Assembly (NCBI GenBank): GCA_022565595.1
Contig: JAIUML010000022.1
Coordinates: forward strand, 1-64,000
Direction of reading: 5' to 3'
Source: Saccharospirillum sp.
Lineage (GTDB): Bacteria; Pseudomonadota; Gammaproteobacteria; Pseudomonadales; Natronospirillaceae
DNA: 64,000 bases
Below the pieces are notes generated by a model. The model worked only from the letters and a program-made list of their open reading frames with translations. It did no database searches and was not told where the DNA came from. The translations under genes were made by a program, and so were the position numbers. Positions within the stretch are counted from its first letter, which is position 1. Each line of letters begins with the position of its first letter. Shown here in pieces: positions 1-64,000 of the stretch.

Positions 1-72
1 CTACGCGCTTCTTTCAGGCTGGCCTCACGGCTTCCCCCTTGCGTTTCGCTACGGTTGTCGTCACTACTTCCG

Positions 73-92
73 GTTACCTCCTTTCAGGTAAC
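73..92. other. Short perfect inverted repeat
   Basis: Arms GTTACCT (73-79) and AGGTAAC (86-92) pair perfectly around a six-base loop. It lies in the leading 258 bases of the window, where I see no gene. It could be the end of a transcript from a gene beyond the left edge, but no T-tract follows, so its role is unknown. Confidence 0.35.
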
Positions 93-119
93 AAGTTCTG
101 GCCCATGCCGGGCACACGA

Positions 120-159
120 GCGTCGATGTCCCCATCGACGCAGGCCGGCAACGCCGGCC
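120..159 (-). repeat. Composite two-hairpin intergenic repeat, copy A
   Basis: Read on the minus strand this is a GC hairpin (GGCCGGC, loop GTT, GCCGGCC), two bases, then CGTCGATG-GGGA-CATCGACG followed by CTCG. The same two-hairpin layout recurs at 31774, 42809 and 44271. The second hairpin is conserved in sequence, while the first changes sequence but keeps its pairing. What lies to the left is outside the window, so I cannot say which gene end it follows. Confidence 0.7.
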
Positions 160-258
160 ATATAGACCCAAAACGCCCCCTAGGCCCAAAAACCACCACT
201 AGCCACCCACAACTACCTAAGTTAAACTAACCACACTCGTTCGTACTGGATCAACGGA

Positions 259-1368
259 ATGTCCAATACACCTCCAAAGACAATTCTCCACTTAATCGAC
301 ACAACCGGCCCCGGAGGTGCAGAAACCGTATTCCTCACCTTGGCCAAAGCGTGCACAGAGCAAGGCATGCGCAGCATCGCTGTTATCCGCGGGCCGGGCT
401 GGGTAGAAAACCAGCTTAAAAAGCTGGGCATTGAATACCACATTATAAACAGCAAAGGCTCTTTCAACTGGCGCTATTTAAGAGCACTCCTTAACATCGC
501 CAAAACAGAAAACGTAACGCTGATACAATCCCATCTGCTTGGCTCAAATGTTTACGGCGGCGTGCTGGGCTTGCTGCTCCGTATACCCGTAGTCGCGACC
601 TTTCATGGCCACGTTGATATTTCCCCTAACGAGCGCCTTCGAACAGTAAAATTAGGCATCATCGCTCTTGCTGCAAGGCGTGTGGTAGCAGTAACCCGAG
701 ATTTGGCCGAAGAAATAAAAGCACTTGGCAACAAGCGGTTGGCCAGAAAAACGGTTGTGATACCGAATGGCATTAACACCGAGGCGCTTGAGCACCTTAC
801 CCCCAGGGCCCGGCGCTCAGAAGACCCCCTCGTCCTGGGGTGCCTCGGTAACGTAAGAACCGCCAAAAACTACAAACTGGCTGTTGATTTTACTCAGTAT
901 CTGCATGAACAGGGCATAAAGGTAGAGTTAAACATAGCCGGGGACAACACCAACCAGCTTGCCCAAGAGCTGATACAGTACGCTGAAACCCTCGACGTTG
1001 TGGAAAATATTCATTTTTTGGGTTTTATAGACAATATAGCCAGGTTTTTTGAACAAATTGACGTATTTTTGATGACATCCAGCAGCGAAGGCCACCCACT
1101 AGCCATAACTCAAGCCCTGGCCGCAGGAAAACCCATACTGACCACACCTAATGGTGTGGAAAAAGTGATATTACCCGAGTTACTGAATGTTTCAGAAGCA
1201 CACAGTGCAGAAAGCCTCTACATCGCCATGCAAACCATGCTAGAGAGCGGCTTCGAGCAGGCCGCAGGTGAGAATGAGAAACAAAGTTACGTTCGCAAGC
1301 ACTTCAGCCTTCAAGCTATGATTTCAGGCTATTTTTCATTTTACGACCTGAAGGCTGAACCAACATGA
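259..1368 (+). CDS. Glycosyltransferase family 4 (GT-B)
   Basis: Transfers a sugar from an activated donor to a growing glycan, probably on the cytoplasmic face of the membrane. The N-terminus has the GPGGAET glycine-rich loop of GT4 enzymes (residues about 16-22), and the C-terminal half has the donor-binding stretch SSSEGHPLAITQ near residue 275, with the usual E-x7-E here reading E-x7-Q. The length of 369 residues is normal. It overlaps the next gene by four bases (ATGA), so it heads an operon with the phosphatase, the polymerase-like protein and the amidotransferase. The sugar and the linkage cannot be read from sequence. Confidence 0.88.
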   Translation: MSNTPPKTILHLIDTTGPGGAETVFLTLAKACTEQGMRSIAVIRGPGWVENQLKKLGIEYHIINSKGSFNWRYLRALLNIAKTENVTLIQSHLLGSNVYGGVLGLLLRIPVVATFHGHVDISPNERLRTVKLGIIALAARRVVAVTRDLAEEIKALGNKRLARKTVVIPNGINTEALEHLTPRARRSEDPLVLGCLGNVRTAKNYKLAVDFTQYLHEQGIKVELNIAGDNTNQLAQELIQYAETLDVVENIHFLGFIDNIARFFEQIDVFLMTSSSEGHPLAITQALAAGKPILTTPNGVEKVILPELLNVSEAHSAESLYIAMQTMLESGFEQAAGENEKQSYVRKHFSLQAMISGYFSFYDLKAEPT

Positions 1369-1916
1369 TCATGCAGTACATTGCAGACACCTACGGCAGT
1401 AAGAAAGGCTTTTTGCGTCATATAGTAACGCAAACCCTTTACCGGCTCGGTTGTTACAGAAAATTCACTCACGTTCCCGAAAATATAGAAAGAATCGTGT
1501 TCGTATGCCAGGGCAACATTTGCCGCAGTGCACTTGCAGAATGGGCGTTTAAATTGGAGAGCAATTTCCCAGTTGCTTCCATTGGTTTGGAAACTCATAC
1601 TGGCAAACCGGCATATAATAGGATGATAAAACTAGCCGATGAAAATGGAATAGATCTGAACCGGCACACAACTACATCAATAGAAAATTTTACAATAAAA
1701 TCCTCGGACCTTCTGGTCTGTATGGAGCTGAGACAGGTTGAAATCTTAAAGGCGCTAAACTATGAGCAAGCCGCAAAACTGCTACTCGGTACGCTACTAC
1801 GCCCCCCCAAGATCACAATAAATGACCCTTATCTAGCCAACGATACATACATGGCCCAGTGTTTGATTGACATTAAGACATCTGTTAAAGCCCTTGCCGA
1901 GATATACAAAGGTTAA
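1365..1916 (+). CDS. Low-molecular-weight protein tyrosine phosphatase (Wzb-like)
   Basis: The signature loop VCQGNICRS (Cys about 48, Arg about 54) is the C-x5-R catalytic loop of low-molecular-weight phosphatases, and NDPY near residue 153 supplies the general-acid Asp. About 40 extra residues precede the core, which makes the protein slightly longer than usual. In capsule and exopolysaccharide loci such enzymes (Wzb) dephosphorylate the BY-kinase Wzc and so set polymer length and export. No Wzc-like kinase is in this window, so its partner must be encoded elsewhere. The start overlaps the preceding stop codon, implying translational coupling. An alternative start is the ATG two codons later. 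Confidence 0.85.
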   Translation: MIMQYIADTYGSKKGFLRHIVTQTLYRLGCYRKFTHVPENIERIVFVCQGNICRSALAEWAFKLESNFPVASIGLETHTGKPAYNRMIKLADENGIDLNRHTTTSIENFTIKSSDLLVCMELRQVEILKALNYEQAAKLLLGTLLRPPKITINDPYLANDTYMAQCLIDIKTSVKALAEIYKG

Positions 1917-1919
1917 ATC

Positions 1920-3224
1920 ATGTTCACAGTTATAAAGAAGGATATCGGCTCATTTATCAATGGCTTAAAGGGCCAAGACGTTCTTTTTTACCTTGGTTGC
2001 TTCTATATAATTTTAAACTACCTCCGCCCCCACTTAATATATCCACAATTGGATTTTCTGCCCTGGTTGCGTATAACTATTTTGCTAGGTTTAGTCATCA
2101 TGACGATGACAAACCGACTTAAAATTACAGGCACGCACTTACTGGTATTTTTATTTGCATTTTTAGCTTTCATTTCAGCCAAGAATTCTCTCTACCCACA
2201 TATTTCTGAATATAAGATTACAGTTCCAATTATTTTTGCCCTTGAAGTATTATTCTTATCCAACTGCGTAAAAAATACCAATCAGTTAAAGTTGCTATTA
2301 ATAATTTACTTTCTATGCATCTTTAAAATGTCTTTTTTTGGTGCGCGCACATGGACAATGCGGGGATTTTCTTTTACTGAGTGGGGGATAGCAGGCCCGT
2401 CTGGTTTTTTCGAAAACAGCGGTGAATTTAGTTTACTGATGGCTATGTCGGCAGTAATGTCGATACCCTTCATCGCTGCATTAAAGCCCAAATCAAAAAT
2501 CTACTGGCTCCTCCCCATAACAGCTGTAATGACCGTGATGGGGGCAAGCTCAAGAGGATCACAACTTGCACTAGCCGTAGGCCTTATTCTCTTAGCTTTG
2601 TACTACAAGAAACTCACTCCTAAATATCTGATAATTTTCTCGCTGATAGCCAGCATTGCATGGCACATATTCCCAGAACAGCAAAAGGAGCGATTTCAAA
2701 GCTCTGGTACTGACGATACCTCTACAGCGAGAATTGACTATTGGGTCGCAGGTATTGATATGACGAAACAATATCCTATGTTTGGTGTAGGCTACAGAGC
2801 CTTTCCTGAGCATTACCATAATTTTTATAAGGTAGACGATGGTACGTTTATCATGCGTCGTAGAGAGGTAGCTCATAATTCATTAGTAGAGGTCGCATCA
2901 TCTCTGGGTGTGTTTGCTCTAGCCGTATACCTACTATTACATATCGCTATTCTGAAAAAAACAAGACAAAGAGATGAAGAGGTGCAGCCACTTCTAAAAG
3001 GCATGCGAATTGCTCTAAATGTAGGGGTAATTGTTTACTTTATCGGGGCTTTTTTTATGTCTGTGGAATTCTACCCTTACATTTACTTTCTACTTTCTTT
3101 AAGCATTATTGTGAGCTCTTTAAAGCCGCTGAAGGAAACACCAGATACCGTTAAAGAGAAGATAAACTCTTATCGAAAATCTAAAATCCTATCGTCGAAT
3201 AAAACTATTCATAGGTTGAACTAA
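1920..3224 (+). CDS. O-antigen ligase / Wzy-like polymerase family membrane protein
   Basis: A 434-residue polytopic membrane protein with about ten hydrophobic segments and a large polar loop near residues 255-320. The loop ends in HNSLVEVASSLG, typical of the Wzy_C/O-antigen ligase family, where loop residues act on undecaprenyl-linked glycans in the periplasm. It starts three bases after the phosphatase and stops one base before the amidotransferase start. Similar proteins accompany exosortase loci. By family it should polymerise repeat units or ligate the glycan to a carrier, and sequence alone does not decide which. The C-terminal tail is basic and cytoplasmic-looking. Confidence 0.82.
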   Translation: MFTVIKKDIGSFINGLKGQDVLFYLGCFYIILNYLRPHLIYPQLDFLPWLRITILLGLVIMTMTNRLKITGTHLLVFLFAFLAFISAKNSLYPHISEYKITVPIIFALEVLFLSNCVKNTNQLKLLLIIYFLCIFKMSFFGARTWTMRGFSFTEWGIAGPSGFFENSGEFSLLMAMSAVMSIPFIAALKPKSKIYWLLPITAVMTVMGASSRGSQLALAVGLILLALYYKKLTPKYLIIFSLIASIAWHIFPEQQKERFQSSGTDDTSTARIDYWVAGIDMTKQYPMFGVGYRAFPEHYHNFYKVDDGTFIMRRREVAHNSLVEVASSLGVFALAVYLLLHIAILKKTRQRDEEVQPLLKGMRIALNVGVIVYFIGAFFMSVEFYPYIYFLLSLSIIVSSLKPLKETPDTVKEKINSYRKSKILSSNKTIHRLN

Positions 3225-3225
3225 A

Positions 3226-5172
3226 ATGTGCGGTATAGCAGGATTGGTCTCTAATAGACTAAACGAGCAAGAATCGAATAAAATAGCAACAAAAATGAGC
3301 CGTGCTTTGAACTCCAGAGGACCAGACGACAACGGATATATTTTTGAACAAAGCAACAAGCTTCTATTGGTTCACACAAGACTTGCCATTCATGACCTAA
3401 GCTCCAGCGGGCATCAGCCTATGAAGTCGAAATCAGATCGATACATATTGGTGTATAATGGTGAGATATATAATTTCCAGGAACTAAGGAAAACACTTAT
3501 AGAACTGGGTACTGTATTTAGTGGTACTAGCGATACTGAAGTGCTGCTTGAATACATAGAACAATTTGGAATCAAGGATACTTTAATCAAGTGTAGTGGC
3601 ATGTTTTCATTTTGTTTATTGGACAGGATCGAATGCAAACTGTATCTATGCAGAGACCGATTAGGGGAGAAACCACTATACTATGGGTGGATTGAAAATG
3701 ACTTCTTTTTTTGCTCACAATTAAGTGCTATTGAATCAATCTACGATAAGAGCACATTTGAAATATGCGATAATTCATTAAATATTTATCTTAAGTATGG
3801 GTATATACCAGCACCATACTCTATATATAAGGGCAGCTTTAAGCTTAGACCAGGAACTTTTGCTACAATTGATTTAAATAATCATGGAATTGAAAAAGAA
3901 AATATTAACCTAAATACTTATTGGACTCTAGAAAAAGCTTTTCAAGAGGGCCGAACTAATCAATTAGAAAATACTGAAGAGTTAGTTAGTTTGTTGGATA
4001 AAAAATTAAGAGAGTCGATTGCACAACAACTTCAGGCAGATGTAAATGTAGGAGTATTTCTCTCTGGCGGTATCGACTCTTCTATTGTAGCTGCAATAGC
4101 TCAAAAAATTTCAAAAAATAAAATAAAAACCTTTACAGTAGGCTTCGAGACCGATGACTACGATGAGTCCAAAGATGCTGAAAGAATAGCAAACTATTTA
4201 AACACTGACCATACAACCTTACTACTTAATAATTCAGAATTACTAGATATTGTCCCTAAATTAGGTAGCATCTATGACGAACCATTTGCAGACTCCTCTC
4301 AAATACCCTCATTTATGATCTCTAAAAAAGCGAGAGAGCATGTTACTGTTTGTTTGTCTGGTGATGGAGGAGATGAACTATTCGGAGGATACAATAGATA
4401 TACTGCAACAATTCGACTATGGAACGTCTTAAAATACATTCCGTATTCGATAAGATATGCTATTGCTAAAGTCCTGGATTCGATTCCCAGCACGTTAAGA
4501 GATAAAGTTATTTCTGTTTTTTATAAAAATAAACAGGGAAGCCTCACAAGCAAGATAGATAAAATTTCATTGATTTTAAAATCCAAAGATTTGAACGTCG
4601 CTTATGATAAGCTTTTATCTTACTGGCACGAGCCAAATAATATTCTGAAACATTCAACAACTGAATACTCATTTAATCTATCAGAATTTGCATGTAACAC
4701 TTCGGAGTTTTTTGACTATGCAATGTTATTAGATCAAAGATACTACCTTGAAGGTGATAATTTGGTTAAAACAGATAGAGCAAGCATGGCAAATAGTCTT
4801 GAAACCAGGCTGCCTCTACTTAGTAAAGATATTGTGCAATTAGCATGGAGAATACCAAACACGTTAAAAATTAAAGACCAAGAATCCAAATGGATACTCA
4901 AAAAAACTCTTTACAACTATGTACCAATGCAGCTCATGGACAGGCCAAAAATGGGCTTTTCAGTTCCAGTAGCAGACTGGCTTAGAAACGATTTAAAAAC
5001 TTGGGCAGAAGATTTACTGGAAAATGTATTCAACGAAAATGATAGCCACCTAAAAAATGAACCAATACGACAAGTATGGAAAGAACATCAAAGCCAAAAA
5101 GCAGACCACTCGAATAAACTTTGGACTATATTAATGTTTTTAGTATGGAAGCAACAAAGGAACTTAAAATAG
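3226..5172 (+). CDS. asnB: Asparagine synthase (glutamine-hydrolysing) family amidotransferase
   Basis: Begins MCGIAG, so Cys2 would be the N-terminal nucleophile of a class II glutamine amidotransferase domain (about residues 2-220). The synthetase domain follows, with the ATP-pyrophosphatase loop SGGIDSS near residue 280 and the downstream SGDGGDELFGGYNRY block. The length of 648 residues fits AsnB-type proteins. In polysaccharide loci, including exosortase-linked ones, such enzymes are thought to amidate a sugar acid rather than make asparagine, and UDP-hexosaminuronate synthesis is encoded nearby (27938-29221). Base use is strikingly AT-rich compared with glmS or mnmG, which suggests separate ancestry. 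It is the last gene of the 259-5172 operon. Confidence 0.85.
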   Translation: MCGIAGLVSNRLNEQESNKIATKMSRALNSRGPDDNGYIFEQSNKLLLVHTRLAIHDLSSSGHQPMKSKSDRYILVYNGEIYNFQELRKTLIELGTVFSGTSDTEVLLEYIEQFGIKDTLIKCSGMFSFCLLDRIECKLYLCRDRLGEKPLYYGWIENDFFFCSQLSAIESIYDKSTFEICDNSLNIYLKYGYIPAPYSIYKGSFKLRPGTFATIDLNNHGIEKENINLNTYWTLEKAFQEGRTNQLENTEELVSLLDKKLRESIAQQLQADVNVGVFLSGGIDSSIVAAIAQKISKNKIKTFTVGFETDDYDESKDAERIANYLNTDHTTLLLNNSELLDIVPKLGSIYDEPFADSSQIPSFMISKKAREHVTVCLSGDGGDELFGGYNRYTATIRLWNVLKYIPYSIRYAIAKVLDSIPSTLRDKVISVFYKNKQGSLTSKIDKISLILKSKDLNVAYDKLLSYWHEPNNILKHSTTEYSFNLSEFACNTSEFFDYAMLLDQRYYLEGDNLVKTDRASMANSLETRLPLLSKDIVQLAWRIPNTLKIKDQESKWILKKTLYNYVPMQLMDRPKMGFSVPVADWLRNDLKTWAEDLLENVFNENDSHLKNEPIRQVWKEHQSQKADHSNKLWTILMFLVWKQQRNLK

Positions 5173-5218
5173 CATACCAGGTCTTTGCCTTTAAATCCCT
5201 GACTTCAAACCTGGTATG
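5173..5218 (+). terminator. Long-loop inverted repeat just after the asnB-like stop
   Basis: Perfect ten-base arms CATACCAGGT (5173-5182) and ACCTGGTATG (5209-5218), separated by 26 bases, begin directly after the stop codon. No clear T-run follows, so it is not a textbook intrinsic terminator. It may protect the mRNA end, or it may be a protein-binding site. Confidence 0.4.
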
Positions 5219-5292
5219 TCTTTGTGATACTGAAAGCTGGAAAGGGACAAGGCACGCTTGGAGATTACATGCAATGTGTTTCCATCTAGCCA

Positions 5293-6231
5293 CTAACGCT
5301 GTCTTTTTTTATGTTGCGGTGCATACAGCCGGCTCAGTATCGAGGCGCTCCTCGAAACATAATAAATGTAAAAAATAATTGAGTTTACCAGGATAATTAC
5401 TGCTGATTCTGCTCGAAATTTATACACTGAGGATGCAAAGCACAACAAGTAAATGGTAAGGAATGTCACTACAGGCGCATACAACCCAAGCATCCCCGTA
5501 GTAGAGAATATAAAAACAATAGTTAATGCAAGAATAATAACCGACGTAATAGCAACCTTAGAGGCAAGAATAGAAGTTAAACTCACCGCATCACCTTTTC
5601 CATGCCAATATTCCCTTTCTGCAAACTTTTTCAAACCTTTAGGGTATCCTTCGTGGATTACTTTTAACTTGGCATTATCTTCTATTTTTATCCCCTTCGC
5701 TTGTGCTCGGATGGAGATGTCATAGTCCTCCCCTGTTTCGAGGGCTTCGTCAAAGCCACCAATTGCTTCAAAATCCTTTCGACTTATTATCATATGTCCG
5801 CTATTAATATGAGAGTGAGGAGACCTTTCTAGTGGCTTAAACCAGAAACTTTCAATCCAGGTACTTTCCTCCGGAACACAGTACCAGGAACCTGTCAAAA
5901 TTCTTTCACCTGCGCGAATACGATCTAAAATAGCTTTAATATTTTGTTCCCACATAGCCGTTAATGATATATCTGCATCGATAAATATTAAAATATCACC
6001 ATGAGTTTTTCTAACACCTAAATTCCTAAGAGCCGCAATGGTACCTGAGCTAAGTACACTACAGGTAGCTCCAGAACTTCTAGCGATAGCCACTGTGTTA
6101 TCATCTGAACCATTATCAACTACATGAACCTCAAAATCTTCATTTGAGTTATACTCATAAATCTTTTTAATTGTTTTTCCTATATTACTTTCTTCATTGT
6201 AAGTAGGAATGATAAATGACAACATAGACAT
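5293..6231 (-). CDS. Glycosyltransferase family 2 with C-terminal membrane segments
   Basis: The GT-A fold start SFIIPTYNEESNIGKT is followed by VDNGSDDNT and by the metal-binding IFIDADIS (D-x-D type) near residue 94, and later by GGFDEALETGEDYD, all typical of GT2 inverting transferases. After about residue 220 there are three hydrophobic stretches, so the enzyme is probably anchored to the inner membrane and may act on a lipid-linked acceptor. It points left, opposite to the 259-5172 operon, and converges on it. The 146 bases to the next gene upstream hold a stem-loop. Acceptor and donor are unknown. Confidence 0.85.
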   Translation of the reverse strand: MSMLSFIIPTYNEESNIGKTIKKIYEYNSNEDFEVHVVDNGSDDNTVAIARSSGATCSVLSSGTIAALRNLGVRKTHGDILIFIDADISLTAMWEQNIKAILDRIRAGERILTGSWYCVPEESTWIESFWFKPLERSPHSHINSGHMIISRKDFEAIGGFDEALETGEDYDISIRAQAKGIKIEDNAKLKVIHEGYPKGLKKFAEREYWHGKGDAVSLTSILASKVAITSVIILALTIVFIFSTTGMLGLYAPVVTFLTIYLLCFASSVYKFRAESAVIILVNSIIFYIYYVSRSASILSRLYAPQHKKRQR

Positions 6232-6316
6232 CCTTATAAATTTCTAGTGTGCAATTATTATACAAGACTCATATGTTATATTACATAAAAATCATTATTC
6301 CAAACAAATAAGAATC

Positions 6317-6364
6317 TCTTCAGGTCCGACACTAAATAATTCTATCCTTCGCGTGACCTGAAGA
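6317..6364 (-). other. Long-loop inverted repeat between two leftward genes
   Basis: Perfect arms TCTTCAGGTC (6317-6326) and GACCTGAAGA (6355-6364) surround 28 bases. It lies 14 bases past the stop of the 6378-7250 gene, and in architecture (ten-base arms, 26-28 base loop, arm containing CAGGT) it resembles the repeat at 5173-5218. It is possibly a transcript end or a binding site. Confidence 0.4.
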
Positions 6365-6377
6365 AATACTGAATACC

Positions 6378-7250
6378 TTATCTAACAACAGGGTTTATGG
6401 GAGGCAATGGCCTAGAATCAAATAAAGACTCTGTTGAGACTACGAAATCATCTAATAGCCATTCAGTATTTTGTTGATAGCCACCATTATGCCAACCCAT
6501 TAGGTAACCTTCCCTGAAACCTTCTTCGCCTTCAATAGTTGAAATTCGTACACTAACATTTTCTCGGTCCCGAATCACATCGTAGGTCGACTCATCTTCC
6601 CATTTTCTCCACATCTTAATATGGCCGTCATTTACTCCATTTTCAGAGTTCTGTTTGACATTCACTACAAAATGCATCCAACGCCCTCGATCCGTTGATA
6701 CATCTATAAAAGGAACACTGTCGGAGCCTTGTGTAACAGAGCCGCCATTTCCATCCCCCCTAAACTCGAGTCCAATAGTCGCGCCGTGTGTCTCGACATT
6801 AGCCGTATATCCAGACTGCCAAATATAAAATAATTTATGGTTTCGCTCCATATAGCCACCCTGGTGGTAAAAGTTAGTCGGTACTCTTATCCACCAGCTC
6901 AACCAAATCTCGGGATAAGCTCCACCTAAAAAGAATCTTTGCTCAGCCAACTCACCATTAGGCATTGCAGGATACCTGAATCGCAGGCTGTGATCTCCAG
7001 TGTATGCACTCCAATCCCTACCGTCTGTAACTACATTGCGGATCGCTCGATTATTCCATACTACAGTTGCTTCTGGATCCATTGTTACGATCGATGTACG
7101 GTTATTCCTATCCCAAGAAAACTTGTCATATCCGGGTGCACTCATATCGGCACTTTCAAATGAGTCATGTACAATAATTTCGCCACTAGCGACAGCGACT
7201 AGAGCACAGCCCATTGCTAACAACATCCGTTTCATCAATATCATCTTCAT
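6378..7250 (-). CDS. Secreted protein with predicted jelly-roll (polysaccharide-lyase-like) fold
   Basis: The ATG at 7250 is preferred because a GAGG ribosome site lies just upstream and the product then starts with a clean signal peptide (MKMILMKRMLLAMGC, then a hydrophobic stretch ending near ASGE). The mature part opens HDSFESADMS and contains SLRFRYP, EIWLSWWIRVP, DRGRWMHFVVNVK and WLLDDFVVST. This pattern of aromatic-rich beta strands is reminiscent of concanavalin-like lectin/glucanase or heparin-lyase-like folds. I do not recognise catalytic residues with certainty. Lying inside a polysaccharide locus, it could bind, trim or release the polymer in the periplasm. The functional guess is weak. 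Confidence 0.6.
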   Translation of the reverse strand: MKMILMKRMLLAMGCALVAVASGEIIVHDSFESADMSAPGYDKFSWDRNNRTSIVTMDPEATVVWNNRAIRNVVTDGRDWSAYTGDHSLRFRYPAMPNGELAEQRFFLGGAYPEIWLSWWIRVPTNFYHQGGYMERNHKLFYIWQSGYTANVETHGATIGLEFRGDGNGGSVTQGSDSVPFIDVSTDRGRWMHFVVNVKQNSENGVNDGHIKMWRKWEDESTYDVIRDRENVSVRISTIEGEEGFREGYLMGWHNGGYQQNTEWLLDDFVVSTESLFDSRPLPPINPVVR

Positions 7251-7458
7251 TTCGCGAACCTCATTTGTATAAATATATCCTGCCAAATTATCCCATGTAT
7301 CCTAGTAAAATCTGTGACGCTGAGCAATTCTTACCATAAATAACAATATACTGCGTTTATAGCACGACCTTGGTGTTTTCGTGACATTATATTGACATAT
7401 AAGCAGAATCATCATCCAGTAGTAGGTTTTACTAATCACCTAACCCAGATATGCTGTT

Positions 7459-8496
7459 TCAGCTACTTACTTTTGAAAAATCTCCTAGCATGAATCTTCC
7501 TACTGTTAATCTATTTAAGACTTTCGACACCGCAATACTACAGAAAAATGTTATAAAAACCCCCGCCGTTATGCTATTGAAAGCACCGAGTGGCAACTTG
7601 CTAACTATAAGAGTAGCAGAGGTCACTATTAACGGTGCGTGAACTAAATAAATTGACATGGTATGCTTTCCCACGCTTTTAAAGTACAAGAGGTATTTCT
7701 CAAATAAACAGCATGCACTCATAAACCAGAATAGATACGAGTACTGTAGAGCCACACTGGTATTAATATCTTTATACATACCCAGTAGAATCACAGTAAT
7801 GAATATAGAGCTAAGTACATAAAACGCAGCCAATTTTTTTACTCTACCTTGGTATATATATATTAAGTAACCGGCAATCGTAAACTGCATTCCCCAAATT
7901 GCGTGTAGAACCGGGTCTTGGCCACCTTGAATATAAAAGAATGACTGAAGACTGTCTTTAACAAGCGTATAGAATAGTAGGTATATAAAAAACAATAATA
8001 GCAAAACGTTCACGTCTACTGAACGAATTATTCTCAAAACAATTGGGGTGATCAGTCTTATGATAAAAAGAGAAAGTAGGAAATAGAGCTGAACTGCATG
8101 TACAGAAGCGTATGTATGTAGAATAAAGTCTTTGATAGATTGGCCGTGGAAATACGCACCCGATGTGAGGCCTGAAACTTCAAGTATATAACGTATGGAA
8201 ATATAAATGATCGAAAATATAAACCACGGTACTACCAGTCTAAGGAAGCTTTTTTTTATGTAATTATAGTAGGATTCAGTCAGTATTTTTTCGCGAGCTC
8301 GAAAAACTAAATAGCCATCTACTATAAAGAAGACTGGTACCGCTATTCCTCCAAATAAATAGTTTAACCATAAAAGTTCTTCAGTTACGCCATTAGAGTA
8401 TGCCATGACGTGAACACCAATAACCATAATAATTGCAATCCCTCGTGCAATATCCAAAAATTCTATTCTGGAGCTAACTTCCGTATTCTGAGTCAT
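7459..8496 (-). CDS. Acyltransferase family 3 (OafA/NodX-like) membrane protein
   Basis: The opening RIEFLDIARGIAIIMVIGVH carries the conserved Arg and His of acyltransferase-3 proteins, which move acetyl or similar groups from the cytoplasm to sugars outside the membrane. About ten hydrophobic segments span the 345 residues, with no extra SGNH domain. An AAGGAAG ribosome site sits before the ATG. It is probably an O-acetyl or O-acyl transferase that decorates the exopolysaccharide, a second acylation system besides the MBOAT pair next door. Confidence 0.85.
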   Translation of the reverse strand: MTQNTEVSSRIEFLDIARGIAIIMVIGVHVMAYSNGVTEELLWLNYLFGGIAVPVFFIVDGYLVFRAREKILTESYYNYIKKSFLRLVVPWFIFSIIYISIRYILEVSGLTSGAYFHGQSIKDFILHTYASVHAVQLYFLLSLFIIRLITPIVLRIIRSVDVNVLLLLFFIYLLFYTLVKDSLQSFFYIQGGQDPVLHAIWGMQFTIAGYLIYIYQGRVKKLAAFYVLSSIFITVILLGMYKDINTSVALQYSYLFWFMSACCLFEKYLLYFKSVGKHTMSIYLVHAPLIVTSATLIVSKLPLGAFNSITAGVFITFFCSIAVSKVLNRLTVGRFMLGDFSKVSS

Positions 8497-8646
8497 ATTT
8501 AACTTCCTTGGCCATAGTTTGACATTTTAGGTATTACTCTTAACCATCGTTAAAAAATTAAATGCTAATTAACTACTATATATAACTTACAATAACTGAC
8601 AAACCAGATATATTTGTGAAGATGCCAGCCTCACTATAAACTCCCA

Positions 8647-10062
8647 TTAAAACTGAAAATATATAAAAACCTGTGGTGACACTGGTGGAAAAACAACCAA
8701 CATCAACGCGAAATAGGCATAAATAAGTGTTCTTTCTGGTACAGAGGCACTTAGAAGATAAAGAAGGTCTTTTTTCCTTTCTACACGAAACTCATACAAC
8801 ATCATGGGGGTAACGAAAAATAGCACCATAGAGAATGAGTAAGCAGATAATGCGGTAAATGAATAATCCAAACTAAACAGCAGGCCCAACATGTCTATTG
8901 CTTGACTGAGGCTTTCTGCACGGAAAAACAGCCAACCAATACAAATCAGATTAAACATTAATATAACTTTAAACAGAGTAACAAACCTATTACTTGATCT
9001 GTTGGAATTATCTTCCCCTTCAAAAATTCGATAAACAATCAATAATAGCCCGTGCCAAAAGCCCCACAATAGAAACAGCCAACCTGCACCATGCCATAAA
9101 CCACCCAGCAGCATAGTCAGCATAAGGTTACGCAAGGTAAACAAGCGCCCTTTCTTATTCCCACCCAAACTGATGTATAAATAGTCCCTTAACCAGGAAG
9201 ACAGGGAAATATGCCATCGGCGCCAAAAATCACTTGGGTTCCTGGCAAAGTAAGGCATTTTAAAGTTCCAGGAGAGGTCTATACCCATCCACTTTGCTAC
9301 GCCTTGGGCGATGGATGAATACCCTGAGAAATCACCATAAATCTGAAACGCAAAAGCATACACACCAATCAATACTTCAGTGCCGGTTAGTTCACTGGTC
9401 GGTGTCGAGAAAATTGTATTGACTATAGGTGCCATATTATCTGCAATGACAACCTTCTTAAACAGTCCAAACAACACATGGTAAAGCCCTTCACTAAAAT
9501 CACCAGGCCGATAGTAGCGAGGTTTTAGGATCTGGGGCATTAAATCGTGAGATCGTTCGATAGGGCCAGCAACCAATTGCGGGAAAAAGGATACGTAAAG
9601 AGCTAAATCCAGAAAATTTCGGGTTGGTTTTGTATGCCCTCTGTATACATCAATGGTGTAACTCATTGTTTGAAAGGTATAAAACGATATACCAACTGGC
9701 AACACAACATACAAAGTGGGCATATTCGCTTGAATACCGATTGCCGTCAGGAGTTCCGCCATCTCATGTACGAAAAAGTTGTAGTACTTAAAGAAGCCTA
9801 ACATTCCTAAATTGCTGGCAACCGAGATACCTAGTAACAACTGTTTTCTTCGCTTAACACTGGTTTTTTCTAGATGAATCGCAATAAAGTAGTCGACTAC
9901 AGTAGACAAGAAAATTAGCCCCAGAAACCTCCAATCCCAGTAGCCATAAAAGACATAGCTGGCAACCAGTAGCATTCTGTTCTGTAGTCTATGGCCAAGC
10001 CTCCAGTAGAGGACAATGACTACAGCAAAAAAAGCCCAGAAAACAAAACTATTGAATAGCAT
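8647..10062 (-). CDS. MBOAT family O-acyltransferase (AlgI-like)
   Basis: A 471-residue polytopic protein with the AlgI-like blocks YVFYGYWDWRFLGLI near the N-terminus, PQLVAGPIER, SDFWRRWHISLSSWLRDY and GGLWHGAGW. The His in the last block (about residue 320) is the expected catalytic residue. AlgI-type proteins carry acetyl groups across the inner membrane for polysaccharide O-acetylation. The start codon shares one base with the stop of the upstream SGNH-like gene (TAATG), so the two are translationally coupled and very likely work together, as AlgI does with AlgJ/AlgX. Confidence 0.9.
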   Translation of the reverse strand: MLFNSFVFWAFFAVVIVLYWRLGHRLQNRMLLVASYVFYGYWDWRFLGLIFLSTVVDYFIAIHLEKTSVKRRKQLLLGISVASNLGMLGFFKYYNFFVHEMAELLTAIGIQANMPTLYVVLPVGISFYTFQTMSYTIDVYRGHTKPTRNFLDLALYVSFFPQLVAGPIERSHDLMPQILKPRYYRPGDFSEGLYHVLFGLFKKVVIADNMAPIVNTIFSTPTSELTGTEVLIGVYAFAFQIYGDFSGYSSIAQGVAKWMGIDLSWNFKMPYFARNPSDFWRRWHISLSSWLRDYLYISLGGNKKGRLFTLRNLMLTMLLGGLWHGAGWLFLLWGFWHGLLLIVYRIFEGEDNSNRSSNRFVTLFKVILMFNLICIGWLFFRAESLSQAIDMLGLLFSLDYSFTALSAYSFSMVLFFVTPMMLYEFRVERKKDLLYLLSASVPERTLIYAYFALMLVVFPPVSPQVFIYFQF

Positions 10063-10985
10063 TAGTCACCTATATTAAGCCTTTGCAAATCATGACTTAG
10101 TTCCCTGGTAAAAATAGACATACCATTCTTTCCTAAATGCATGTTGTCTACGAACATACTTGAATCAAGCTCGGGCATATTTCGGTAGTCCAGGAAGACA
10201 GCACCTGCCACGCGAACAATGCTACCCAAATTTTCATCAATTTGATACGCATCCCGAACAGGCATAGCCATGACTATGACTTTTGTGCCTTCTCCTTTTA
10301 AGTCTTCTATCAACTTAGAAAGAACATTGAAACTGCTACCATTTGAAACCCCATTTCTTACAACTTCGTGTGGCGCTACTAGTCGGTTAGAACGTTGAGT
10401 TTGACTCTCATACTCAGGAATGAGGATTGATAAAACCCTGTTTCTTAGAACTTCTCGACTGGCATATATGTGCGAAACTTTAGCGGCTACAAACTCGCCA
10501 GCTAAATCGAAGGAGTTCAGACCGTTACCTGCTCTGTTACCCCAAAGATCATTCCACGAGCAGAAATATGCGCCGATTCGAGAGGCATTTACTGGATAAT
10601 CGTCAGCTAGCTGATTCCAGGCAAACCCAATCACTATTACGTCGATACTATTTTTATTAAGAATTTGATTTCGTATTATACACTGCCAATCCCATAACGA
10701 AGTTCCATCTGGTACAACTTTAACCGATTGTAGCTTAGACACGTCATTTATGATGTCTGCATCGATAGCTCTATTAGAAAGAGAGTTACCCATAAATATA
10801 GTTTTAAGACTATCTGAACTATCTATAGTAGATATTAATGTTGGTATTTCCTGAATATGTTTAACATTGCCAGAAACTCTTGACTCTATCGACCTAAAAG
10901 CAATATCGATCGAAATAATGAGAAGCAGCAAGATAACCAAAAAATAGATTTCTTTGGTTGTCGTTTTTCTTGTATATTTTGTCAT
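10062..10985 (-). CDS. Membrane-anchored SGNH-like protein, MBOAT partner
   Basis: One N-terminal membrane segment (about residues 13-30) precedes a periplasmic domain. The block TIFMGNSLSNRAID near residue 62 resembles the nucleophile block of SGNH hydrolases (GNS in place of GDS), and FVDNMHLGKNG near residue 280 provides the Asp-x-x-His pair. AlgJ, AlgX, DltD and PatB-type partners have this arrangement and pass the acyl group brought by the MBOAT onto the glycan. The coupling to the MBOAT gene supports that role. Overall similarity to any named family is too loose for a symbol. Confidence 0.68.
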   Translation of the reverse strand: MTKYTRKTTTKEIYFLVILLLLIISIDIAFRSIESRVSGNVKHIQEIPTLISTIDSSDSLKTIFMGNSLSNRAIDADIINDVSKLQSVKVVPDGTSLWDWQCIIRNQILNKNSIDVIVIGFAWNQLADDYPVNASRIGAYFCSWNDLWGNRAGNGLNSFDLAGEFVAAKVSHIYASREVLRNRVLSILIPEYESQTQRSNRLVAPHEVVRNGVSNGSSFNVLSKLIEDLKGEGTKVIVMAMPVRDAYQIDENLGSIVRVAGAVFLDYRNMPELDSSMFVDNMHLGKNGMSIFTRELSHDLQRLNIGD

Positions 10986-11094
10986 AGCTATTCCCTGAAA
11001 CCTTTTCTAGTCGTCTATACGAAGAAAATTCCCTTCAGTTTACTTTAAAGTTAAATTCATGCCAATTAGAAAATCAATGTTATACCGATAGTCT

Positions 11095-12273
11095 TCAACC
11101 CCTAAATAAACGCCTCAATGGAGCCTTAAGTTTAGCGGTAAACAATCGTCTTTCCGCATTGCTTACGCTGGTAATAATAGCTCGCCCCCAAGGGGTATTG
11201 TCCATATTTTTCTCCACAGCTACCCTTTTTATCGATCTCCATATTCTAAGCCTTAGATCATCCAGGTCACCTATCGAACTTATCTCGTCTTCAAGATTGT
11301 AAGTTGGTAGACTCTCCGGGATGTCCTGTCCAAGTAGTTTAAAGTACAGCTTGGTTCTAACACACTTCTCACACTTCCCGCAATTCCCAAACCCTTTTCT
11401 GTTTGCCCAACACACATTCAGATTTAGCAATACTTCTTGCCAACCACTGATCAAGCCAACCTTTTCGATTCTAGAGAAGTGCCCGCCATGACTCACGATT
11501 TCAAAAACGTCGCCCGAAATTAAACGATCAGAAAAAGGATTAGATCCATGTATTAGGTTATTGTATGATTCATCACCACTTGCAATAACGCCACAGTCAT
11601 ATTTTTTTGAAAATAGCCATAAACAGCTTGCCAGCGCTAGCCCATGCGTGTAACGCCAGTTCAAAATCAAATCCCGCCAGTTTGTTTGAACCGTATACAG
11701 CGGAAGTCTGACACTTGCAAGCATATTGGTACAGGATTCTGTTAACCAATCAAATCTATCTGTAGAACTTAAGGGAATATCGAACCCGTGAATTAGCAGT
11801 CCAGCCTGAATTGGGTACTGAGCTCGAAAAAAGCCATTGTCTAGGTTTTCACGGAGTGTTGCACAGCCGTCGACTCCACCAGAAAAACACATTAAGCCAG
11901 CATTCCGTCGCGGCCTGGACTCAGCATGGTTAAGCGTTTCTGCTGTTACCTTAATATTTGAGAAATCTTTTGGCCTCCAAGCGGCCCATATGTTTATGTA
12001 CTCACGCAAATTTTGTATAAACGTGAAATCCATTTCATAGCCAATGTAGACATCTGCATTTACTTGCATACCATATGCTACAGCCGCTAAGGTAAAGGCA
12101 TATGAAGCAATTGTTTCATCTACATCCAGTTCAGAAGGCACTTCGAACCAGAGAAGTGAATCCACACCTGATCCAATATTACACTGCAACATCATTTTAT
12201 TTTTAGTTCTGGTTACAGCAATCTCTTCCACTCGTAATTCTGACTGCTTTTCGTTTGTTGTTACCGAAGCCAT
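11095..12273 (-). CDS. QueC-like PP-loop ATP-pyrophosphatase domain protein, function unknown
   Basis: A PP-loop LMCFSGGVDG lies at about residues 128-137, with Gly where many relatives have Ser. Near residues 289-305 is Cys-x9-Cys-x2-Cys-x2-Cys (NCGKCEKC), which matches the zinc-binding pattern of QueC, the 7-cyano-7-deazaguanine synthase. About 120 residues of unrecognised sequence precede the PP-loop, making it longer than QueC. It stands in a polysaccharide locus with no other queuosine genes, so a modified or different substrate, for example a carboxylated sugar, is plausible but unproven. The ATG at 12273 has GGGAG upstream and is preferred over the TTG one codon earlier. Confidence 0.72.
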   Translation of the reverse strand: MASVTTNEKQSELRVEEIAVTRTKNKMMLQCNIGSGVDSLLWFEVPSELDVDETIASYAFTLAAVAYGMQVNADVYIGYEMDFTFIQNLREYINIWAAWRPKDFSNIKVTAETLNHAESRPRRNAGLMCFSGGVDGCATLRENLDNGFFRAQYPIQAGLLIHGFDIPLSSTDRFDWLTESCTNMLASVRLPLYTVQTNWRDLILNWRYTHGLALASCLWLFSKKYDCGVIASGDESYNNLIHGSNPFSDRLISGDVFEIVSHGGHFSRIEKVGLISGWQEVLLNLNVCWANRKGFGNCGKCEKCVRTKLYFKLLGQDIPESLPTYNLEDEISSIGDLDDLRLRIWRSIKRVAVEKNMDNTPWGRAIITSVSNAERRLFTAKLKAPLRRLFRG

Positions 12274-12368
12274 CAATGCAAACTCCCTAAGCGCCGACTT
12301 CTATTGTGATATACCAATTTACCTGCAAGAATCAGACCCACATTAGCCAGCAATGCATGCCAAACTGA

Positions 12369-12398
12369 TTGACTAATGATCGCCATTTGGATGATAAT
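12369..12398 (+). promoter_or_regulatory. Candidate sigma-70 promoter for the sulfotransferase gene
   Basis: TTGACT at 12369-12374 and GATAAT at 12393-12398 are separated by 18 bases and lie about 60 bases before the likely start at 12458. It faces right, in the gap between divergently oriented genes. The call rests on pattern only. Confidence 0.45.
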
Positions 12399-12457
12399 AT
12401 ATTGATAACTTACATCTGTCATTAGCTTTAGTGCGTCAACATGTTAAGGGATTATTA

Positions 12458-13252
12458 ATGAACTCTATGGCGCTGCGTTCGTCTCTTAATGGCATTTTGC
12501 CAATTAACCCAAAAGCCCCTAGTGTTATCATCGGTGGTATGCCCAAGTCTGGCACTACGGCTATTGCCAAGCTACTTGCCTCCTTGGCTGGGCTTAGCGC
12601 CTCAAGCGACCCAATGTATCAGATCGATGTTGGTGTCGGGAAAGGCCCACGAAATGCCCTGTATCGTGGCGATATTACACTGGCCGAGGTATGGAAAAGG
12701 TACAGACAGTGCTTCAACGGTGAACTGGTTAAGGACCCCAACTTCCCATTTTTCATAGATGAATTGTTTGCTCTGTTTCCAACCACAAAGCAAGTCTTTA
12801 TAGTGCGTGACCCAAGGGACAACATCCGAAGCATTCTGGATCGCCTGAGCCTCAATGGTCAAACACAGGAAATAGACCATGCGTATCAATCTGTTACCGG
12901 TACTTGGCGGAATGTTCTGGAGGGCTATAAACCCACCTTGCCGGGTACAGGCCACCTTGAGAAAATGGCGTGGCGTTGGCGAGTATGCACCGAGAACTAC
13001 CTGGCCCAAAAGAACAACATGACACTCATACAATACGAAGCCTTTCGGCAAAACAAAAAGTCTGAAATCGAAAGTCTAGCTCACCAGCTCGGCTTAGAGT
13101 GCAAACATGATATATCGGGCTTAATTGATGTTCAGTACCAACCAAAAGGAAAGCACATAAGTGACTGGGAAAGCTACTTTGGTCCAGATTCACTCAATAG
13201 TATCAACGAAATTGTCGGTCCATACCTTGGAGTTTTTGGCTATGAACATTGA
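12458..13252 (+). CDS. Sulfotransferase family protein (PAPS-dependent)
   Basis: The motif IIGGMPKSGTTAIAKLL near residues 25-40 is the 5'-phosphosulfate loop of PAPS-dependent sulfotransferases, and VFIVRDPRDNIRSIL near residue 113 is the 3'-phosphate-binding block. It would transfer sulfate from PAPS to a hydroxyl group of a sugar. The ATG at 12458 has AAGGGA six bases upstream and is preferred over a GTG at 12431. It is followed by the flippase and the pyruvyltransferase genes on the same strand. In this setting it probably sulfates the repeat unit of the exopolysaccharide, which would suit a marine organism. Confidence 0.82.
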   Translation: MNSMALRSSLNGILPINPKAPSVIIGGMPKSGTTAIAKLLASLAGLSASSDPMYQIDVGVGKGPRNALYRGDITLAEVWKRYRQCFNGELVKDPNFPFFIDELFALFPTTKQVFIVRDPRDNIRSILDRLSLNGQTQEIDHAYQSVTGTWRNVLEGYKPTLPGTGHLEKMAWRWRVCTENYLAQKNNMTLIQYEAFRQNKKSEIESLAHQLGLECKHDISGLIDVQYQPKGKHISDWESYFGPDSLNSINEIVGPYLGVFGYEH

Positions 13253-13321
13253 CTCATTTACTGTGCTTTGCTCTAGTAGAGTAGAATTCGCTGAATGCTC
13301 TTCCCAGCTGAACACTATGCC

Positions 13322-14785
13322 ATGAAAGATTTCAAACACTCGGTTATCAACGCTTTGGCAGTGTCTGGTGGAGCCAAGATTGTATCTCAATTGCTCACCG
13401 TTGTTTTTACTATCTGGCTGGCAAGACTTCTTACACCCACCGATTTTGGCATCATTGCGATGATCGCAGTCTTTACTGGGATGGCCCACTTGATGGCGGA
13501 TGTCGGATTAGGGTCCGCATTGATTCAAAACCGCAATACGACTGAAGCCCATTTCTCCACGGTATTTTGGTTTAATAGTTTCTTGGGCGCTATTATGACA
13601 GTCACTTTTATAGCTCTTGCTCCATATATAGCTACTTTCTATAATACACCTATTATTGAGCCCATCCTTGGCCTGTTGGCGTTTCAGTTTCTAATTAACG
13701 CGTTCGCCCTCGTTCCACAGCAGCGCCTGATTAAGAATCTTCACTTCGGTAAAATTGCTATTGCCAATATCACGGCAATGGTGATTTCGAATTCGCTCGG
13801 GGTGTATATGGCATTGCAAGGTTACGGCGTATGGGCTTTGGTATGGAAGGCTCTCGCTCATGCTTCATTAATTACTCTGGTTATATACACCCTAGCTGGC
13901 TGGTGGCCTAAGCTAATTTTTAGCATAAGAGCACTCACGGAACTTTTTATGTTCAGTATTTATGTGTTAGGTACCGAGTTGCTGCAATACTTAACTAAAA
14001 ACCTAGATGGCTTAATCGTAGGTCGCATACTCGGCCCTGAGCCAGCAGGATTGCTGGATCGAGCTAAATCTCTGAAGACTTTACCCCTCGCCAACATCTC
14101 ACATGTACTGGGAAGTGTAATGTTTCCCGCTTTAAGCTTACTTAAGGATGATATACCCCGCGTAAAGGCGGTTTATTTAAGAAGCACTGGTGCCATTGCA
14201 TTTATCACCTTCCCGATGATGTTAGGCCTTCTGGCCGTTGCCGATAACTTTGTCATTGGTTTGCTAGGGGTGCAATGGTCTAAAATGATAACGCCCTTTC
14301 AAATACTATGTTTGGCCGGCATAGCCTCTACCATTGTTACTGTAACCGGTTCTGTCTATAAATCGCAGGGCGCTTCTAAGCTCCAGTTCCATACCAGCCT
14401 GATCACTAAACCGATCACGATTATACTGGTTGTTATTGGAGTAAATTGGGGTTTACACGGCGTTGTAGTTGCTTTAACGACAGCAACCTGGATCAATTCA
14501 TTTATTCAAATTAAAAGAGCAGGCTCATTAATCAACCTCACTGTTTATCAGTTGGTTCAACCTCTAGTTCCTACTCTAATTATCTCCATTACCATGGGTA
14601 TCGCTGTTTATTTAATTGGTATATCTATAACTAATTATAGCGAAGTAACGACCTTGCTGATTCAGGTTTCCGCTGGAGCCGTACTATATGCCTTGCTTGC
14701 CTGTATTGTTAAACCCAGTGCAAGCTTGGACATTATTCATTTGATCAAAGAGCGATTTATGAGTACGAGTTCTAGTAATCATTGA
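13322..14785 (+). CDS. Lipopolysaccharide/exopolysaccharide flippase (Wzx/PST family)
   Basis: A 488-residue polytopic protein with many hydrophobic segments and the family-typical opening of an amphipathic helix, then WLARLLTPTDFGIIAMIAVFTG, plus GLDGLIVGRILG-like text near residue 225. PST/Wzx proteins flip undecaprenyl-linked repeat units across the inner membrane. The ATG at 13322 (MKDFKHSVIN) fits family N-termini better than the ATG nine codons upstream. It sits between the sulfotransferase and the pyruvyltransferase-family gene and would export the units made by the surrounding glycosyltransferases. Confidence 0.87.
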   Translation: MKDFKHSVINALAVSGGAKIVSQLLTVVFTIWLARLLTPTDFGIIAMIAVFTGMAHLMADVGLGSALIQNRNTTEAHFSTVFWFNSFLGAIMTVTFIALAPYIATFYNTPIIEPILGLLAFQFLINAFALVPQQRLIKNLHFGKIAIANITAMVISNSLGVYMALQGYGVWALVWKALAHASLITLVIYTLAGWWPKLIFSIRALTELFMFSIYVLGTELLQYLTKNLDGLIVGRILGPEPAGLLDRAKSLKTLPLANISHVLGSVMFPALSLLKDDIPRVKAVYLRSTGAIAFITFPMMLGLLAVADNFVIGLLGVQWSKMITPFQILCLAGIASTIVTVTGSVYKSQGASKLQFHTSLITKPITIILVVIGVNWGLHGVVVALTTATWINSFIQIKRAGSLINLTVYQLVQPLVPTLIISITMGIAVYLIGISITNYSEVTTLLIQVSAGAVLYALLACIVKPSASLDIIHLIKERFMSTSSSNH

Positions 14786-14814
14786 ATTGGCAATAGAATT
14801 GTAGAGGATCGCTA

Positions 14815-16089
14815 ATGGCTTCGAAGCGGAAAAACATTGTAATATCAAATATCGTTACTCTGAACCCAGGTGATGGTGCCATCCTGGAAGGAATGGTGCT
14901 TTTACTGAAGAAGAAATATGGTGATAATGCCAATATCACTGTATTCGATAACAAAGCCAAATCAGCGAAAAAATACTTTCCACAATATCACTTCCGCCAG
15001 TCCATGTTTTATGGCATTAGCGATAAAACCTTTCCTGGAAATTGGCTAAAACGATATGGCTATGGCCATTGGAGTATTCGGCTACGCTATGTAGCCACAA
15101 GAACTGTCCTGTTACTTCTTAGCCTTAGACTTGCGGCAATAGCCAAGCTCTTCTTTGGCAAAGAGCTGGTAGAGTCCGTCACGGTCTACTCCGCAGCAGA
15201 CATCATTCTCAGTACCGGGGGTACTTACCTCATTGAAAATTACGACCTAACGCCTGCCATAAATGATTACCGTTTCTCCATGGCGTGTAAAAAACCTCTG
15301 GTATTTTTTACTCAGACACTAGGCCCCTTTACCAAACCGAGAATCGTTAAAGCCTTTCAGTCGATTTTTGCCTATGCTACTAAGATTCTGGTTAGAGACG
15401 ATAAGTCAGTCCAGCATTTAACAGACATTGGCACCGACAGAGGCAAAATTACCATTGTTAAGGATGCCGCTTTCGTTTTACCTGCCTCAGGTGAGCGTTA
15501 TAACGGGAATACTCTATGGAATGTTGCCATATCGGTTCGAGAACTGAAGTTTTTCAATGACTCCGGGAGCACAAGAGCAAGCGCCTACAAAGACTCCATT
15601 CAAGAAGCTGTATGCTTCCTGGTTAGGGAGCAAAAAGCAAAAGTAACCTTCCTGTCTACGTGCCAGGGTATTGGAGAATACTGGACAGACGACGCTCGGT
15701 TCGCACAGAGCCTGGTAAACGAGCTCCCTGAGGAAGTGCGTGAATCCGTTACAGTCGATACCCAATTTAGACAGCCAAGAGCAGTAATCGAGGCCTACGG
15801 TCAATTCGATTTACTGATCGCAACGCGTATGCATGCAGCCATTTTAGCCATCAATGGTGCCGTGCCGACCATAGGTGTTGCATACGAGTTCAAGATTGAA
15901 GAACTCTATAAGCAGCTTAAGTTGGAACCTTTGCTGGTCTCTATAACTAACATTAACCCGGAGAAGCTCATCGGCGCCATTGCTGAGTACAAAAAAGACC
16001 CTCAAAAATGGCAAGCGCATTTTCGCCAGTTGGCCACAAATACCAAGAATGGTGCAGAAAAAGCCCTGGATGCGCTACCCCCACTCTAA
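14815..16089 (+). CDS. Polysaccharide pyruvyl transferase family protein
   Basis: Begins with IVISNIVTLNPGDGAILEGM, the nucleotide-binding-like start of the family, and has ILSTGGTYLIENYD near residue 140, FTQTLGPF and the C-terminal ATRMHAAILAINGAVPTIGVAYE block that defines these proteins. Members add pyruvate ketals to sugars using phosphoenolpyruvate, giving acidic polymers, although some only resemble the fold. The 424-residue length is normal. A GAGGA ribosome site precedes the ATG. It is the last gene of the rightward 12458-16089 group and converges on leftward glycosyltransferases. Confidence 0.85.
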   Translation: MASKRKNIVISNIVTLNPGDGAILEGMVLLLKKKYGDNANITVFDNKAKSAKKYFPQYHFRQSMFYGISDKTFPGNWLKRYGYGHWSIRLRYVATRTVLLLLSLRLAAIAKLFFGKELVESVTVYSAADIILSTGGTYLIENYDLTPAINDYRFSMACKKPLVFFTQTLGPFTKPRIVKAFQSIFAYATKILVRDDKSVQHLTDIGTDRGKITIVKDAAFVLPASGERYNGNTLWNVAISVRELKFFNDSGSTRASAYKDSIQEAVCFLVREQKAKVTFLSTCQGIGEYWTDDARFAQSLVNELPEEVRESVTVDTQFRQPRAVIEAYGQFDLLIATRMHAAILAINGAVPTIGVAYEFKIEELYKQLKLEPLLVSITNINPEKLIGAIAEYKKDPQKWQAHFRQLATNTKNGAEKALDALPPL

Positions 16090-16114
16090 AGCACTGAATC
16101 CATAATGGAAATAC

Positions 16115-16142
16115 GGCTTAGCCTTCGTCTCGAGGTTAAGCC
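16115..16142. terminator. Stem-loop between convergent genes
   Basis: GGCTTAGCCT (16115-16124) pairs with AGGTTAAGCC (16133-16142) with one mismatch around an eight-base loop. It sits in the 58-base gap between convergent genes and probably ends transcription from one or both sides, although no long T-run is present. Confidence 0.5.
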
Positions 16143-16147
16143 ACCAT

Positions 16148-17119
16148 TCAAGCAGACCCTTTGCTGAGCTTCCAAAGTAGTAGCCGTACACGGCGAAAAG
16201 GAAATCTTGCAATAAAGTACTTTACGCGGCTTTTTAGCGACCAGGAACCGGGGCCTTTTGACTTATACAGCAGTACAATATCTTCAAAGCGCTGACGATC
16301 GTAAAGCCCTACCACCAAACTCTCTCTGCGCTTGGCGATGCTTTGTTCAATAACAAGGCGCTTCGAATACCCAAAATATGTGGTGTCAACAAACTTCTGG
16401 AGAATAGTGATCTCACCCATCAGCTGATTTATAGAATCTGCAGATTGATTAGCTCCATGCTTCCTAATTTTTACCAAGGGTTCTCGGCTTATTGCGATAT
16501 TTAATCTGGAAATGGCTCGTAAAGTAAACTCCAAATCCTCCGAGCGAACATGCCTTAAGCTCGTATCGAAAAACCCAAGAAGTTCCAATGCACTGTACCG
16601 AATGGTCATCCCGGATGGCCATAAAAATTGATTGACCATTACCTTTTCCAGCAGGTTCGGAACTTTCACATAGTATTCAGGTTTCGTCTGGGCATCTGCA
16701 AAAAAATAATTAGGCAGCTTTGACATTACATCCTTTTGTTCACTCTCGTCGTTAAAGAAACGAAAGTTGGAGTAAATTTGGTCAAGAGATGAATCCTCAG
16801 CAATAATACTTAGCATCCTTTCATTGTATGTTGGGTCGAGTACATCGTCGGAATCACATAATGTTACCCATTCAGTTTGTGCGGCCTGAATGCCAACATT
16901 GCGCGCATGCTGAGTCCCTCTATTGGGTGTTCGTATACAAGTTACTCCACTAAAGTTCTCGGCGATAAACGCTGTTGTATCTTCCGACGAGCCATCATCC
17001 ACTACTATGATGGCATCATAGGGAACAGTCTGTGCGGTCGCAGCGCTGAGCAAATCACCCAAAAGGTCATTCCGGTTATATGCAGGTATGACCAAGCTAA
17101 TTTTTATAGTTTCCATCAT
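16148..17119 (-). CDS. Glycosyltransferase family 2
   Basis: The GT-A core starts ISLVIPAYNRNDLLGDLL, continues VVDDGSSEDT near residue 40 and has the metal-binding LCDSDDVLD near residue 90. HVRSEDLEFTLRA near residue 187 is the acceptor-side ED motif. No membrane segments are evident, so the enzyme is probably cytoplasmic and uses a nucleotide sugar. It is the most downstream gene of the leftward run 16148-22677 and begins 13 bases after the preceding gene's stop, with an AAGGACA ribosome site. Confidence 0.88.
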   Translation of the reverse strand: MMETIKISLVIPAYNRNDLLGDLLSAATAQTVPYDAIIVVDDGSSEDTTAFIAENFSGVTCIRTPNRGTQHARNVGIQAAQTEWVTLCDSDDVLDPTYNERMLSIIAEDSSLDQIYSNFRFFNDESEQKDVMSKLPNYFFADAQTKPEYYVKVPNLLEKVMVNQFLWPSGMTIRYSALELLGFFDTSLRHVRSEDLEFTLRAISRLNIAISREPLVKIRKHGANQSADSINQLMGEITILQKFVDTTYFGYSKRLVIEQSIAKRRESLVVGLYDRQRFEDIVLLYKSKGPGSWSLKSRVKYFIARFPFRRVRLLLWKLSKGSA

Positions 17120-17132
17120 CGTTTGTCCTTAG

Positions 17133-18302
17133 TCAGCTTATTGAACCAGGCTGCCCTGCAATTGCAGATCTAATCGTATCGTTAATAACGGCTGTTTTTT
17201 TGGCTTCATCGAGATGCTCCAAGGCAAACCGCTGGGCATTAGCTTCAATCTTAGAGCGATCTTTTTGGCGAGCGACCTTTACCATTAGCTGGGTTAAAGC
17301 CTCGTAGTCGTGCTCGTCATATAGATAGCCTGAAACTCCATCCTCAATGATGTCCATTATACCGCCATGCCTAGTGCCAAGTGGAGTAAGGCCTGCCGCC
17401 ATTGCTTCCATTAGTGAAACTGGTGTGCCTTCCTTGTCGCCAGACTCTGCAGTCACCGAGTTCATTACAAACAGTGAGGACTCCGCCACTATACCCAATG
17501 CGGCTTCGTGCTCTAAAGTCCCATAGAACGTTACCCGATCACTCAGTCCGGCATTATGAACTTTTTGTTCGCACTGTACTCGAAGCTCACCATCACCAAT
17601 TATGGCTAGCCTATAGCCCGACAACTGTTCTGCCGCTCGCGAAAAACACTCGATAACCCCTAGTGGGTCTTTCTTCGGTGTCAATCGCCCCAAATAGACG
17701 AATTGAGCTTTTCTCTGTGTACTTTTTGTTCTATCAACAATATCACGAGGGTTCGCCCCGCAACTGCTGTGTAAAATCTTGTGGATATTGCCGTATCGAT
17801 CAGCCAGGGCTTTTTGCATATCTTTGGATACTGCAATAATGGTACTAGCGTAGTCAAACATCTCGGCATAGCGTGACTGATAGGTTTCTATTATGTCGTA
17901 GCGGTACGCATCGTAACCATGAAAATGCACAATGAGTGGTAAATCCAGCACCTTGCAGCAGGCAAGTACACCTACACCGCTCATGCCATACTCACAAAAA
18001 ACAGCACCAACTTTATGCTGTCGGAACAGGCGAGCTAAAAGCGCATTATCTTGCTCAACGACGCTTTTCCCGGTCAACAGCCTGGCTGCTTTTCTAAAAC
18101 CTCGATGAAACACACTTTGACCTTGCAGGTCTCTACCGCTCTCGTATATTCGTCGTGAGCCTGGGTTGCCCACCAGGGTGATCACGTTGAATCGAGCACT
18201 GATGGCCTCAATATGTGAACGAATAAAGGTCGCTGAATTCGCGATCGTCCGTCCGTCAGAATTGACGACAATGGCTACAGTGGTATTTTGCGAGTCACGC
18301 AT
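17133..18302 (-). CDS. Glycosyltransferase family 4
   Basis: GT-B protein. The C-terminal domain begins at FVYLGRLTPKKDPLGVIECF, and the donor-binding EGTPVSLMEAMAAGLTPLGT carries the E-x7-E pattern typical of retaining GT4 enzymes. The ATG at 18302 (MRDSQNTT) lies inside the last codons of the upstream gene (ATGCGTGA), which suggests coupled translation. An ATG seven codons earlier is possible but overlaps further. The donor is unknown. Confidence 0.87.
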   Translation of the reverse strand: MRDSQNTTVAIVVNSDGRTIANSATFIRSHIEAISARFNVITLVGNPGSRRIYESGRDLQGQSVFHRGFRKAARLLTGKSVVEQDNALLARLFRQHKVGAVFCEYGMSGVGVLACCKVLDLPLIVHFHGYDAYRYDIIETYQSRYAEMFDYASTIIAVSKDMQKALADRYGNIHKILHSSCGANPRDIVDRTKSTQRKAQFVYLGRLTPKKDPLGVIECFSRAAEQLSGYRLAIIGDGELRVQCEQKVHNAGLSDRVTFYGTLEHEAALGIVAESSLFVMNSVTAESGDKEGTPVSLMEAMAAGLTPLGTRHGGIMDIIEDGVSGYLYDEHDYEALTQLMVKVARQKDRSKIEANAQRFALEHLDEAKKTAVINDTIRSAIAGQPGSIS

Positions 18303-19311
18303 CAATGGCATCCAGAAGTTCATTGCACATCGTTTGGTAGCTGTACTTTGATGCTACCAAGGAATAAGCCGCCTCTGTCATGTCTGAGATTTTCGGGGCT
18401 TGTTCCAATCGGTTGAGCGCATCTTTCAATGCCTCTGAATCACCGGCCGAAAAGTAGATTACATGGTCTTCTCCGGTAAAATACTCAGCCAGGCTTTCGT
18501 TGTGAGTGATGACTACCGGCACAAACTTCGCCATAGCCTCCATCGCTGCCCTTATACCACTGAGATGCGAAGTTCCACCTAATATCGGTATAACTGAAGC
18601 CTTGGCTTGGTCATAGAGTTCGCTAAGTTCGGTATAGCTTAATCCAGATCGTATCGTGATATTCTTACTTTTTTTTAGCTTTTCGTTCAGCATGTAATCT
18701 TGAGTTACTAGTACCAGAGATCTTTCGCTTCCATTGAAAGTATTCGCCAATACAAAAAAATCTCGACTTGGGTCACGGCCTATAGAAACATAAGTTCTGC
18801 GCTCTGCAACCGGCTTACTCTGTACCTCTGGCGATGTGCTAAAAAAGGTACTGTCGATACCGTAAGTAATAGCTCTGCCTTTCTGGGCTAATACGGGGTA
18901 CTGAACTTTCCATATCTTAAGTTGATTTTTGGAATAAAATATACAGCGATCAGCAATAGAGATACATAAGCGAAAATAGAGCTTCTTTAATGGATGATTA
19001 GGCAAGCGTTGAAAAGCATCATAGAAAACGACACGTTTGCCCATTAGGCGGCAAATAAATGGAACAATAAACCGGACATTTGTTGCGAAAAGAATTATGT
19101 GGGCCCATAGAAGATGTTTGACGTTTTCATTCATCTTGTCTATTTGCCTACGCTGGTCTGTACTCCGAAAGTGATTCAAGTACCGGACATTGGCTCCCTC
19201 AGAGCGCAGATGGTGATAACCAAGCAAGGACTCTTTTGGGGCCAAACCATTGTCGACATCCTTTAGCCTTGCCTCAGGGCACCTGACAAAAGAAAACAGT
19301 ATGTTTTTCAT
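18295..19311 (-). CDS. GT-B type glycosyltransferase
   Basis: A 338-residue protein with a weakly conserved N-terminal half (MKNILFSFVRCPEARL) and a recognisable C-terminal Rossmann half: RTYVSIGRDPSRDFFVL near residue 172, then YDQAKASVIPIL and HLSGIRAAMEAMAKFVPVVIT, the nucleotide-sugar site. Similarity is to GT-B enzymes in general, so the exact family is uncertain. It lies one base from the upstream gene and overlaps the downstream one, in the middle of the leftward glycosyltransferase operon. Confidence 0.75.
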   Translation of the reverse strand: MKNILFSFVRCPEARLKDVDNGLAPKESLLGYHHLRSEGANVRYLNHFRSTDQRRQIDKMNENVKHLLWAHIILFATNVRFIVPFICRLMGKRVVFYDAFQRLPNHPLKKLYFRLCISIADRCIFYSKNQLKIWKVQYPVLAQKGRAITYGIDSTFFSTSPEVQSKPVAERRTYVSIGRDPSRDFFVLANTFNGSERSLVLVTQDYMLNEKLKKSKNITIRSGLSYTELSELYDQAKASVIPILGGTSHLSGIRAAMEAMAKFVPVVITHNESLAEYFTGEDHVIYFSAGDSEALKDALNRLEQAPKISDMTEAAYSLVASKYSYQTMCNELLDAIDA

Positions 19312-19312
19312 A

Positions 19313-20446
19313 TTATATCCCTACTTTCTGCAATGCATTACTGAACTCGCTATCCGTTGTTTTCATAGTGTAGTATTCAAGAACCGTTTTCTTTGCTGTT
19401 TCGCCCATACACTCTCGCATTTCCCGGTCTTCCAGTATTAGGTTGAGCTTGTCTGTCGCATCCTCCAGATCATTATTCCGGTATATCAACCCATTCGAAC
19501 CGCTAATAATTGCCTGGCAGACTGAGGGTACATCTGGAACGAGTACGGGCAGACCAGACCACATAAACTCGATTATTGAAAGCGAAAAACCTTCACCCCT
19601 TGAGCAATGAAAAGCGAGGTCACACTGTTGCAGTATATCTTTTACATCCGACCTGAATCCAAGAAAATGAATCCTGTCTTTACAGGCTTGCTTACTAGTC
19701 AGCGTTTTTAACTCGGCCTCATAAGGCCCATCACCAATAATTAACATGTGGGTGTCACTTTGCTTATCTGCCTGATTGGTTGCAAAAACGTTGATAGCAA
19801 ATTGTACATTTTTGTATTCATGCAATCGGCTAGAACAGACCACCAAGGCAGCTGAACTGTCTATGTTGAGCGACTGCCTTATATTCTCTCCCTGCTTTCG
19901 GCCGGTTGCATATTGCTCAACAGGCAAGCCATTTTGTACACTAACACACTTCTCTGACGGTATTCTTCCATTGCGAATTGATCGCTCTCTCATCAAGGGT
20001 GATACATTAATGAATAGATCTACGGTAAAGAAAGGTAATCGATTCCTCAGGCTTTTAATAACTCCTTTTAATCCGACTATAGGTGGCCGATCACCCGGAG
20101 TGTGGTCGTGAACAATGATCGTTTTTACTCCGTAGAATCGAAGTAAAAGGTAAAAAGCACTAAAGTATGATCTATCGGAAAAATACACAGTCTGAATTTT
20201 ATGCTTCTTTATAAAATTCAACACTGCTTTCATATCCGCATTATTCCAGGTAGCAAAGTTTAACTCTATAACATTAATACCTGCATCGAGCAGTGATTGA
20301 CTCACGGCCGTAACTTTTGGATAAGCAAGGTAAGCTTGGCTTGATTCAGGTAATCGTTCAGATAGAGTTCGCCAAAAATGCTCCATAAGCCACCAGGCGT
20401 AACCAGTATCAGAAGAATAATTGGATACCATAACAATATTGGCCAT
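19313..20446 (-). CDS. Glycosyltransferase family 4
   Basis: GT-B enzyme of 377 residues. SAALVVCSSRLHEYKNVQFAI marks the start of the C-terminal domain, followed by LIIGDGPYEAEL, HFLGFRSDVKDIL and CSRGEGFSLSIIEFMWSGLPVLVPD, which has the E-x7-E donor motif. Its start shares a base with the previous stop (TAATG), so it is coupled to the gene at 20446-21573. The substrate is unknown. Confidence 0.9.
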   Translation of the reverse strand: MANIVMVSNYSSDTGYAWWLMEHFWRTLSERLPESSQAYLAYPKVTAVSQSLLDAGINVIELNFATWNNADMKAVLNFIKKHKIQTVYFSDRSYFSAFYLLLRFYGVKTIIVHDHTPGDRPPIVGLKGVIKSLRNRLPFFTVDLFINVSPLMRERSIRNGRIPSEKCVSVQNGLPVEQYATGRKQGENIRQSLNIDSSAALVVCSSRLHEYKNVQFAINVFATNQADKQSDTHMLIIGDGPYEAELKTLTSKQACKDRIHFLGFRSDVKDILQQCDLAFHCSRGEGFSLSIIEFMWSGLPVLVPDVPSVCQAIISGSNGLIYRNNDLEDATDKLNLILEDREMRECMGETAKKTVLEYYTMKTTDSEFSNALQKVGI

Positions 20447-21573
20447 TACCGCCTCACAACATCTTTGAATATAGACAATGTCTTTTTGACATTACTAGAC
20501 CAATTCATTTCTTCCTTCACAACTCGATAGGCGTTCTCTTCCAGTCGATGTTGCAGCATCGGGTCATTCTTTATAGCGAGGATATTGGTCAGAATAGCTC
20601 TGGGGTCATTATTGCTAAGTAAGGTAATTTCTTTTCCTGTGAACAGTTCTCTCATCTGGCCCAGGTTTGAGGTTAGGGTTGCTTTACCTAGAGAGAAGTA
20701 TTCATAAAGTTTCATGGGTGAATTGTGCAAGCCCCAAGGTGACCAAAAGAACTCCGGGTACAGCGCCACACAAAGGTCGGCTTGCCGTATGTTTGCTAGA
20801 AGTTCGTTATAGGGTTTGCCGACCTCTACAGAAACGTTGCTTCTGTCTGCAATGCTTTCTGGGTGATTCGGGACAAAAAACTGAAAAGCGATGTCGCAAC
20901 CCTCCGCTTCTGCCATGCGGGTGACTTCGTTCAAATACTGAATGCCCTGCCAGGGGTACAGTGAAGATCCGGAATACAGCACAGTGAACTGCTTATTGGG
21001 TGTCTTTTCAGGCAGGCTCTCTGGTGGTATCACCTTGCCACCATTGGGTATGGTTACTGCTTTCCTGGCGGCCAGTTGCTGCGTGACGTATTGTTTCAGC
21101 GCATCTGTGACGCAAATATGGGCCGCAACCTTTTTAGACAGTGCCTTGCGACACTTTTCCTCCCTGTATATGCCCGGCAACTTACGAGTAGCATGTATTC
21201 GCCGCTTTATACGTTTTAATAATGACTCAGGCGTTAAATCGACCTGCCCCCCCAGCCAGGAGTAAGCAAGGGTTTCATTAAAGGGCGCGTTAACTTCCCA
21301 TACGACGGGAGCATCACTGCTGAGTGTGGCATGTTCGAAAATTGAGCCACGTACGGGTCTGGCATCTATTCGTATGTAGAGCACATCGATGCCGCTCATG
21401 AATTGCGTTAACTCATGCTCTCGATAGTTCTCAACGCCTTCCATGCTGGGGTCATTCAGCACTCGAACGGTGTGTCCTGCATGCAAAAAACCACTAACAA
21501 GCTCAAATGCGTGCCGCTGGTTACCACCCTTGGGTGGGTTGATGTTTAAGTCGTATATGTAGGCGATGATCAT
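20446..21573 (-). CDS. Glycosyltransferase family 4-like
   Basis: Opens MIIAYIYDLNINPPKGGNQRHAFELVSGF, the GT-B acceptor domain with the GGNQRH-type glycine loop. The C-terminal part has FTVLYSGSSLYPWQGIQYL and NSPMKLYEYFSLGKATLTSN, the donor side of GT4-like proteins. At 375 residues it has a normal length. It overlaps the next gene by one base and lies six bases after the upstream gene. Donor and acceptor are not predictable. Confidence 0.85.
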   Translation of the reverse strand: MIIAYIYDLNINPPKGGNQRHAFELVSGFLHAGHTVRVLNDPSMEGVENYREHELTQFMSGIDVLYIRIDARPVRGSIFEHATLSSDAPVVWEVNAPFNETLAYSWLGGQVDLTPESLLKRIKRRIHATRKLPGIYREEKCRKALSKKVAAHICVTDALKQYVTQQLAARKAVTIPNGGKVIPPESLPEKTPNKQFTVLYSGSSLYPWQGIQYLNEVTRMAEAEGCDIAFQFFVPNHPESIADRSNVSVEVGKPYNELLANIRQADLCVALYPEFFWSPWGLHNSPMKLYEYFSLGKATLTSNLGQMRELFTGKEITLLSNNDPRAILTNILAIKNDPMLQHRLEENAYRVVKEEMNWSSNVKKTLSIFKDVVRR

Positions 21574-21579
21574 AGTACG

Positions 21580-22677
21580 TTATTCGTCCATGTAGAACTT
21601 GAGTGTTTTGGAAGCACATCGCTCTATAGTGTAGACATCATGCAACAGTGCTGGTGATTGAGCACTCCAAATAGCATTTGCCAATACCTCGGGGGTGTTT
21701 GGGCTGTAGGGTGTTATTCCGTGTAACCTGGCAACAGAGGTTAACCCACCTGTATCGTGCAGCACCAGCTTTCGGTTCATGGAAATCGCTTCCAGCACTG
21801 TCATGGGCGTGCCTTCATGCTCTGAGCACAGTATCACGACGTCTACACTAGCCATGAATGCCGGTATGTCCGACCGGTGACCATGAAAAGTAACCCGATC
21901 TTCAATAGACAATTCTGCTGCCAGTTGCTGGAGATTACTCAGCAAGGGCCCGTCTCCAACGATATGAAAATGGTAAGGCTCGTCGGAACCCTCGATAACA
22001 CTGGGTATGGCTCGTAAAAATATATCGACCCGTTTGACTGGCACAAGTCGCCCAATAAAGCCGACATGAATGCCTGGAGGGTGAGGGTGTGTCGTCGAAC
22101 CGATGGCGGCTTGATGCACTATGGATTGCTGGTCGACGCCGTTTTCGATGACAGACACCCGATTTCCCGGGTTTTGAGCGGCAATGGTTGGCTGTAGTTC
22201 ACTGGAAACGGATATGATTTTGGTGTTATTCAGCTTGGTGAGCAGCCTTTCCAGGCCTTGTAGTAGGCGGCTCTTTAAGCTTTCGGCGTGCTCTCGGGCA
22301 CCGTGTACAGTTTTAATGTACCTGGGGGCGGACCTTAGTCTGGCCAACCTTCCGGCCAGGCTTCCGAGAATGTTCTCTTTTATTCTATGGGTGTGAATGA
22401 CATTTGGCTGAGTTTGGCGAAACACTGCAATCAACTGACGCAGCAACATAGGTGCACCCAGTTGGGTTTCGTCCAGTACTCTTGTTTCTATGCCGGCTTC
22501 GGTTAGCTTATCCGCTAATGCCCCGTGGTTCAGCACGACTGCATAGACTTGGCATTGTGTCGCGAGTTGCCTGAGAAGGTTGTAGGTTTGCACTTCAGCA
22601 CCCGCCCACAGGTCGCCAGAAACAACATGTACCACTTTAAGCTGAGTGCTTGCTTCATCCATTGAACCTGATTCCAT
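21580..22677 (-). CDS. Glycosyltransferase family 4
   Basis: First gene of the leftward run. VVHVVSGDLWAGAEVQTYNLL near the N-terminus and HTHRIKENILGSLAGRLA are typical GT4 acceptor-domain blocks. HVGFIGRLVPVKRVDIFL and CSEHEGTPMTVLEAISMNRKLVLHD give the donor domain with E-x7-E. A second ATG five codons in, with AGG just upstream, may be the true start. Its promoter should lie in the 350-base gap to the right. Confidence 0.88.
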   Translation of the reverse strand: MESGSMDEASTQLKVVHVVSGDLWAGAEVQTYNLLRQLATQCQVYAVVLNHGALADKLTEAGIETRVLDETQLGAPMLLRQLIAVFRQTQPNVIHTHRIKENILGSLAGRLARLRSAPRYIKTVHGAREHAESLKSRLLQGLERLLTKLNNTKIISVSSELQPTIAAQNPGNRVSVIENGVDQQSIVHQAAIGSTTHPHPPGIHVGFIGRLVPVKRVDIFLRAIPSVIEGSDEPYHFHIVGDGPLLSNLQQLAAELSIEDRVTFHGHRSDIPAFMASVDVVILCSEHEGTPMTVLEAISMNRKLVLHDTGGLTSVARLHGITPYSPNTPEVLANAIWSAQSPALLHDVYTIERCASKTLKFYMDE

Positions 22678-23027
22678 TAAACGCTTTTAATAACAGGGAG
22701 ACTGGGGCTAGTGAACGAAATTGCTTACCTTCTTTTCGCGGTGATGTTATTTGCTCTTGGGTTCGATGTAAATAGAAGTACCGACTGGAATGAGTCAGCG
22801 ATATTGATTAAAACTATTAAAGGAGCAAACTCGATACTATTTTAAAATGACAGATCACTATAAACACTCAGCCAAAAAGCTTTTTACCTGCAGGTGCTGT
22901 GCTTTTCATCTTAAATGGAGCTACGTGCCAACAATGCAATACAGCGTTGATCCGTGTACACTTTTTTACCTTGCTTGCTGGCCATATTTATTGCATTTTG
23001 TACCTTTAGAAGGAGCTTCAAGAGTCT
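22678..23027. promoter_or_regulatory. Divergent intergenic region between two polysaccharide operons
   Basis: This 350-base AT-rich gap should hold promoters for both the leftward glycosyltransferase run and the rightward 23028-25288 pair. I see no convincing -35/-10 pair. A TGG...TTGC pattern near 22979-22995 has spacing one base too long for sigma-54. A possible small reading frame is listed separately. Confidence 0.35.
22711..22845 (+). CDS. Possible small membrane peptide or gene remnant (44 residues)
   Basis: A GTG-started frame preceded by GGGAG and GGGG sequences encodes MNEIAYLLFAVMLFALGFDV and a polar tail, with one hydrophobic stretch that could span a membrane. It could be a real small protein, the remnant of a larger membrane gene, or chance. 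I recognise no family, and the GTG start makes it weaker. Confidence 0.18.
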   Translation: MNEIAYLLFAVMLFALGFDVNRSTDWNESAILIKTIKGANSILF

Positions 23028-24161
23028 ATGCTTTTACTTTTCTGGTGCCTGTTAATCGCTTCATTTTATAGCTATTTTTTCTATCCCGCCGTCCTGGTGC
23101 TGCTTAATCGTGGAAAAGTGCCAGCTAAATCGCTTAGTGATGAAAAACAGCTTCACTACTCGTTGATCGTCACAGCCTACAATGAAAAAGACAGAATCAG
23201 AGATAAAATAGATAACTTACTCGCCCTGGACTTCGACCCCCAACGGCTTGAACTCATTGTGGCTTCTGATAGCAGTGACGATGGTACCGATGACATTGTG
23301 CGTGAGTACGAGCAAAAAGGTGTACGTCTGGTCAGGGCGAAAGACAGACTTGGTAAAGAGAATGCTCAACTAACGGCCATTCAGGAAGCAACTGGTGATA
23401 TTTTGGTCTTTTCAGATGTCGCTACCATCATGGAATCGGAAGCAATAACCTTGTTGGACACCTATTTTCAAGATGCCACAGTGGGTGCCGTCTCCAGTGA
23501 AGATCGATTCATCGGTAAAGATGGCACCGTCGCCGGCGAAGGCGCTTACGTCAAATACGAGATGTGGCTTCGCAAGCAGGAAAGCCAGCTTGCGGGCCTG
23601 GTGGGGCTCAGCGGCTCCTTTTTTGCGGCTCGCAAGGAGGTGTGTGAGGATTGGGATATTCACTCCCCGTCGGATTTTAATACGGCCCTTAATTGTGCGC
23701 GGCTCGGTTTACGCTCTGTTTCCGCGCCGGATGTGCTGGGCTTCTATCCGGATTTGAAAGACCCTTCCAAGGAGTATGCGCGTAAGGTGCGTACTGTATT
23801 GCGCGGTATGACTGGCCTGTCTCGTCATCTCGATGTACTTAACCCGCGTCGTTTTGGTTTTTTTGCCGTTCAGGTGTTTAGCCATAAGTTGATGCGCTGG
23901 GGGGTGCCCTGGTTCCTGCTGGCATTGCTGGTGGTTTCTGTTTTGGTCGCGCATAAGGGCTGGTTTTATCAGTTGGCTTTGCTTGGGCAAATTGTCTTTT
24001 ATTTATTGGCGTTGTTAGCGCACATCAATGCCAGAATCAGGGCTTTTGGGCCGGTACGGCTGATCTACTTTTTTGTTCAGGTAAATATTGCCCTGATGGA
24101 TTCGGCCATGAAGTTCTTCTCCGGCCAGCGGATGACGACCTGGAAGCCCTCTGCCCGATGA
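23028..24161 (+). CDS. Membrane glycosyltransferase family 2
   Basis: An N-terminal hydrophobic segment (residues 1-25, with YSYFFYPAVLVLL) precedes a GT2 core: YSLIVTAYNEKDRIRDKI, VASDSSDDGTDDIV, then DILVFSDVATIM as the acidic metal site. Two or three C-terminal hydrophobic segments follow after residue 285. The layout matches processive or membrane-bound GT2 enzymes of exopolysaccharide loci. An AGAAGGAG ribosome site lies about ten bases before the start. It overlaps the next gene by four bases (ATGA). Confidence 0.87.
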   Translation: MLLLFWCLLIASFYSYFFYPAVLVLLNRGKVPAKSLSDEKQLHYSLIVTAYNEKDRIRDKIDNLLALDFDPQRLELIVASDSSDDGTDDIVREYEQKGVRLVRAKDRLGKENAQLTAIQEATGDILVFSDVATIMESEAITLLDTYFQDATVGAVSSEDRFIGKDGTVAGEGAYVKYEMWLRKQESQLAGLVGLSGSFFAARKEVCEDWDIHSPSDFNTALNCARLGLRSVSAPDVLGFYPDLKDPSKEYARKVRTVLRGMTGLSRHLDVLNPRRFGFFAVQVFSHKLMRWGVPWFLLALLVVSVLVAHKGWFYQLALLGQIVFYLLALLAHINARIRAFGPVRLIYFFVQVNIALMDSAMKFFSGQRMTTWKPSAR

Positions 24162-25288
24162 CGTTCCGTGCTCTGCCACCGGCTGGTCAGCCTATCGATG
24201 TTTGGCAGCGCCAGCCGCCCGCTTTGGATTTACCTGGGTACCGTCTTGTTTGGGTGAGTTCCGGTACCGCTGCCCTGGCATACAGCCTGTTGCATCGGCG
24301 GCTACTTTACCCTGAAATCACGTCGCCCCAGGTTATTGTGCCGGCCTATTGCTGCCCGGATTTGTTGGCGGCGGCTCAATATGCTGGCTATGAGACGGTG
24401 GTCGTGGATATTCAGGCTGATGACACGGGCTTTAACCTGGCTGACTTACACACTGCCTTGAACGACCGCACTCTGGCGGTGATTGCCATTAACTTTATGG
24501 GCATTGCTGAACGGCTGGCGGAAATCCGGTCTCTGATTTCTGGGTATGAGCGGGTTGCTCTGGTGGAGGATAATGCCCAATGGTTCCCGATGGAGCCCAG
24601 GGAGCACGGCCTTGAGGGGGACTACGTTACCTTCTCCTTTGGCCGGGGTAAGGCGATTGGTTTGTTGGGGGGTGGTTTGGTGGCTTTGCGTGATGGCCTG
24701 CCGGAGGTCGCGGGTTTCGCTATAGAAGCGGCCAGCGCTGCCCGGGCTTGGCCCGTTAAGGCCTGGCTTGTGAATCAGCTATCTCGGCCACGGTTATTTT
24801 ATGCGCTGACCCGGTTGCCTATGCTGAAGCTGGGTGAGACCCGGTATCACGCGCTGGAGGCTATTGGTGCCATGCCTGAGCGTATACTTGAGGCTTTTGA
24901 AGCCAATTACGCTCTTTACCGCGCTCGGCCCGCTGTTGTTGAGGGTTTTTTTGATGCGTTGTTCGAAGGCTCTGCCTCCAATGCGCTTGCGCCGCTGAAG
25001 AGCAAGCGGCGGCGGAATTTGTTGCGTTACCCTGTCCTTTGCCGAACATCAGAGCAGCGGGATGCGCTGTTGGGGATCTTGACCCAAGCCGGCATGGGTG
25101 CCACTGGGCTTTACCAGAAGCCGCTGGCTCGTGTTGATGGGGTAGCTGGGTTAACGAAGGTGGTTGTGCCGGAAGAGACGCCTGGTGCCGATGCCTTTGC
25201 GAGCCGCTTGCTTACTTTGCCTGTGCACAGTGGCGTTAGCCAGAGCGACATGGATGTCATCGCTGGCATTCTGTCAGATAAAGGTTAA
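24158..25288 (+). CDS. DegT/DnrJ/EryC1/StrS family aminotransferase
   Basis: PLP-dependent sugar-aminotransferase fold. VWVSSGTAALAYSL near residue 30 binds the cofactor phosphate, VIVPAYCCPDLLAAAQYAGYE gives the typical strand, VALVEDNAQ holds the ring-contacting Asp, and FSFGRGKAIGLLGGG near residue 165 carries the Schiff-base Lys. Members usually aminate keto-sugars for amino-sugar residues, although some relatives lack that activity. The start overlaps the GT2 stop. It converges on the epsI-like gene after 35 bases. Confidence 0.82.
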   Translation: MTFRALPPAGQPIDVWQRQPPALDLPGYRLVWVSSGTAALAYSLLHRRLLYPEITSPQVIVPAYCCPDLLAAAQYAGYETVVVDIQADDTGFNLADLHTALNDRTLAVIAINFMGIAERLAEIRSLISGYERVALVEDNAQWFPMEPREHGLEGDYVTFSFGRGKAIGLLGGGLVALRDGLPEVAGFAIEAASAARAWPVKAWLVNQLSRPRLFYALTRLPMLKLGETRYHALEAIGAMPERILEAFEANYALYRARPAVVEGFFDALFEGSASNALAPLKSKRRRNLLRYPVLCRTSEQRDALLGILTQAGMGATGLYQKPLARVDGVAGLTKVVVPEETPGADAFASRLLTLPVHSGVSQSDMDVIAGILSDKG

Positions 25289-25323
25289 ACACTTTGGCCA
25301 TCCTTGAAACTGAAGTAGCGCTT

Positions 25324-25923
25324 TCAGCTCGAACCCTCAGCTAATAACTGCTCGATCTGCTGGCTCTCCCGCTCACAATCCGCTTGCTGGCAGCGGCTTT
25401 GCCAGATCGTGAGCGTGAAGACTTGAGCGCCTCTGAAGGCGGCGGGTATCTGGTATAACTTGGCCTTGGCGTAGCTGTCTGTTTGGGTGGTGCCTACCTG
25501 AAACTGGTGGTACGAAACAAAGTTATGAGGGCTGAACTTCCGTCGTAACTGGGTGCGAACATAGGGCTGGCCCGCTATGGTCCGGGTTTCCTGGCGGGTT
25601 TGGGTATAGTTGTCCAGGTCAAAGAGTCTGGGGATGTAGGGCACCAGGCCTTCGTTGCTCTCCGCCAGAGTGTTGATGTAGCGGCTCTGGTACAGGCCCT
25701 GCGGTAGGGCCTGGTGGTAAACCTGCATGGCGGTGCGGTTCAGCCGCATTGGCAACATCTGGGGGAGGGCTATTTGTTCTTCCGCCTGGCCAGGCGTGTA
25801 AGCCAACGCCATGGTTGCTGGTGGGCTAATGGCATTGAGGATCTGATTCATTAATAGCGGGGTCAGTAGCACCAGTAGCGCTATGGGCATCCAGAGTTTT
25901 TGGTGGAATTTTGCCTGCTTCAT
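25324..25923 (-). CDS. Exosortase-associated EpsI-like protein (DUF3485-like)
   Basis: The start at 25923 (MKQAKFHQKLWM) overlaps the exosortase stop by four bases and leads directly into a single membrane segment. The rest is a roughly 170-residue extracytoplasmic domain without known catalytic motifs. Proteins of this type follow, or are fused to, exosortases in many EPS loci and are needed for polysaccharide production in some bacteria. Their exact role is unknown. The call rests on position, topology and general resemblance. Confidence 0.7.
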   Translation of the reverse strand: MKQAKFHQKLWMPIALLVLLTPLLMNQILNAISPPATMALAYTPGQAEEQIALPQMLPMRLNRTAMQVYHQALPQGLYQSRYINTLAESNEGLVPYIPRLFDLDNYTQTRQETRTIAGQPYVRTQLRRKFSPHNFVSYHQFQVGTTQTDSYAKAKLYQIPAAFRGAQVFTLTIWQSRCQQADCERESQQIEQLLAEGSS

Positions 25924-26792
25924 GATGCTGCCTGCTTTTTGCCGTGGGGCGCAAAGAACATGGCCGGCAGCATAATCGCGCCGAACAGTACCCAACCAAA
26001 CAGTTCGTGCTCATGAACCAGTGAGCTCTGCATCTCTGAATAGTAGCCTACCAAGATGAGTATAAAGATACGGATCCAGTTCATGATCAACGCCAATGCA
26101 ACGGCAACGGTTAGCGTAAGCAGCATGGCAGGTAATTTGTAGTTCAGGTTCATGCTTAGCATCCAGCCCAGCGCAATGGCGACCACGAAATACCTTAACC
26201 CGGAACAGCCATCGGCAATCAACATGATGCCGAAGGGGAGTGTGATGCTGTTGCCATCAATAAGGGCTGGTATGGAGAGCTGGCTGACCGCAGAACCGAC
26301 GATCTCACTGGCCAACCACAAGAGAATGCCATTAAGTGAACCCCAGGCCTGGAGTGCGAACACCAGCAAGCCGCTGGTTTGCAGTAACTTCAGCCAGGAA
26401 GCCTCGGGGAAGAACACCATTAACAAACCCAGCAATAGGCCCACCAAAGCCAATTGAGTAATGGCGTCCATGGCGACGCGCTGACTTAACGCTGCCAATA
26501 CGGCAAATGCCAGCACCAGAGTAATACCAGAGTAGATTTTAGCCAGGCTGGGTTGGTTACGATTGTTGGTGAGTGCAAGCGCAAAAATGGCATATAGAGT
26601 CGCGGCTGCGATCAACAGGCCATGGCCCAGAGCCTGATCCCACCTGGTCCATTCCTGCAGAAGGTTGGCCCAGGTTGGCCAGAATGGCAGTACCATCGCC
26701 AGCACCAACACCAGTGCTTTCAGCAGCGACTGCGGTGCTACCTTGTGGTTCATGCCTGTAAGGGCTCCCTGTCCGGGCTGAAGGATCGACAT
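25920..26792 (-). CDS. xrt: Exosortase (PEP-CTERM processing membrane protease/transpeptidase)
   Basis: A 290-residue polytopic protein with the exosortase triad: Cys196 in ADGCSGLRY, Arg241 in NWIRIFILI and His262 in EHELFGW. GHGLL near residue 57 matches the usual N-terminal block. Exosortases are believed to cut PEP-CTERM tails at the inner membrane, as sortases do in Gram-positive bacteria. Two substrates are encoded at 29367 and 30750. It is in one operon with the UDP-sugar genes upstream and the EpsI-like gene downstream. The ATG at 26792 has GGAG eight bases upstream. I cannot assign the exosortase subtype with confidence. Confidence 0.9.
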   Translation of the reverse strand: MSILQPGQGALTGMNHKVAPQSLLKALVLVLAMVLPFWPTWANLLQEWTRWDQALGHGLLIAAATLYAIFALALTNNRNQPSLAKIYSGITLVLAFAVLAALSQRVAMDAITQLALVGLLLGLLMVFFPEASWLKLLQTSGLLVFALQAWGSLNGILLWLASEIVGSAVSQLSIPALIDGNSITLPFGIMLIADGCSGLRYFVVAIALGWMLSMNLNYKLPAMLLTLTVAVALALIMNWIRIFILILVGYYSEMQSSLVHEHELFGWVLFGAIMLPAMFFAPHGKKQAAS

Positions 26793-26831
26793 GCTTAACG
26801 CTCCATATCCCTATGTGGGCTGACTGCCACC

Positions 26832-27857
26832 TTAACCAACATTGCTCACGTACCAGGGCATGGCCTTGTTGATGCCTAGCTGCACGCTGTATTGAGGGTG
26901 ATACCCCAGCAAGGTGTGGGCCTTGTTGATGGCCGCCTGTGAGTGGCGAACATCGCCTGCCCGAAAATCCCGGTAGTTGGGTGCCTGGGAGTAGCTCACG
27001 CCTTCTGTTGCCAGGGCGTTGCGTATCAACTCGAACAGTTGATTCAGGCTGGTTCTGTCGCCCACGGCAACGTTATAGACCTGGTTTTTGGCTTCATCCT
27101 TGGCGGTTGCCGCCAGCAGGTTGGCCTGAACGGCGTTTTCTATGAAGCAGAAATCCCGACTGGTTTCGCCATCGCCATTGATGTACACCGTCTCGCCCTG
27201 GATCATGGCGGCGGCCCATTTGGGAATCACCGCGGCGTAGGCGCCGTTTGGGTCTTGCCGTTGGCCGAATACGTTGAAATAGCGCAGGCCAATGGTGTTG
27301 AAGCCATAACTGCGCGCAAACACCTGGGCGTAGAGTTCGTTGACGTATTTGGTGACGGCATAGGGTGAGAGCGGGTTGCCTATGGTGTCTTCCTGTTTTG
27401 GCAAGTCCGGGTGGTCGCCATAGGTTGAGCTGCTGGCGGCGTAGGTGAAGCTGCGGACCTTGGCGTCTCGCGCGGCGACCAGCATGTTCAAAAAACCGGT
27501 AATGTTGCTCTCGTTGGTGGCGATGGGGTTTTCCAGCGAGCGGGGCACAGAGCCCAGGGCCGCCTGGTGCAATACGTAATCGACGCCCTCGCAAGCCGTT
27601 TTGCAGGCGGCAAGGTCGCGAATATCGGCTTCCATAAAGCGGAAGCGTTGCCATTGCTCTTCGCTGACGAGGGTATGTACTTCATCCAGGTTGTGCTGGT
27701 GACCGGTGGCAAAGTTATCGAGCCCGACCACTTGTTGGTTGAGCTTGAGCAGGGTTTCCAGCAAATTGGAGCCGATAAAGCCCGCAACACCGGTGATCAG
27801 CCAGGTTTTGGGGCTGTTTTGTAGCTCGTCGGTTAGGGCGAGGTAAGGCTGGCTCAT
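26832..27857 (-). CDS. UDP-N-acetylglucosamine/-uronate 4-epimerase (WbpP/TviC-like)
   Basis: Extended short-chain dehydrogenase. [18 protein letters not shown] (residues about 22-39) is the NAD loop, [18 protein letters not shown] matches the WbpP/TviC/Gne group, and SSSTYG with YAVTKYVNE provides the Ser/Tyr/Lys catalytic set. It interconverts the gluco and galacto forms of UDP-HexNAc or its uronic acid. Paired with the dehydrogenase upstream it would give UDP-GalNAcA, as in Vi antigen synthesis. The 341-residue length is typical. The exosortase gene follows after 39 bases. Confidence 0.88.
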
Positions 27858-27937
27858 GCCATCATTCCTTCGATTATCTAGCTGTTTAAGCCCATATTAA
27901 CGGGCTGACCTCAAATTGCACCGTAACTGACGTACTT

Positions 27938-29221
27938 TTACAGACGCATGTCGGTTTCGCTGGCAGCAAATAGATACTTCAGGTCGTACAGCACATGTGG
28001 GTTTTTGCCGTATTGGCGTATTTCTGCCGGGCCGGCTGTTTTGAATTGATGGTGTGAGACGGCGAGCACAATGCCATCGTATTCACCCGCAGCCGGTTCT
28101 GCTATTGGCCGGATGCCGTATTCGGCTTCGGCTTCGTCTGCATTGACCCAGGGGTCGTGAACATCGACCTTCACGCCATAGTCACCCAGCTCTGCGACTA
28201 TGTCGACCACTCGCGTGTTGCGTAAATCCGGGCAGTTTTCTTTAAAGGTGAGCCCCATGATCAGCACGCGGGAGCCATCGACCGTGATTTGCCGTTTGAT
28301 CATGGCTTTCACCAACTGGCTGGAGACATAGTGCCCCATATTATCGTTGATGCGCCGGCCGGCGAGGATGATTTCCGGGTGGTAGCCTATCTGCTGGGCT
28401 TTGTGGGTCAGGTAGTAGGGGTCTACCCCAATGCAATGGCCACCGACGAGGCCGGGGCGGAAAGGTAAAAAGTTCCACTTGGTGCCGGCGGCTTCAAGCA
28501 CGGCCTGGGTGTCGATGTTCATGCGGTTGAAGATCAACGCCAGCTCGTTGATCAAAGCGATGTTGACATCCCGCTGGGTGTTTTCGATGACCTTGGCGGC
28601 TTCGGCGACCTTGATGCTGGGCGCCTTGTGAGTGCCGGCGGTGATGATGGACGCGTAGATGGCGTCCACCTTGTCGGCGACTTCGGGCGTTGAACCCGAG
28701 GTGACTTTTTTAATGGTGGTGACGCGATGCTCTTTATCGCCCGGGTTAATGCGCTCCGGGCTGTAACCGGCAAAAAAGTCGACATTGAACACCAGGCCGG
28801 ATACCTGCTCCAGAATCGGCACGCAGACTTCTTCGGTTGCGCCTGGGTAGACGGTGGATTCGTAAACGACGATGTCGCCTTGTTTGAGTACCTTGCCAAT
28901 GGTTTCAGAGGCTTTACGCAAAGGCGTTAGGTCCGGCTGGCGGTGTTCGTCTATGGGGGTGGGAACCGTTACTATATAGAGGTTGCAGGTAGCCAGGTCT
29001 GCCGCGGTATCGGTAAAGCTGAGGTGTGTTGCTTCGCTCAGTTCAGCCGACTCGACTTCCAGAGTGGCGTCGACGCCTGTGTTGAGCTCCTGAATGCGGC
29101 CGCTGTTGATGTCGAAACCGACCGTCGGGTAATGCTTGCCGAACTCTACAGCCAAAGGTAAACCGACATAGCCCAGGCCCAGTATGCCGATGCATAACGA
29201 GTCCTTGTTAAAACCTTCCAT
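27938..29221 (-). CDS. UDP-N-acetyl-D-hexosamine 6-dehydrogenase (WbpO/TviB-like)
   Basis: [22 protein letters not shown] near the N-terminus is the NAD-binding start. [17 protein letters not shown] and the catalytic block [21 protein letters not shown] (Cys) show a UDP-sugar dehydrogenase that oxidises C6 twice to a uronic acid. The closest type is the TviB/WbpO group acting on UDP-HexNAc. I use the ATG at 29221 because GAGGG lies just upstream and the core begins there, while a longer frame upstream lacks family similarity. It is the first gene of the leftward operon with the epimerase, exosortase and EpsI-like genes. Confidence 0.9.
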
Positions 29222-29310
29222 GATGCCCTCATGATGAACTTTGTATAGCTGTTTATAGTAAGGGAAGCTTTGAGGAAATGCTATCGGGTGAGGGGGGTGA
29301 CGGGCTGGTC

Positions 29311-29346
29311 CAGAAACAAAAAAGCCAGCGCACTGCGCTGGCTTTG
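29311..29346 (-). terminator. Intrinsic terminator after the leftward PEP-CTERM gene
   Basis: The inverted repeat AAAGCCAGCGCA / TGCGCTGGCTTT (29321-29345) is followed on the minus strand by TTTTTTGTTTC. It begins about 20 bases past the PEP-CTERM stop codon. The stem core GCCAGC is also used by the terminator of the rightward PEP-CTERM gene at 31654. Confidence 0.88.
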
Positions 29347-29366
29347 TTAAATGCAAGCTTAGGAGA

Positions 29367-30194
29367 TTAAGCTTTTTGCTTGCGGCGTGCTGCAGCCAAG
29401 CCGGCGATGCCGAGGCCGAGCAGTGCAAGTGTGCCTGGCTCTGGAACGCGGCCGACGGTTACTCTATCAATACCAAATCCATCATTGTTGCCCACACCAT
29501 TGTCAAATACCAAACTCGCGCTGGTGATCATGAAATCTGATGTGATGGAGACATAAGCGAGATTGGCGTTAGCCAAATTATAGAGCACTTGATACTCTTC
29601 TTCCTCGCCATCGGCAGCAAAGGTCAACATCAACTTTGCGCCCTGATCATTGGCGTCAGACAGGTAAAAACCAAGAGCGTTGAAGCTAGACCCTGTCGAA
29701 ATATCCCATCTAATTTCGTCAGCATCATTGCTATCTAGCCAGTTACCACCATCCCAGTTCAAGAAACGACCATACTCACCGGTCAGCGCACCATCAGAAG
29801 CCATACCCTCGATCATCAACAAATCTTCATTGATATTATTGTTGCTACCGGGGTTTGGGGCTGGCGTGACCATAGAGAACGTACCGACCCGGGTATCAAA
29901 CGAGCTAGCGGCCATGAGCCAGCGCGTCTTATCTGTGCTGACTCCGCCAACCTCAAGAGACTCGCCTATATAGTCACCGGAAGCGCCGGCTGTCAAAGCA
30001 GGCAGATCATTGAAGTCTTCGGTTACGTATGAGTAGAGTGAGCCAAGAAATGCTGCTTCGGCATCCTGCGCAACATTGTCGGTATGGCTACCATAAGCAA
30101 CGCTGATATTGATCGGACCAGCTTGTGCCATACCTGCAGCGATTGCGAACGCTGAGCCCGCAACCAAAGCCTTTAAAACATTGTTTGTTCGCAT
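29367..30194 (-). CDS. PEP-CTERM sorting domain protein, riboswitch-controlled
   Basis: A signal peptide ([25 protein letters not shown]) precedes a roughly 220-residue mature domain without recognised catalytic motifs and an exosortase tail: [16 protein letters not shown], a hydrophobic helix, then AARRKQKA. The tail is the recognition signal for the exosortase encoded at 25920. The mature part is rich in Gly, Asn and Asp and may be a surface or matrix protein. Transcription starts at a sigma-54 promoter at 30332-30350, and the leader carries a c-di-GMP-I riboswitch, so expression should need PrsR-type activation and respond to c-di-GMP. A GGAG ribosome site precedes the ATG. Confidence 0.9.
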
Positions 30195-30209
30195 TATGTA
30201 TTCTCCATG

Positions 30210-30222
30210 AGCTAAGTTAGCT
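30210..30222 (-). promoter_or_regulatory. Short hairpin between riboswitch and ribosome site
   Basis: AGCTAA-C-TTAGCT forms a tight palindrome between the riboswitch aptamer and the GGAG ribosome site of the PEP-CTERM gene. No T-run follows, so it is not a terminator. It could be part of a translation-control platform for the aptamer. This is inferred from position. Confidence 0.4.
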
Positions 30223-30225
30223 TTC

Positions 30226-30308
30226 CGTGCAACCCGGCTGCCTCCTGGAGGTCCGTGGCTTTCCGTCCCACCCTCGCGAGTGGTTTGGCAACAATGACTA
30301 CGAAGGTG
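30226..30308 (-). ncRNA. Cyclic di-GMP-I (GEMM) riboswitch
   Basis: On the minus strand the leader contains GCCAAACC, a stem CCACUC-GCGA-GGGUGG capped by a GNRA tetraloop, then GGGACGGAAAGCC, a second stem (CGG-a-CCUCC-a-GGAGG-cag-CCG) and the closing GCAGCCGGGUUGC. These are the conserved blocks of the c-di-GMP-I aptamer in the right order. The G expected to contact the ligand (position 20 of the Vc2 RNA) is present by my alignment, which favours c-di-GMP over cGAMP. The aptamer lies between a sigma-54 promoter and the ATG of the PEP-CTERM gene at 30194. ON or OFF behaviour cannot be read from sequence. Confidence 0.85.
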
Positions 30309-30331
30309 TAACCGTAATCCTGCATGATTTT

Positions 30332-30350
30332 ATGCCATTTTCATGCCAAT
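30332..30350 (-). promoter_or_regulatory. Sigma-54 (-24/-12) promoter of the leftward PEP-CTERM gene
   Basis: The minus strand reads TTGGCATGAAAATGGCAT. The GG and GC dinucleotides have the exact spacing of -24/-12 promoters, and the TTGGCAT half is near consensus. The expected transcript would start around 30322 and include the whole riboswitch. A NtrC-type activator gene (prsR) lies 4 kb away. Confidence 0.8.
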
Positions 30351-30661
30351 TATAAAAACCATATAAATCAATAACTTATAGAGATCACTTTGATAACCCG
30401 TAAAAAAACCCGACGCCTGGAGCAGGAATAATCGAGAACCAGTTCACACTGTTCAAATACCCTTCAAACGGCTCTGACATGGGTTGCTCCAGACTAAAAA
30501 TCCTTCGATTTGTTGTCATTCAAAGCTGTATTTACTGGTTATTGTTGAGTCCGGTCCGGTATCTGAGTTTTTGTCGGGATTTTTAACAGTTTTGGAAGGG
30601 GTGGGGATTTTGAAATGCACGGCCTGTTTGTAGAGGCCAGTATACCGAGGCAGAGAAGGCA
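30351..30661. promoter_or_regulatory. Shared upstream control region of two divergent PEP-CTERM genes
   Basis: These 311 bases lie between two outward-facing sigma-54 promoters and contain no gene that I can support. Sigma-54 activators bind 80-200 bases upstream, so PrsR sites serving both promoters would be expected here. I could not single out a repeated operator with confidence. GGAGCA near 30420 and TGCTCC near 30485 form a distant inverted repeat. Confidence 0.5.
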
Positions 30662-30680
30662 TTGGTATAACCCTTGCATT
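30662..30680 (+). promoter_or_regulatory. Sigma-54 (-24/-12) promoter of the rightward PEP-CTERM gene
   Basis: TTGGTATAACCCTTGCATT has GG and GC at exact -24/-12 spacing and the full TTGCA -12 element. The predicted start is near 30690, leaving a leader of about 60 bases, too short for the riboswitch found on the other side. It presumably needs the same PrsR-type activator. Confidence 0.78.
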
Positions 30681-30749
30681 AGCTAAGTAGCAAACGCAAT
30701 TTGCCGACCACCATGGACGGCGACAAATGTAAAAGGCGGGGAAGAACCT

Positions 30750-31601
30750 ATGAATAAACAGCTGTTAGGATTGTTAGGATCCGGGATGATCGCTCTGGCG
30801 GCCAATGCTAGCCCGGTTGTGATCTATGATGAGTATGTTGGCGGAACGGGGGCTTGGGGTAGCACTAACGGTGGGTCGGATCCAAATCATCCAGAATTAT
30901 CTGAGGATGCGATCGGGGTAGACGCTGTCTTCGACACTCATAGCATGACCATTACCCAATCGGGATCCATGTTTAATTTCGACATTCATACCAATTTTGT
31001 CGGCAAGCAAGGCACCAGTTCTACTGTGAACGGCCAAACCGTAAATTATGGCAAGTACATTGGCTACGGTGATCTTTTCCTCGGCAGTGTTTGGGAACCG
31101 GACGGTGATGCCTCTGACGGCTATGCCAGCGACGAAGCCTTTTCTACTCTTTGGACCTACGCACTGGTTCTAGATAACAGAGAAGGTACTGGCGGTGATT
31201 TATTGCTTTACAAGATGCTGGAAAGCAGTGACTCAACGGTTTTACTGAGTAACGATTATATGGAGCCTACATCCAATGGGTATCGCCAAAATCAGGAAGT
31301 TGCTCTGGACTTAAGTGCTGAGGATACCGGCAAGATCTTTAACACTCAGAGGGTGGGCAGTTGGACCGAAGATTTGACCAGTAGTCTGTTGAAGATGGAT
31401 ATCGACCTTTACGGTACGGGCCTTCTCGACAGTAACACCCTGGCATTTCATTGGACCATGTATTGCGCTAACGACGTGATTCAGGGGCAGGCAGATATTA
31501 CTCCCTATAGAGTACCCGAGCCTGGTGTTTTCTCGCTGCTGTCTTTGGGTCTGGTTGGGTTGTGGTTTGCCCGTCGGCGTCAGCAGAAGTTGGTTGCCTG
31601 A
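30750..31601 (+). CDS. PEP-CTERM sorting domain protein
   Basis: A signal peptide (MNKQLLGLLGSGMIALAANA) leads into a roughly 235-residue mature domain and then the exosortase tail VPEPGVFSLLSLGLVGLW followed by the basic ARRRQQK. The mature region is acidic and rich in Gly, Ser and Asp, with repeated YxxG-type text, and I recognise no enzyme motif. It is transcribed from a sigma-54 promoter, head to head with the other PEP-CTERM gene, and ends in its own intrinsic terminator. It is probably a surface or matrix protein processed by the exosortase at 25920. The two PEP-CTERM proteins are not obviously similar outside their tails. Confidence 0.9.
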   Translation: MNKQLLGLLGSGMIALAANASPVVIYDEYVGGTGAWGSTNGGSDPNHPELSEDAIGVDAVFDTHSMTITQSGSMFNFDIHTNFVGKQGTSSTVNGQTVNYGKYIGYGDLFLGSVWEPDGDASDGYASDEAFSTLWTYALVLDNREGTGGDLLLYKMLESSDSTVLLSNDYMEPTSNGYRQNQEVALDLSAEDTGKIFNTQRVGSWTEDLTSSLLKMDIDLYGTGLLDSNTLAFHWTMYCANDVIQGQADITPYRVPEPGVFSLLSLGLVGLWFARRRQQKLVA

Positions 31602-31653
31602 TATCGGTTGTTTGTTTGATTAGACCCGTGGTTTAGCGGGTTGAGCCATGAAG

Positions 31654-31678
31654 AAAGCCAGCTTTGCTGGCTTTTTTT
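31654..31678 (+). terminator. Intrinsic terminator after the rightward PEP-CTERM gene
   Basis: A perfect stem AAAGCCAGC / GCTGGCTTT with loop TTT, followed by TTTT, 52 bases past the stop codon. Confidence 0.9.
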
Positions 31679-31773
31679 GTGGGTGGGCGGTAGAGAATGT
31701 GTGATTTGATTCACGGTTTTGGGTTTTTGGGGTGGGTGGTGTAAAAAAATTCGACAGTGGGTTGGGGGCTTTT

Positions 31774-31914
31774 AGCGAGCCTTTGGCTCGCTTCGTCGAT
31801 GGGGACATCGACGCTCCATTGAAAAATCGATAGGGGTATCGACGTTCCATTGAAATTCGACGGGGATATCGACGCTCCAAAGAGGGGGGTGAGGCGTCGA
31901 TGGGCATCGACGCC
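31774..31914. repeat. Composite two-hairpin repeat array, copy B
   Basis: Starts with hairpin AGCGAGCC-TTT-GGCTCGCT (31774-31792), then CGTCGAT-GGGGAC-ATCGACGCTCC, then two shortened copies of the second hairpin joined by CATTGAAA linkers, and finally GCGTCGAT-GGGC-ATCGACGC at 31894-31913. The array ends about 11 bases from the stop codon of the leftward prsT. With the terminator at 31654 it accounts for most of the 324-base gap 31602-31925. Confidence 0.75.
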
Positions 31915-31925
31915 TTGGGCTTGGG

Positions 31926-34544
31926 TTAGCGGGCGGCCTGGGCTTCTGTCAGGTGTTGCTGGATGTCTGGGTTGTTGGGGTCTAGCGCCAGGGCTTGTTC
32001 CAGGATTTCTATTGCTTCCTGGTGGTAGCCGGCTTTGTGCAGCACCCAGCCGTAGGTATCGAGTACGTTGGGGTTTTCCGGGGCGAGGTTGGCGGCGCGA
32101 TTGGCGAGGGCGACGGCTTCTTCGTTGGGGGCGTCGCGCAATACCCAGGCAAGGTTGTTCAGGGCCGCTACGTTGTTGGGCTGAAAGCGCAATACTTCGC
32201 GGTAGGCTTGTTCTGCTGAGGCTTCATTGGCCTGGCCCAGGTACAGGTCCCCGAGCATTTGCCAGGCCTGGGGGCTGTCTGGCTGTACTTCTGTCCATTG
32301 GCGGGCGTGGGTGATGATGTCGTCGGGGGCTACCTGGCGTGCCAGGCGAATCAACTCTGATGCCAGGCCGGGTTGAGGCTGGTCGGCCCACTCGGCTCTG
32401 AGAAAGTTGTACGCATTGCTGGCACCTTCTTCCTGCTCAATGAGTTGTGAGCGGGTGACGACGACCGGTGCTACTGCGCCAAAATCCGTACTCACCTGTT
32501 CGAGCAGGTTCTTCGCTTCGGGCAGGTTGCCCGCGGCGGCTGTCGTTCTTACCAACATCAGATGATAGGCAACGTTCTCGGGCTGCAAACTGATGGCCTC
32601 GGCCAGTTTGCTTCGTGCCAGGCTGGTATTGTCTTGCTGCATGGCCTGTTGCGCTTCGGCGACCAGCACCTGGGCATTCACGGCTCGGATGTAGTCGTTT
32701 GAGTCGAGTGTATGGCGGTTCAGGGTGGCTCTGGCGTCATCCAGGTTGCCGCGCTGCAGCTGCAGGCTGGCCAGGAGTGCGTGGGCATTTATGGCAATTT
32801 GGGGGTAGTTGTCGCCCATGTTCTCCAGCCAGTTGAACAGCTCTTCTGTGCTGTTGTTGGCCGCATAAAGCCTCGCCGCCTGCTGTAACGGCGTTAACAC
32901 CGTTGGTTCCTGCTCGGCGGCTTGCAGGTATTGCTGGATGGCATCGTTACTGCGGCCAGCGGTCTGGTATAGGCTGGCCAGGGCCAGGCGAGGTGCATTC
33001 CAGTTGGCATTGCTGTTTTGCACCAGACGTTCAAGGCGGCTAATGGCCCGGTCGGTCTCCCCAAACTGATGATCAGCCATGGCGACCAGTAAATTGGCGA
33101 AGGGCTCATCGGCGTGATTGGCCAACAAGCCATCACGCAGTTCTCTGGCTTCGGTGTTCAAGCTGTTGTTCAGCAGAACAGACAAGTAAAAGTCGGTAAC
33201 GGGCCAGTCGGTTGGGTTCTGATTGTAGGCAGAGCGCAGTTGCGCCAGCGCCTGTTCGGTTTCGTTGTTCCGCAAATGGTGTTGCGCCAGGGCGAGCCGT
33301 AATCTGGAACGGCTATTGTCGATCTCCAGAGCTTTGGCGAGGCTGGCCAGGCCAGCGGAGGCTGTGGCCGGTTCGGCTATCGCCAGAACGCCGTGCATGG
33401 CCAGCAGGTCGACGTCTGTCGGCCGCGCCAGCAGGGCGCGCTCCAGGGTGGTCATGGCCTGTTCTCGCTGGCCTCGGTCCACCTGGGCCATGGCCGAGAG
33501 CTGAATGAAGGGCGTAGGGCTGGTTTCTGCATCGAGGCTGCTCGACAGCATTTCATCACCCTGCTCGATATCGCCCATCTGCAAGGATACGGCGCCAAGC
33601 AGCATGCCCACCAGGTTGTTATCCGGGTTTTGCCGCATCAGGGTTTCGAGAGTGCTGCGCGCGGTGGCGAGGTCACCCTCGGCAATGGCTGCCAGCGCTG
33701 TCTGGGTGCCCTGTTGTAAATCCTGATTGGTGTTTTCTGCCAGGATCTGGTTGTAAATTTGTGCCTGAGTAATCTGGCCCAGTTCGGTGGAGGTGCGCGA
33801 CAGCAATGTCAGCACCTGTCGGCGAATCGGCAGAAACGTATCGGAGGTGGGTATCTGTTCCAGCGCGCCGGTCAGCGTCTCTGCTGCGGTATCGAGTTCA
33901 TTGAACTGGTATTGCACGAGGCCTTTTAAGTAGAGCAATTCGGCATCTGGCTGATGTTCTGCCATCCAGGTGTTGATGAATTGCTCGGCATCGGTGGCCT
34001 GTTCGCTGCGAATCAGTGCATTGGCCAGGCCTCTGGCGGCCTCTTTGTTGGCCGGGTCTGTATCGAGCACGTTTCGATAGCGGTCTATCGCCAGGCTGTA
34101 GTTGCCGGCAAGCCGAGTGCTGTCTGCTGCTATGCGGTCGCGGCGCACTCTGTCGGCTGTGTCCGTTGAGTTGAAGGCTTGCAAGGCTTCCTGGGCAGAC
34201 ACAAACTTGCCCTGGAGGTTGTAGGCTTCCGCTAATGGCAAGGCGATGGCTTCAGGGGCTTCTTCTTCCCAGGGCATCAGTGTTTCAACGGCAAAGCTGC
34301 TTGCGCCAACCATCAAATAGACTTCCGCCAGTACGATGGCGTGATTGATATTACCTGGATCTTTCTGTGTTGCGTTGCGAATTTCGATCAGGGCCGATCG
34401 GTATTGACCCTGGTCTGTGTAGACTTGCGCACGCTGTAAATGTTCGGCAGCCTCTGATTCAGCGTTACTGCTGTTGCAGCCCGCCAGCACCAGGATGCCC
34501 AAGGTGGCAACCAGGCTGGTGAGCAATTGGGTCCGGGCTTTCAT
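31926..34544 (-). CDS. prsT: PEP-CTERM system TPR-repeat lipoprotein PrsT
   Basis: The ATG at 34544 is preferred: GAGGGAA precedes it and the product then opens MKARTQLLTSLVATLG with the lipobox LVLAGC, so it is an outer-membrane-type lipoprotein. The roughly 850 mature residues are continuous tetratricopeptide repeats. PrsT proteins of this size and make-up accompany exosortases and PrsK/PrsR. The role is probably a periplasmic scaffold for polysaccharide or PEP-CTERM export. It lies just downstream of prsR on the same strand; a longer frame starting at 34577 would overlap the prsR stop by four bases. Confidence 0.88.
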   Translation of the reverse strand: MKARTQLLTSLVATLGILVLAGCNSSNAESEAAEHLQRAQVYTDQGQYRSALIEIRNATQKDPGNINHAIVLAEVYLMVGASSFAVETLMPWEEEAPEAIALPLAEAYNLQGKFVSAQEALQAFNSTDTADRVRRDRIAADSTRLAGNYSLAIDRYRNVLDTDPANKEAARGLANALIRSEQATDAEQFINTWMAEHQPDAELLYLKGLVQYQFNELDTAAETLTGALEQIPTSDTFLPIRRQVLTLLSRTSTELGQITQAQIYNQILAENTNQDLQQGTQTALAAIAEGDLATARSTLETLMRQNPDNNLVGMLLGAVSLQMGDIEQGDEMLSSSLDAETSPTPFIQLSAMAQVDRGQREQAMTTLERALLARPTDVDLLAMHGVLAIAEPATASAGLASLAKALEIDNSRSRLRLALAQHHLRNNETEQALAQLRSAYNQNPTDWPVTDFYLSVLLNNSLNTEARELRDGLLANHADEPFANLLVAMADHQFGETDRAISRLERLVQNSNANWNAPRLALASLYQTAGRSNDAIQQYLQAAEQEPTVLTPLQQAARLYAANNSTEELFNWLENMGDNYPQIAINAHALLASLQLQRGNLDDARATLNRHTLDSNDYIRAVNAQVLVAEAQQAMQQDNTSLARSKLAEAISLQPENVAYHLMLVRTTAAAGNLPEAKNLLEQVSTDFGAVAPVVVTRSQLIEQEEGASNAYNFLRAEWADQPQPGLASELIRLARQVAPDDIITHARQWTEVQPDSPQAWQMLGDLYLGQANEASAEQAYREVLRFQPNNVAALNNLAWVLRDAPNEEAVALANRAANLAPENPNVLDTYGWVLHKAGYHQEAIEILEQALALDPNNPDIQQHLTEAQAAR

Positions 34545-34573
34545 TGTCGTTCCCTCTGGGTTGGGTGGTGATG

Positions 34574-35935
34574 TCAATTGTCGACGGTCAACGCGTATTT
34601 TTTGAGCATATCGTAAAGCGTTGGCCGAGTTATACCAAGGTATTTGGCGGCGGCGGTGACATTATTGTTGGAAATGGACAACGCCTGCATGACGGCTTTT
34701 TTCTCGGCCTCCTGACGCACGTCTCTCAAGTTCAGGGTGCTCATTTCTTCGTTCTCTGCAGCCAGGCCAAGGTCGTGCGACTGTATGATCTTGCCTTCGG
34801 CCAGAATGATGGCTTTTTTAACCTTGTTTTCCATTTCGCGCACGTTACCAGGCCAGGTGTAATGCTCCAGGGCGGAAATCGCCTCGTTGGAGAAGCCGGT
34901 CACTCTGGCATAGCGATCCACAGCGTACTTTTTCAGGAAGTGGCGGGCCAACAGGGCTTTATCGCCATCTCGCTGGCGCAGCGGAGGAATGTCGACCACC
35001 ACTTCAGAGATGCGGTAGAAGAGGTCTTCGCGAAAGGTGCCCTCTTTGACCATAACTTCGAGGTTCTTGTTGGTGGCACAGACTACGCGCACGTCCACTT
35101 CAATGGTATTGCGGCCACCGACCCTTTCAATACAGCGCTCCTGCAGAAAACGCAGCAACTTGGCTTGCAGCGGCAGCGGCATGTCGCCTATTTCATCAAG
35201 GAAGAGGGTGCCTTTGGAGGCAACCTCAATGCGCCCAGGCCGGGTTTTATCGGCGCCGGTGAAGGCGCCTTTTTCATGGCCGAAGAGTTCGCTTTCCATC
35301 AGGTTTTCGGGGATGGCAGCACAGTTAATGGCGACGAAGGGCTTTTCTGCCCGGTCGCTGAGTTTGTGCAGTGTTTGCGCCAGTACTTCCTTGCCGGTGC
35401 CGCTTTCGCCAATAAAGGTACAGGTGACGTCTGCAGGGGCGATTTTTTCGACCAGGCGATGAATGCGCAGCATGTCCGGGTGGTTGGTGATCAGGTTACC
35501 GGTGCTGCCGGGTGCGGTCTTCTTCTGGCGGTTTTCCTGCTCGAGCTCGGCCACATGGAAGGCACGGCCAACGACGTGGTCAAGCTCCTGGGTGTCTATG
35601 GGCTTGGTGTAAAAATCGAAGGCGCCCAGTTCTATGGCTTTGAGGGCGTTTTCACGCTCCCCTTTCCCGGTCAGAATGATGACTTTGACAAAACCGGCCA
35701 GGGTGAGTATGTCTGAAAGGCAGCGAAAGCCTTCGCTCACGCCTTCCGGGTCTGGTGGGAGGCCGAGATCCTGAATGACAACGTTGGGTTCATACTGACG
35801 GACAGCCGCCAGGGCGCTTTCGCGGTCACCGGCGGTGACTATGGTGGTATCGAAATCGTCAAAGTGCCATTTAAGCTGACTTTGCAGGCCTTCGTCGTCT
35901 TCGACAATGAGAATTACGCGCTCATTCTTGTCCAT
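34574..35935 (-). CDS. prsR: Sigma-54-dependent response regulator PrsR
   Basis: Domains in order: receiver (about 7-120, phospho-acceptor Asp56 in VVIQDLGLPP, TKP near 111), AAA+ sigma-54 activator (Walker A GESGTGKE at 177-184, GAFTGA loop at 224-229 that contacts sigma-54), and a C-terminal Fis-type helix-turn-helix (NNVTAAAKYLGITRPTLYDML). PrsR proteins activate PEP-CTERM genes with RpoN, and two matching -24/-12 promoters lie at 30332 and 30662. It is in one operon with prsK (12 bases upstream) and prsT. Confidence 0.93.
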   Translation of the reverse strand: MDKNERVILIVEDDEGLQSQLKWHFDDFDTTIVTAGDRESALAAVRQYEPNVVIQDLGLPPDPEGVSEGFRCLSDILTLAGFVKVIILTGKGERENALKAIELGAFDFYTKPIDTQELDHVVGRAFHVAELEQENRQKKTAPGSTGNLITNHPDMLRIHRLVEKIAPADVTCTFIGESGTGKEVLAQTLHKLSDRAEKPFVAINCAAIPENLMESELFGHEKGAFTGADKTRPGRIEVASKGTLFLDEIGDMPLPLQAKLLRFLQERCIERVGGRNTIEVDVRVVCATNKNLEVMVKEGTFREDLFYRISEVVVDIPPLRQRDGDKALLARHFLKKYAVDRYARVTGFSNEAISALEHYTWPGNVREMENKVKKAIILAEGKIIQSHDLGLAAENEEMSTLNLRDVRQEAEKKAVMQALSISNNNVTAAAKYLGITRPTLYDMLKKYALTVDN

Positions 35936-35947
35936 GAAAGTACTCCA

Positions 35948-37987
35948 TCACTCCATGTTACCGCTGAATGTTACGGTAAAGGTAGTGCCATTGCCAACCT
36001 GGCTGGTTACTTCCAGCGAGGCACCCAGCTCTTCCAGGTAACTGCGAGTCAAATATACGCCGATGCCCATGCCCTGGCCCGTTTTTGTGGTCGCGAAAGG
36101 CTTGAACAGCTGCTGCTCGATAAAAGCCTGGCTCATGCCTGCGCCGGTGTCCATTATGTTAATAGAAAGCAAGCCGTTTGGGTGTGATTGAACGTCGACT
36201 TCGACACTGCCGTCATCCGGCGTTGCTTCCTGAGCGTTTTTAACCAGGTGTTTAAGGGCCAGTATAAAGCGTTCCTTGTCTGCCTGTATATTGCGGTCCT
36301 CGCCCTTTACGCTCAATTTTGGTCTGGGCAGTGTTGCGCTGCAGCTTTCGATGCTCGCCTCTACGGCCTCGAAAATCGACACTCCCGATACCACCTCACG
36401 GTCGTTGCGCCGGAACTTCTGCATCAGCCCTTTCATACGGTTAACGGCGTTGCTGACGGTCAGTATCATGTCGTCGATAAAGGCCGGGTTGCTTTTATGG
36501 CGTTCGGAGTTTTTAACCACCAATGCCAACTGAGCAATGAGGTTGTTCAGGTCGTGCATGATAAACGCAGAAAGCTTGTTGTAGGTATCGAGCTGCCTGG
36601 CCTCTGAGATTTGCTCTTCCTGGGTATGAATCAGGATATGGTTGGCCAGTTGCCGACCAATGGTTTTGAGGATGTCGAGGTCTTCCCAACTGGGTGGTGC
36701 GGTTGATCCGGCTTTTTCCACCGCGACAAAGCCAACCAGCTGGCTTTGGGTTACCAGGGGCACAACCAGTTGGATCGCTGGGTCCTGCCGAATCCACTCT
36801 GGCAGAGTCTCGTTGAATTCGGAGAGCGGGCCTTCTTTTACCTGGGGTGCAAACACCCAGTCTTCTTCAATCATGACGCCAATAAAGGCGGCCGTCACTG
36901 GCACTGTTGTGGGGTGAGTGGCACGACCGGCAGCATTGCTGAACACCTTGTGGTAGTGAGCCCCCTGCAATGCCATCACCACGCCACCCGTCGCCTTGAA
37001 GGTGTTGCTGATGACTTGATACACCCGCTCATAGACTTTATCGGCATCGGGTTCGCTGGACAGCGCTTGTATGACATTCAGCCACTCGTGCCGGTAGTCG
37101 TACTTGTGCCGAAAAAAATGTTTGCTGACCCAAACCTGAAGCGCGCCGCGGACATGGTTGGAAAAGAACAGCGCGGAGAGCCCAATCAGGCAGGAAAACA
37201 GCAAGATGGTAAACAGATAGATACCCCAGTGGCCACCCAGGGTTCGGACATAGTATCCACCGACCGCCAACAACAGAATGCTGACCGAGGAGATCAACAA
37301 GGATGTTGAGTAAAAGGCCACGGGCCTTGATATGCCAAGCCTGCTTGGCTCGTTAGCGGAATCCTTGAACAGTAAGCCGGCACCAACAATGAGGAAAGAG
37401 ACCCCGATCAGCAGCGCTGCTCGCGCCTGCCAAAGCAGTACATCCACTCTGCGATTGATCAACCCTTGGGCGTATAAGTACAAATTGAAGAGGAACAGCA
37501 GTGCCAGGCTAATACCCAATAGTTTGATGAATCGCCCGGTCTGGGCATTGCGTACCAATTGCTCAAGGCAGACCAGCGCAAGGAAGGAAAGCAACAGAAA
37601 ACAGAAAAACAACAAAGAGGTGCTGCTGGTCAACGCCAGAATGCTGTCGGCCAGGGCCAGTAGATAAACCCCAAAGGCAAGCGCCAGAGTGATGATCAGA
37701 CGGTGCGGCCAGCGAGCCGGCCTAAGCAGGTATAGGCTGTAACAGAGCGCGCTGATCCAGGCGATGAAGTGCGTGGCCTCCAGCGCCAGCAGCCACGCCG
37801 TGCTGATGCGAGTGTCCAGCAGGCTATAGGTCAGCAAGCCCAGCCAGAGCGTTTGCACTGCCGCAGCGGAGGCTATGGGCCACTTCCAGTGCCCGTAGGT
37901 ACTGGCATGCATCAGGAAAAGCGTTAACAGTAGGGAAAGGGCTGTCGCACTAAAATTGGCGTAGACAGTGACGGAGGTGTAGTCCAA
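35948..37987 (-). CDS. prsK: PEP-CTERM system sensor histidine kinase PrsK
   Basis: About nine N-terminal hydrophobic segments (first 290 residues) form the membrane sensor. They are followed by a GAF-like region, the phospho-acceptor block FIMHDLNNLIAQLALV (His near residue 477 of this start) and an HATPase domain with NAQEA, DTGAGMS and GQGMGIGVYLTRSY. It should phosphorylate PrsR. The start is uncertain: a TTG at 37987 has AAGGAT seven bases upstream and gives the usual short N-terminus, and a GTG at 38026 adds 13 residues but lacks a good ribosome site. A perfect inverted repeat covers this region. Confidence 0.9.
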   Translation of the reverse strand: MDYTSVTVYANFSATALSLLLTLFLMHASTYGHWKWPIASAAAVQTLWLGLLTYSLLDTRISTAWLLALEATHFIAWISALCYSLYLLRPARWPHRLIITLALAFGVYLLALADSILALTSSTSLLFFCFLLLSFLALVCLEQLVRNAQTGRFIKLLGISLALLFLFNLYLYAQGLINRRVDVLLWQARAALLIGVSFLIVGAGLLFKDSANEPSRLGISRPVAFYSTSLLISSVSILLLAVGGYYVRTLGGHWGIYLFTILLFSCLIGLSALFFSNHVRGALQVWVSKHFFRHKYDYRHEWLNVIQALSSEPDADKVYERVYQVISNTFKATGGVVMALQGAHYHKVFSNAAGRATHPTTVPVTAAFIGVMIEEDWVFAPQVKEGPLSEFNETLPEWIRQDPAIQLVVPLVTQSQLVGFVAVEKAGSTAPPSWEDLDILKTIGRQLANHILIHTQEEQISEARQLDTYNKLSAFIMHDLNNLIAQLALVVKNSERHKSNPAFIDDMILTVSNAVNRMKGLMQKFRRNDREVVSGVSIFEAVEASIESCSATLPRPKLSVKGEDRNIQADKERFILALKHLVKNAQEATPDDGSVEVDVQSHPNGLLSINIMDTGAGMSQAFIEQQLFKPFATTKTGQGMGIGVYLTRSYLEELGASLEVTSQVGNGTTFTVTFSGNME

Positions 37988-38017
37988 GTGGCCATCCTTG
38001 TTTCTCTGGATGGCCAC
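37988..38017 (-). promoter_or_regulatory. Perfect inverted repeat over the prsK translation start
   Basis: GTGGCCATCC and GGATGGCCAC (ten-base arms, ten-base loop) lie directly before the proposed TTG start. The 3' arm contains the GGAT part of the ribosome site, so the folded RNA would hide it. It could be a translational switch or a DNA operator. Confidence 0.5.
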
Positions 38018-38098
38018 ATTGTACACAGGTTCTGATAGGAGCGATAAGGCCTGGCATGATCACGCTGATTTGCCGAAGCCCTACCCTTTTACTGGAGA

Positions 38099-38707
38099 TT
38101 ACTGCGCCACTACAAAGTCGCTATAGAGGCCGCTGGTATCAAACACCGCCACCTTGAACTGATAATCACCGTTCTCGAGGTCGTCGAAGTGAAACTGCTC
38201 GACGAGGGGGTCGTTAATGACTACTGAGGTATAGGCGTCGTCTGTGAGCTTGCGATAACGAATCTCGTAACCACCGATCTCTTCGAAGTCCATGCCATTG
38301 CCATTGACCCGCTCCATGGGAGCTGACCAGTACAGTGAAACACTGATGACTTCCGGTTCAGTCGGTTCTGGCTCAGTGGGTGCTGGCTCAGTCGGTTCTG
38401 GCTCGGTCGGCTCTGGCTCAGTTGGCTCTGGCTCAGTTGGTTCTGGCTCAGTCGGCGCTGGCTCAGTTGGTTCTGGCTCGGTCGGCTCTGGCTCAGCTGT
38501 TTCTTCATCACCGGGACGATTATGCGAACTATTGTCAGAGCTGTTTCCAGCACCGGGGTTGGTTGAAGGCCTTGCCTTGTCATCCGTTGTTTGCGTATCG
38601 CTGCCGCTGCCCAGTGAGCCACTGACCCGGTCGTCATCCACTGTGATCTGACACCCTGCGAGCGCAAATGCCAATAAGGCAGTACCTATATAGAAAGAAG
38701 TTTTCAT
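38099..38707 (-). CDS. Lipoprotein with EPTEP repeats and fibronectin-III-like domain
   Basis: A signal peptide with the lipobox ALAGC (Cys about 19) precedes a polar linker that contains nine copies of a PTEP(E/A) pentapeptide (about residues 70-118). A roughly 85-residue domain beginning VSLYWSAPMERVNG follows and ends in YSDFVVAQ, which looks like a fibronectin type III sandwich. A shorter paralogue without the repeats lies at 38954. The Pro/Glu linker probably holds the domain away from the outer membrane. No enzymatic role is seen. It lies upstream of prsK on the same strand, about 70 bases away. Confidence 0.82.
   Translation of the reverse strand: MKTSFYIGTALLAFALAGCQITVDDDRVSGSLGSGSDTQTTDDKARPSTNPGAGNSSDNSSHNRPGDEETAEPEPTEPEPTEPAPTEPEPTEPEPTEPEPTEPEPTEPAPTEPEPTEPEVISVSLYWSAPMERVNGNGMDFEEIGGYEIRYRKLTDDAYTSVVINDPLVEQFHFDDLENGDYQFKVAVFDTSGLYSDFVVAQ
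38354..38497. repeat. 15-base coding minisatellite (EPTEP)
   Basis: About nine tandem, slightly varied 15-base units (plus-strand form GGCTCAGTCGGTTCT) encode the PTEPE/PTEPA linker of the lipoprotein. The unit length is a multiple of three, so copy-number change would lengthen or shorten the linker without a frameshift. Confidence 0.9.
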
Positions 38708-38712
38708 GTCTG

Positions 38713-38748
38713 TTTACCCCGCAGGCGTTCATTAATCTATGGGGTAAA
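38713..38748 (-). promoter_or_regulatory. Inverted repeat before the EPTEP lipoprotein gene
   Basis: TTTACCCC (38713-38720) and GGGGTAAA (38741-38748) flank 20 bases, starting six bases upstream of the start codon. It could form a leader hairpin that blocks the ribosome site, or be a dimeric regulator site. No further evidence. Confidence 0.35.
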
Positions 38749-38953
38749 TTCTATCGAGCGGGCCTTTCTAAAACTGTGACAACTTACCAGTCCTGCATTA
38801 GTAAACAATTATCCGTCAAGTATTGGTTTATTGACTTTAAATTGTTATTTTTTCGCCAATATTTTGAATTCCGAGACAGATAATAGGACCGCATTAAGCT
38901 GACCGAGCGGTCAACTCGGCGGCAATCTTATCTAATGAGGTTTTTTTGACACT

Positions 38954-39346
38954 TCAAGGCTGTGCTGTGATGAAATCGCTGAAGATTCCATTCTTGTCGA
39001 CGGCGGCTACTTGAAAAACTACATTCCTGGGGTTGCTTATTTTTTCGAAGTGGTACTGGAAGGTCAGGCCATTTTCTATATAAACGGTCTGGTAGCGGGC
39101 ATCGGCAGAATCACGGTAGCGAATGACATAACCGGTGATCTCACCTGGTTCGAGTTTATCGCCGTTGACGCGTTCCATGGGTTCGGACCAGTAAAGCGAT
39201 ACAGAGCCGGTTTCGGCAGACCCACCCATGCCAACCAGATCCAAATCACAGCCGGAGAGAATGAACATTAATGGAGCAAGTGCCAGCAATGTGGCGATGG
39301 TGCGAACCTTTTTTACAGCTTTTGGATGCACGTGTTGGGTTACCAC
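38954..39346 (-). CDS. Small lipoprotein with fibronectin-III-like domain
   Basis: A 130-residue paralogue of the 38099 protein. Both share VSLYWS-x-PMERVNG, GYxIRYR and a FSDFITAQ-type end, but this one has no EPTEP linker. The lipobox FILSGC follows a basic, hydrophobic signal region. No ATG is available near the start, so GTG at 39346 (or a GTG five codons later) must be used. Function unknown. The two genes lie 246 bases apart and probably arose by duplication. Confidence 0.75.
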   Translation of the reverse strand: MVTQHVHPKAVKKVRTIATLLALAPLMFILSGCDLDLVGMGGSAETGSVSLYWSEPMERVNGDKLEPGEITGYVIRYRDSADARYQTVYIENGLTFQYHFEKISNPRNVVFQVAAVDKNGIFSDFITAQP

Positions 39347-39484
39347 TGGTTGGATGACGAGGTTTATTTCTTTTCGAGGGTCGTAGAATACTCAATTTTT
39401 CAACGTTGTTCCAAGACACAGATCACGCTTTAACCTTTACGTCTGTGCGGTACCACTGTCAAAAAGAAACTGACAAAGGCTTAC

Positions 39485-39512
39485 TTGCTGACGGCATCAA
39501 TGCGTCTACAAT
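39485..39512 (+). promoter_or_regulatory. Sigma-70 promoter of glmU
   Basis: TTGCTG (39485-39490), a 16-base spacer and TACAAT (39507-39512), about 40 bases before the glmU start. Confidence 0.6.
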
Positions 39513-39551
39513 GCTCACTATTGTCACAACCTACTGTTATCGGAGTTTGAA

Positions 39552-40910
39552 ATGGATGTCAGCGTTGTAATCCTTGCCGCCGGGCAAGGCTCCCGTATGA
39601 AATCTGCCCTTCCGAAAGTTTTGCATCAGCTAGCGGGTAAGCCCCTGGCGGAGCATGTCGTCGATACCGCTCGTCAATTCAGTTCGGACATTACTCTGGT
39701 CGTCGGCCACGGTGCCGAAGCCGTTAAAGCGCATTTCAGTGAGCAACCGGTTCGTTTTGCCCTTCAGGCAGAGCAATTGGGTACCGGCCATGCTGTGGCT
39801 CAGGCCTTGCCGGAGCTGCCCAAAACCGGGACGGTTCTGGTGCTTTATGGCGATGTGCCATTAACGCGACAGGATACTCTGGCGCGGCTTTGCGCCCTGG
39901 TCGACGACCACACTCTGGGCCTGCTCACAGTCAAGCTGGACAACCCGACCGGTTATGGTCGTATTTTGCGTGATGCAGACGGCCTGGTACAGGCCATCGT
40001 TGAAGAGAAAGACGCGAGCGATGAACAGAAAGCCATCACCGAGGTCAATTCCGGCATCATGGCGGTTCCGGCCTGGGCGCTGCACGAGTGGTTGCCACGC
40101 CTGAGTAACAATAATGCCCAGGGCGAGTATTACCTGACCGATCTGGTGGCGCTGGCGGTTTCCGAGAACATTGCCGTGAAAACGGCCCACCCGGATCAGT
40201 TTGAAGAGACCCTGGGTGTGAACAACCGAGTGCAACTGGCTCAACTGGAGCGCTGGTATCAAGGCCAACAGGCCGAGCAATTGATGCTCGCCGGCGCAAC
40301 CCTGCGCGACCCGGCCCGGGTGGATGTGCGCGGCAAGGTGACCGTTGGGCCGGATTGCGACATCGACATCAATGTGGTGTTCGAAGGCGACGTCACCCTG
40401 GGTGCCAATGTGACCATTGGCCCGAACTGTGTGATTCGCAACGCCACCCTGGGCGATGGCGCCCGAATTGAGGCCCATACGCTGGTCGACACTGCGGTCA
40501 TTGGCCGCGAGGCGACGGTAGGCCCCTTTGCTCGCATCCGCCCAGGTACCAAGCTGGCCGATAGCGCCAAGGTCGGTAATTTCGTTGAAACCAAAAAGGC
40601 GTTAATCGGCGAAGGGGCCAAGGTGAATCACCTGAGTTATGTGGGTGATGCGCGCATTGGCGCTGGCAGCAATATTGGCGCTGGCACCATTACCTGCAAT
40701 TACGACGGGGTGAACAAGTTCACCACCGAGATTGGCGAGGGGGCCTTTGTGGGCTCGAACAGCACCCTGGTGGCGCCGGTGACCATTGAAGACGGAGCCT
40801 TTATCGGTGCCGGCTCGGTGATCACCAAAACAGCGCCGAAAGAGCAGTTGACCGTAGGGCGGGCTCGGCAGGTGACGGTTAAAGGGTGGGTTCGGCCAGA
40901 GAAGGGTTGA
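39552..40910 (+). CDS. glmU: Bifunctional GlcNAc-1-P uridyltransferase / GlcN-1-P acetyltransferase
   Basis: The N-terminal pyrophosphorylase domain starts [14 protein letters not shown] with the expected sugar-nucleotide loop, and VLYGDVPL holds the metal-binding Asp. After about residue 230 the left-handed beta-helix of hexapeptide repeats ends in the [11 protein letters not shown] block of the acetyltransferase. It makes UDP-GlcNAc from GlcN-1-P in two steps, for peptidoglycan, LPS and the exopolysaccharide genes of this window. The 452-residue length is normal. It is followed by glmS after 61 bases. Confidence 0.97.
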
Positions 40911-40971
40911 GTCCGCTTTTTCTTTCCCCCTCACCGATACGTCGGACCGCCCAAAACAAAGGAGCAAAAAC

Positions 40972-42801
<1,830 letters not shown>

Positions 42802-42808
42802 GCACCAA

Positions 42809-42991
42809 TGGAGCGTCGATATCATCATCGATGTGGGCCCCGCCCTTGGAGCGTCGATATCATCATCGACGTAGTGGGCGTCAGCCCACCTCTTGCATTC
42901 CCGGCCCGGCCAGTCGGCTAGTGCCGACCGTGTCGATGATGATATCGACACTCCAAACCCGCTGGAGCGTCGGTGTCCTGACTGACACTCC
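42809..42991. repeat. Composite two-hairpin repeat array, copy C
   Basis: Four units: GGAGCGTCGATATCATCATCGATG with GGGC-CCC-GCCC; GGAGCGTCGATATCATCATCGACG with GTGGGC-GTCA-GCCCAC; in opposite orientation GTCGGC-TAGT-GCCGAC with TGTCGAT-GATG-ATATCGACACTCC (to 42954); and a last hairpin GGAGCGTCGGTGTC-CTGACTGACACTCC. It begins eight bases after the glmS stop. With the Fic promoter region it fills the 318-base gap 42802-43119. Confidence 0.78.
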
Positions 42992-43072
42992 ACGCAGTTT
43001 CCTGACATAACAGAAAGCCTTAATTCAAGTATTGGCCATTTATTGAAATAAACCTTGATGCCGCCCTCTGAC

Positions 43073-43101
43073 TTGACATAAGGTAATCTGTAATTCAATA
43101 A
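43073..43101 (+). promoter_or_regulatory. Weak candidate promoter for the Fic gene
   Basis: A perfect TTGACA at 43073-43078 is followed after 17 bases by CAATAA (43096-43101), a poor -10 element. It lies 20-45 bases before the start. No clear ribosome site precedes the ATG. Confidence 0.35.
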
Positions 43102-43119
43102 CTCGATACTTTTTGACAT

Positions 43120-44259
43120 ATGAATATTCTGGATTTCCACTCTGGCCGCTATGAGCCGCGCTATGAGTACAAAGCCTTCTTGCCCGAGCCGGTCTGTCAC
43201 GAGTGGGTCATCGCTGATCCTGAACTGATGGATCTGCTTGGGCGTGCTGATCGTGCTCTGGGGGAGTTGAACGCCTTCAGCCAGTTGATCCCGGACATCG
43301 ATTTCTTCATTCGTACTTATGTCGCGAAGGAAGCCACTCAGTCCAGTCGAATAGAAGGCACCCAAACCAACATCGAGGATGCCTTCAAGGACGCGGAAGA
43401 CCTTAAACCAGAAGAACAGGACGATTGGTCAGAGGTTCAGAATTACATACGAGCGATTAATTTCGCCATTGACTCGCTGGAAACCCTTCCTTTATCAATC
43501 AGGCTGTTGAGGCAAACCCATGCCGAACTGATGCAGGGTGTTCGAGGTGAACATAAATTACCGGGGGAGTTTCGTACTAGCCAGAACTGGATTGGTGTAA
43601 GCCTGAAGAATGCCACTTTCGTACCACCTCACCATGATCACGTCACAGAATTAATGAGTGATCTGGAGAAATTTCTGAACGCTGATCAGCTAATCGTTCA
43701 TCCTCTGGTACGTATTGCCATAGCTCATTACCAGTTCGAAACCATTCACCCCTTTCTGGATGGCAACGGCCGCCTCGGGCGATTAATGATTTCACTGTAC
43801 CTGGCTTCTGGAAAGCTTTTGCATAAGCCTGCGCTGTATTTGTCGGATTACTTTGAACGCAACAAGTCGGCCTATGTTGACCACCTGATGGCCGTCCGCC
43901 ATGGCAATCATTTACGTGAATGGCTGGTGTTCTTTCTGTTCGGCATAGAAGAGACGGCTCGCGCCTCTGCCGCTGTGTTTCGAGCCATTATCGAATTGAA
44001 GCAACGGCTGGAGCGCGATGTATTGCCACGCTTCGCTACCAGGCGTCAGGACAACGCGCACGAACTGGTGCGGCAACTCTATGCTCAACCTGTCATCGAT
44101 GTGAAGTGGGCTACCAGAATGCTGGGAACAACAACCAATACGGCAGCTTCGTTGGTTGCGGATCTGGTTTCTTTCGGAGTGCTGGTTGAAATAACAGGGC
44201 AAAAACGTAATCGGTTATTCATCTTCAAGGACTATCTGGATTTGTTCAGGGGCCAGTAA
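43120..44259 (+). CDS. Fic family protein (AMPylator-type)
   Basis: The Fic core HPFLDGNGRLGRLM (His near residue 210) is intact, as needed for transferring AMP or a similar group to a Ser, Thr or Tyr of a target. Near residues 74-80 the text SSRIEGT matches the inhibitory helix motif (S/T)xxxE(G/N), so the enzyme is probably self-inhibited (class II). A winged-helix-like C-terminal region (about 310-379) resembles the DNA-binding end of Fic/DUF4172-type proteins. No antitoxin gene adjoins it. It is bracketed by related repeat arrays, which suggests a mobile history. Confidence 0.9.
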   Translation: MNILDFHSGRYEPRYEYKAFLPEPVCHEWVIADPELMDLLGRADRALGELNAFSQLIPDIDFFIRTYVAKEATQSSRIEGTQTNIEDAFKDAEDLKPEEQDDWSEVQNYIRAINFAIDSLETLPLSIRLLRQTHAELMQGVRGEHKLPGEFRTSQNWIGVSLKNATFVPPHHDHVTELMSDLEKFLNADQLIVHPLVRIAIAHYQFETIHPFLDGNGRLGRLMISLYLASGKLLHKPALYLSDYFERNKSAYVDHLMAVRHGNHLREWLVFFLFGIEETARASAAVFRAIIELKQRLERDVLPRFATRRQDNAHELVRQLYAQPVIDVKWATRMLGTTTNTAASLVADLVSFGVLVEITGQKRNRLFIFKDYLDLFRGQ

Positions 44260-44270
44260 ATTGAGTGCAC

Positions 44271-44409
44271 TGGAACGTTGGTGTCATCATCGATGTGGGC
44301 CCCGCCCTTGGAGTGTTGGTGTCCTCACCGACGTGGGCTGGCGAAGCCGGCCTGTTTTTGACCCTGGCGGCCCTTCGGGCCGCTATGTCGATGGGGATAT
44401 CGATACTCC
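44271..44409. repeat. Composite two-hairpin repeat array, copy D
   Basis: GGAACGTTGGTGTCATCATCGATG with GGGC-CCC-GCCC, then GGAGTGTTGGTGTCCTCACCGACG with a GGCT/AGCC hairpin, then in opposite orientation GCGGCCC-TTC-GGGCCGC and TGTCGATGGGGATATCGATACTCC. It begins 12 bases after the Fic stop and ends five bases before the stop of the convergent RND gene. Its first part is clearly related to copy C on the other side of the Fic gene, including GTGGGCCCCGCCCTTGGAG. Confidence 0.78.
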
Positions 44410-44414
44410 AATAC

Positions 44415-47400
44415 CTATCCGCCCCGCTTTTCTGCCAACCGCTCGCGTCTGAACATGGTGTAGTAGAACACCGGTGCGGCGACGAGGGTCAGCACTGAGG
44501 CGAAGATCAAGCCGGCCATGATGGTGACGGCCATGGAGGCGAAGAAGGCATCCCAGAGCAATGGAATCATGCCGAGGGAGGTGGTTGCGGCCGCCAATAC
44601 CACGGGCCTTAGCCTGCTGACGGAGGCAGTGACGATGGCGGGCGTGAGCGAGAGGCCGCTGTCCCGCTGCAGGTCGATCTCCTCCACCAACACGATGCCG
44701 TTCTTGATCAACATGCCGGAAAGGCTGAGCAGGCCGAGCATGGCGGTGAAGGTGAACGGCAGGCCGGTACCCAACAGCCCAAGAGCCGCACCGTTTACTG
44801 CCATGGGCACCAGTAACCAGATCACCAGTGGCTGGCGCAATTTGCCGAACAGCAGAATGGAGATCAACACCATGCTGATCAAACTGATGGGCAGGCGGGT
44901 GGCCAGGGCGGTGTTGGCCATTTGCTGCGCTTCGTATTCCCCGCCCCAACTCAGGCTGTAGCCTGGGGGCAAGTCCACTGCATCGATGGTCGACTTGACC
45001 CGGCTAAGCGCATCAGCGGCGGTCACGCCCTGAACGGCATTGGCTTGAACCGACAAAGTGGGCAGGCGGTTACGGTGGTGTATCAGGGAATCTCGCGGCA
45101 TCACCTCGAACCCGTCCAGCACCTGCTCGATGGATACATACTGGCTGCCTGCTTCGGAATACACCATCTGGTTCATCAGGTGGCCAGGCTGGTTACGGGC
45201 AAAATCCGGCACCCGCACAATGATGGGGATCAGCCGATCACCTTCGCGTACATCGCCGGCACGAACACCGTCCGTTGCTAGCTTCAGGGTCTGGGCGGTG
45301 TCTTCCCGCGAGACGCCTGCGGCCTGGGCGCGCTCCTGAGCGTAGATGGGCCTTATCGACAATTCCCGTTCCGCCCAGTTGGTGCGAATGGCGTGCACCG
45401 CCTCCGGGTATCGCGCCAGGATGGCAGAAAGATCATCGCTGATCTCGCGCAGCACATCGGCGTCTTTACCGCTCAGGCGTATTTCAATATCGGCGCCACC
45501 GGCTGGGCCAAAGACAATGCGTTGATTGCGCACATCGGCCTCAGGTATCAGGTCGGCGGAATAGCTGTCTATGGCGTTGATCAGTGCCGGTATGCCTTCC
45601 AGCTCATGTGCTTCAACAATCAACTGGGCGTACGAGGAATCGGTCTGTTCCGGCTGATAGGTCAGCATAAAACGCGAAGCGCCCTGACCCACAGTTGTGG
45701 TAACCGATTTAACGGCAGGATTTTCGACCAGCCATTGCTCCAGGGGTTTGACACGCTCGGCGGTTTCGCCAATGGCCGTGCCCTGAGCAAACTTGATGTT
45801 GGTGTAAAAAATTGGCGTGTTCGAGAATGGGAAAAACTGCTGACTGACCAGCGTAAAAGCAAAATAGCAGGCGGCCGTTATTGTGATCAGAGCGGTAATC
45901 ACCACCCAACGCAACTTCAGTGCACCACCAAGGAAGCGACCATAGAGACTGAAAAAGCGGCCAGCGTAAGGGTCGTCCGAGCCATCGGCCGCGCCCTGGC
46001 GGAACAGCCTGGAGGCGAGCAAGGGTGTTACCGTAATGGCAAAGAGCCAGGACAGCATTAACGAAATACCGATAACGGCAAAGAGTGAGAACATGAATTC
46101 GCCGGTGGCATCCGGGCTCAGGCCTATGCCCGAAAAGGCCATGATGCCGATCACGGTGGCACCGAGCAGTGGCAATTGCAGACGTTTGCCAGCCTGACCG
46201 GCGGCCTGACGAGCCGTCAGCCCCCGGCGCATATCCACCTGCATGGATTCGGCAATAACAATGGCGTTATCGACCAGCATGCCCATGGCGATGATCAGAG
46301 CACCGAGCGAAATACGCTCAATTTCAATGCTCCAGATGGACATAAAAAAGAAGGTGGCGATCACATTCAATGCCAGGGTGACGCCAACCACCAGGGCCGA
46401 GCGCCAGCCCATAAAGAGCGCCAGCACGGCGATGACGATGCTGACCGACAGCGCCAATGAAATCAGAAAATTGTTATTGGTTTCGTCGACGATCAGATGC
46501 TGCTCGTAGATTGGCTGCATGCCTACGCCGTATGGCAACAGGTGATCAATGCTCGCCAGATGCCGCTCGACCGCACGGCCAACATCAACAATATTGCGAT
46601 TCTCCTGAGCCGAGATACCCAGGGTGAAGGCATCTTCCCCGTTGAAGCGAATGATCTGGCTCGGGCGATCGTTACGGGCACGTTCGACGGTGGCAAAGTC
46701 GGTGAGATTCAGCAATTCGCCACCGAAACCAATGGTAAGGCCTTCCAGTGCGCGGACGGAATCTCCCTGATAGGGCGACTCCAGTTGCGTCATCATTCCC
46801 TGGTTCAGGGCGCCACCCGAATCCGACAGGGCGTCGCTGTTGGCGATGGCCCCCAACAAGGCATTGGGCGGCACTTCCAGGTTGATGGTTTCCTGCTGGG
46901 AGGGGTAAACGTAGAGCACTTCCTCCGGCAAACCGCGCAGTTCGACATCCGCGACGCCATCGACAGTGAGCAATTCGCGGCGGATGTAGTTGGCAATGTC
47001 GTGCTGTTCGGCATCGCTGAAACCCGGTGTGCGAACGGCATAGTAAAGGCCGAACACATCGCCAAAGGAGTCGTTCACCATGGGTGATTGCGCGCCGGGT
47101 GGCAGGCTCCGCGACGCATCGGAGACGTTGTTGCGCAACTTGTCCCAGATTTGCGGCACGTCCTCGGGTTGGGTGGTCATGGTCAGTTCGATGCTGATGG
47201 TCGACAGGCCCGGCAAATTGCGTGACGTTATCCAGTCGACTTCGGCCATGCGCTGAATGGCCGACTCCAGCGGTTCGCTGACTTCGGTGGCCACTTCACT
47301 GGCGGTAGCGCCCGGGTAGGCGGTAACGATGACGGCCTGTTTGATGGTGAAGGCCGGGTCTTCCAACCGCCCGACGGATTGAAACCCCCACAGGCCGCCC

Positions 47401-47471
47401 AGCACACTCGAAACGACCAACAACCAGACATAAAGCGGCTTGTCGATGGCCCATTGGGTGACTCGGAACAT
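44415..47471 (-). CDS. RND-type efflux permease
   Basis: An inner-membrane proton-driven pump subunit of about 1018 residues with the duplicated RND layout: one N-terminal helix, a large periplasmic domain, a block of six helices (GALIIAMGMLVDNAIVIAE near residue 395), a second periplasmic domain and the last helices. The ATG at 47471 (MFRVTQWAIDKPLYVW) lies one base past the adaptor gene's stop and has AGAGGGG upstream. The text resembles the AcrB/MexB-like HAE families without heavy-metal motifs. It works with the adaptor at 47473, and no outer-membrane TolC-like gene is adjacent. Confidence 0.9.
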   Translation of the reverse strand: MFRVTQWAIDKPLYVWLLVVSSVLGGLWGFQSVGRLEDPAFTIKQAVIVTAYPGATASEVATEVSEPLESAIQRMAEVDWITSRNLPGLSTISIELTMTTQPEDVPQIWDKLRNNVSDASRSLPPGAQSPMVNDSFGDVFGLYYAVRTPGFSDAEQHDIANYIRRELLTVDGVADVELRGLPEEVLYVYPSQQETINLEVPPNALLGAIANSDALSDSGGALNQGMMTQLESPYQGDSVRALEGLTIGFGGELLNLTDFATVERARNDRPSQIIRFNGEDAFTLGISAQENRNIVDVGRAVERHLASIDHLLPYGVGMQPIYEQHLIVDETNNNFLISLALSVSIVIAVLALFMGWRSALVVGVTLALNVIATFFFMSIWSIEIERISLGALIIAMGMLVDNAIVIAESMQVDMRRGLTARQAAGQAGKRLQLPLLGATVIGIMAFSGIGLSPDATGEFMFSLFAVIGISLMLSWLFAITVTPLLASRLFRQGAADGSDDPYAGRFFSLYGRFLGGALKLRWVVITALITITAACYFAFTLVSQQFFPFSNTPIFYTNIKFAQGTAIGETAERVKPLEQWLVENPAVKSVTTTVGQGASRFMLTYQPEQTDSSYAQLIVEAHELEGIPALINAIDSYSADLIPEADVRNQRIVFGPAGGADIEIRLSGKDADVLREISDDLSAILARYPEAVHAIRTNWAERELSIRPIYAQERAQAAGVSREDTAQTLKLATDGVRAGDVREGDRLIPIIVRVPDFARNQPGHLMNQMVYSEAGSQYVSIEQVLDGFEVMPRDSLIHHRNRLPTLSVQANAVQGVTAADALSRVKSTIDAVDLPPGYSLSWGGEYEAQQMANTALATRLPISLISMVLISILLFGKLRQPLVIWLLVPMAVNGAALGLLGTGLPFTFTAMLGLLSLSGMLIKNGIVLVEEIDLQRDSGLSLTPAIVTASVSRLRPVVLAAATTSLGMIPLLWDAFFASMAVTIMAGLIFASVLTLVAAPVFYYTMFRRERLAEKRGG

Positions 47472-47472
47472 C

Positions 47473-48561
47473 CTATTGAGCCCCTCTGTAACCGCTGAAT
47501 CGGCGCACGGCTTCGCCATCGCTCAGGCGGTGCGCGCCGGTGGCGACGATCTCCATGCCGGGGCGCAAACCACTGGTGACGACCATGGTGGTGCCATCCG
47601 GGGTTTCGACCGTGACCGGAACGCGCTGCACCCGGCCCTCGTCGGCACCGGTCGGCTCGAAGACAAAGACGTAGGTCTGCCGGTCGGCACCGATGCTTAC
47701 CGCCGTTACCGGCACAGTCAGGCCCGCATCGGCGGCGGCGGGCAGTTGCACGATGACGGTACCCGAGGCACCCGGCAGCAAGGGCCGGCTGGGTGTTTCG
47801 GTGATCGCCAGAGTAACCACATAGGATTGGCCAATGCGCCCGGCCTCGGCAACAAACTCACGATAGGCCAGGGCGTAGCGCTGGCCGCCATCCTGCAATT
47901 GCAACTGGTAGGCAAGCTCGCTCGGGTCACCGATCACACCCAGCAAACGCTCCGGGATACTGATGCGCACCCGCAACTCGGACATATCGTGCAAGCGCAA
48001 GACAGGCTGACCCGCGCTGACCGTCGTGCGGTTGGCGACCATGCGTTCGGCCACCAGGCCATCGAAGGGTGAAGCCAGGGTGGCGTCATCCAGGGCGGCG
48101 CGGGCGTCCTCCAGGCCGACTTCGGCCTGATCGCGCGAGGTGCGGGCGTCTTCCAACTGGGCTTCGGTAGTCATGGCGTTGCGCTGTTGCAACTGCACGT
48201 TGCGCTGCAGGTTGCGTTCTGCCTGTTCAAGCGACAGCTCGGCCTGGCGAACGGCACGCTCCAGAGGGGCGCGGTTCAGCTGTGCCAGCACTTCATCGGC
48301 TTCCACGAGGCTGCCTTCGATGGCCGGGAACTCGACAATCTGGCCACCAATCTGAAACGCCAGATCGACCGTCTCGCGGGCGGCAATGCGGCCCAGGAAA
48401 CGGCGCTCCCCTGCGGTTTCTGCTGCATCCAGAGTGATCAACTTGACCGGCTTGAGGTCTGAGTTTGAAGGTTGCTGGGCTTGCAATGCCGAGGTGCCGA
48501 ACACAATCACAAAGAGCAACCCGAAGAGGCGGATCGCCGGAGAAGAAAAAGAGAAAGCCAT
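47473..48561 (-). CDS. RND efflux periplasmic adaptor (HlyD/MFP family)
   Basis: A signal peptide (MAFSFSSPAIRLFGLLFVIVF to about LQA) precedes a lipoyl-like half, RFLGRIAARETVDLAFQIGGQI and VEADEVLAQL, a long coiled coil (LERAVRQAELSLEQAERNL), the second lipoyl half (ASPFDGLVAERMV) and beta-barrel domains. The ATG at 48561 fits the signal peptide, and a longer frame starts at 48585. It bridges the pump to an outer-membrane channel. The stop is one base from the permease start. Confidence 0.88.
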   Translation of the reverse strand: MAFSFSSPAIRLFGLLFVIVFGTSALQAQQPSNSDLKPVKLITLDAAETAGERRFLGRIAARETVDLAFQIGGQIVEFPAIEGSLVEADEVLAQLNRAPLERAVRQAELSLEQAERNLQRNVQLQQRNAMTTEAQLEDARTSRDQAEVGLEDARAALDDATLASPFDGLVAERMVANRTTVSAGQPVLRLHDMSELRVRISIPERLLGVIGDPSELAYQLQLQDGGQRYALAYREFVAEAGRIGQSYVVTLAITETPSRPLLPGASGTVIVQLPAAADAGLTVPVTAVSIGADRQTYVFVFEPTGADEGRVQRVPVTVETPDGTTMVVTSGLRPGMEIVATGAHRLSDGEAVRRFSGYRGAQ

Positions 48562-48621
48562 TAATGCCTGCCTGTGAGACTGCATGGAGCGAGCAGTCTA
48601 GTTTGATCATTGAAGGGTGTT

Positions 48622-48639
48622 AAGTGACTCTGGTCACTT
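48622..48639. promoter_or_regulatory. Operator-like inverted repeat upstream of the efflux genes
   Basis: AAGTGAC-TCTG-GTCACTT, a perfect 7-base inverted repeat about 60 bases before the adaptor start. The spacing suits a dimeric repressor, or a stem-loop ending the amaA transcript from upstream. No regulator gene adjoins the pump. Confidence 0.4.
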
Positions 48640-48684
48640 TGACGCAGTCGTTGACGACTATTGCAGTTCGCTCCGTCAGGCAAT

Positions 48685-49965
48685 TCAGATCAACACACGC
48701 AAACACTGCCCAGCATGATAAAGGCTGAAACCCGCCTCATAAGCCAGGCTGCGTATTGGAACCCCCGTGATCGGGTCACTGTCTCTAATGGGCAATGGCA
48801 AATCCTCGTCACGGCCATGCAGTAAATAGTTTGACAGTCCTTTGCCTACGACGGTGCCGGTGGTGTTGCCACGGCCGTTGTAACCGGTGACGGCCAGCAG
48901 GCCGTTGGCTGGAGAGAAGACTCTTAGGGTGTGCTCCGGGGTAAAGGCGATACGGCCCGACCAGGTGCACTGCCAGGTCACCTTGCCGAGTTGCGGGAAG
49001 TAATGCCGTTGCACTCGATCGGCCCAGGTTTTGATAAAGGCCTGCGGCTTGGAGTCGCCGCGGCCGAGGCTTCCCAATATCAGACGCCCATCCACATCCT
49101 TGCGCAAGCTGCTGAGCACGGTGCGTGTGTCCCAGCAACCTTGCTGGTCGGGCAGGATGGCATCTGCGGCAGAACCGCTTAAAGGTTCAGAAGCGACCTG
49201 GAAGAAATGACCAGGAAAGTAGTGTTGCTTGACGACATTCCAGGCCTGCTCGGTATAGGCATTGGTCGCCAACACCACCTGCTGCGCCTGCACTCGTCCC
49301 TGTGCCGTGGGCACCACCCAGCCGCTGGTTTCGCTCTGCAGGCTTTGTGCTGCGCTCTGGCTAAAGAGCCTGGCGCCTGCTTGCTGAGCCGCCCGGGCCA
49401 GGCCTCGGGTGTAGGCCAATGGGTTGATGGTACCGGCGCGTTCATCCAGCAGGGCGGCAGGCACTCGACTGGAGCCGACCAGGCGCTCGCATTCTGCATC
49501 ACGCTGCAAGGTCACCGGTGCTCCGCGTTGGCTGAACTGCTGGTAGCGACGCTCCAGTTCCTTGACGCCTTTACTGTTGTGCGCAAGATGTAGAGTGCCG
49601 GTGCGAGTAGCGTCGCATTGAATCTGGTGGCGCTCGACCAAGTCGAACAACTGCTTTGGTGCTGCGCCGAGGATGGCGTTGGCGCGCTCACCGTCGGCTT
49701 CACCCAGGACATCGATGATGTCGTCTGGTGGAATCCACAGGCCCGCGTTGACCAGGCCCACGTTGCGGCCAGACCCGCCATGGGCAAACTGCTCGGCTTC
49801 CAGCACGCAAACAGAAGTTCCCTGCTCGGCGAGATGCAAGGCGGTTGAGAGCCCGGTGATACCGCCGCCAATCACGCAGACGTCGACCGAGAGAGACTGC
49901 TTGAGTGGTTCTGTTATTGGGTCGGGCTCTTTGCAACTGAGTTCCCAAACGCACTGCTGTTGCAT
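48685..49965 (-). CDS. amaA: FAD-dependent oxidoreductase, probable L-pipecolate oxidase
   Basis: VCVIGGGITGLSTALHLAEQG near residue 30 is the FAD Rossmann loop, followed by SGRNVGLVNAGLW and a C-terminal FTPEHTLRVFSP...GYNGRGNTTGTVVGK block typical of the DAO/PuuB group of amine and amino-acid oxidases. Because an ALDH7-type semialdehyde dehydrogenase gene lies directly upstream, the pair matches amaB-amaA of Pseudomonas, where AmaA oxidises L-pipecolate in lysine breakdown. A gamma-glutamylputrescine-type oxidase is the alternative. The ATG at 49965 has GGAG upstream, overlapping the end of amaB. Confidence 0.72.
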   Translation of the reverse strand: MQQQCVWELSCKEPDPITEPLKQSLSVDVCVIGGGITGLSTALHLAEQGTSVCVLEAEQFAHGGSGRNVGLVNAGLWIPPDDIIDVLGEADGERANAILGAAPKQLFDLVERHQIQCDATRTGTLHLAHNSKGVKELERRYQQFSQRGAPVTLQRDAECERLVGSSRVPAALLDERAGTINPLAYTRGLARAAQQAGARLFSQSAAQSLQSETSGWVVPTAQGRVQAQQVVLATNAYTEQAWNVVKQHYFPGHFFQVASEPLSGSAADAILPDQQGCWDTRTVLSSLRKDVDGRLILGSLGRGDSKPQAFIKTWADRVQRHYFPQLGKVTWQCTWSGRIAFTPEHTLRVFSPANGLLAVTGYNGRGNTTGTVVGKGLSNYLLHGRDEDLPLPIRDSDPITGVPIRSLAYEAGFSLYHAGQCLRVLI

Positions 49966-49976
49966 TGGGTTTCTCC

Positions 49977-51470
49977 TCAATCAAACCGAATTCCCTGAGC
50001 CAGGGGCAGCTCACTGGAATAGTTAACGGTGTTGGTCTGGCGCCTCATGTAACTTTTCCACACGTCCGAGCCGGATTCGCGCCCACCACCGGTTTCTTTC
50101 TCACCACCAAAAGCGCCACCAATCTCGGCACCGCTCGGACCTATATTGACGTTGGCAATGCCACAGTCACTGCCGACATCCGACATAAAGCGCTCCGCTT
50201 CACGCACATCGGTAGTGAAAATACAGGAAGACAGCCCCTGGGGTACGTCATTGTGCGTTTCCATGGCATCTTCGTAGGTCTCGTAGGGCATGACATAGAG
50301 TATGGGTGCAAAGGTCTCCTGGCGCACAAGGTCATCCTGTTCCGGCACTTCCACCAGGGCGGGTGTCACGTAATAGGCATCCGGGTACTGCTCAACCAAT
50401 ACTCGTTCACCACCGCTTACCGAATAACCGAGGCTGCGTGCAGTGGCCAGGGCTTCTTGCATTTGATCGTAGGCCGCTTGATCGATCAACGGACCGATCA
50501 GATGATCACCCAGGGGGTCACCGATGCGAATGCCCTGATAGGCAGTTTTCAGCCGTTGCATGATGGTGTCTTTAACGCTGCTGTGCACAATCAGACGGCG
50601 CAATGAGGTACAGCGCTGGCCGGCGGTGCCCACGGCCGAAAACAGGATGGCACGAACGGCCATATCAAGATCGGCACTGGGGGTCAGAACCATGGCGTTA
50701 TTGCCACCGAGCTCGAGTATGCAGCGACCAAAGCGCTGAGCAACCCTGGGTGCTACCGCTCGGCCCATGCGGGTGCTGCCCGTGGCACTGATCAGCGGGA
50801 TACGGCCATCGTCGACCAGTGCTTCGCCGACATCGTTGTCGCCGATAATGACCTGGCTCAGGCCTGTGGGTGCGTCCGGGCCGAAGTCGGCCATGGCTTT
50901 TTCCAGCAATGCCTGACAGGCCAGTGCGGTTAACGGCGTTTTAGGCGAGGGCTTCCACACCAGGCTGTTGCCACATACCAGCGCCAGAGCGGCATTCCAG
51001 GCCCAAGGGGCGACCGGGAAATTGAACGCGGTAATCAGGCCAATAGGCCCGAGCGGATGCCAGGATTCACGCATGTGATGACCGGGCCGCTCGGAGGCAA
51101 TGGTCAGGCCGAACAACTGACGCGACTGGCCGACCGCCAGATCGCAGATATCGATCATCTCCTGAACTTCACCCAGCCCTTCTTGATAGATTTTGCCGCA
51201 ATCAATGGTAACCAGTTTACCCAGGTCTTCCTTGTGTTGGCGCAATTGATCACCAAAGAGGCGCACCAGTTCACCTCGGCGGGGAGCCGGCACGGTGCGC
51301 CATTGTTCAAAAGCTTTCTGGGCAAGGCTGATCATGTCTACGGCTTGCGCAGGCGTCACCAAAGTAGGCTGGCCGATAACCTGACCGTCAATTGGGCTGG
51401 TCACCTTCAAATTACCGCCCTGATAGGATTCCGGGGTCACACCCAGGCGTTGCATCAGTTCGTTTATCAT
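49977..51470 (-). CDS. amaB: ALDH7-type dehydrogenase, probable piperideine-6-carboxylate dehydrogenase
   Basis: The catalytic region ILELGGNNAMVLTPSADLDMAV with AVGTAGQRCTSLRRLIVH (Glu and Cys) is characteristic of antiquitin-like ALDH7 enzymes, which oxidise alpha-aminoadipate semialdehyde. The ATG at 51470 (MINELMQRLG) has AGGAG six bases upstream. The stop lies within the ribosome site of amaA, so both are co-translated. With the oxidase it would take pipecolate to alpha-aminoadipate. The divergent LysR gene is a likely regulator. Confidence 0.83.
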   Translation of the reverse strand: MINELMQRLGVTPESYQGGNLKVTSPIDGQVIGQPTLVTPAQAVDMISLAQKAFEQWRTVPAPRRGELVRLFGDQLRQHKEDLGKLVTIDCGKIYQEGLGEVQEMIDICDLAVGQSRQLFGLTIASERPGHHMRESWHPLGPIGLITAFNFPVAPWAWNAALALVCGNSLVWKPSPKTPLTALACQALLEKAMADFGPDAPTGLSQVIIGDNDVGEALVDDGRIPLISATGSTRMGRAVAPRVAQRFGRCILELGGNNAMVLTPSADLDMAVRAILFSAVGTAGQRCTSLRRLIVHSSVKDTIMQRLKTAYQGIRIGDPLGDHLIGPLIDQAAYDQMQEALATARSLGYSVSGGERVLVEQYPDAYYVTPALVEVPEQDDLVRQETFAPILYVMPYETYEDAMETHNDVPQGLSSCIFTTDVREAERFMSDVGSDCGIANVNIGPSGAEIGGAFGGEKETGGGRESGSDVWKSYMRRQTNTVNYSSELPLAQGIRFD

Positions 51471-51587
51471 TCTTTCTCCTACTGCTTTCGCTGACAATAT
51501 TGATGGGAACACCTTATAGTCTGACCTTGCATCAACTCAAACGATGTTTATGATGAAGTTCATTCCTTTTTTTCGTGATTGCTGGTT

Positions 51588-52472
51588 ATGACACGACGAC
51601 ACTTGCCCACCTTCTCAGCCATGCAATGCTTCGAGTCGTCGGCTCGACATTTAAGTTTTACTCGAGCAGCCGAGGAATTGAACCTGACTCAAAGTGCGGT
51701 CAGCAAACAAGTGGCTCAACTTGAGGCTATTCTTGAGCATCCCTTGTTTCGCCGCGTGCGGCGTCGCTTGCAGTTGACGGCCGAGGGGATGCTGTATCTG
51801 ACGGACGTGCGCAAGGTGCTGGCGCAGGTGGAAATGTCGACCCGCTATATGCAGGCTTACGGTGGCGAGAACGAGGTTCTGAACATCAGTACCTTGCCGA
51901 CCTTTGGAGCACGCTGGTTAATGCCCAGGTTGAACGGTTTTCGTTTTCGTCACCCGGGCATTGTGCTCAATATCAGTAATCGAGCCGAACCCTTTGACCT
52001 GGATCAGGCCAATGTTGATGTGGCTTTCTTTTTTGGTCAGGGGGTCTGGCCGAGGGCCGAGTGCATTGCCGTGCATGAGGAGCGCCTGGTGCCCGTCTGT
52101 GCGCCTGCCTTGTTGCAACAAGCGCCAGTGCATCGGCCAGAGGATTTGTTGCAACGCGTGCTGTTGCAAATGGCGTCACGGCCGGAACAATGGCATGACT
52201 GGTTTGAAGCTCAGGGGCTTTACAGTGAGCACAGCTACTATGGCCCGCGTTTTGATAGCTTCGAAATGGTTATCAGTGCCGCCCGAGCCGGCTGTGGCCT
52301 GGCACTGGTGCCGGATTTTCTGGCACAGGAGGAACTCGATGAGGGCAAGCTGGTGATCCCATGGGATGCGCCCATGCCAGGAGCCGGCGCCTATTACATG
52401 GCCATTCCGGAGCACAAGTTCGAACTGGAAAAGGTTCGGCGCTTCAGGGAATGGATATTGGAGCGGGGCTGA
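51588..52472 (+). CDS. LysR-type transcriptional regulator
   Basis: An N-terminal winged helix (FSAMQCFESSARHLSFTRAAEELNLTQSAVSKQVAQLE) and a C-terminal effector domain give 295 residues, the usual LTTR length, closest in style to the GcvA group. Divergent to amaB with 117 bases between the starts, it probably controls that operon in response to pipecolate, lysine or a downstream product. The ATG at 51588 fits the family better than the TTG three codons earlier. Confidence 0.88.
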   Translation: MTRRHLPTFSAMQCFESSARHLSFTRAAEELNLTQSAVSKQVAQLEAILEHPLFRRVRRRLQLTAEGMLYLTDVRKVLAQVEMSTRYMQAYGGENEVLNISTLPTFGARWLMPRLNGFRFRHPGIVLNISNRAEPFDLDQANVDVAFFFGQGVWPRAECIAVHEERLVPVCAPALLQQAPVHRPEDLLQRVLLQMASRPEQWHDWFEAQGLYSEHSYYGPRFDSFEMVISAARAGCGLALVPDFLAQEELDEGKLVIPWDAPMPGAGAYYMAIPEHKFELEKVRRFREWILERG

Positions 52473-52618
52473 TGACGGTCTGGCATTAAAGTAAGGTAGC
52501 TTGCTCTGATACAGAAGATCGGTTACTTTTTAGCCTCTTTTAGGCTTCGAACTGTCAACTGTCTGGTAGGTGGTTCTGCCTTGAATCTTGAGTTCAACTT
52601 AATAGTAGGGATGTTTTG

Positions 52619-53608
52619 ATGTCTTCCAGATCCTGCCTGTTTTCTGCCGCTACTATCATCAGCCTCGTACTCGCTGGTTGTAGCAGTGGCTCCAGCGATT
52701 CAGGCTCTTCAGTCAATGAGAATAGTCTCCTTCCCGGAACAGTCATGCGCACAAGTGCCTTTGAAGAGTCCGAGCTATGCCCCGCTGGAGGTATTCTCAT
52801 CGAGTTGGGTACCGACGCCAATAAAGATGGCACCCTTCAGGATGACGAGGTGGAGCAAAGCCAGGAGATCTGCAATGGCACAAATGGAACAGCTGGAGTT
52901 GATGGCCAGGACGGAACTGATGGTCAAGATGGCAGTGATGGGTCAGACGGATCCGATGGCCGAAACAGCATTATAGAAGTCACGGCCGTGCTACCCGGAC
53001 ACGAAACCTGTGAGTTCGGCGGAACTCAAATTGACGTCGGGCTCGACGATGGCCATGGTGAGATAGACGAAACGACACTGCCAAGTACCTTTGTATGTCG
53101 AGAAACACCCGAATGTACCTGGCAAGACAATGGCGATGGTACCCTCCTGGTGACCTGTGCTGGCGGCAGTGAATATGTGGTTGTCAGTAGCAGTGCTCTT
53201 GATTTTGAAGAGAGCATTTCATGTTCCGTAGTCATCCCGAAACCGGGTACAGATGGTACCGAAACCTCTTTGATACTTTACACTATCGACAAAATCGGTT
53301 CTTCTCTGAAGTACGTTCGATTAACAATTCTTGATGGTGCGAACGAATATTCAACATCCAGAATGCTGGCATCCAATTCCCCTGATTACGAACTGGCAGC
53401 CATCAGGGCATTCTATGATGTTCTCGGTGACCCTAATGGTGGACGCTTTACCGCACTGTTGAATGAAGACCTAAATCGAGTTGCTTTCCTCTATACCGAC
53501 CTGGATGTCGGAGAAGATGACGAAGTAGAAGAGACCGTTCCGTTTGCCGCGGATGCGTTTACCGAACCGGAAGAAGAGAGTCGCTGCCGCAGATTCAATT
53601 ATGACTAG
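52619..53608 (+). CDS. Lipoprotein with DUF7151-like and collagen-like segments
   Basis: A lipoprotein signal ends in LVLAGC. A CPAGGILIELGTDANKDGTLQ...EVEQSQEICNG block, the calcium-site-like DxNxDG motif of DUF7151-type proteins, is followed by a Gly-x-x tract (NGTNGTAGVDGQDGTDGQDG, then DGSDGSDGRN) and a partial second block. The C-terminal 150 residues have no recognised motif. It is probably surface exposed. The ATG at 52619 has AGGG upstream. It stands alone between the LysR gene and a convergent AraC gene, with no functional context. Confidence 0.75.
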   Translation: MSSRSCLFSAATIISLVLAGCSSGSSDSGSSVNENSLLPGTVMRTSAFEESELCPAGGILIELGTDANKDGTLQDDEVEQSQEICNGTNGTAGVDGQDGTDGQDGSDGSDGSDGRNSIIEVTAVLPGHETCEFGGTQIDVGLDDGHGEIDETTLPSTFVCRETPECTWQDNGDGTLLVTCAGGSEYVVVSSSALDFEESISCSVVIPKPGTDGTETSLILYTIDKIGSSLKYVRLTILDGANEYSTSRMLASNSPDYELAAIRAFYDVLGDPNGGRFTALLNEDLNRVAFLYTDLDVGEDDEVEETVPFAADAFTEPEEESRCRRFNYD

Positions 53609-53626
53609 TGGTTCCTGTAAACAAAC

Positions 53627-54526
53627 TCAGGGCCACGCCGCAAAGGTCTCGTCCTGAATAAATTCTTGAGCCCGAATCTCTCGGCGCCACTGCCCCGGCG
53701 CTGAGCCGGTATTGCGCTTGAAGAAGCGGCTGAAATAGGCCGGGTCCTTGAAGCCCAATCCGTAAGCCACTTCAGCTACGGAAAGCGGTGAGTGGGCCAG
53801 GCGCAGGCAAGCTTCGCTGATCAACTTCCGCTGAATCAAGGTTATGGGGCTTTGCCCTGAATCTCTGCGCGTGGCTGTTTCCAGCCGACGCTCTGTTACG
53901 CCCATGCTGCTGGCATAGTCCGCCACCTTCCAGTGTTCGCGAAAGTGCAATTCAACCAATTGCAAAAAACGTTGGTACAAAGTCGACCCTGGTATGCCTT
54001 TGGTCGATGCCGAGAGGCGGTCGTCGTCCAGACGGTGAATGTAGGTAAGAATGGTGGTGAGCTGAGCGGCAACAATGGAGCGGGTACCCTCAATGCTTTC
54101 GAATAGCTCGGCCTTTATCGAATCGAAACTGGCGAGAATCCGGGCCTGGGTTTTTCCTTCATCTACCAGGGGAATGGTATGTAGCGTGTCAGCCATGGAA
54201 CGGTAGGGAATTTCTGGGTCAAGCTGGCTTTTGACTGCAGGTATTAGCCAATCCTCGGAGACCGTAATCAACTGCGCTGAGGCGCCGGCAGAGAACTCTA
54301 CAGAGAGCATCATTCCTGCTGGAAACCAGCCAATGGCGGGTGCCTCCAGAGGCAACTGAGCGCCCTTGAAACGGGCGATACAGCGCCCGGATGTCAGCAA
54401 TATGCACTGCGCAAAATGACGCCACTCCTGTTTGGGTGCGGACCAGGTCAACTGACTTTTGGGGTAGCTGACGTCAATCACGTCCAGATGACGCTGTATG
54501 GGCTGAGTTAGCGCTTCAGTGATCAC
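53627..54526 (-). CDS. AraC family transcriptional regulator
   Basis: The C-terminal 100 residues carry the double helix-turn-helix (LSVAEVAYGLGFKDPAYFSRFFKRNTGSAPGQWRRE). The N-terminal roughly 180 residues look like a cupin-type ligand domain but are not close to a named one. It lies divergent to the aldehyde dehydrogenase gene at 54687 with 160 bases between, so that gene is the obvious target. The ligand is unknown. Confidence 0.88.
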   Translation of the reverse strand: MITEALTQPIQRHLDVIDVSYPKSQLTWSAPKQEWRHFAQCILLTSGRCIARFKGAQLPLEAPAIGWFPAGMMLSVEFSAGASAQLITVSEDWLIPAVKSQLDPEIPYRSMADTLHTIPLVDEGKTQARILASFDSIKAELFESIEGTRSIVAAQLTTILTYIHRLDDDRLSASTKGIPGSTLYQRFLQLVELHFREHWKVADYASSMGVTERRLETATRRDSGQSPITLIQRKLISEACLRLAHSPLSVAEVAYGLGFKDPAYFSRFFKRNTGSAPGQWRREIRAQEFIQDETFAAWP

Positions 54527-54686
54527 ATTTCAACCAGGACGCAGCAAGGAAATACAACAAATTGTAGAATAAGTACCACTGAAAGCCATTCTTTTGTTAC
54601 GAACTTTTGACTATTGTTGATCCAAAGACGAATGCAATACACGTCGATCTGCCTAGTACCATAACTATAAGCCGAGGATCGAAATC

Positions 54687-56138
54687 ATGTATGAAGTCCC
54701 GATGCTGTTGAACAACGCACCCAAGCATGCGCAGAATCAGCGAACCTATCAGTGCCATAACCCTATCAGCGGCGAAGCCGTTACCACCGCCGCTGCCGCT
54801 TCGATTGCTGATGCACGTGCCGCCGCAGATGCAGCGGCAAAGGCTTTTCCGTCCTGGTCAGAAATGACACCTGTTGACCGGCGAGACATCCTGTTAAAGG
54901 CGTCTGAAATCCTGCTGTCAAAGACGGACCTTGCTGCCGAACGTGTTTGTCAGGAAATGGGCGCGACACCCATGTGGGGAGAATTTAATGTTCATTTAGC
55001 ATCCTCCATGTTGCGAGAAGCAGCTGCCATGACGACCCAGATCAATGGCGAAATCATCCCATCCAGCATCAACGGGATGATGTCCATGGGCATTCGCCAG
55101 CCTGTGGGGGTGGTGCTGTCCATTGCTCCCTGGAATGCCCCGATCATACTTGGGGTAAGGTCTATTGCCATGCCGCTGGCATGCGGCAATGCAGTCGTTT
55201 TTAAAGCATCGGAAATATGCCCTGCTACTCATCAGTTGATAGTAGATGCCTTGATTGAGGCCGGAGTTCCTGAAGGTGTCGTCAACATGGTGACCAATGC
55301 ACCTGAAGATGCACCTGCGATCGTCAAAACACTGATCGAACATCCGGCCGTACGCAGAGTGAATTTTACCGGGTCTACACGTGTTGGCCGCATCATCGCC
55401 AATCTCTGTGCCGAGAACCTGAAGCCTGTGCTGCTGGAGCTCGGCGGCAAGGCGCCCATGGTGGTTCTGGATGACGCCGATGTCACCGAAGCAGTCAACG
55501 CTGCCGCCTTTGGTGCTTACATGAACCAGGGGCAAATTTGCATGTCGACAGAGCGCTTGATTGTGACACCTGGCATTGCCGATGAACTGGTTGAGCAATT
55601 AGCTGCCAAGGTACGCACAATCAGGTCTGCAGATCCCTCTCTGGGAAGCGAAATCCTTGGTAGCGTCGTTAACCAGGCTGCGCTGGATAGACTGAACCGA
55701 CTGATCGCAGATGCCGAGCGCAAAGGAGCCACCTTGCTCGCTGGGGGTCAGGCCGATTCCGTGTTAATGGACGCCACTCTAATCGATGGCGTGACATCTT
55801 CCATGCAAGTCTACTCCGAGGAATCTTTCGGACCGCTGCTGTCGATCATACGTGCTCAGGATGAAGAAGACGCCATTCGAATCGCCAACGACAGTTCTTA
55901 CGGACTCTCTTCCGCTGTTTTCAGCAAGGACGTCAACAAGGCCATGGCCATTGCAAGTCGCATCGAGAGTGGTATTTGCCACATCAACAGCTCGACGGTT
56001 CAGGATGAGGCTCAGATGCCTTTTGGTGGAGTGAAAGACAGTGGCTATGGGCGATTTGGTAGCAAGGCCGCGATTCAGGAGTTTACCGAATTACGTTGGG
56101 TTACCAACCAGACTGGCGCCAGGCATTACCCCTTTTAA
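54687..56138 (+). CDS. Aldehyde dehydrogenase (salicylaldehyde/vanillin dehydrogenase-like)
   Basis: A 483-residue NAD(P)-dependent ALDH. GVVLSIAPWNAPIILGVRSIAMPLACGNAVVFK binds the cofactor, LLELGGKAPMVVLDDADV carries the general-base Glu, and YMNQGQICMSTERLIV the nucleophile Cys. The pattern resembles NahF/vanillin dehydrogenases, which act on aromatic aldehydes, although substrate range in this group is broad. A CCGAGGAT ribosome site lies before the ATG. The AraC gene upstream probably controls it. Confidence 0.88.
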   Translation: MYEVPMLLNNAPKHAQNQRTYQCHNPISGEAVTTAAAASIADARAAADAAAKAFPSWSEMTPVDRRDILLKASEILLSKTDLAAERVCQEMGATPMWGEFNVHLASSMLREAAAMTTQINGEIIPSSINGMMSMGIRQPVGVVLSIAPWNAPIILGVRSIAMPLACGNAVVFKASEICPATHQLIVDALIEAGVPEGVVNMVTNAPEDAPAIVKTLIEHPAVRRVNFTGSTRVGRIIANLCAENLKPVLLELGGKAPMVVLDDADVTEAVNAAAFGAYMNQGQICMSTERLIVTPGIADELVEQLAAKVRTIRSADPSLGSEILGSVVNQAALDRLNRLIADAERKGATLLAGGQADSVLMDATLIDGVTSSMQVYSEESFGPLLSIIRAQDEEDAIRIANDSSYGLSSAVFSKDVNKAMAIASRIESGICHINSSTVQDEAQMPFGGVKDSGYGRFGSKAAIQEFTELRWVTNQTGARHYPF

Positions 56139-56246
56139 ATCCGAATGATATTTTGCCTGGTTCAAAGGCCCAGACAGGCCACTGGTAAACCTCAGATGGC
56201 TCAGTTACATTGTTGCCATTTATAACAATGTAAACAAGGAGTTCGA

Positions 56247-56867
56247 ATGACCTGGGCAACCTGGCTGGCGGTGGTCAGCATCTGTGCGTTGGGGGCGATG
56301 TCGCCAGGGCCTTCTCTGGCTGTGGTCATGAAGCAGACACTGAGTGGCGGACGGCAAAATGGAGTGATCACGGCCCTTGCCCACGGTGCCGGGGTTGGTC
56401 TCTATGCTCTGCTCAGTATTGTTGGCCTGGCGGCTGTCATAACCGCGTCACCGACTGCCTTTATGATGTTGCAGTGGGGTGGTGCTTTTTATCTGGCCTG
56501 GCTGGGCATCAAGGGGTTGATGGCTCGGCGCAAGCAGGATGATGGCCTGGCCGATGTGCCCACGACCCAGAGTGCGTTGCGTGATGGTTTTCTGGTGGTG
56601 TTTCTGAACCCGAAAATCGCCGTCTTCTTTATTGCCCTGTTCAGTCAAGTGGTGGGGGCCGATACCTCCCTGGTTGCCAAGCTGGGTTATGCCGCCACCG
56701 CCATGGTGATCGATGGCGGCTGGTATCTGATTGTTGCCTGGTTGTTTTCGAACCCCCTGTGGATGGATCGCCTGAAACAGCAAGCCGTCTGGCTGGAACG
56801 TCTGTTTGGAGCGATACTGATCGGTCTGGCCGGGCGATTGATGCTGGGTATCCTTAAGAACAGCTGA
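56247..56867 (+). CDS. LysE family amino acid exporter
   Basis: A 206-residue protein with six hydrophobic segments and the family start CALGAMSPGPSLAVVMKQTLSGGRQNG. NPKIAVFFIALFSQ near the middle is the second typical block. RhtB/LysE transporters export amino acids such as homoserine, threonine or lysine by proton exchange. GGAG lies seven bases before the ATG. The cargo cannot be predicted. Confidence 0.9.
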   Translation: MTWATWLAVVSICALGAMSPGPSLAVVMKQTLSGGRQNGVITALAHGAGVGLYALLSIVGLAAVITASPTAFMMLQWGGAFYLAWLGIKGLMARRKQDDGLADVPTTQSALRDGFLVVFLNPKIAVFFIALFSQVVGADTSLVAKLGYAATAMVIDGGWYLIVAWLFSNPLWMDRLKQQAVWLERLFGAILIGLAGRLMLGILKNS

Positions 56868-56949
56868 ACATGGGACGTATATTGACTTGACAGGAACCCT
56901 GGTTGAGGCAATGGTTAATGCCTCATTAACCGGGTTCAGGTAACGCTCT

Positions 56950-57786
56950 ATGGTTCGATCACTCAGTGTGGCTTTGGTCTTTGCTTTTTTGGCTGGCTGT
57001 GCCGGCTTTTCCGTGGATGATGCCTTCAAGCAGCCCACTTTTGATCATCAAAGCACGCGCCTGACCGGGATCACCTGGACGGGATTGACCGGCAGCAATG
57101 TGATTCGTCTGGAAAATCCCAACCCATACAACCTGCCCATCTCCGAATTCAAGGCCCAGTTGTGGCTGGCCGATGAGCCCTGGATTGACCTGGACTCACC
57201 GCAAGTGACCAACCTGACAGCCAATGGCTCGACCAGTGTGGATGTCGGCTGGTCTTTGGCGGCAGCGGGCCTGGTGCAGCGCATCAGCAACGCCTATCAG
57301 GCCGGTGAGGCGGAACTGGAACTGCGCCTGACACCTACCTACGATGTACCGGTTCTGGGCCCACGCTCCTTTGATTTTTCTCATCGCTTTACCGTGCCTG
57401 TTCCCCAGGTACCGAAAGTGCAGCTGGCCGATTGGCGCGTAGAATCCGTCAGCCTGACCGAGTTGACGCTTGGCCTGGACCTGATGATCGACAACCCCAA
57501 TCGATTCAACCTTGCCACCAGCCCCATTCAGCTGGATATTAACTCCGGTAATCAGCGACTGAGCCGCCTTGGGTTGGGTCAGTTGCAACTCGATTCCGGA
57601 GAGAACCGCCGGCAATCTACCCAGGTCACCCTCTCCTTTGCCGACCTGGGTTTGTCGCTGGTCAATGCACTGCGTACCGGTACCTGGCCGGAGAATTTAT
57701 CACTCGACTGGCAAGGTGGAATGTCCAGTCCGGATTTGGGTTTGAACCTGCCTGCCCTGGATGGCCGGGTCGCCCTCGGCAATTAG
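56950..57786 (+). CDS. LEA type 2 (WHy domain) lipoprotein
   Basis: A lipobox LAGC near residue 17 ends a hydrophobic leader. Two LEA2/WHy-like domains follow, each with an N-P-N-x-Y/F motif (LENPNPYNLP near 55, IDNPNRFNLA near 183), as in bacterial LEA14-like proteins. These are thought to protect or chaperone envelope proteins under water stress. The 278-residue size with two domains is typical of proteobacterial members. It ends nine bases before the binding-protein gene, so the two may be co-transcribed. Confidence 0.85.
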   Translation: MVRSLSVALVFAFLAGCAGFSVDDAFKQPTFDHQSTRLTGITWTGLTGSNVIRLENPNPYNLPISEFKAQLWLADEPWIDLDSPQVTNLTANGSTSVDVGWSLAAAGLVQRISNAYQAGEAELELRLTPTYDVPVLGPRSFDFSHRFTVPVPQVPKVQLADWRVESVSLTELTLGLDLMIDNPNRFNLATSPIQLDINSGNQRLSRLGLGQLQLDSGENRRQSTQVTLSFADLGLSLVNALRTGTWPENLSLDWQGGMSSPDLGLNLPALDGRVALGN

Positions 57787-57795
57787 AGGCACATC

Positions 57796-58824
57796 ATGTT
57801 TTCTCTGAGTAAAAACACTCGGATTTTGAGTGGCCTGCTGGTCGCTACTGTCATCACCACCAGTTTTGCCCAGGCGTCCACCTTGCGGGATGTCCGCAAC
57901 AAGGGGTTCCTGGCATGCGGCGTCTCGACCGGTATCCCAGGTTTTTCCAACCCGGACAATGAGGGCCGGTGGTCTGGACTGGACGTCGATGTGTGCCGCG
58001 CAGTGGCCGCAGCGGTGTTTGGGGATTCCGAGAAGGTGCGCTATATACCACTGACTCCGGCCGACCGTTTTAATGCGCTGGCTGTGGGCGAGGTGGATCT
58101 GCTGTCGCGCAACACCACCTGGACCCACACCAGAGACACCACCTTCGGCCTGATTTTCGCTGGCATCAACTTCTATGACGGCCAGGGCTTTATGGTGCGT
58201 CGCTCCTCTGGTATTGAATCCGCCGAACAACTGGATGGCGCCGCCGTCTGTGTTCAGGGTGGCACCACCAGTGAGTTGAACCTGGCCGACTATTATCGAG
58301 AGAACCAGTTGCGCTACCAGCCGGTGCCTTTCGCCACTTCCGACCAGGCTCTGAATGGCTTTATGGCCGGGCGTTGCAACGTTTTCTCCTCGGACATTTC
58401 CCAACTCTATGCCCAGCGTACCCGCTTCGAAGACCCGGACTCCGTCATGATTCTACCCAACGCCATCTCCAAGGAGCCGCTCGGGCCCGTTGTGCGCCAG
58501 GACGATATGCAGTGGTACAACATTGTGAAGTGGACGCTTTACGCCCTGGTCAACGCCGAAGAATATGGCGTCACCCAGGACAATGTCGATGAAATGCGAG
58601 ATTCCCGCACTCCTGTTATTCAGCGCATGCTCGGCGTCAACGCTGACACTGGCCGAGCCATGGGGTTGAGTTCGGATTGGGCCTATCAGATTATCAAGCA
58701 GGTGGGAAATTACGGCGAGGTGTTCGAGCGCCATGTTGGTAAGGATTCCGAATTGGGGTTTGAGCGTGGCATGAATGAGCTGTGGAGTAAGGGTGGGTTG
58801 TTGTATGCGCCGCCCTTGCGGTGA
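57796..58824 (+). CDS. Amino-acid ABC transporter periplasmic binding protein (AapJ/YhdW-like)
   Basis: A signal peptide (cut near SFAQA) precedes a family 3 solute-binding fold: VRNKGFLACGVSTGIPGFS, GLDVDVCRAVAAAVFGD, DLLSRNTTWTHTRDT and QDDMQWYNIVKWTLYALVNAEEYGV. The 342 residues match the general L-amino-acid binding proteins of the Aap/Bzt type. Permease and ATPase genes are absent next to it, so it must work with a transporter encoded elsewhere or as a sensor component. Confidence 0.9.
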   Translation: MFSLSKNTRILSGLLVATVITTSFAQASTLRDVRNKGFLACGVSTGIPGFSNPDNEGRWSGLDVDVCRAVAAAVFGDSEKVRYIPLTPADRFNALAVGEVDLLSRNTTWTHTRDTTFGLIFAGINFYDGQGFMVRRSSGIESAEQLDGAAVCVQGGTTSELNLADYYRENQLRYQPVPFATSDQALNGFMAGRCNVFSSDISQLYAQRTRFEDPDSVMILPNAISKEPLGPVVRQDDMQWYNIVKWTLYALVNAEEYGVTQDNVDEMRDSRTPVIQRMLGVNADTGRAMGLSSDWAYQIIKQVGNYGEVFERHVGKDSELGFERGMNELWSKGGLLYAPPLR

Positions 58825-58829
58825 AGGTG

Positions 58830-58858
58830 TTTAACTCCCACCACAAACTCCGTATAAT
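58830..58858 (+). promoter_or_regulatory. Sigma-70 promoter of mnmG
   Basis: TTTAAC (58830-58835), 17 bases, TATAAT (58853-58858). The -10 is perfect, the -35 weak. The downstream leader contains a GCGCCC/GGGCGC hairpin. Confidence 0.6.
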
Positions 58859-58926
58859 CGGCGCCCCCTTTCAGTGGGCGCTGTCCAAATTTTAAACAGC
58901 ATCCGCGCAATTCTTTCGAGGTGACT

Positions 58927-60822
58927 GTGGATTTCCCCAGGCGTTATGATGTGATCGTGATTGGCGGCGGCCATGCCGGTACCGAGGCGGCGCTGGCGTC
59001 GGCGCGCACGGGCGCCAGCACCCTGTTGCTGACGCACAACTTCGATACCGTTGGCGTGATGTCCTGCAACCCGGCCATCGGCGGTATCGGCAAGAGCCAT
59101 CTGGTAAAAGAGATCGATGCGCTCGGTGGCGCCATGGCCAAAGCGACAGACTTGGCGGGCATTCAGTTTCGGGTACTCAACAGCCGCAAGGGCCCGGCCG
59201 TGCGTGCCACTCGCGCTCAGGCCGATCGCCAGCTGTACCGCTCGGCTATTCGCGACATTGTGGAAAACCAGCCCAACCTGGAGGTGTTCCAGCAAGGCGC
59301 GGACGACCTGATTCTTGAACAGGACCGCGTCACCGGCGTGGTCACCCAGACGGGCATTCGCATTTACGCCACTTCTATCGTGCTAACCGCAGGCACCTTC
59401 CTCGGCGGCAAGATTCATGTCGGCATGAATAACTATGCCGGCGGCCGCATGGGCGATGCCCCCAGCAATGCACTGTCACAACGTTTGCGTGAGCTACCAC
59501 TTCGCGTCGGCCGCCTGAAAACCGGGACGCCGGCCCGCATTGATGGGCGCAGCATTGATTACAGCCAGCTCAGTGAACAGCCAGGCGATTCGCCTTTACC
59601 GGTCATGTCCTACCTTGGTCATGTGGACCAACACCCGCAGCAGGTTTCCTGCTGGATCGCCCACACCACCGAAGAAACACACGACATCATTCGCGCCAAT
59701 CTGGATCAATCGCCGATGTTTGCCGGCGAGATCGAAGGCATTGGGCCGCGTTATTGCCCATCGATCGAAGACAAGATCACCCGCTTTGCGGACAAGAGCA
59801 GCCACCAGATTTTTGTCGAACCGGAAGGGCTGACCACGCACGAGCTTTACCCCAATGGCATCTCCACCAGCCTGCCGTTTGATGTGCAAGTGCAGTTTAT
59901 TCGCTCCATCAAGGGCTTTGAGCAGGCGCACATTACCCGCCCCGGCTATGCCATCGAGTACGATTACTTCGACCCGCGTGATCTCAAGCACACGCTCGAG
60001 ACCCGCTTTATCAGCCACCTCTATTTTGCTGGCCAGATCAACGGTACCACCGGCTATGAAGAAGCCGGTGCCCAGGGCCTATTGGCGGGGCTGAATGCCG
60101 CACTCCGAGCCAAAGGGCTGGAGGAGTGGTACCCGCGCCGTGATGAAGCTTACCTGGGCGTGCTTGTCGACGACCTGATCTCGCTCGGCACCCAGGAACC
60201 CTACCGGATGTTCACCAGCCGGGCCGAATACCGCCTGCTGCTGCGCGAAGACAACGCCGACAGCCGCTTGACCGAAACCGGTCGTCGCCTTGGCCTGGTC
60301 GACGACGAACGCTGGGCCGCGTTCAGCACCAAGCAGGAAGCCATTGCCCTTGAGGCCGAGCGCCTGAGCAAGACCTGGATTCAGCCGAACAGTGCCGCTG
60401 CAGCCAGCCTGAACGCCAAACTCGACCAGCCGTTGAGCAAAGAAGCCAATTTGCGGGATCTGCTCAAGCGGCCGCAATTGGGGTACGCCGACATTCAGGC
60501 GGCCATGCCGGCCGATACGGCGCTCGACAGCGCCGTGACCGAGCAGGTTGAAATCGACACCAAGTACGAAGGCTATATACTGCGCCAGCAAGCAGAGATC
60601 GACACCCTGCGTCGCCACGAGAACATGACCTTGCCGGCAGACATGGATTACGACGCCATGGGCGGCCTGTCCAACGAGGTGAAGCAGAAGCTCAAGCAGG
60701 CACGGCCTGCTACTCTGGCTCAGGCATCGCGACTCTCTGGTGTGACGCCTGCAGCGGTGTCGATGCTGTTGATCCACCTGAAAAAGCATTCAGCTTTACG
60801 CGACAAGCAGCAAAGCGCATGA
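58927..60822 (+). CDS. mnmG: tRNA uridine-5-carboxymethylaminomethyl modification enzyme MnmG
   Basis: A FAD protein that, with MnmE, builds cmnm5U at the wobble position of some tRNAs. [24 protein letters not shown] is the FAD loop, [24 protein letters not shown] the family signature, and [18 protein letters not shown] a further typical block. GTG at 58927 has GAGGTGA just upstream and is preferred over a GTG two codons earlier. It overlaps rsmG by four bases, the standard origin-side arrangement. Confidence 0.97.
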
Positions 60823-61454
60823 GTTCAGGCTATCGGCAAAGCCTGTTGGATGGCCTGACACAGCAGGAACTGACCCTGGCGGATGACGCCATCGACCGCC
60901 TGTTGGCTTACCATGGCCTGCTGGTGAAATGGAACAAGGCTTATAACCTCACCTCGGTGCGCGAGCCTGGGGCGATGATTTCACGCCACCTGCTCGACAG
61001 CCTGGCCGTGCTGCCCTACATTCAGCCAGCCAGTTTGCTGGATGTCGGTACCGGCCCCGGCCTGCCTGGTATGGTGCTGGCGCTGGTCCAGCCGGAACTG
61101 CCCGTCACTTTGCTCGACAGCAACGGCAAGAAGACCCGTTTTCTGACCCAGATAAAGATGGAGTTGGGTTTGACCAATGTCCAGGTGGTGCACAGCCGGC
61201 TCGAACAATGGCAACCCGGTCACGGCTTCGCACAAATAAGTTCCCGGGCCTTTGCCACCCTGGCCGAAATGGTGGCAAAATCAGCCCATCTGTTGGAGCC
61301 CGGCGGTCGTTTTCTGGCCATGAAAGGGCACTACCCGCACGATGAAATTGCGGCGCTGCCACCGGGTTACCTGCTGACTGCGGTGCACACTCTGCAGGTG
61401 CCCGGCACGGAAGGCGCCCGCCACCTGGTAGAGTTGTCGGCCCAACCACAATAA
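60819..61454 (+). CDS. rsmG: 16S rRNA (guanine-527-N7)-methyltransferase RsmG
   Basis: A 211-residue SAM methyltransferase with [21 protein letters not shown] and [20 protein letters not shown] (the SAM loop), and [11 protein letters not shown] near residue 145. It modifies G527 of 16S rRNA. Start overlaps the mnmG stop (ATGA). Confidence 0.97.
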
Positions 61455-61464
61455 GGAACGGGAT

Positions 61465-62265
61465 TTGACACACATTTTTGCCATCACCAACCAGAAAGGC
61501 GGTGTCGGGAAAACCACCACCGCCATTAATCTGCCTGCCTCTCTGGTGGCCATGAAGCGTCGTGTTCTGGTGGTCGACCTCGACCCTCAGGGCAATGCCA
61601 CCATGGGCAGCGGTATCGACAAGGGCGAACTCAGTGCCTCCGTCTACGATGTCATCACCGGACAGGTCGATTGCCCGGATGTCGTCGTGAAAACACCCGA
61701 AGCCGGTTACGATCTGTTACCCGCCAATGGCGACCTGACCGCCGCCGAAGTCGAGCTGATGCAGATGAAGATGAAAGAACATCGCCTGCAGTACGCCCTG
61801 GCCGAGGTCAAGCGCCACTACGATTACATCTTTATCGACTGCCCGCCGTCACTGAACATGCTCACCGTTAACGCTCTGGCGGCGGCCGAGCAGGTGTTGA
61901 TTCCCATGCAGTGCGAGTACTATGCGCTGGAAGGCCTGGCTGCATTGATGAACACCATCGAGCAGATTCAGAAAGTAGTGAACCCAAATCTGACGATTGG
62001 CGGCTTGCTGCGCACCATGTATGACCCCCGTAACAGCCTGACCAACGACGTATCGGACCAACTCAAGCAGCATTTCGGCGATCAGGTGTTCAGCTCAGTT
62101 ATTCCGCGCAACGTGCGCCTCGCTGAAGCACCCAGCTACGGCCTGCCCGTGCTGCAATACGATCGCGGCTCCAAAGGGGCCCTTGCCTATCTGGCATTGG
62201 CCGGCGAACTGGTGCGCAGGGTCGAAGGCGCCAAGGCAGCAGACGCTGCAGAAATTACAGGATAG
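61465..62265 (+). CDS. parA: Chromosome partitioning ATPase ParA (Soj)
   Basis: FAITNQKGGVGKTTTAINL is the deviant Walker A motif, and VLVVDLDPQGNATMGSG and FIDCPPSLNMLTVNAL complete the ParA fold. It positions newly replicated origins together with ParB. The start is a TTG with GGAACGGG upstream. Six bases separate its end from parB. Confidence 0.97.
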   Translation: MTHIFAITNQKGGVGKTTTAINLPASLVAMKRRVLVVDLDPQGNATMGSGIDKGELSASVYDVITGQVDCPDVVVKTPEAGYDLLPANGDLTAAEVELMQMKMKEHRLQYALAEVKRHYDYIFIDCPPSLNMLTVNALAAAEQVLIPMQCEYYALEGLAALMNTIEQIQKVVNPNLTIGGLLRTMYDPRNSLTNDVSDQLKQHFGDQVFSSVIPRNVRLAEAPSYGLPVLQYDRGSKGALAYLALAGELVRRVEGAKAADAAEITG

Positions 62266-62271
62266 GACGCA

Positions 62272-63156
62272 ATGGCAGCTAAAAAACGCGGACTCGGCCG
62301 AGGCCTGGACGCACTGATCAGTACCCGCAAGGAAGTCGAGAGCCTGGCCGAACAGCCGGTTACCGAGGTCAAGGACGGGCATCTGAAAGAAATCCCCATC
62401 GAGTGGATTCAACGCGGCGTTTACCAACCCCGGCGCGACATGTCGAGCGAGGGCCTGGAAGAACTGGCCGCCTCGATTCGCGCCCAGGGGGTGATGCAGC
62501 CAGTGGTAGTGCGCCCGCTCGGCCCTCAATCCTATGAGCTGATAGCCGGTGAACGGCGCTGGCGCGCCTCCCAGATGGCCGGGCTTGACACCCTGCCCGC
62601 CGTGATTCGCGATGTGCCCGACGAAGACGCCATCGCCATGGCGCTGATCGAGAACATACAGCGCGAAAACCTCAACCCCATGGAAGAGGCGCTGGCACTG
62701 CAGCGGTTGCAGAAAGAATTCGAATTGACTCAATCGGGCGTGGCCGAAGCCGTGGGCAAGAATCGGGTAACGGTGGCCAACCTGCTGCGCCTGATCAACC
62801 TCGAGCACGACGTACGCCGCATGCTGGAGCACGGCGACCTGGAAATGGGCCATGCCCGTGCCTTGCTTGGCCTGCAAGGCGAAGCTCAGATCGAAGCCGC
62901 CCGCCAGGTGGTCGCCAAAGCCATGACCGTGCGCCAGACCGAGCAACTGGTGCGCAGCTGGAGTGAAGGCGGCAAGAAAGAACAGCCCGCCGCCGCACCG
63001 CCGGCGGACGCCAATGTCAAGCAGTTGGAAGAGATGCTGTCGAAACGTCTGGGGGCCAGTGTGGCCATCAAGCACGGCAAGCGTGGCAAGGGGTCTTTGG
63101 TGATTCGGTATAACAGCCTGGATGAGCTGGATGGGATTTTGAATCATGTGAAGTGA
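62272..63156 (+). CDS. parB: Chromosome partitioning protein ParB (Spo0J)
   Basis: KKRGLGRGLDALI at the N-terminus is the ParA-contacting segment. GERRWRASQMAGLDTLPAVIR is the CTP-binding ParB box, followed by a helix-turn-helix (LTQSGVAEAVGKNRVTVANLLRL) and a C-terminal dimer domain. It binds parS sites near the origin and slides on DNA. No parS (TGTTTCACGTGAAACA-type) site was seen in this window. Confidence 0.97.
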   Translation: MAAKKRGLGRGLDALISTRKEVESLAEQPVTEVKDGHLKEIPIEWIQRGVYQPRRDMSSEGLEELAASIRAQGVMQPVVVRPLGPQSYELIAGERRWRASQMAGLDTLPAVIRDVPDEDAIAMALIENIQRENLNPMEEALALQRLQKEFELTQSGVAEAVGKNRVTVANLLRLINLEHDVRRMLEHGDLEMGHARALLGLQGEAQIEAARQVVAKAMTVRQTEQLVRSWSEGGKKEQPAAAPPADANVKQLEEMLSKRLGASVAIKHGKRGKGSLVIRYNSLDELDGILNHVK

Positions 63157-63185
63157 TTGGGGGTGGCCAAAAGTCACAAATCGCC

Positions 63186-63214
63186 TTGATGACACACCCT
63201 TAACCCAATATACT
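63186..63214 (+). promoter_or_regulatory. Sigma-70 promoter of the atp operon
   Basis: TTGATG (63186-63191), 17 bases, TATACT (63209-63214), about 85 bases before atpI. Confidence 0.65.
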
Positions 63215-63299
63215 CTCCCGGGTTTTTTCAGGTGGGTTCTGGCACAGGTGAAGGTGTTCCAGAAGCAACCGGCACGTTCAAGGGCATATATAAAGAATA

Positions 63300-63701
63300 A
63301 TGGGACTGTTCAAATCCTATCCGCCCCGTCCGGTTCCCCGTCCTGCGTTATGGCGTATCAGCATGGTTCAATGCCTTGCCTGGTTGTTCGGTATCGTTGT
63401 TTTAGCATGGCTCTGGCCTGAATACGCAGTCAGTTTTTGGTGGGGTGGCCTGGTCGCTATTGGTGCTCAGGCTTTCTGGATCGCCCGTACTCTGAAGGGC
63501 TTCGGCGACCCCCACAGCAAAGGCTTTTTAACAGGCGCGACCTCAGGCCTGATTGGTAAGTGGGTCATCATTTCTGTTGGGCTGGTACTACTTTGGCGAA
63601 ACCAGCCCGACTTGTCAGTGGCGACGACGGTAGTCAGCGTCTTCTTGCTGAACACCCTCGCCGCTTTGACAGCACCGATTTCAATTGCACGTCCACGCTG
63701 A
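63300..63701 (+). CDS. atpI: ATP synthase protein I
   Basis: A 133-residue membrane protein with four hydrophobic segments, placed directly before atpB, as AtpI is in most atp operons. It helps assemble the c-ring but is not part of the finished enzyme. Sequence conservation in this family is low, so the call rests mainly on topology, size and position. Confidence 0.88.
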   Translation: MGLFKSYPPRPVPRPALWRISMVQCLAWLFGIVVLAWLWPEYAVSFWWGGLVAIGAQAFWIARTLKGFGDPHSKGFLTGATSGLIGKWVIISVGLVLLWRNQPDLSVATTVVSVFLLNTLAALTAPISIARPR

Positions 63702-63728
63702 GGCGTGGCAACAGGGGACTTTGAACTC

Positions 63729-64000
63729 ATGGCAGCAGGTCAATACGAGAATGCGGGCGAGTATATAAACCACCATCTGGTGAACCTCACCTATGGTCGT
63801 TTACCCGCCGGAACAGAGCTTTGCTACGGCAGTGGCGTGGCCGACACCACCCACTGGACATTCGCCGGTTGTGCGTCTGAAGCCGCAGCAATGGGCTTTA
63901 TGGCGTTTCATGTCGATAGCTTGATGTGGGCTATCGGCCTCGGTATTTTTGTGATGTTTTTCCTGTATCGCGCGGCACAACGCGCTTCCGCCGGTGTACC
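63729..64000 (+). CDS. atpB: ATP synthase F0 subunit a (5' part)
   Basis: The first 90 codons, cut by the window edge: MAAGQYENAGEYINHHLVNL, then a stretch ending FHVDSLMWAIGLGIFVMFFLYRAA with the first membrane helix. HHLVNLT and FHVDSLMW are typical of gammaproteobacterial subunit a, which forms the proton half-channels. The conserved Arg lies beyond the window. Confidence 0.93.
   Translation, partial: MAAGQYENAGEYINHHLVNLTYGRLPAGTELCYGSGVADTTHWTFAGCASEAAAMGFMAFHVDSLMWAIGLGIFVMFFLYRAAQRASAGV

Follow-up and report, generated by a model that had tools for sequence, protein, structure and literature searches.

The window, by which we mean the whole 64-kb stretch of DNA analysed, holds on its minus strand a gene for a PEP-CTERM protein that is preceded by a c-di-GMP-I riboswitch aptamer and, above the aptamer, by a sigma-54 (-24/-12) promoter site. 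The coordinates of these and the other features are collected in Table 1. The start codon of the gene is at 30194, and the aptamer lies between this codon and the sigma-54 site. The protein has a signal-peptide-like start as judged by eye, and both PEP-CTERM models are matched above their cut-offs, in agreement with the earlier note that had placed such a gene downstream of the leader. The gene is probably read as a single-gene transcript because a terminator-like hairpin, which is a weak sign by itself, closes it.

The gene had also been described as lying beside its exosortase. An exosortase is present, but it is found about 2.6 kb further downstream, past two genes and the hairpin. Both intervening genes read as sugar-nucleotide enzymes, and one of them, the gene at 26832-27857 nearer the exosortase, was profile-scanned. 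Its membership of the exosortase family is clear, but it falls under the XrtA cut-off (TIGR03109, 133.6 against 208) and also under that of TIGR02602 (101.2 against 105.55). It is thus far under the XrtA model, although PrsK and PrsT carry names as XrtA-associated proteins. The 223-residue neighbour at 25324-25995 matched no family in the profile search. On the other side of the leader, a divergent PEP-CTERM gene is followed by genes for PrsT (which barely passes its cut-off), PrsR and PrsK. Since the profile search also gave one RpoN match in the genome, prsK, prsR, prsT and rpoN are all present.

Table 1. Positions of the genes and leader features in the window
Feature	Position	Strand	Remarks
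Exosortase, EpsH family	25920..26792	-	PF09721 131.7 bits, cut-off 25.7
Terminator-like hairpin closing the PEP-CTERM gene	29321..29345	-	two sites of this kind against 1.7 by chance
PEP-CTERM protein gene, 275 aa	29367..30194	-	PF07589 33.2 bits (cut-off 20.7); TIGR02595 30.2 (cut-off 16)
Shine-Dalgarno GGAG	30203..30206	-	
ACGGA, CsrA/RsmA-like GGA element (speculative)	30224..30228	-	just after the aptamer
c-di-GMP-I riboswitch aptamer, C21-G46 subtype	30225..30299	-	RF01051, 51.2 bits
5' stem-loop between predicted start and aptamer	30296..30319	-	leader fold
sigma-54 (-24/-12) promoter site TGGCATGAAAATGGCA	30333..30348	-	exact GG-N10-GC spacing
PrsR box (motif 1) CGTCGGGTTTTTTTACG	30399..30415	-	17 nt, 50 nt above the sigma-54 site
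PrsR box of divergent gene TGTCGGGATTTTTAACA	30572..30588	+	10/12
sigma-54 site of divergent gene TGGTATAACCCTTGCA	30663..30678	+	74 nt below the box
Second, divergent PEP-CTERM gene without riboswitch	30750..31601	+	PF07589 21.7 bits, cut-off 20.7
PrsT, TPR lipoprotein	31926..34577	-	TIGR02917 312.9 bits, cut-off 312.2
PrsR, sigma-54-dependent response regulator	34574..35935	-	TIGR02915 667 bits, cut-off 502.6
PrsK, membrane histidine kinase	35948..38026	-	TIGR02916 523.3 bits, cut-off 300

Aptamer, promoter site and proposed activator box

When the window was searched with cmscan against 4227 Rfam families, RF01051 (c-di-GMP-I) was the only match over the gathering threshold, with 51.2 bits against a cut-off of 35, an E-value of 4.5e-07 and model positions 1-87 covered. 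In the aptamer, P2 is capped by a GCGA (GNRA) loop, and the GGGACG block and GCAGCCGGGUU are present as well. The complete aptamer that had been read from the letters is therefore borne out by the Infernal check with the GEMM model that the earlier note had proposed.

The claimed -24/-12 promoter is likewise present, with the spacing described. Taken alone, it is not above chance: a degenerate sigma-54 pattern with at most one mismatch has 8 matches in the window against 7.3 expected. The case for the promoter therefore rests on the pair that it forms with a box absent from the earlier note. This box matches 9 of the 12 fixed positions of the consensus TGTCGANNNNNTTTACA (its last base is G), for which the shuffle rate is 0.06 when the box is taken alone; the consensus was derived here from PEP-CTERM leaders, and the published logo was not the yardstick. 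The weights and the consensus behind the sigma-54 score are our own assumption. With a box of at least 9 of 12, a sigma-54 score of at least 16.5 and a gap of 35-94 nt, three pairs were found on scanning both strands of the window. Two of them precede the PEP-CTERM genes, at 29367-30194 and, divergently, at 30750, and the third is within prsR. No pair was found in random pieces of the window (400 draws, starts near the locus being skipped), and when the intergenic region was shuffled 200 times, a pair appeared once.

In the available text of PMC1569441 (Haft 2006), a 17-nt motif ending in TTTACA is described upstream of 99 of 167 proteobacterial PEP-CTERM genes, with a sigma-54 motif 32-92 nt after it (mean spacing 62.8, SD 10.6), and this 17-nt motif is proposed as the site of the activator PrsR. 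In the window we find motif 1 (9/12), motif 2 with its GG and GC, and a gap of 50 nt that falls within 32-92. Because of the box, assignment of the predicted promoter to the PrsR/RpoN class is supported.

Recurrence of the leader in other genes and genomes

Four PEP-CTERM genes in the genome pass the Pfam cut-off, and both of its c-di-GMP-I aptamers precede PEP-CTERM genes. All three elements, box, promoter and aptamer, precede the window gene; box and promoter without an aptamer precede the divergent gene and a gene on contig C6 (near 136300-137160); and the gene on contig C53 (locus L191) has an aptamer without a good sigma-54 site or a box. The genome is therefore a natural two-by-two set, with one gene carrying both inputs, two carrying box and promoter alone, and one carrying the riboswitch alone. 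Judging from these leaders, the two predicted inputs are separable, because the C53 riboswitch lacks a box as well as a good sigma-54 site.

In 115 related genomes, 25 aptamers were found at E <= 0.001 in 18 genomes, of which 8 precede PEP-CTERM genes and 3 precede VPxPA-type genes. A sigma-54 score of at least 16.5 was obtained for 7 of the 8 PEP-CTERM aptamers, the exception being the C53 copy. The PEP-linked aptamers read GCCAAACC...GACGGAAAG or near, while most others read GGCAAACC...GACGCAAAG; in the former, C-G replaces G-C as the 21-46 pair. Public genomes were scanned for this C-G form, and the scan, which possibly omits records near the window's own genome, gave at least 120 matches in at least 116 stretches. 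We rejected this aptamer subtype as a marker of PEP-CTERM genes, since most of the at least 120 matches precede other genes.

Three of these matches had too little upstream DNA for scoring, L055 duplicates L128 and was removed, and L146, which is the Natronospirillum contig again, was counted as open-ended. Among the matches listed, a sigma-54 score of at least 16.5 within 110 nt above the aptamer was found for 11/11 PEP-CTERM genes and 1/12 VPxPA-type genes, and for 5/65 other, 4/20 open-ended and 0/9 loci without an ORF. The corresponding shuffle rate is 0.023-0.035, and Fisher's test of PEP-CTERM against VPxPA-type plus other genes gives 3.9e-10 among the matches listed. If GG and GC are also required, 10 of the 11 PEP-CTERM loci listed pass (Fisher 6.9e-09). 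Class assignment by regular expression affects two of these counts. L065 (Nitrosospira, tail VPEADTW..., class "other") is a PEP-CTERM variant by eye with an aptamer and no sigma-54 site (score 11), so that the recount becomes 11/12 for PEP-CTERM genes among the matches listed. L140, the only VPxPA locus listed that passes, is a VPGP variant with a sigma-54 site. Further non-PEP loci that pass include L070, L103, L120, L147 and L148.

The threshold of 16.5 was chosen after a first look at the data and was then fixed before new loci were drawn. At this fixed threshold, a sigma-54 site was found in 17/17 fresh PEP-CTERM loci and 1/8 others (Fisher 1.7e-05) in new draws, one of which took 30 of 48 matches, mostly by best score; 16 of the 17 come from genus g28 and are not independent. 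Genus g28 includes Marinobacter koreensis, whose leader sequence is identical. The loci concerned are L176-L221 (46), of which L181, L195, L197, L198 and L218 have no core by regular expression, and the 41 that were scored contain 8 repeats. From the 33 remaining, L178, L183, L184, L185 and L191 had been seen before and were excluded from the fresh counts. L218 was added to the set of PEP-CTERM leaders; L208, L215 and L216, classed as "other" but PEP-like by eye (VAEP or truncated tail), are within the resulting 39 leaders and outside the 17 and the 8.

The box was compared between these 39 PEP-CTERM leaders and 86 non-PEP controls, which leave out the "open" and "none" matches. Among the matches listed, it scores at least 9/12 in 33/39 leaders against 6/86 controls, and at least 10/12 in 32/39 against 0/86, with a search span of 200 nt in the controls and, in the leaders, of no more than 120 nt counted upward from the sigma-54 site. 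The figure of 33/39 is partly circular, the consensus being from the same leaders, and an independent reference is provided by the published 17-nt motif, which ends in TTTACA. The window box, at 9/12, is weaker than the threshold of 10 that most counted leaders reach. Among the matches listed, the box is absent in six leaders, namely L082, L084, L164 and L167 (Desulfobacterota-type records), L185 and L191; in L084 and L191 the GG of the -24 element is missing as well.

The full stack with box occurs in six gammaproteobacterial genera: g28, the window's genus, Natronospirillum (G016), g80, g38 and Glaciecola. Aptamer and sigma-54 site without the box are found in genus g8 (L185) and in L082, L164 and L167, and the score of L084 passes with the -24 GG missing. 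The homologues in G001 and G004, of the same genus as the window, have no aptamer and no box and promoter pair. The leader comparison in related genomes suggested in the earlier note thus finds the stack again in other genera, and this conservation supports the view that the predicted stack is more than a chance feature of one window.

The box-to-sigma-54 gap in the riboswitch PEP-CTERM leaders has a mean of 53.0 nt and an SD of 3.6. Among PEP-CTERM genes without a riboswitch, most of them from a protein search and with L018 left out, a pair was found in 19/23 at slightly lower thresholds, for which the background is 31/400 random pieces and 8/200 shuffles. Their gaps cluster at 52-53, 62-65, 74 and 82-86 nt, that is, about one DNA turn apart (R 0.83 at 10.5, with 0/5000 uniform simulations as phased; 18 genes, including gaps found at the looser thresholds, with L023 dropped as a copy of L022). 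The phased genes are the divergent gene (box and sigma-54 site at 30572-30678(+)), the C6 gene (G000:C6) and L016-L036. Spacing by about one turn supports reading the box as a binding site for an activator whose position is kept to one helical face. A mixture of such phased gaps would fit the mean of 62.8 with an SD of 10.6 given in the available text of PMC1569441.

Related arrangements were also seen before other genes. In L040, L044 and L046, which encode a family of proteins of about 450 residues, the c-di-GMP-I aptamer is preceded at 82-101 nt by a sigma-54-like site (scores 16.5, 18.5 and 19), and no PEP-CTERM tail is found where the protein end is present (L044 runs off its locus). The stack therefore also occurs outside PEP-CTERM genes. 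In the Acidobacteria loci L067 and L148, an aptamer with a good sigma-54-like site 39-41 nt above the core precedes large proteins. VPxPA-type sorting genes often have the same aptamer (L064, L068, L071, L138 of Methylomonas, and L045, L057 and L058 of G087), some with terminators (L071) and few with a convincing sigma-54 site. Two aptamer cores in a row, about 150-260 nt apart, occur in L086, L117 and L175.

Leader fold, switch direction and ligand

Transcription is predicted to start at 30320-30322, 12-14 nt after the C of the -12 element. Among the matches listed, the predicted start lies 0-40 nt above the aptamer core in 39/39 leaders and inside the core in 0/39, which is weak evidence since only about 11% of the scanned positions could give a start inside the core. 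Between the predicted start and the aptamer, the 5' segment folds better than shuffles (z < -1) in 30 of the 32 foldable leaders among the 39 listed, with a mean of -2.3, and the stem sequences differ. The fold suggests a protector of the 5' end or a spacer; a protein operator is less likely because the stems vary in sequence and yet keep their pairing.

After the aptamer, the sequence ANGGA occurs before the Shine-Dalgarno site in 25/38 leaders against 5.0 expected from shuffles, and the Shine-Dalgarno site itself is inside an ANGGA-type element in 14/38 (both among the matches listed); a single genus, in which the block is shared, contributes much of the count, so that we treat the element as a lead. 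We presume that the element resembles CsrA/RsmA sites. Control in three layers can be imagined on this basis, in which a phased PrsR/RpoN promoter and a c-di-GMP riboswitch with its 5' stem-loop would be joined by CsrA/RsmA acting on paired GGA elements, just after the aptamer and at the Shine-Dalgarno site. We regard it as quite unlikely. If it were true, the matrix protein would be made only when the states of the kinase, the second messenger and Rsm agree.

The direction of the switch was examined first through terminators. No terminator was found in the window leader, nor between aptamer and gene in 37/39 PEP-CTERM leaders among the matches listed. The terminators of the remaining two, L084 and L164, contain the aptamer 3' strand AGCCGGGTT in their 5' arm. 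In a survey of 148 loci of the C21-G46 subtype, 16 had no recognised 3' end, 86 had no terminator and 46 had one (L162, counted as separate, looks misassigned). Among these matches listed, 34 of the 46 terminators overlap the aptamer 3' strand and 12 do not, a count made without a shuffled control. As the same strand would serve both the aptamer and the terminator, bound ligand would prevent termination, and most of the related riboswitches that have a terminator resemble ON switches.

Folding was rejected as a guide to direction since native leaders are no different from a swap control. The accessibility of the Shine-Dalgarno site was obtained from partition functions by comparing the full leader with the leader whose aptamer is set apart, in 38 of the 39 leaders (L164 has no usable start, and the start choice of L049 is doubtful). 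For the window, it is 0.75 free and 0.69 bound. Among the matches listed, the mean change over the 38 leaders is +0.036 against +0.028 in the swap control, and a gain above 0.1 occurs in 10/38 native leaders (26%) against 27% of the swapped ones. In the Marinobacter leaders, GGUUG of the aptamer 3' strand faces CAACC beside the Shine-Dalgarno site by eye, which fits an ON switch there; no covariation of this pairing was seen in the Marinobacter leaders, and it is absent in the window.

The same stack could also be read with an OFF switch, where PrsK/PrsR activates the gene and c-di-GMP lowers its expression. The slightly less open Shine-Dalgarno site of the bound window leader and the loss of more than 0.1 in accessibility in 5/38 leaders agree with such a gate (A AND NOT B). 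Against it, the 34 of 46 terminators that take the aptamer 3' strand as their 5' arm imply that bound aptamer and terminator are mutually exclusive, that is, ON. Moreover, PEP-CTERM proteins are associated with biofilms, a state of high c-di-GMP. Expression data bear on both sides. According to the available text of PMC8233155, two PEP-CTERM genes are higher in biofilms of Marinobacter atlanticus; by analogy this fits an ON switch, and it speaks to PEP-CTERM genes and not to the riboswitch itself. In the available text of PMC12530212, 4 of the 7 c-di-GMP riboswitches of Methylophaga strain GP59 (Table 4 of that paper) lie beside PEP-CTERM/VPLPA-CTERM genes, and three of these four are higher in biofilm, while one, on the side of the OFF reading, is higher in planktonic cells. 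On this evidence we find an OFF switch doubtful.

The ON reading takes c-di-GMP as the ligand. By our own mapping of the model positions, G20 is taken to be 30289 and C92 to be 30229. In the cmscan alignment, the predicted ligand-site bases under this numbering are kept (model position 11 is G, and 30229 is C), and the G at the position taken for G20 favours c-di-GMP over cGAMP. The RNA family is identical to that of the cGAMP-type switches, which precede surface genes in Geobacter, and so 3',3'-cGAMP could be the ligand here as in the Geobacter GEMM-I riboswitches. The presumed position 20 is G in the window and in the eight PEP-CTERM aptamers found by the Rfam model, whereas A at this position marks the G20A/cGAMP form (PMC6274999, available text; work on the Geobacter switches is cited in PMC13194489, available text). 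The pattern-found loci are uninformative on this point, as the search pattern itself demands that G. A cGAMP ligand is thus very unlikely.

That the riboswitch is the sole real control, with a sigma-70 promoter reading the gene and the box and sigma-54 site being accidental, would agree with the chance level of the sigma-54 pattern alone, with a TTTATA-18-TAAAAT sequence overlapping the site and with the bare C53 riboswitch, but it is highly improbable given that box and promoter are kept at fixed spacing before PEP-CTERM aptamers and are rare before other genes with the same aptamer, and that sigma-70-like sites are no more frequent than in shuffles (2 against a mean of 2.4).

Probable two-input control and comparison with known systems

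We consider it probable that a PrsR/RpoN promoter and a c-di-GMP riboswitch of ON direction jointly govern the PEP-CTERM gene. The gene at 29367-30194 would be transcribed from an activator-requiring RpoN (sigma-54) promoter, and the activator would most likely be PrsR, which the membrane kinase PrsK would phosphorylate and which would occupy the box at 30399-30415. The transcript would begin near 30321 and form the short 5' stem-loop followed by the aptamer, which ends about 20 nt before the Shine-Dalgarno site, and binding of c-di-GMP would set the translation level of the message. If c-di-GMP turns expression on, both the kinase signal and c-di-GMP would be required, as is expected for a matrix protein made in biofilms.

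The earlier note had proposed an AND gate. Its foundation stands, with two predicted regulatory inputs stacked on one exosortase substrate, a promoter of the PrsR/RpoN class and conservation of the stack, and the two-input reading is well supported by these sequence comparisons. The AND form itself needs an ON switch; since the window's own leader, without a terminator and with an accessibility like that of the swap control, gives no direction, that part is only partly earned, and we regard the AND combination as likely.

In the available text of PMC1569441, PrsR/RpoN control of PEP-CTERM genes is a prediction and the signal sensed by PrsK is called obscure, while RpoN dependence is shown for one gene in that of PMC9850573 (Aquincola pepA is RpoN1-dependent, with a mapped start). 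Within the available text of the open-licence literature searched, nothing joins a riboswitch and RpoN on a PEP-CTERM gene, and there is little in it on how c-di-GMP reaches the exosortase system. As far as we have seen, the stack, its conservation and its spacing are new, and the individual parts are known. If the AND gate holds, a membrane signal and the biofilm messenger would both be tied to surface-protein sorting through a single RNA. The stack recurs in several marine bacteria and so looks like a real, testable two-input control, and it is common in Marinobacter, which is cultured and used for electrode biofilms.

When compared with RF01051 (GEMM-I), the window has the complete aptamer above the cut-off, with the GNRA loop in P2 and with G20 and C92 kept in our numbering, but its 21-46 pair is C-G where the consensus has G-C, and it lies under a sigma-54 site without a terminator. 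Methylophaga GP59 has in common with it a c-di-GMP riboswitch beside PEP-CTERM or VPLPA-CTERM genes; RpoN, PrsR and a promoter are not mentioned in the available text of PMC12530212, whereas the window has a box and a sigma-54 site. The VPxPA-type loci of our sample also differ, as they mostly lack the sigma-54 site that one of 12 has among the matches listed. With the PrsK/PrsR-RpoN system, as described in the available text of PMC1569441 and PMC9850573, the window shares the 17-nt box ending in TTTAC(A/G), a sigma-54 site within the reported 32-92 nt, a long leader and PrsK, PrsR and PrsT encoded nearby. No riboswitch is mentioned in that text, whereas the window has one, and while PMC1569441 gives a mean gap of 62.8 nt, the box-promoter gaps found here keep to about one face of the DNA.
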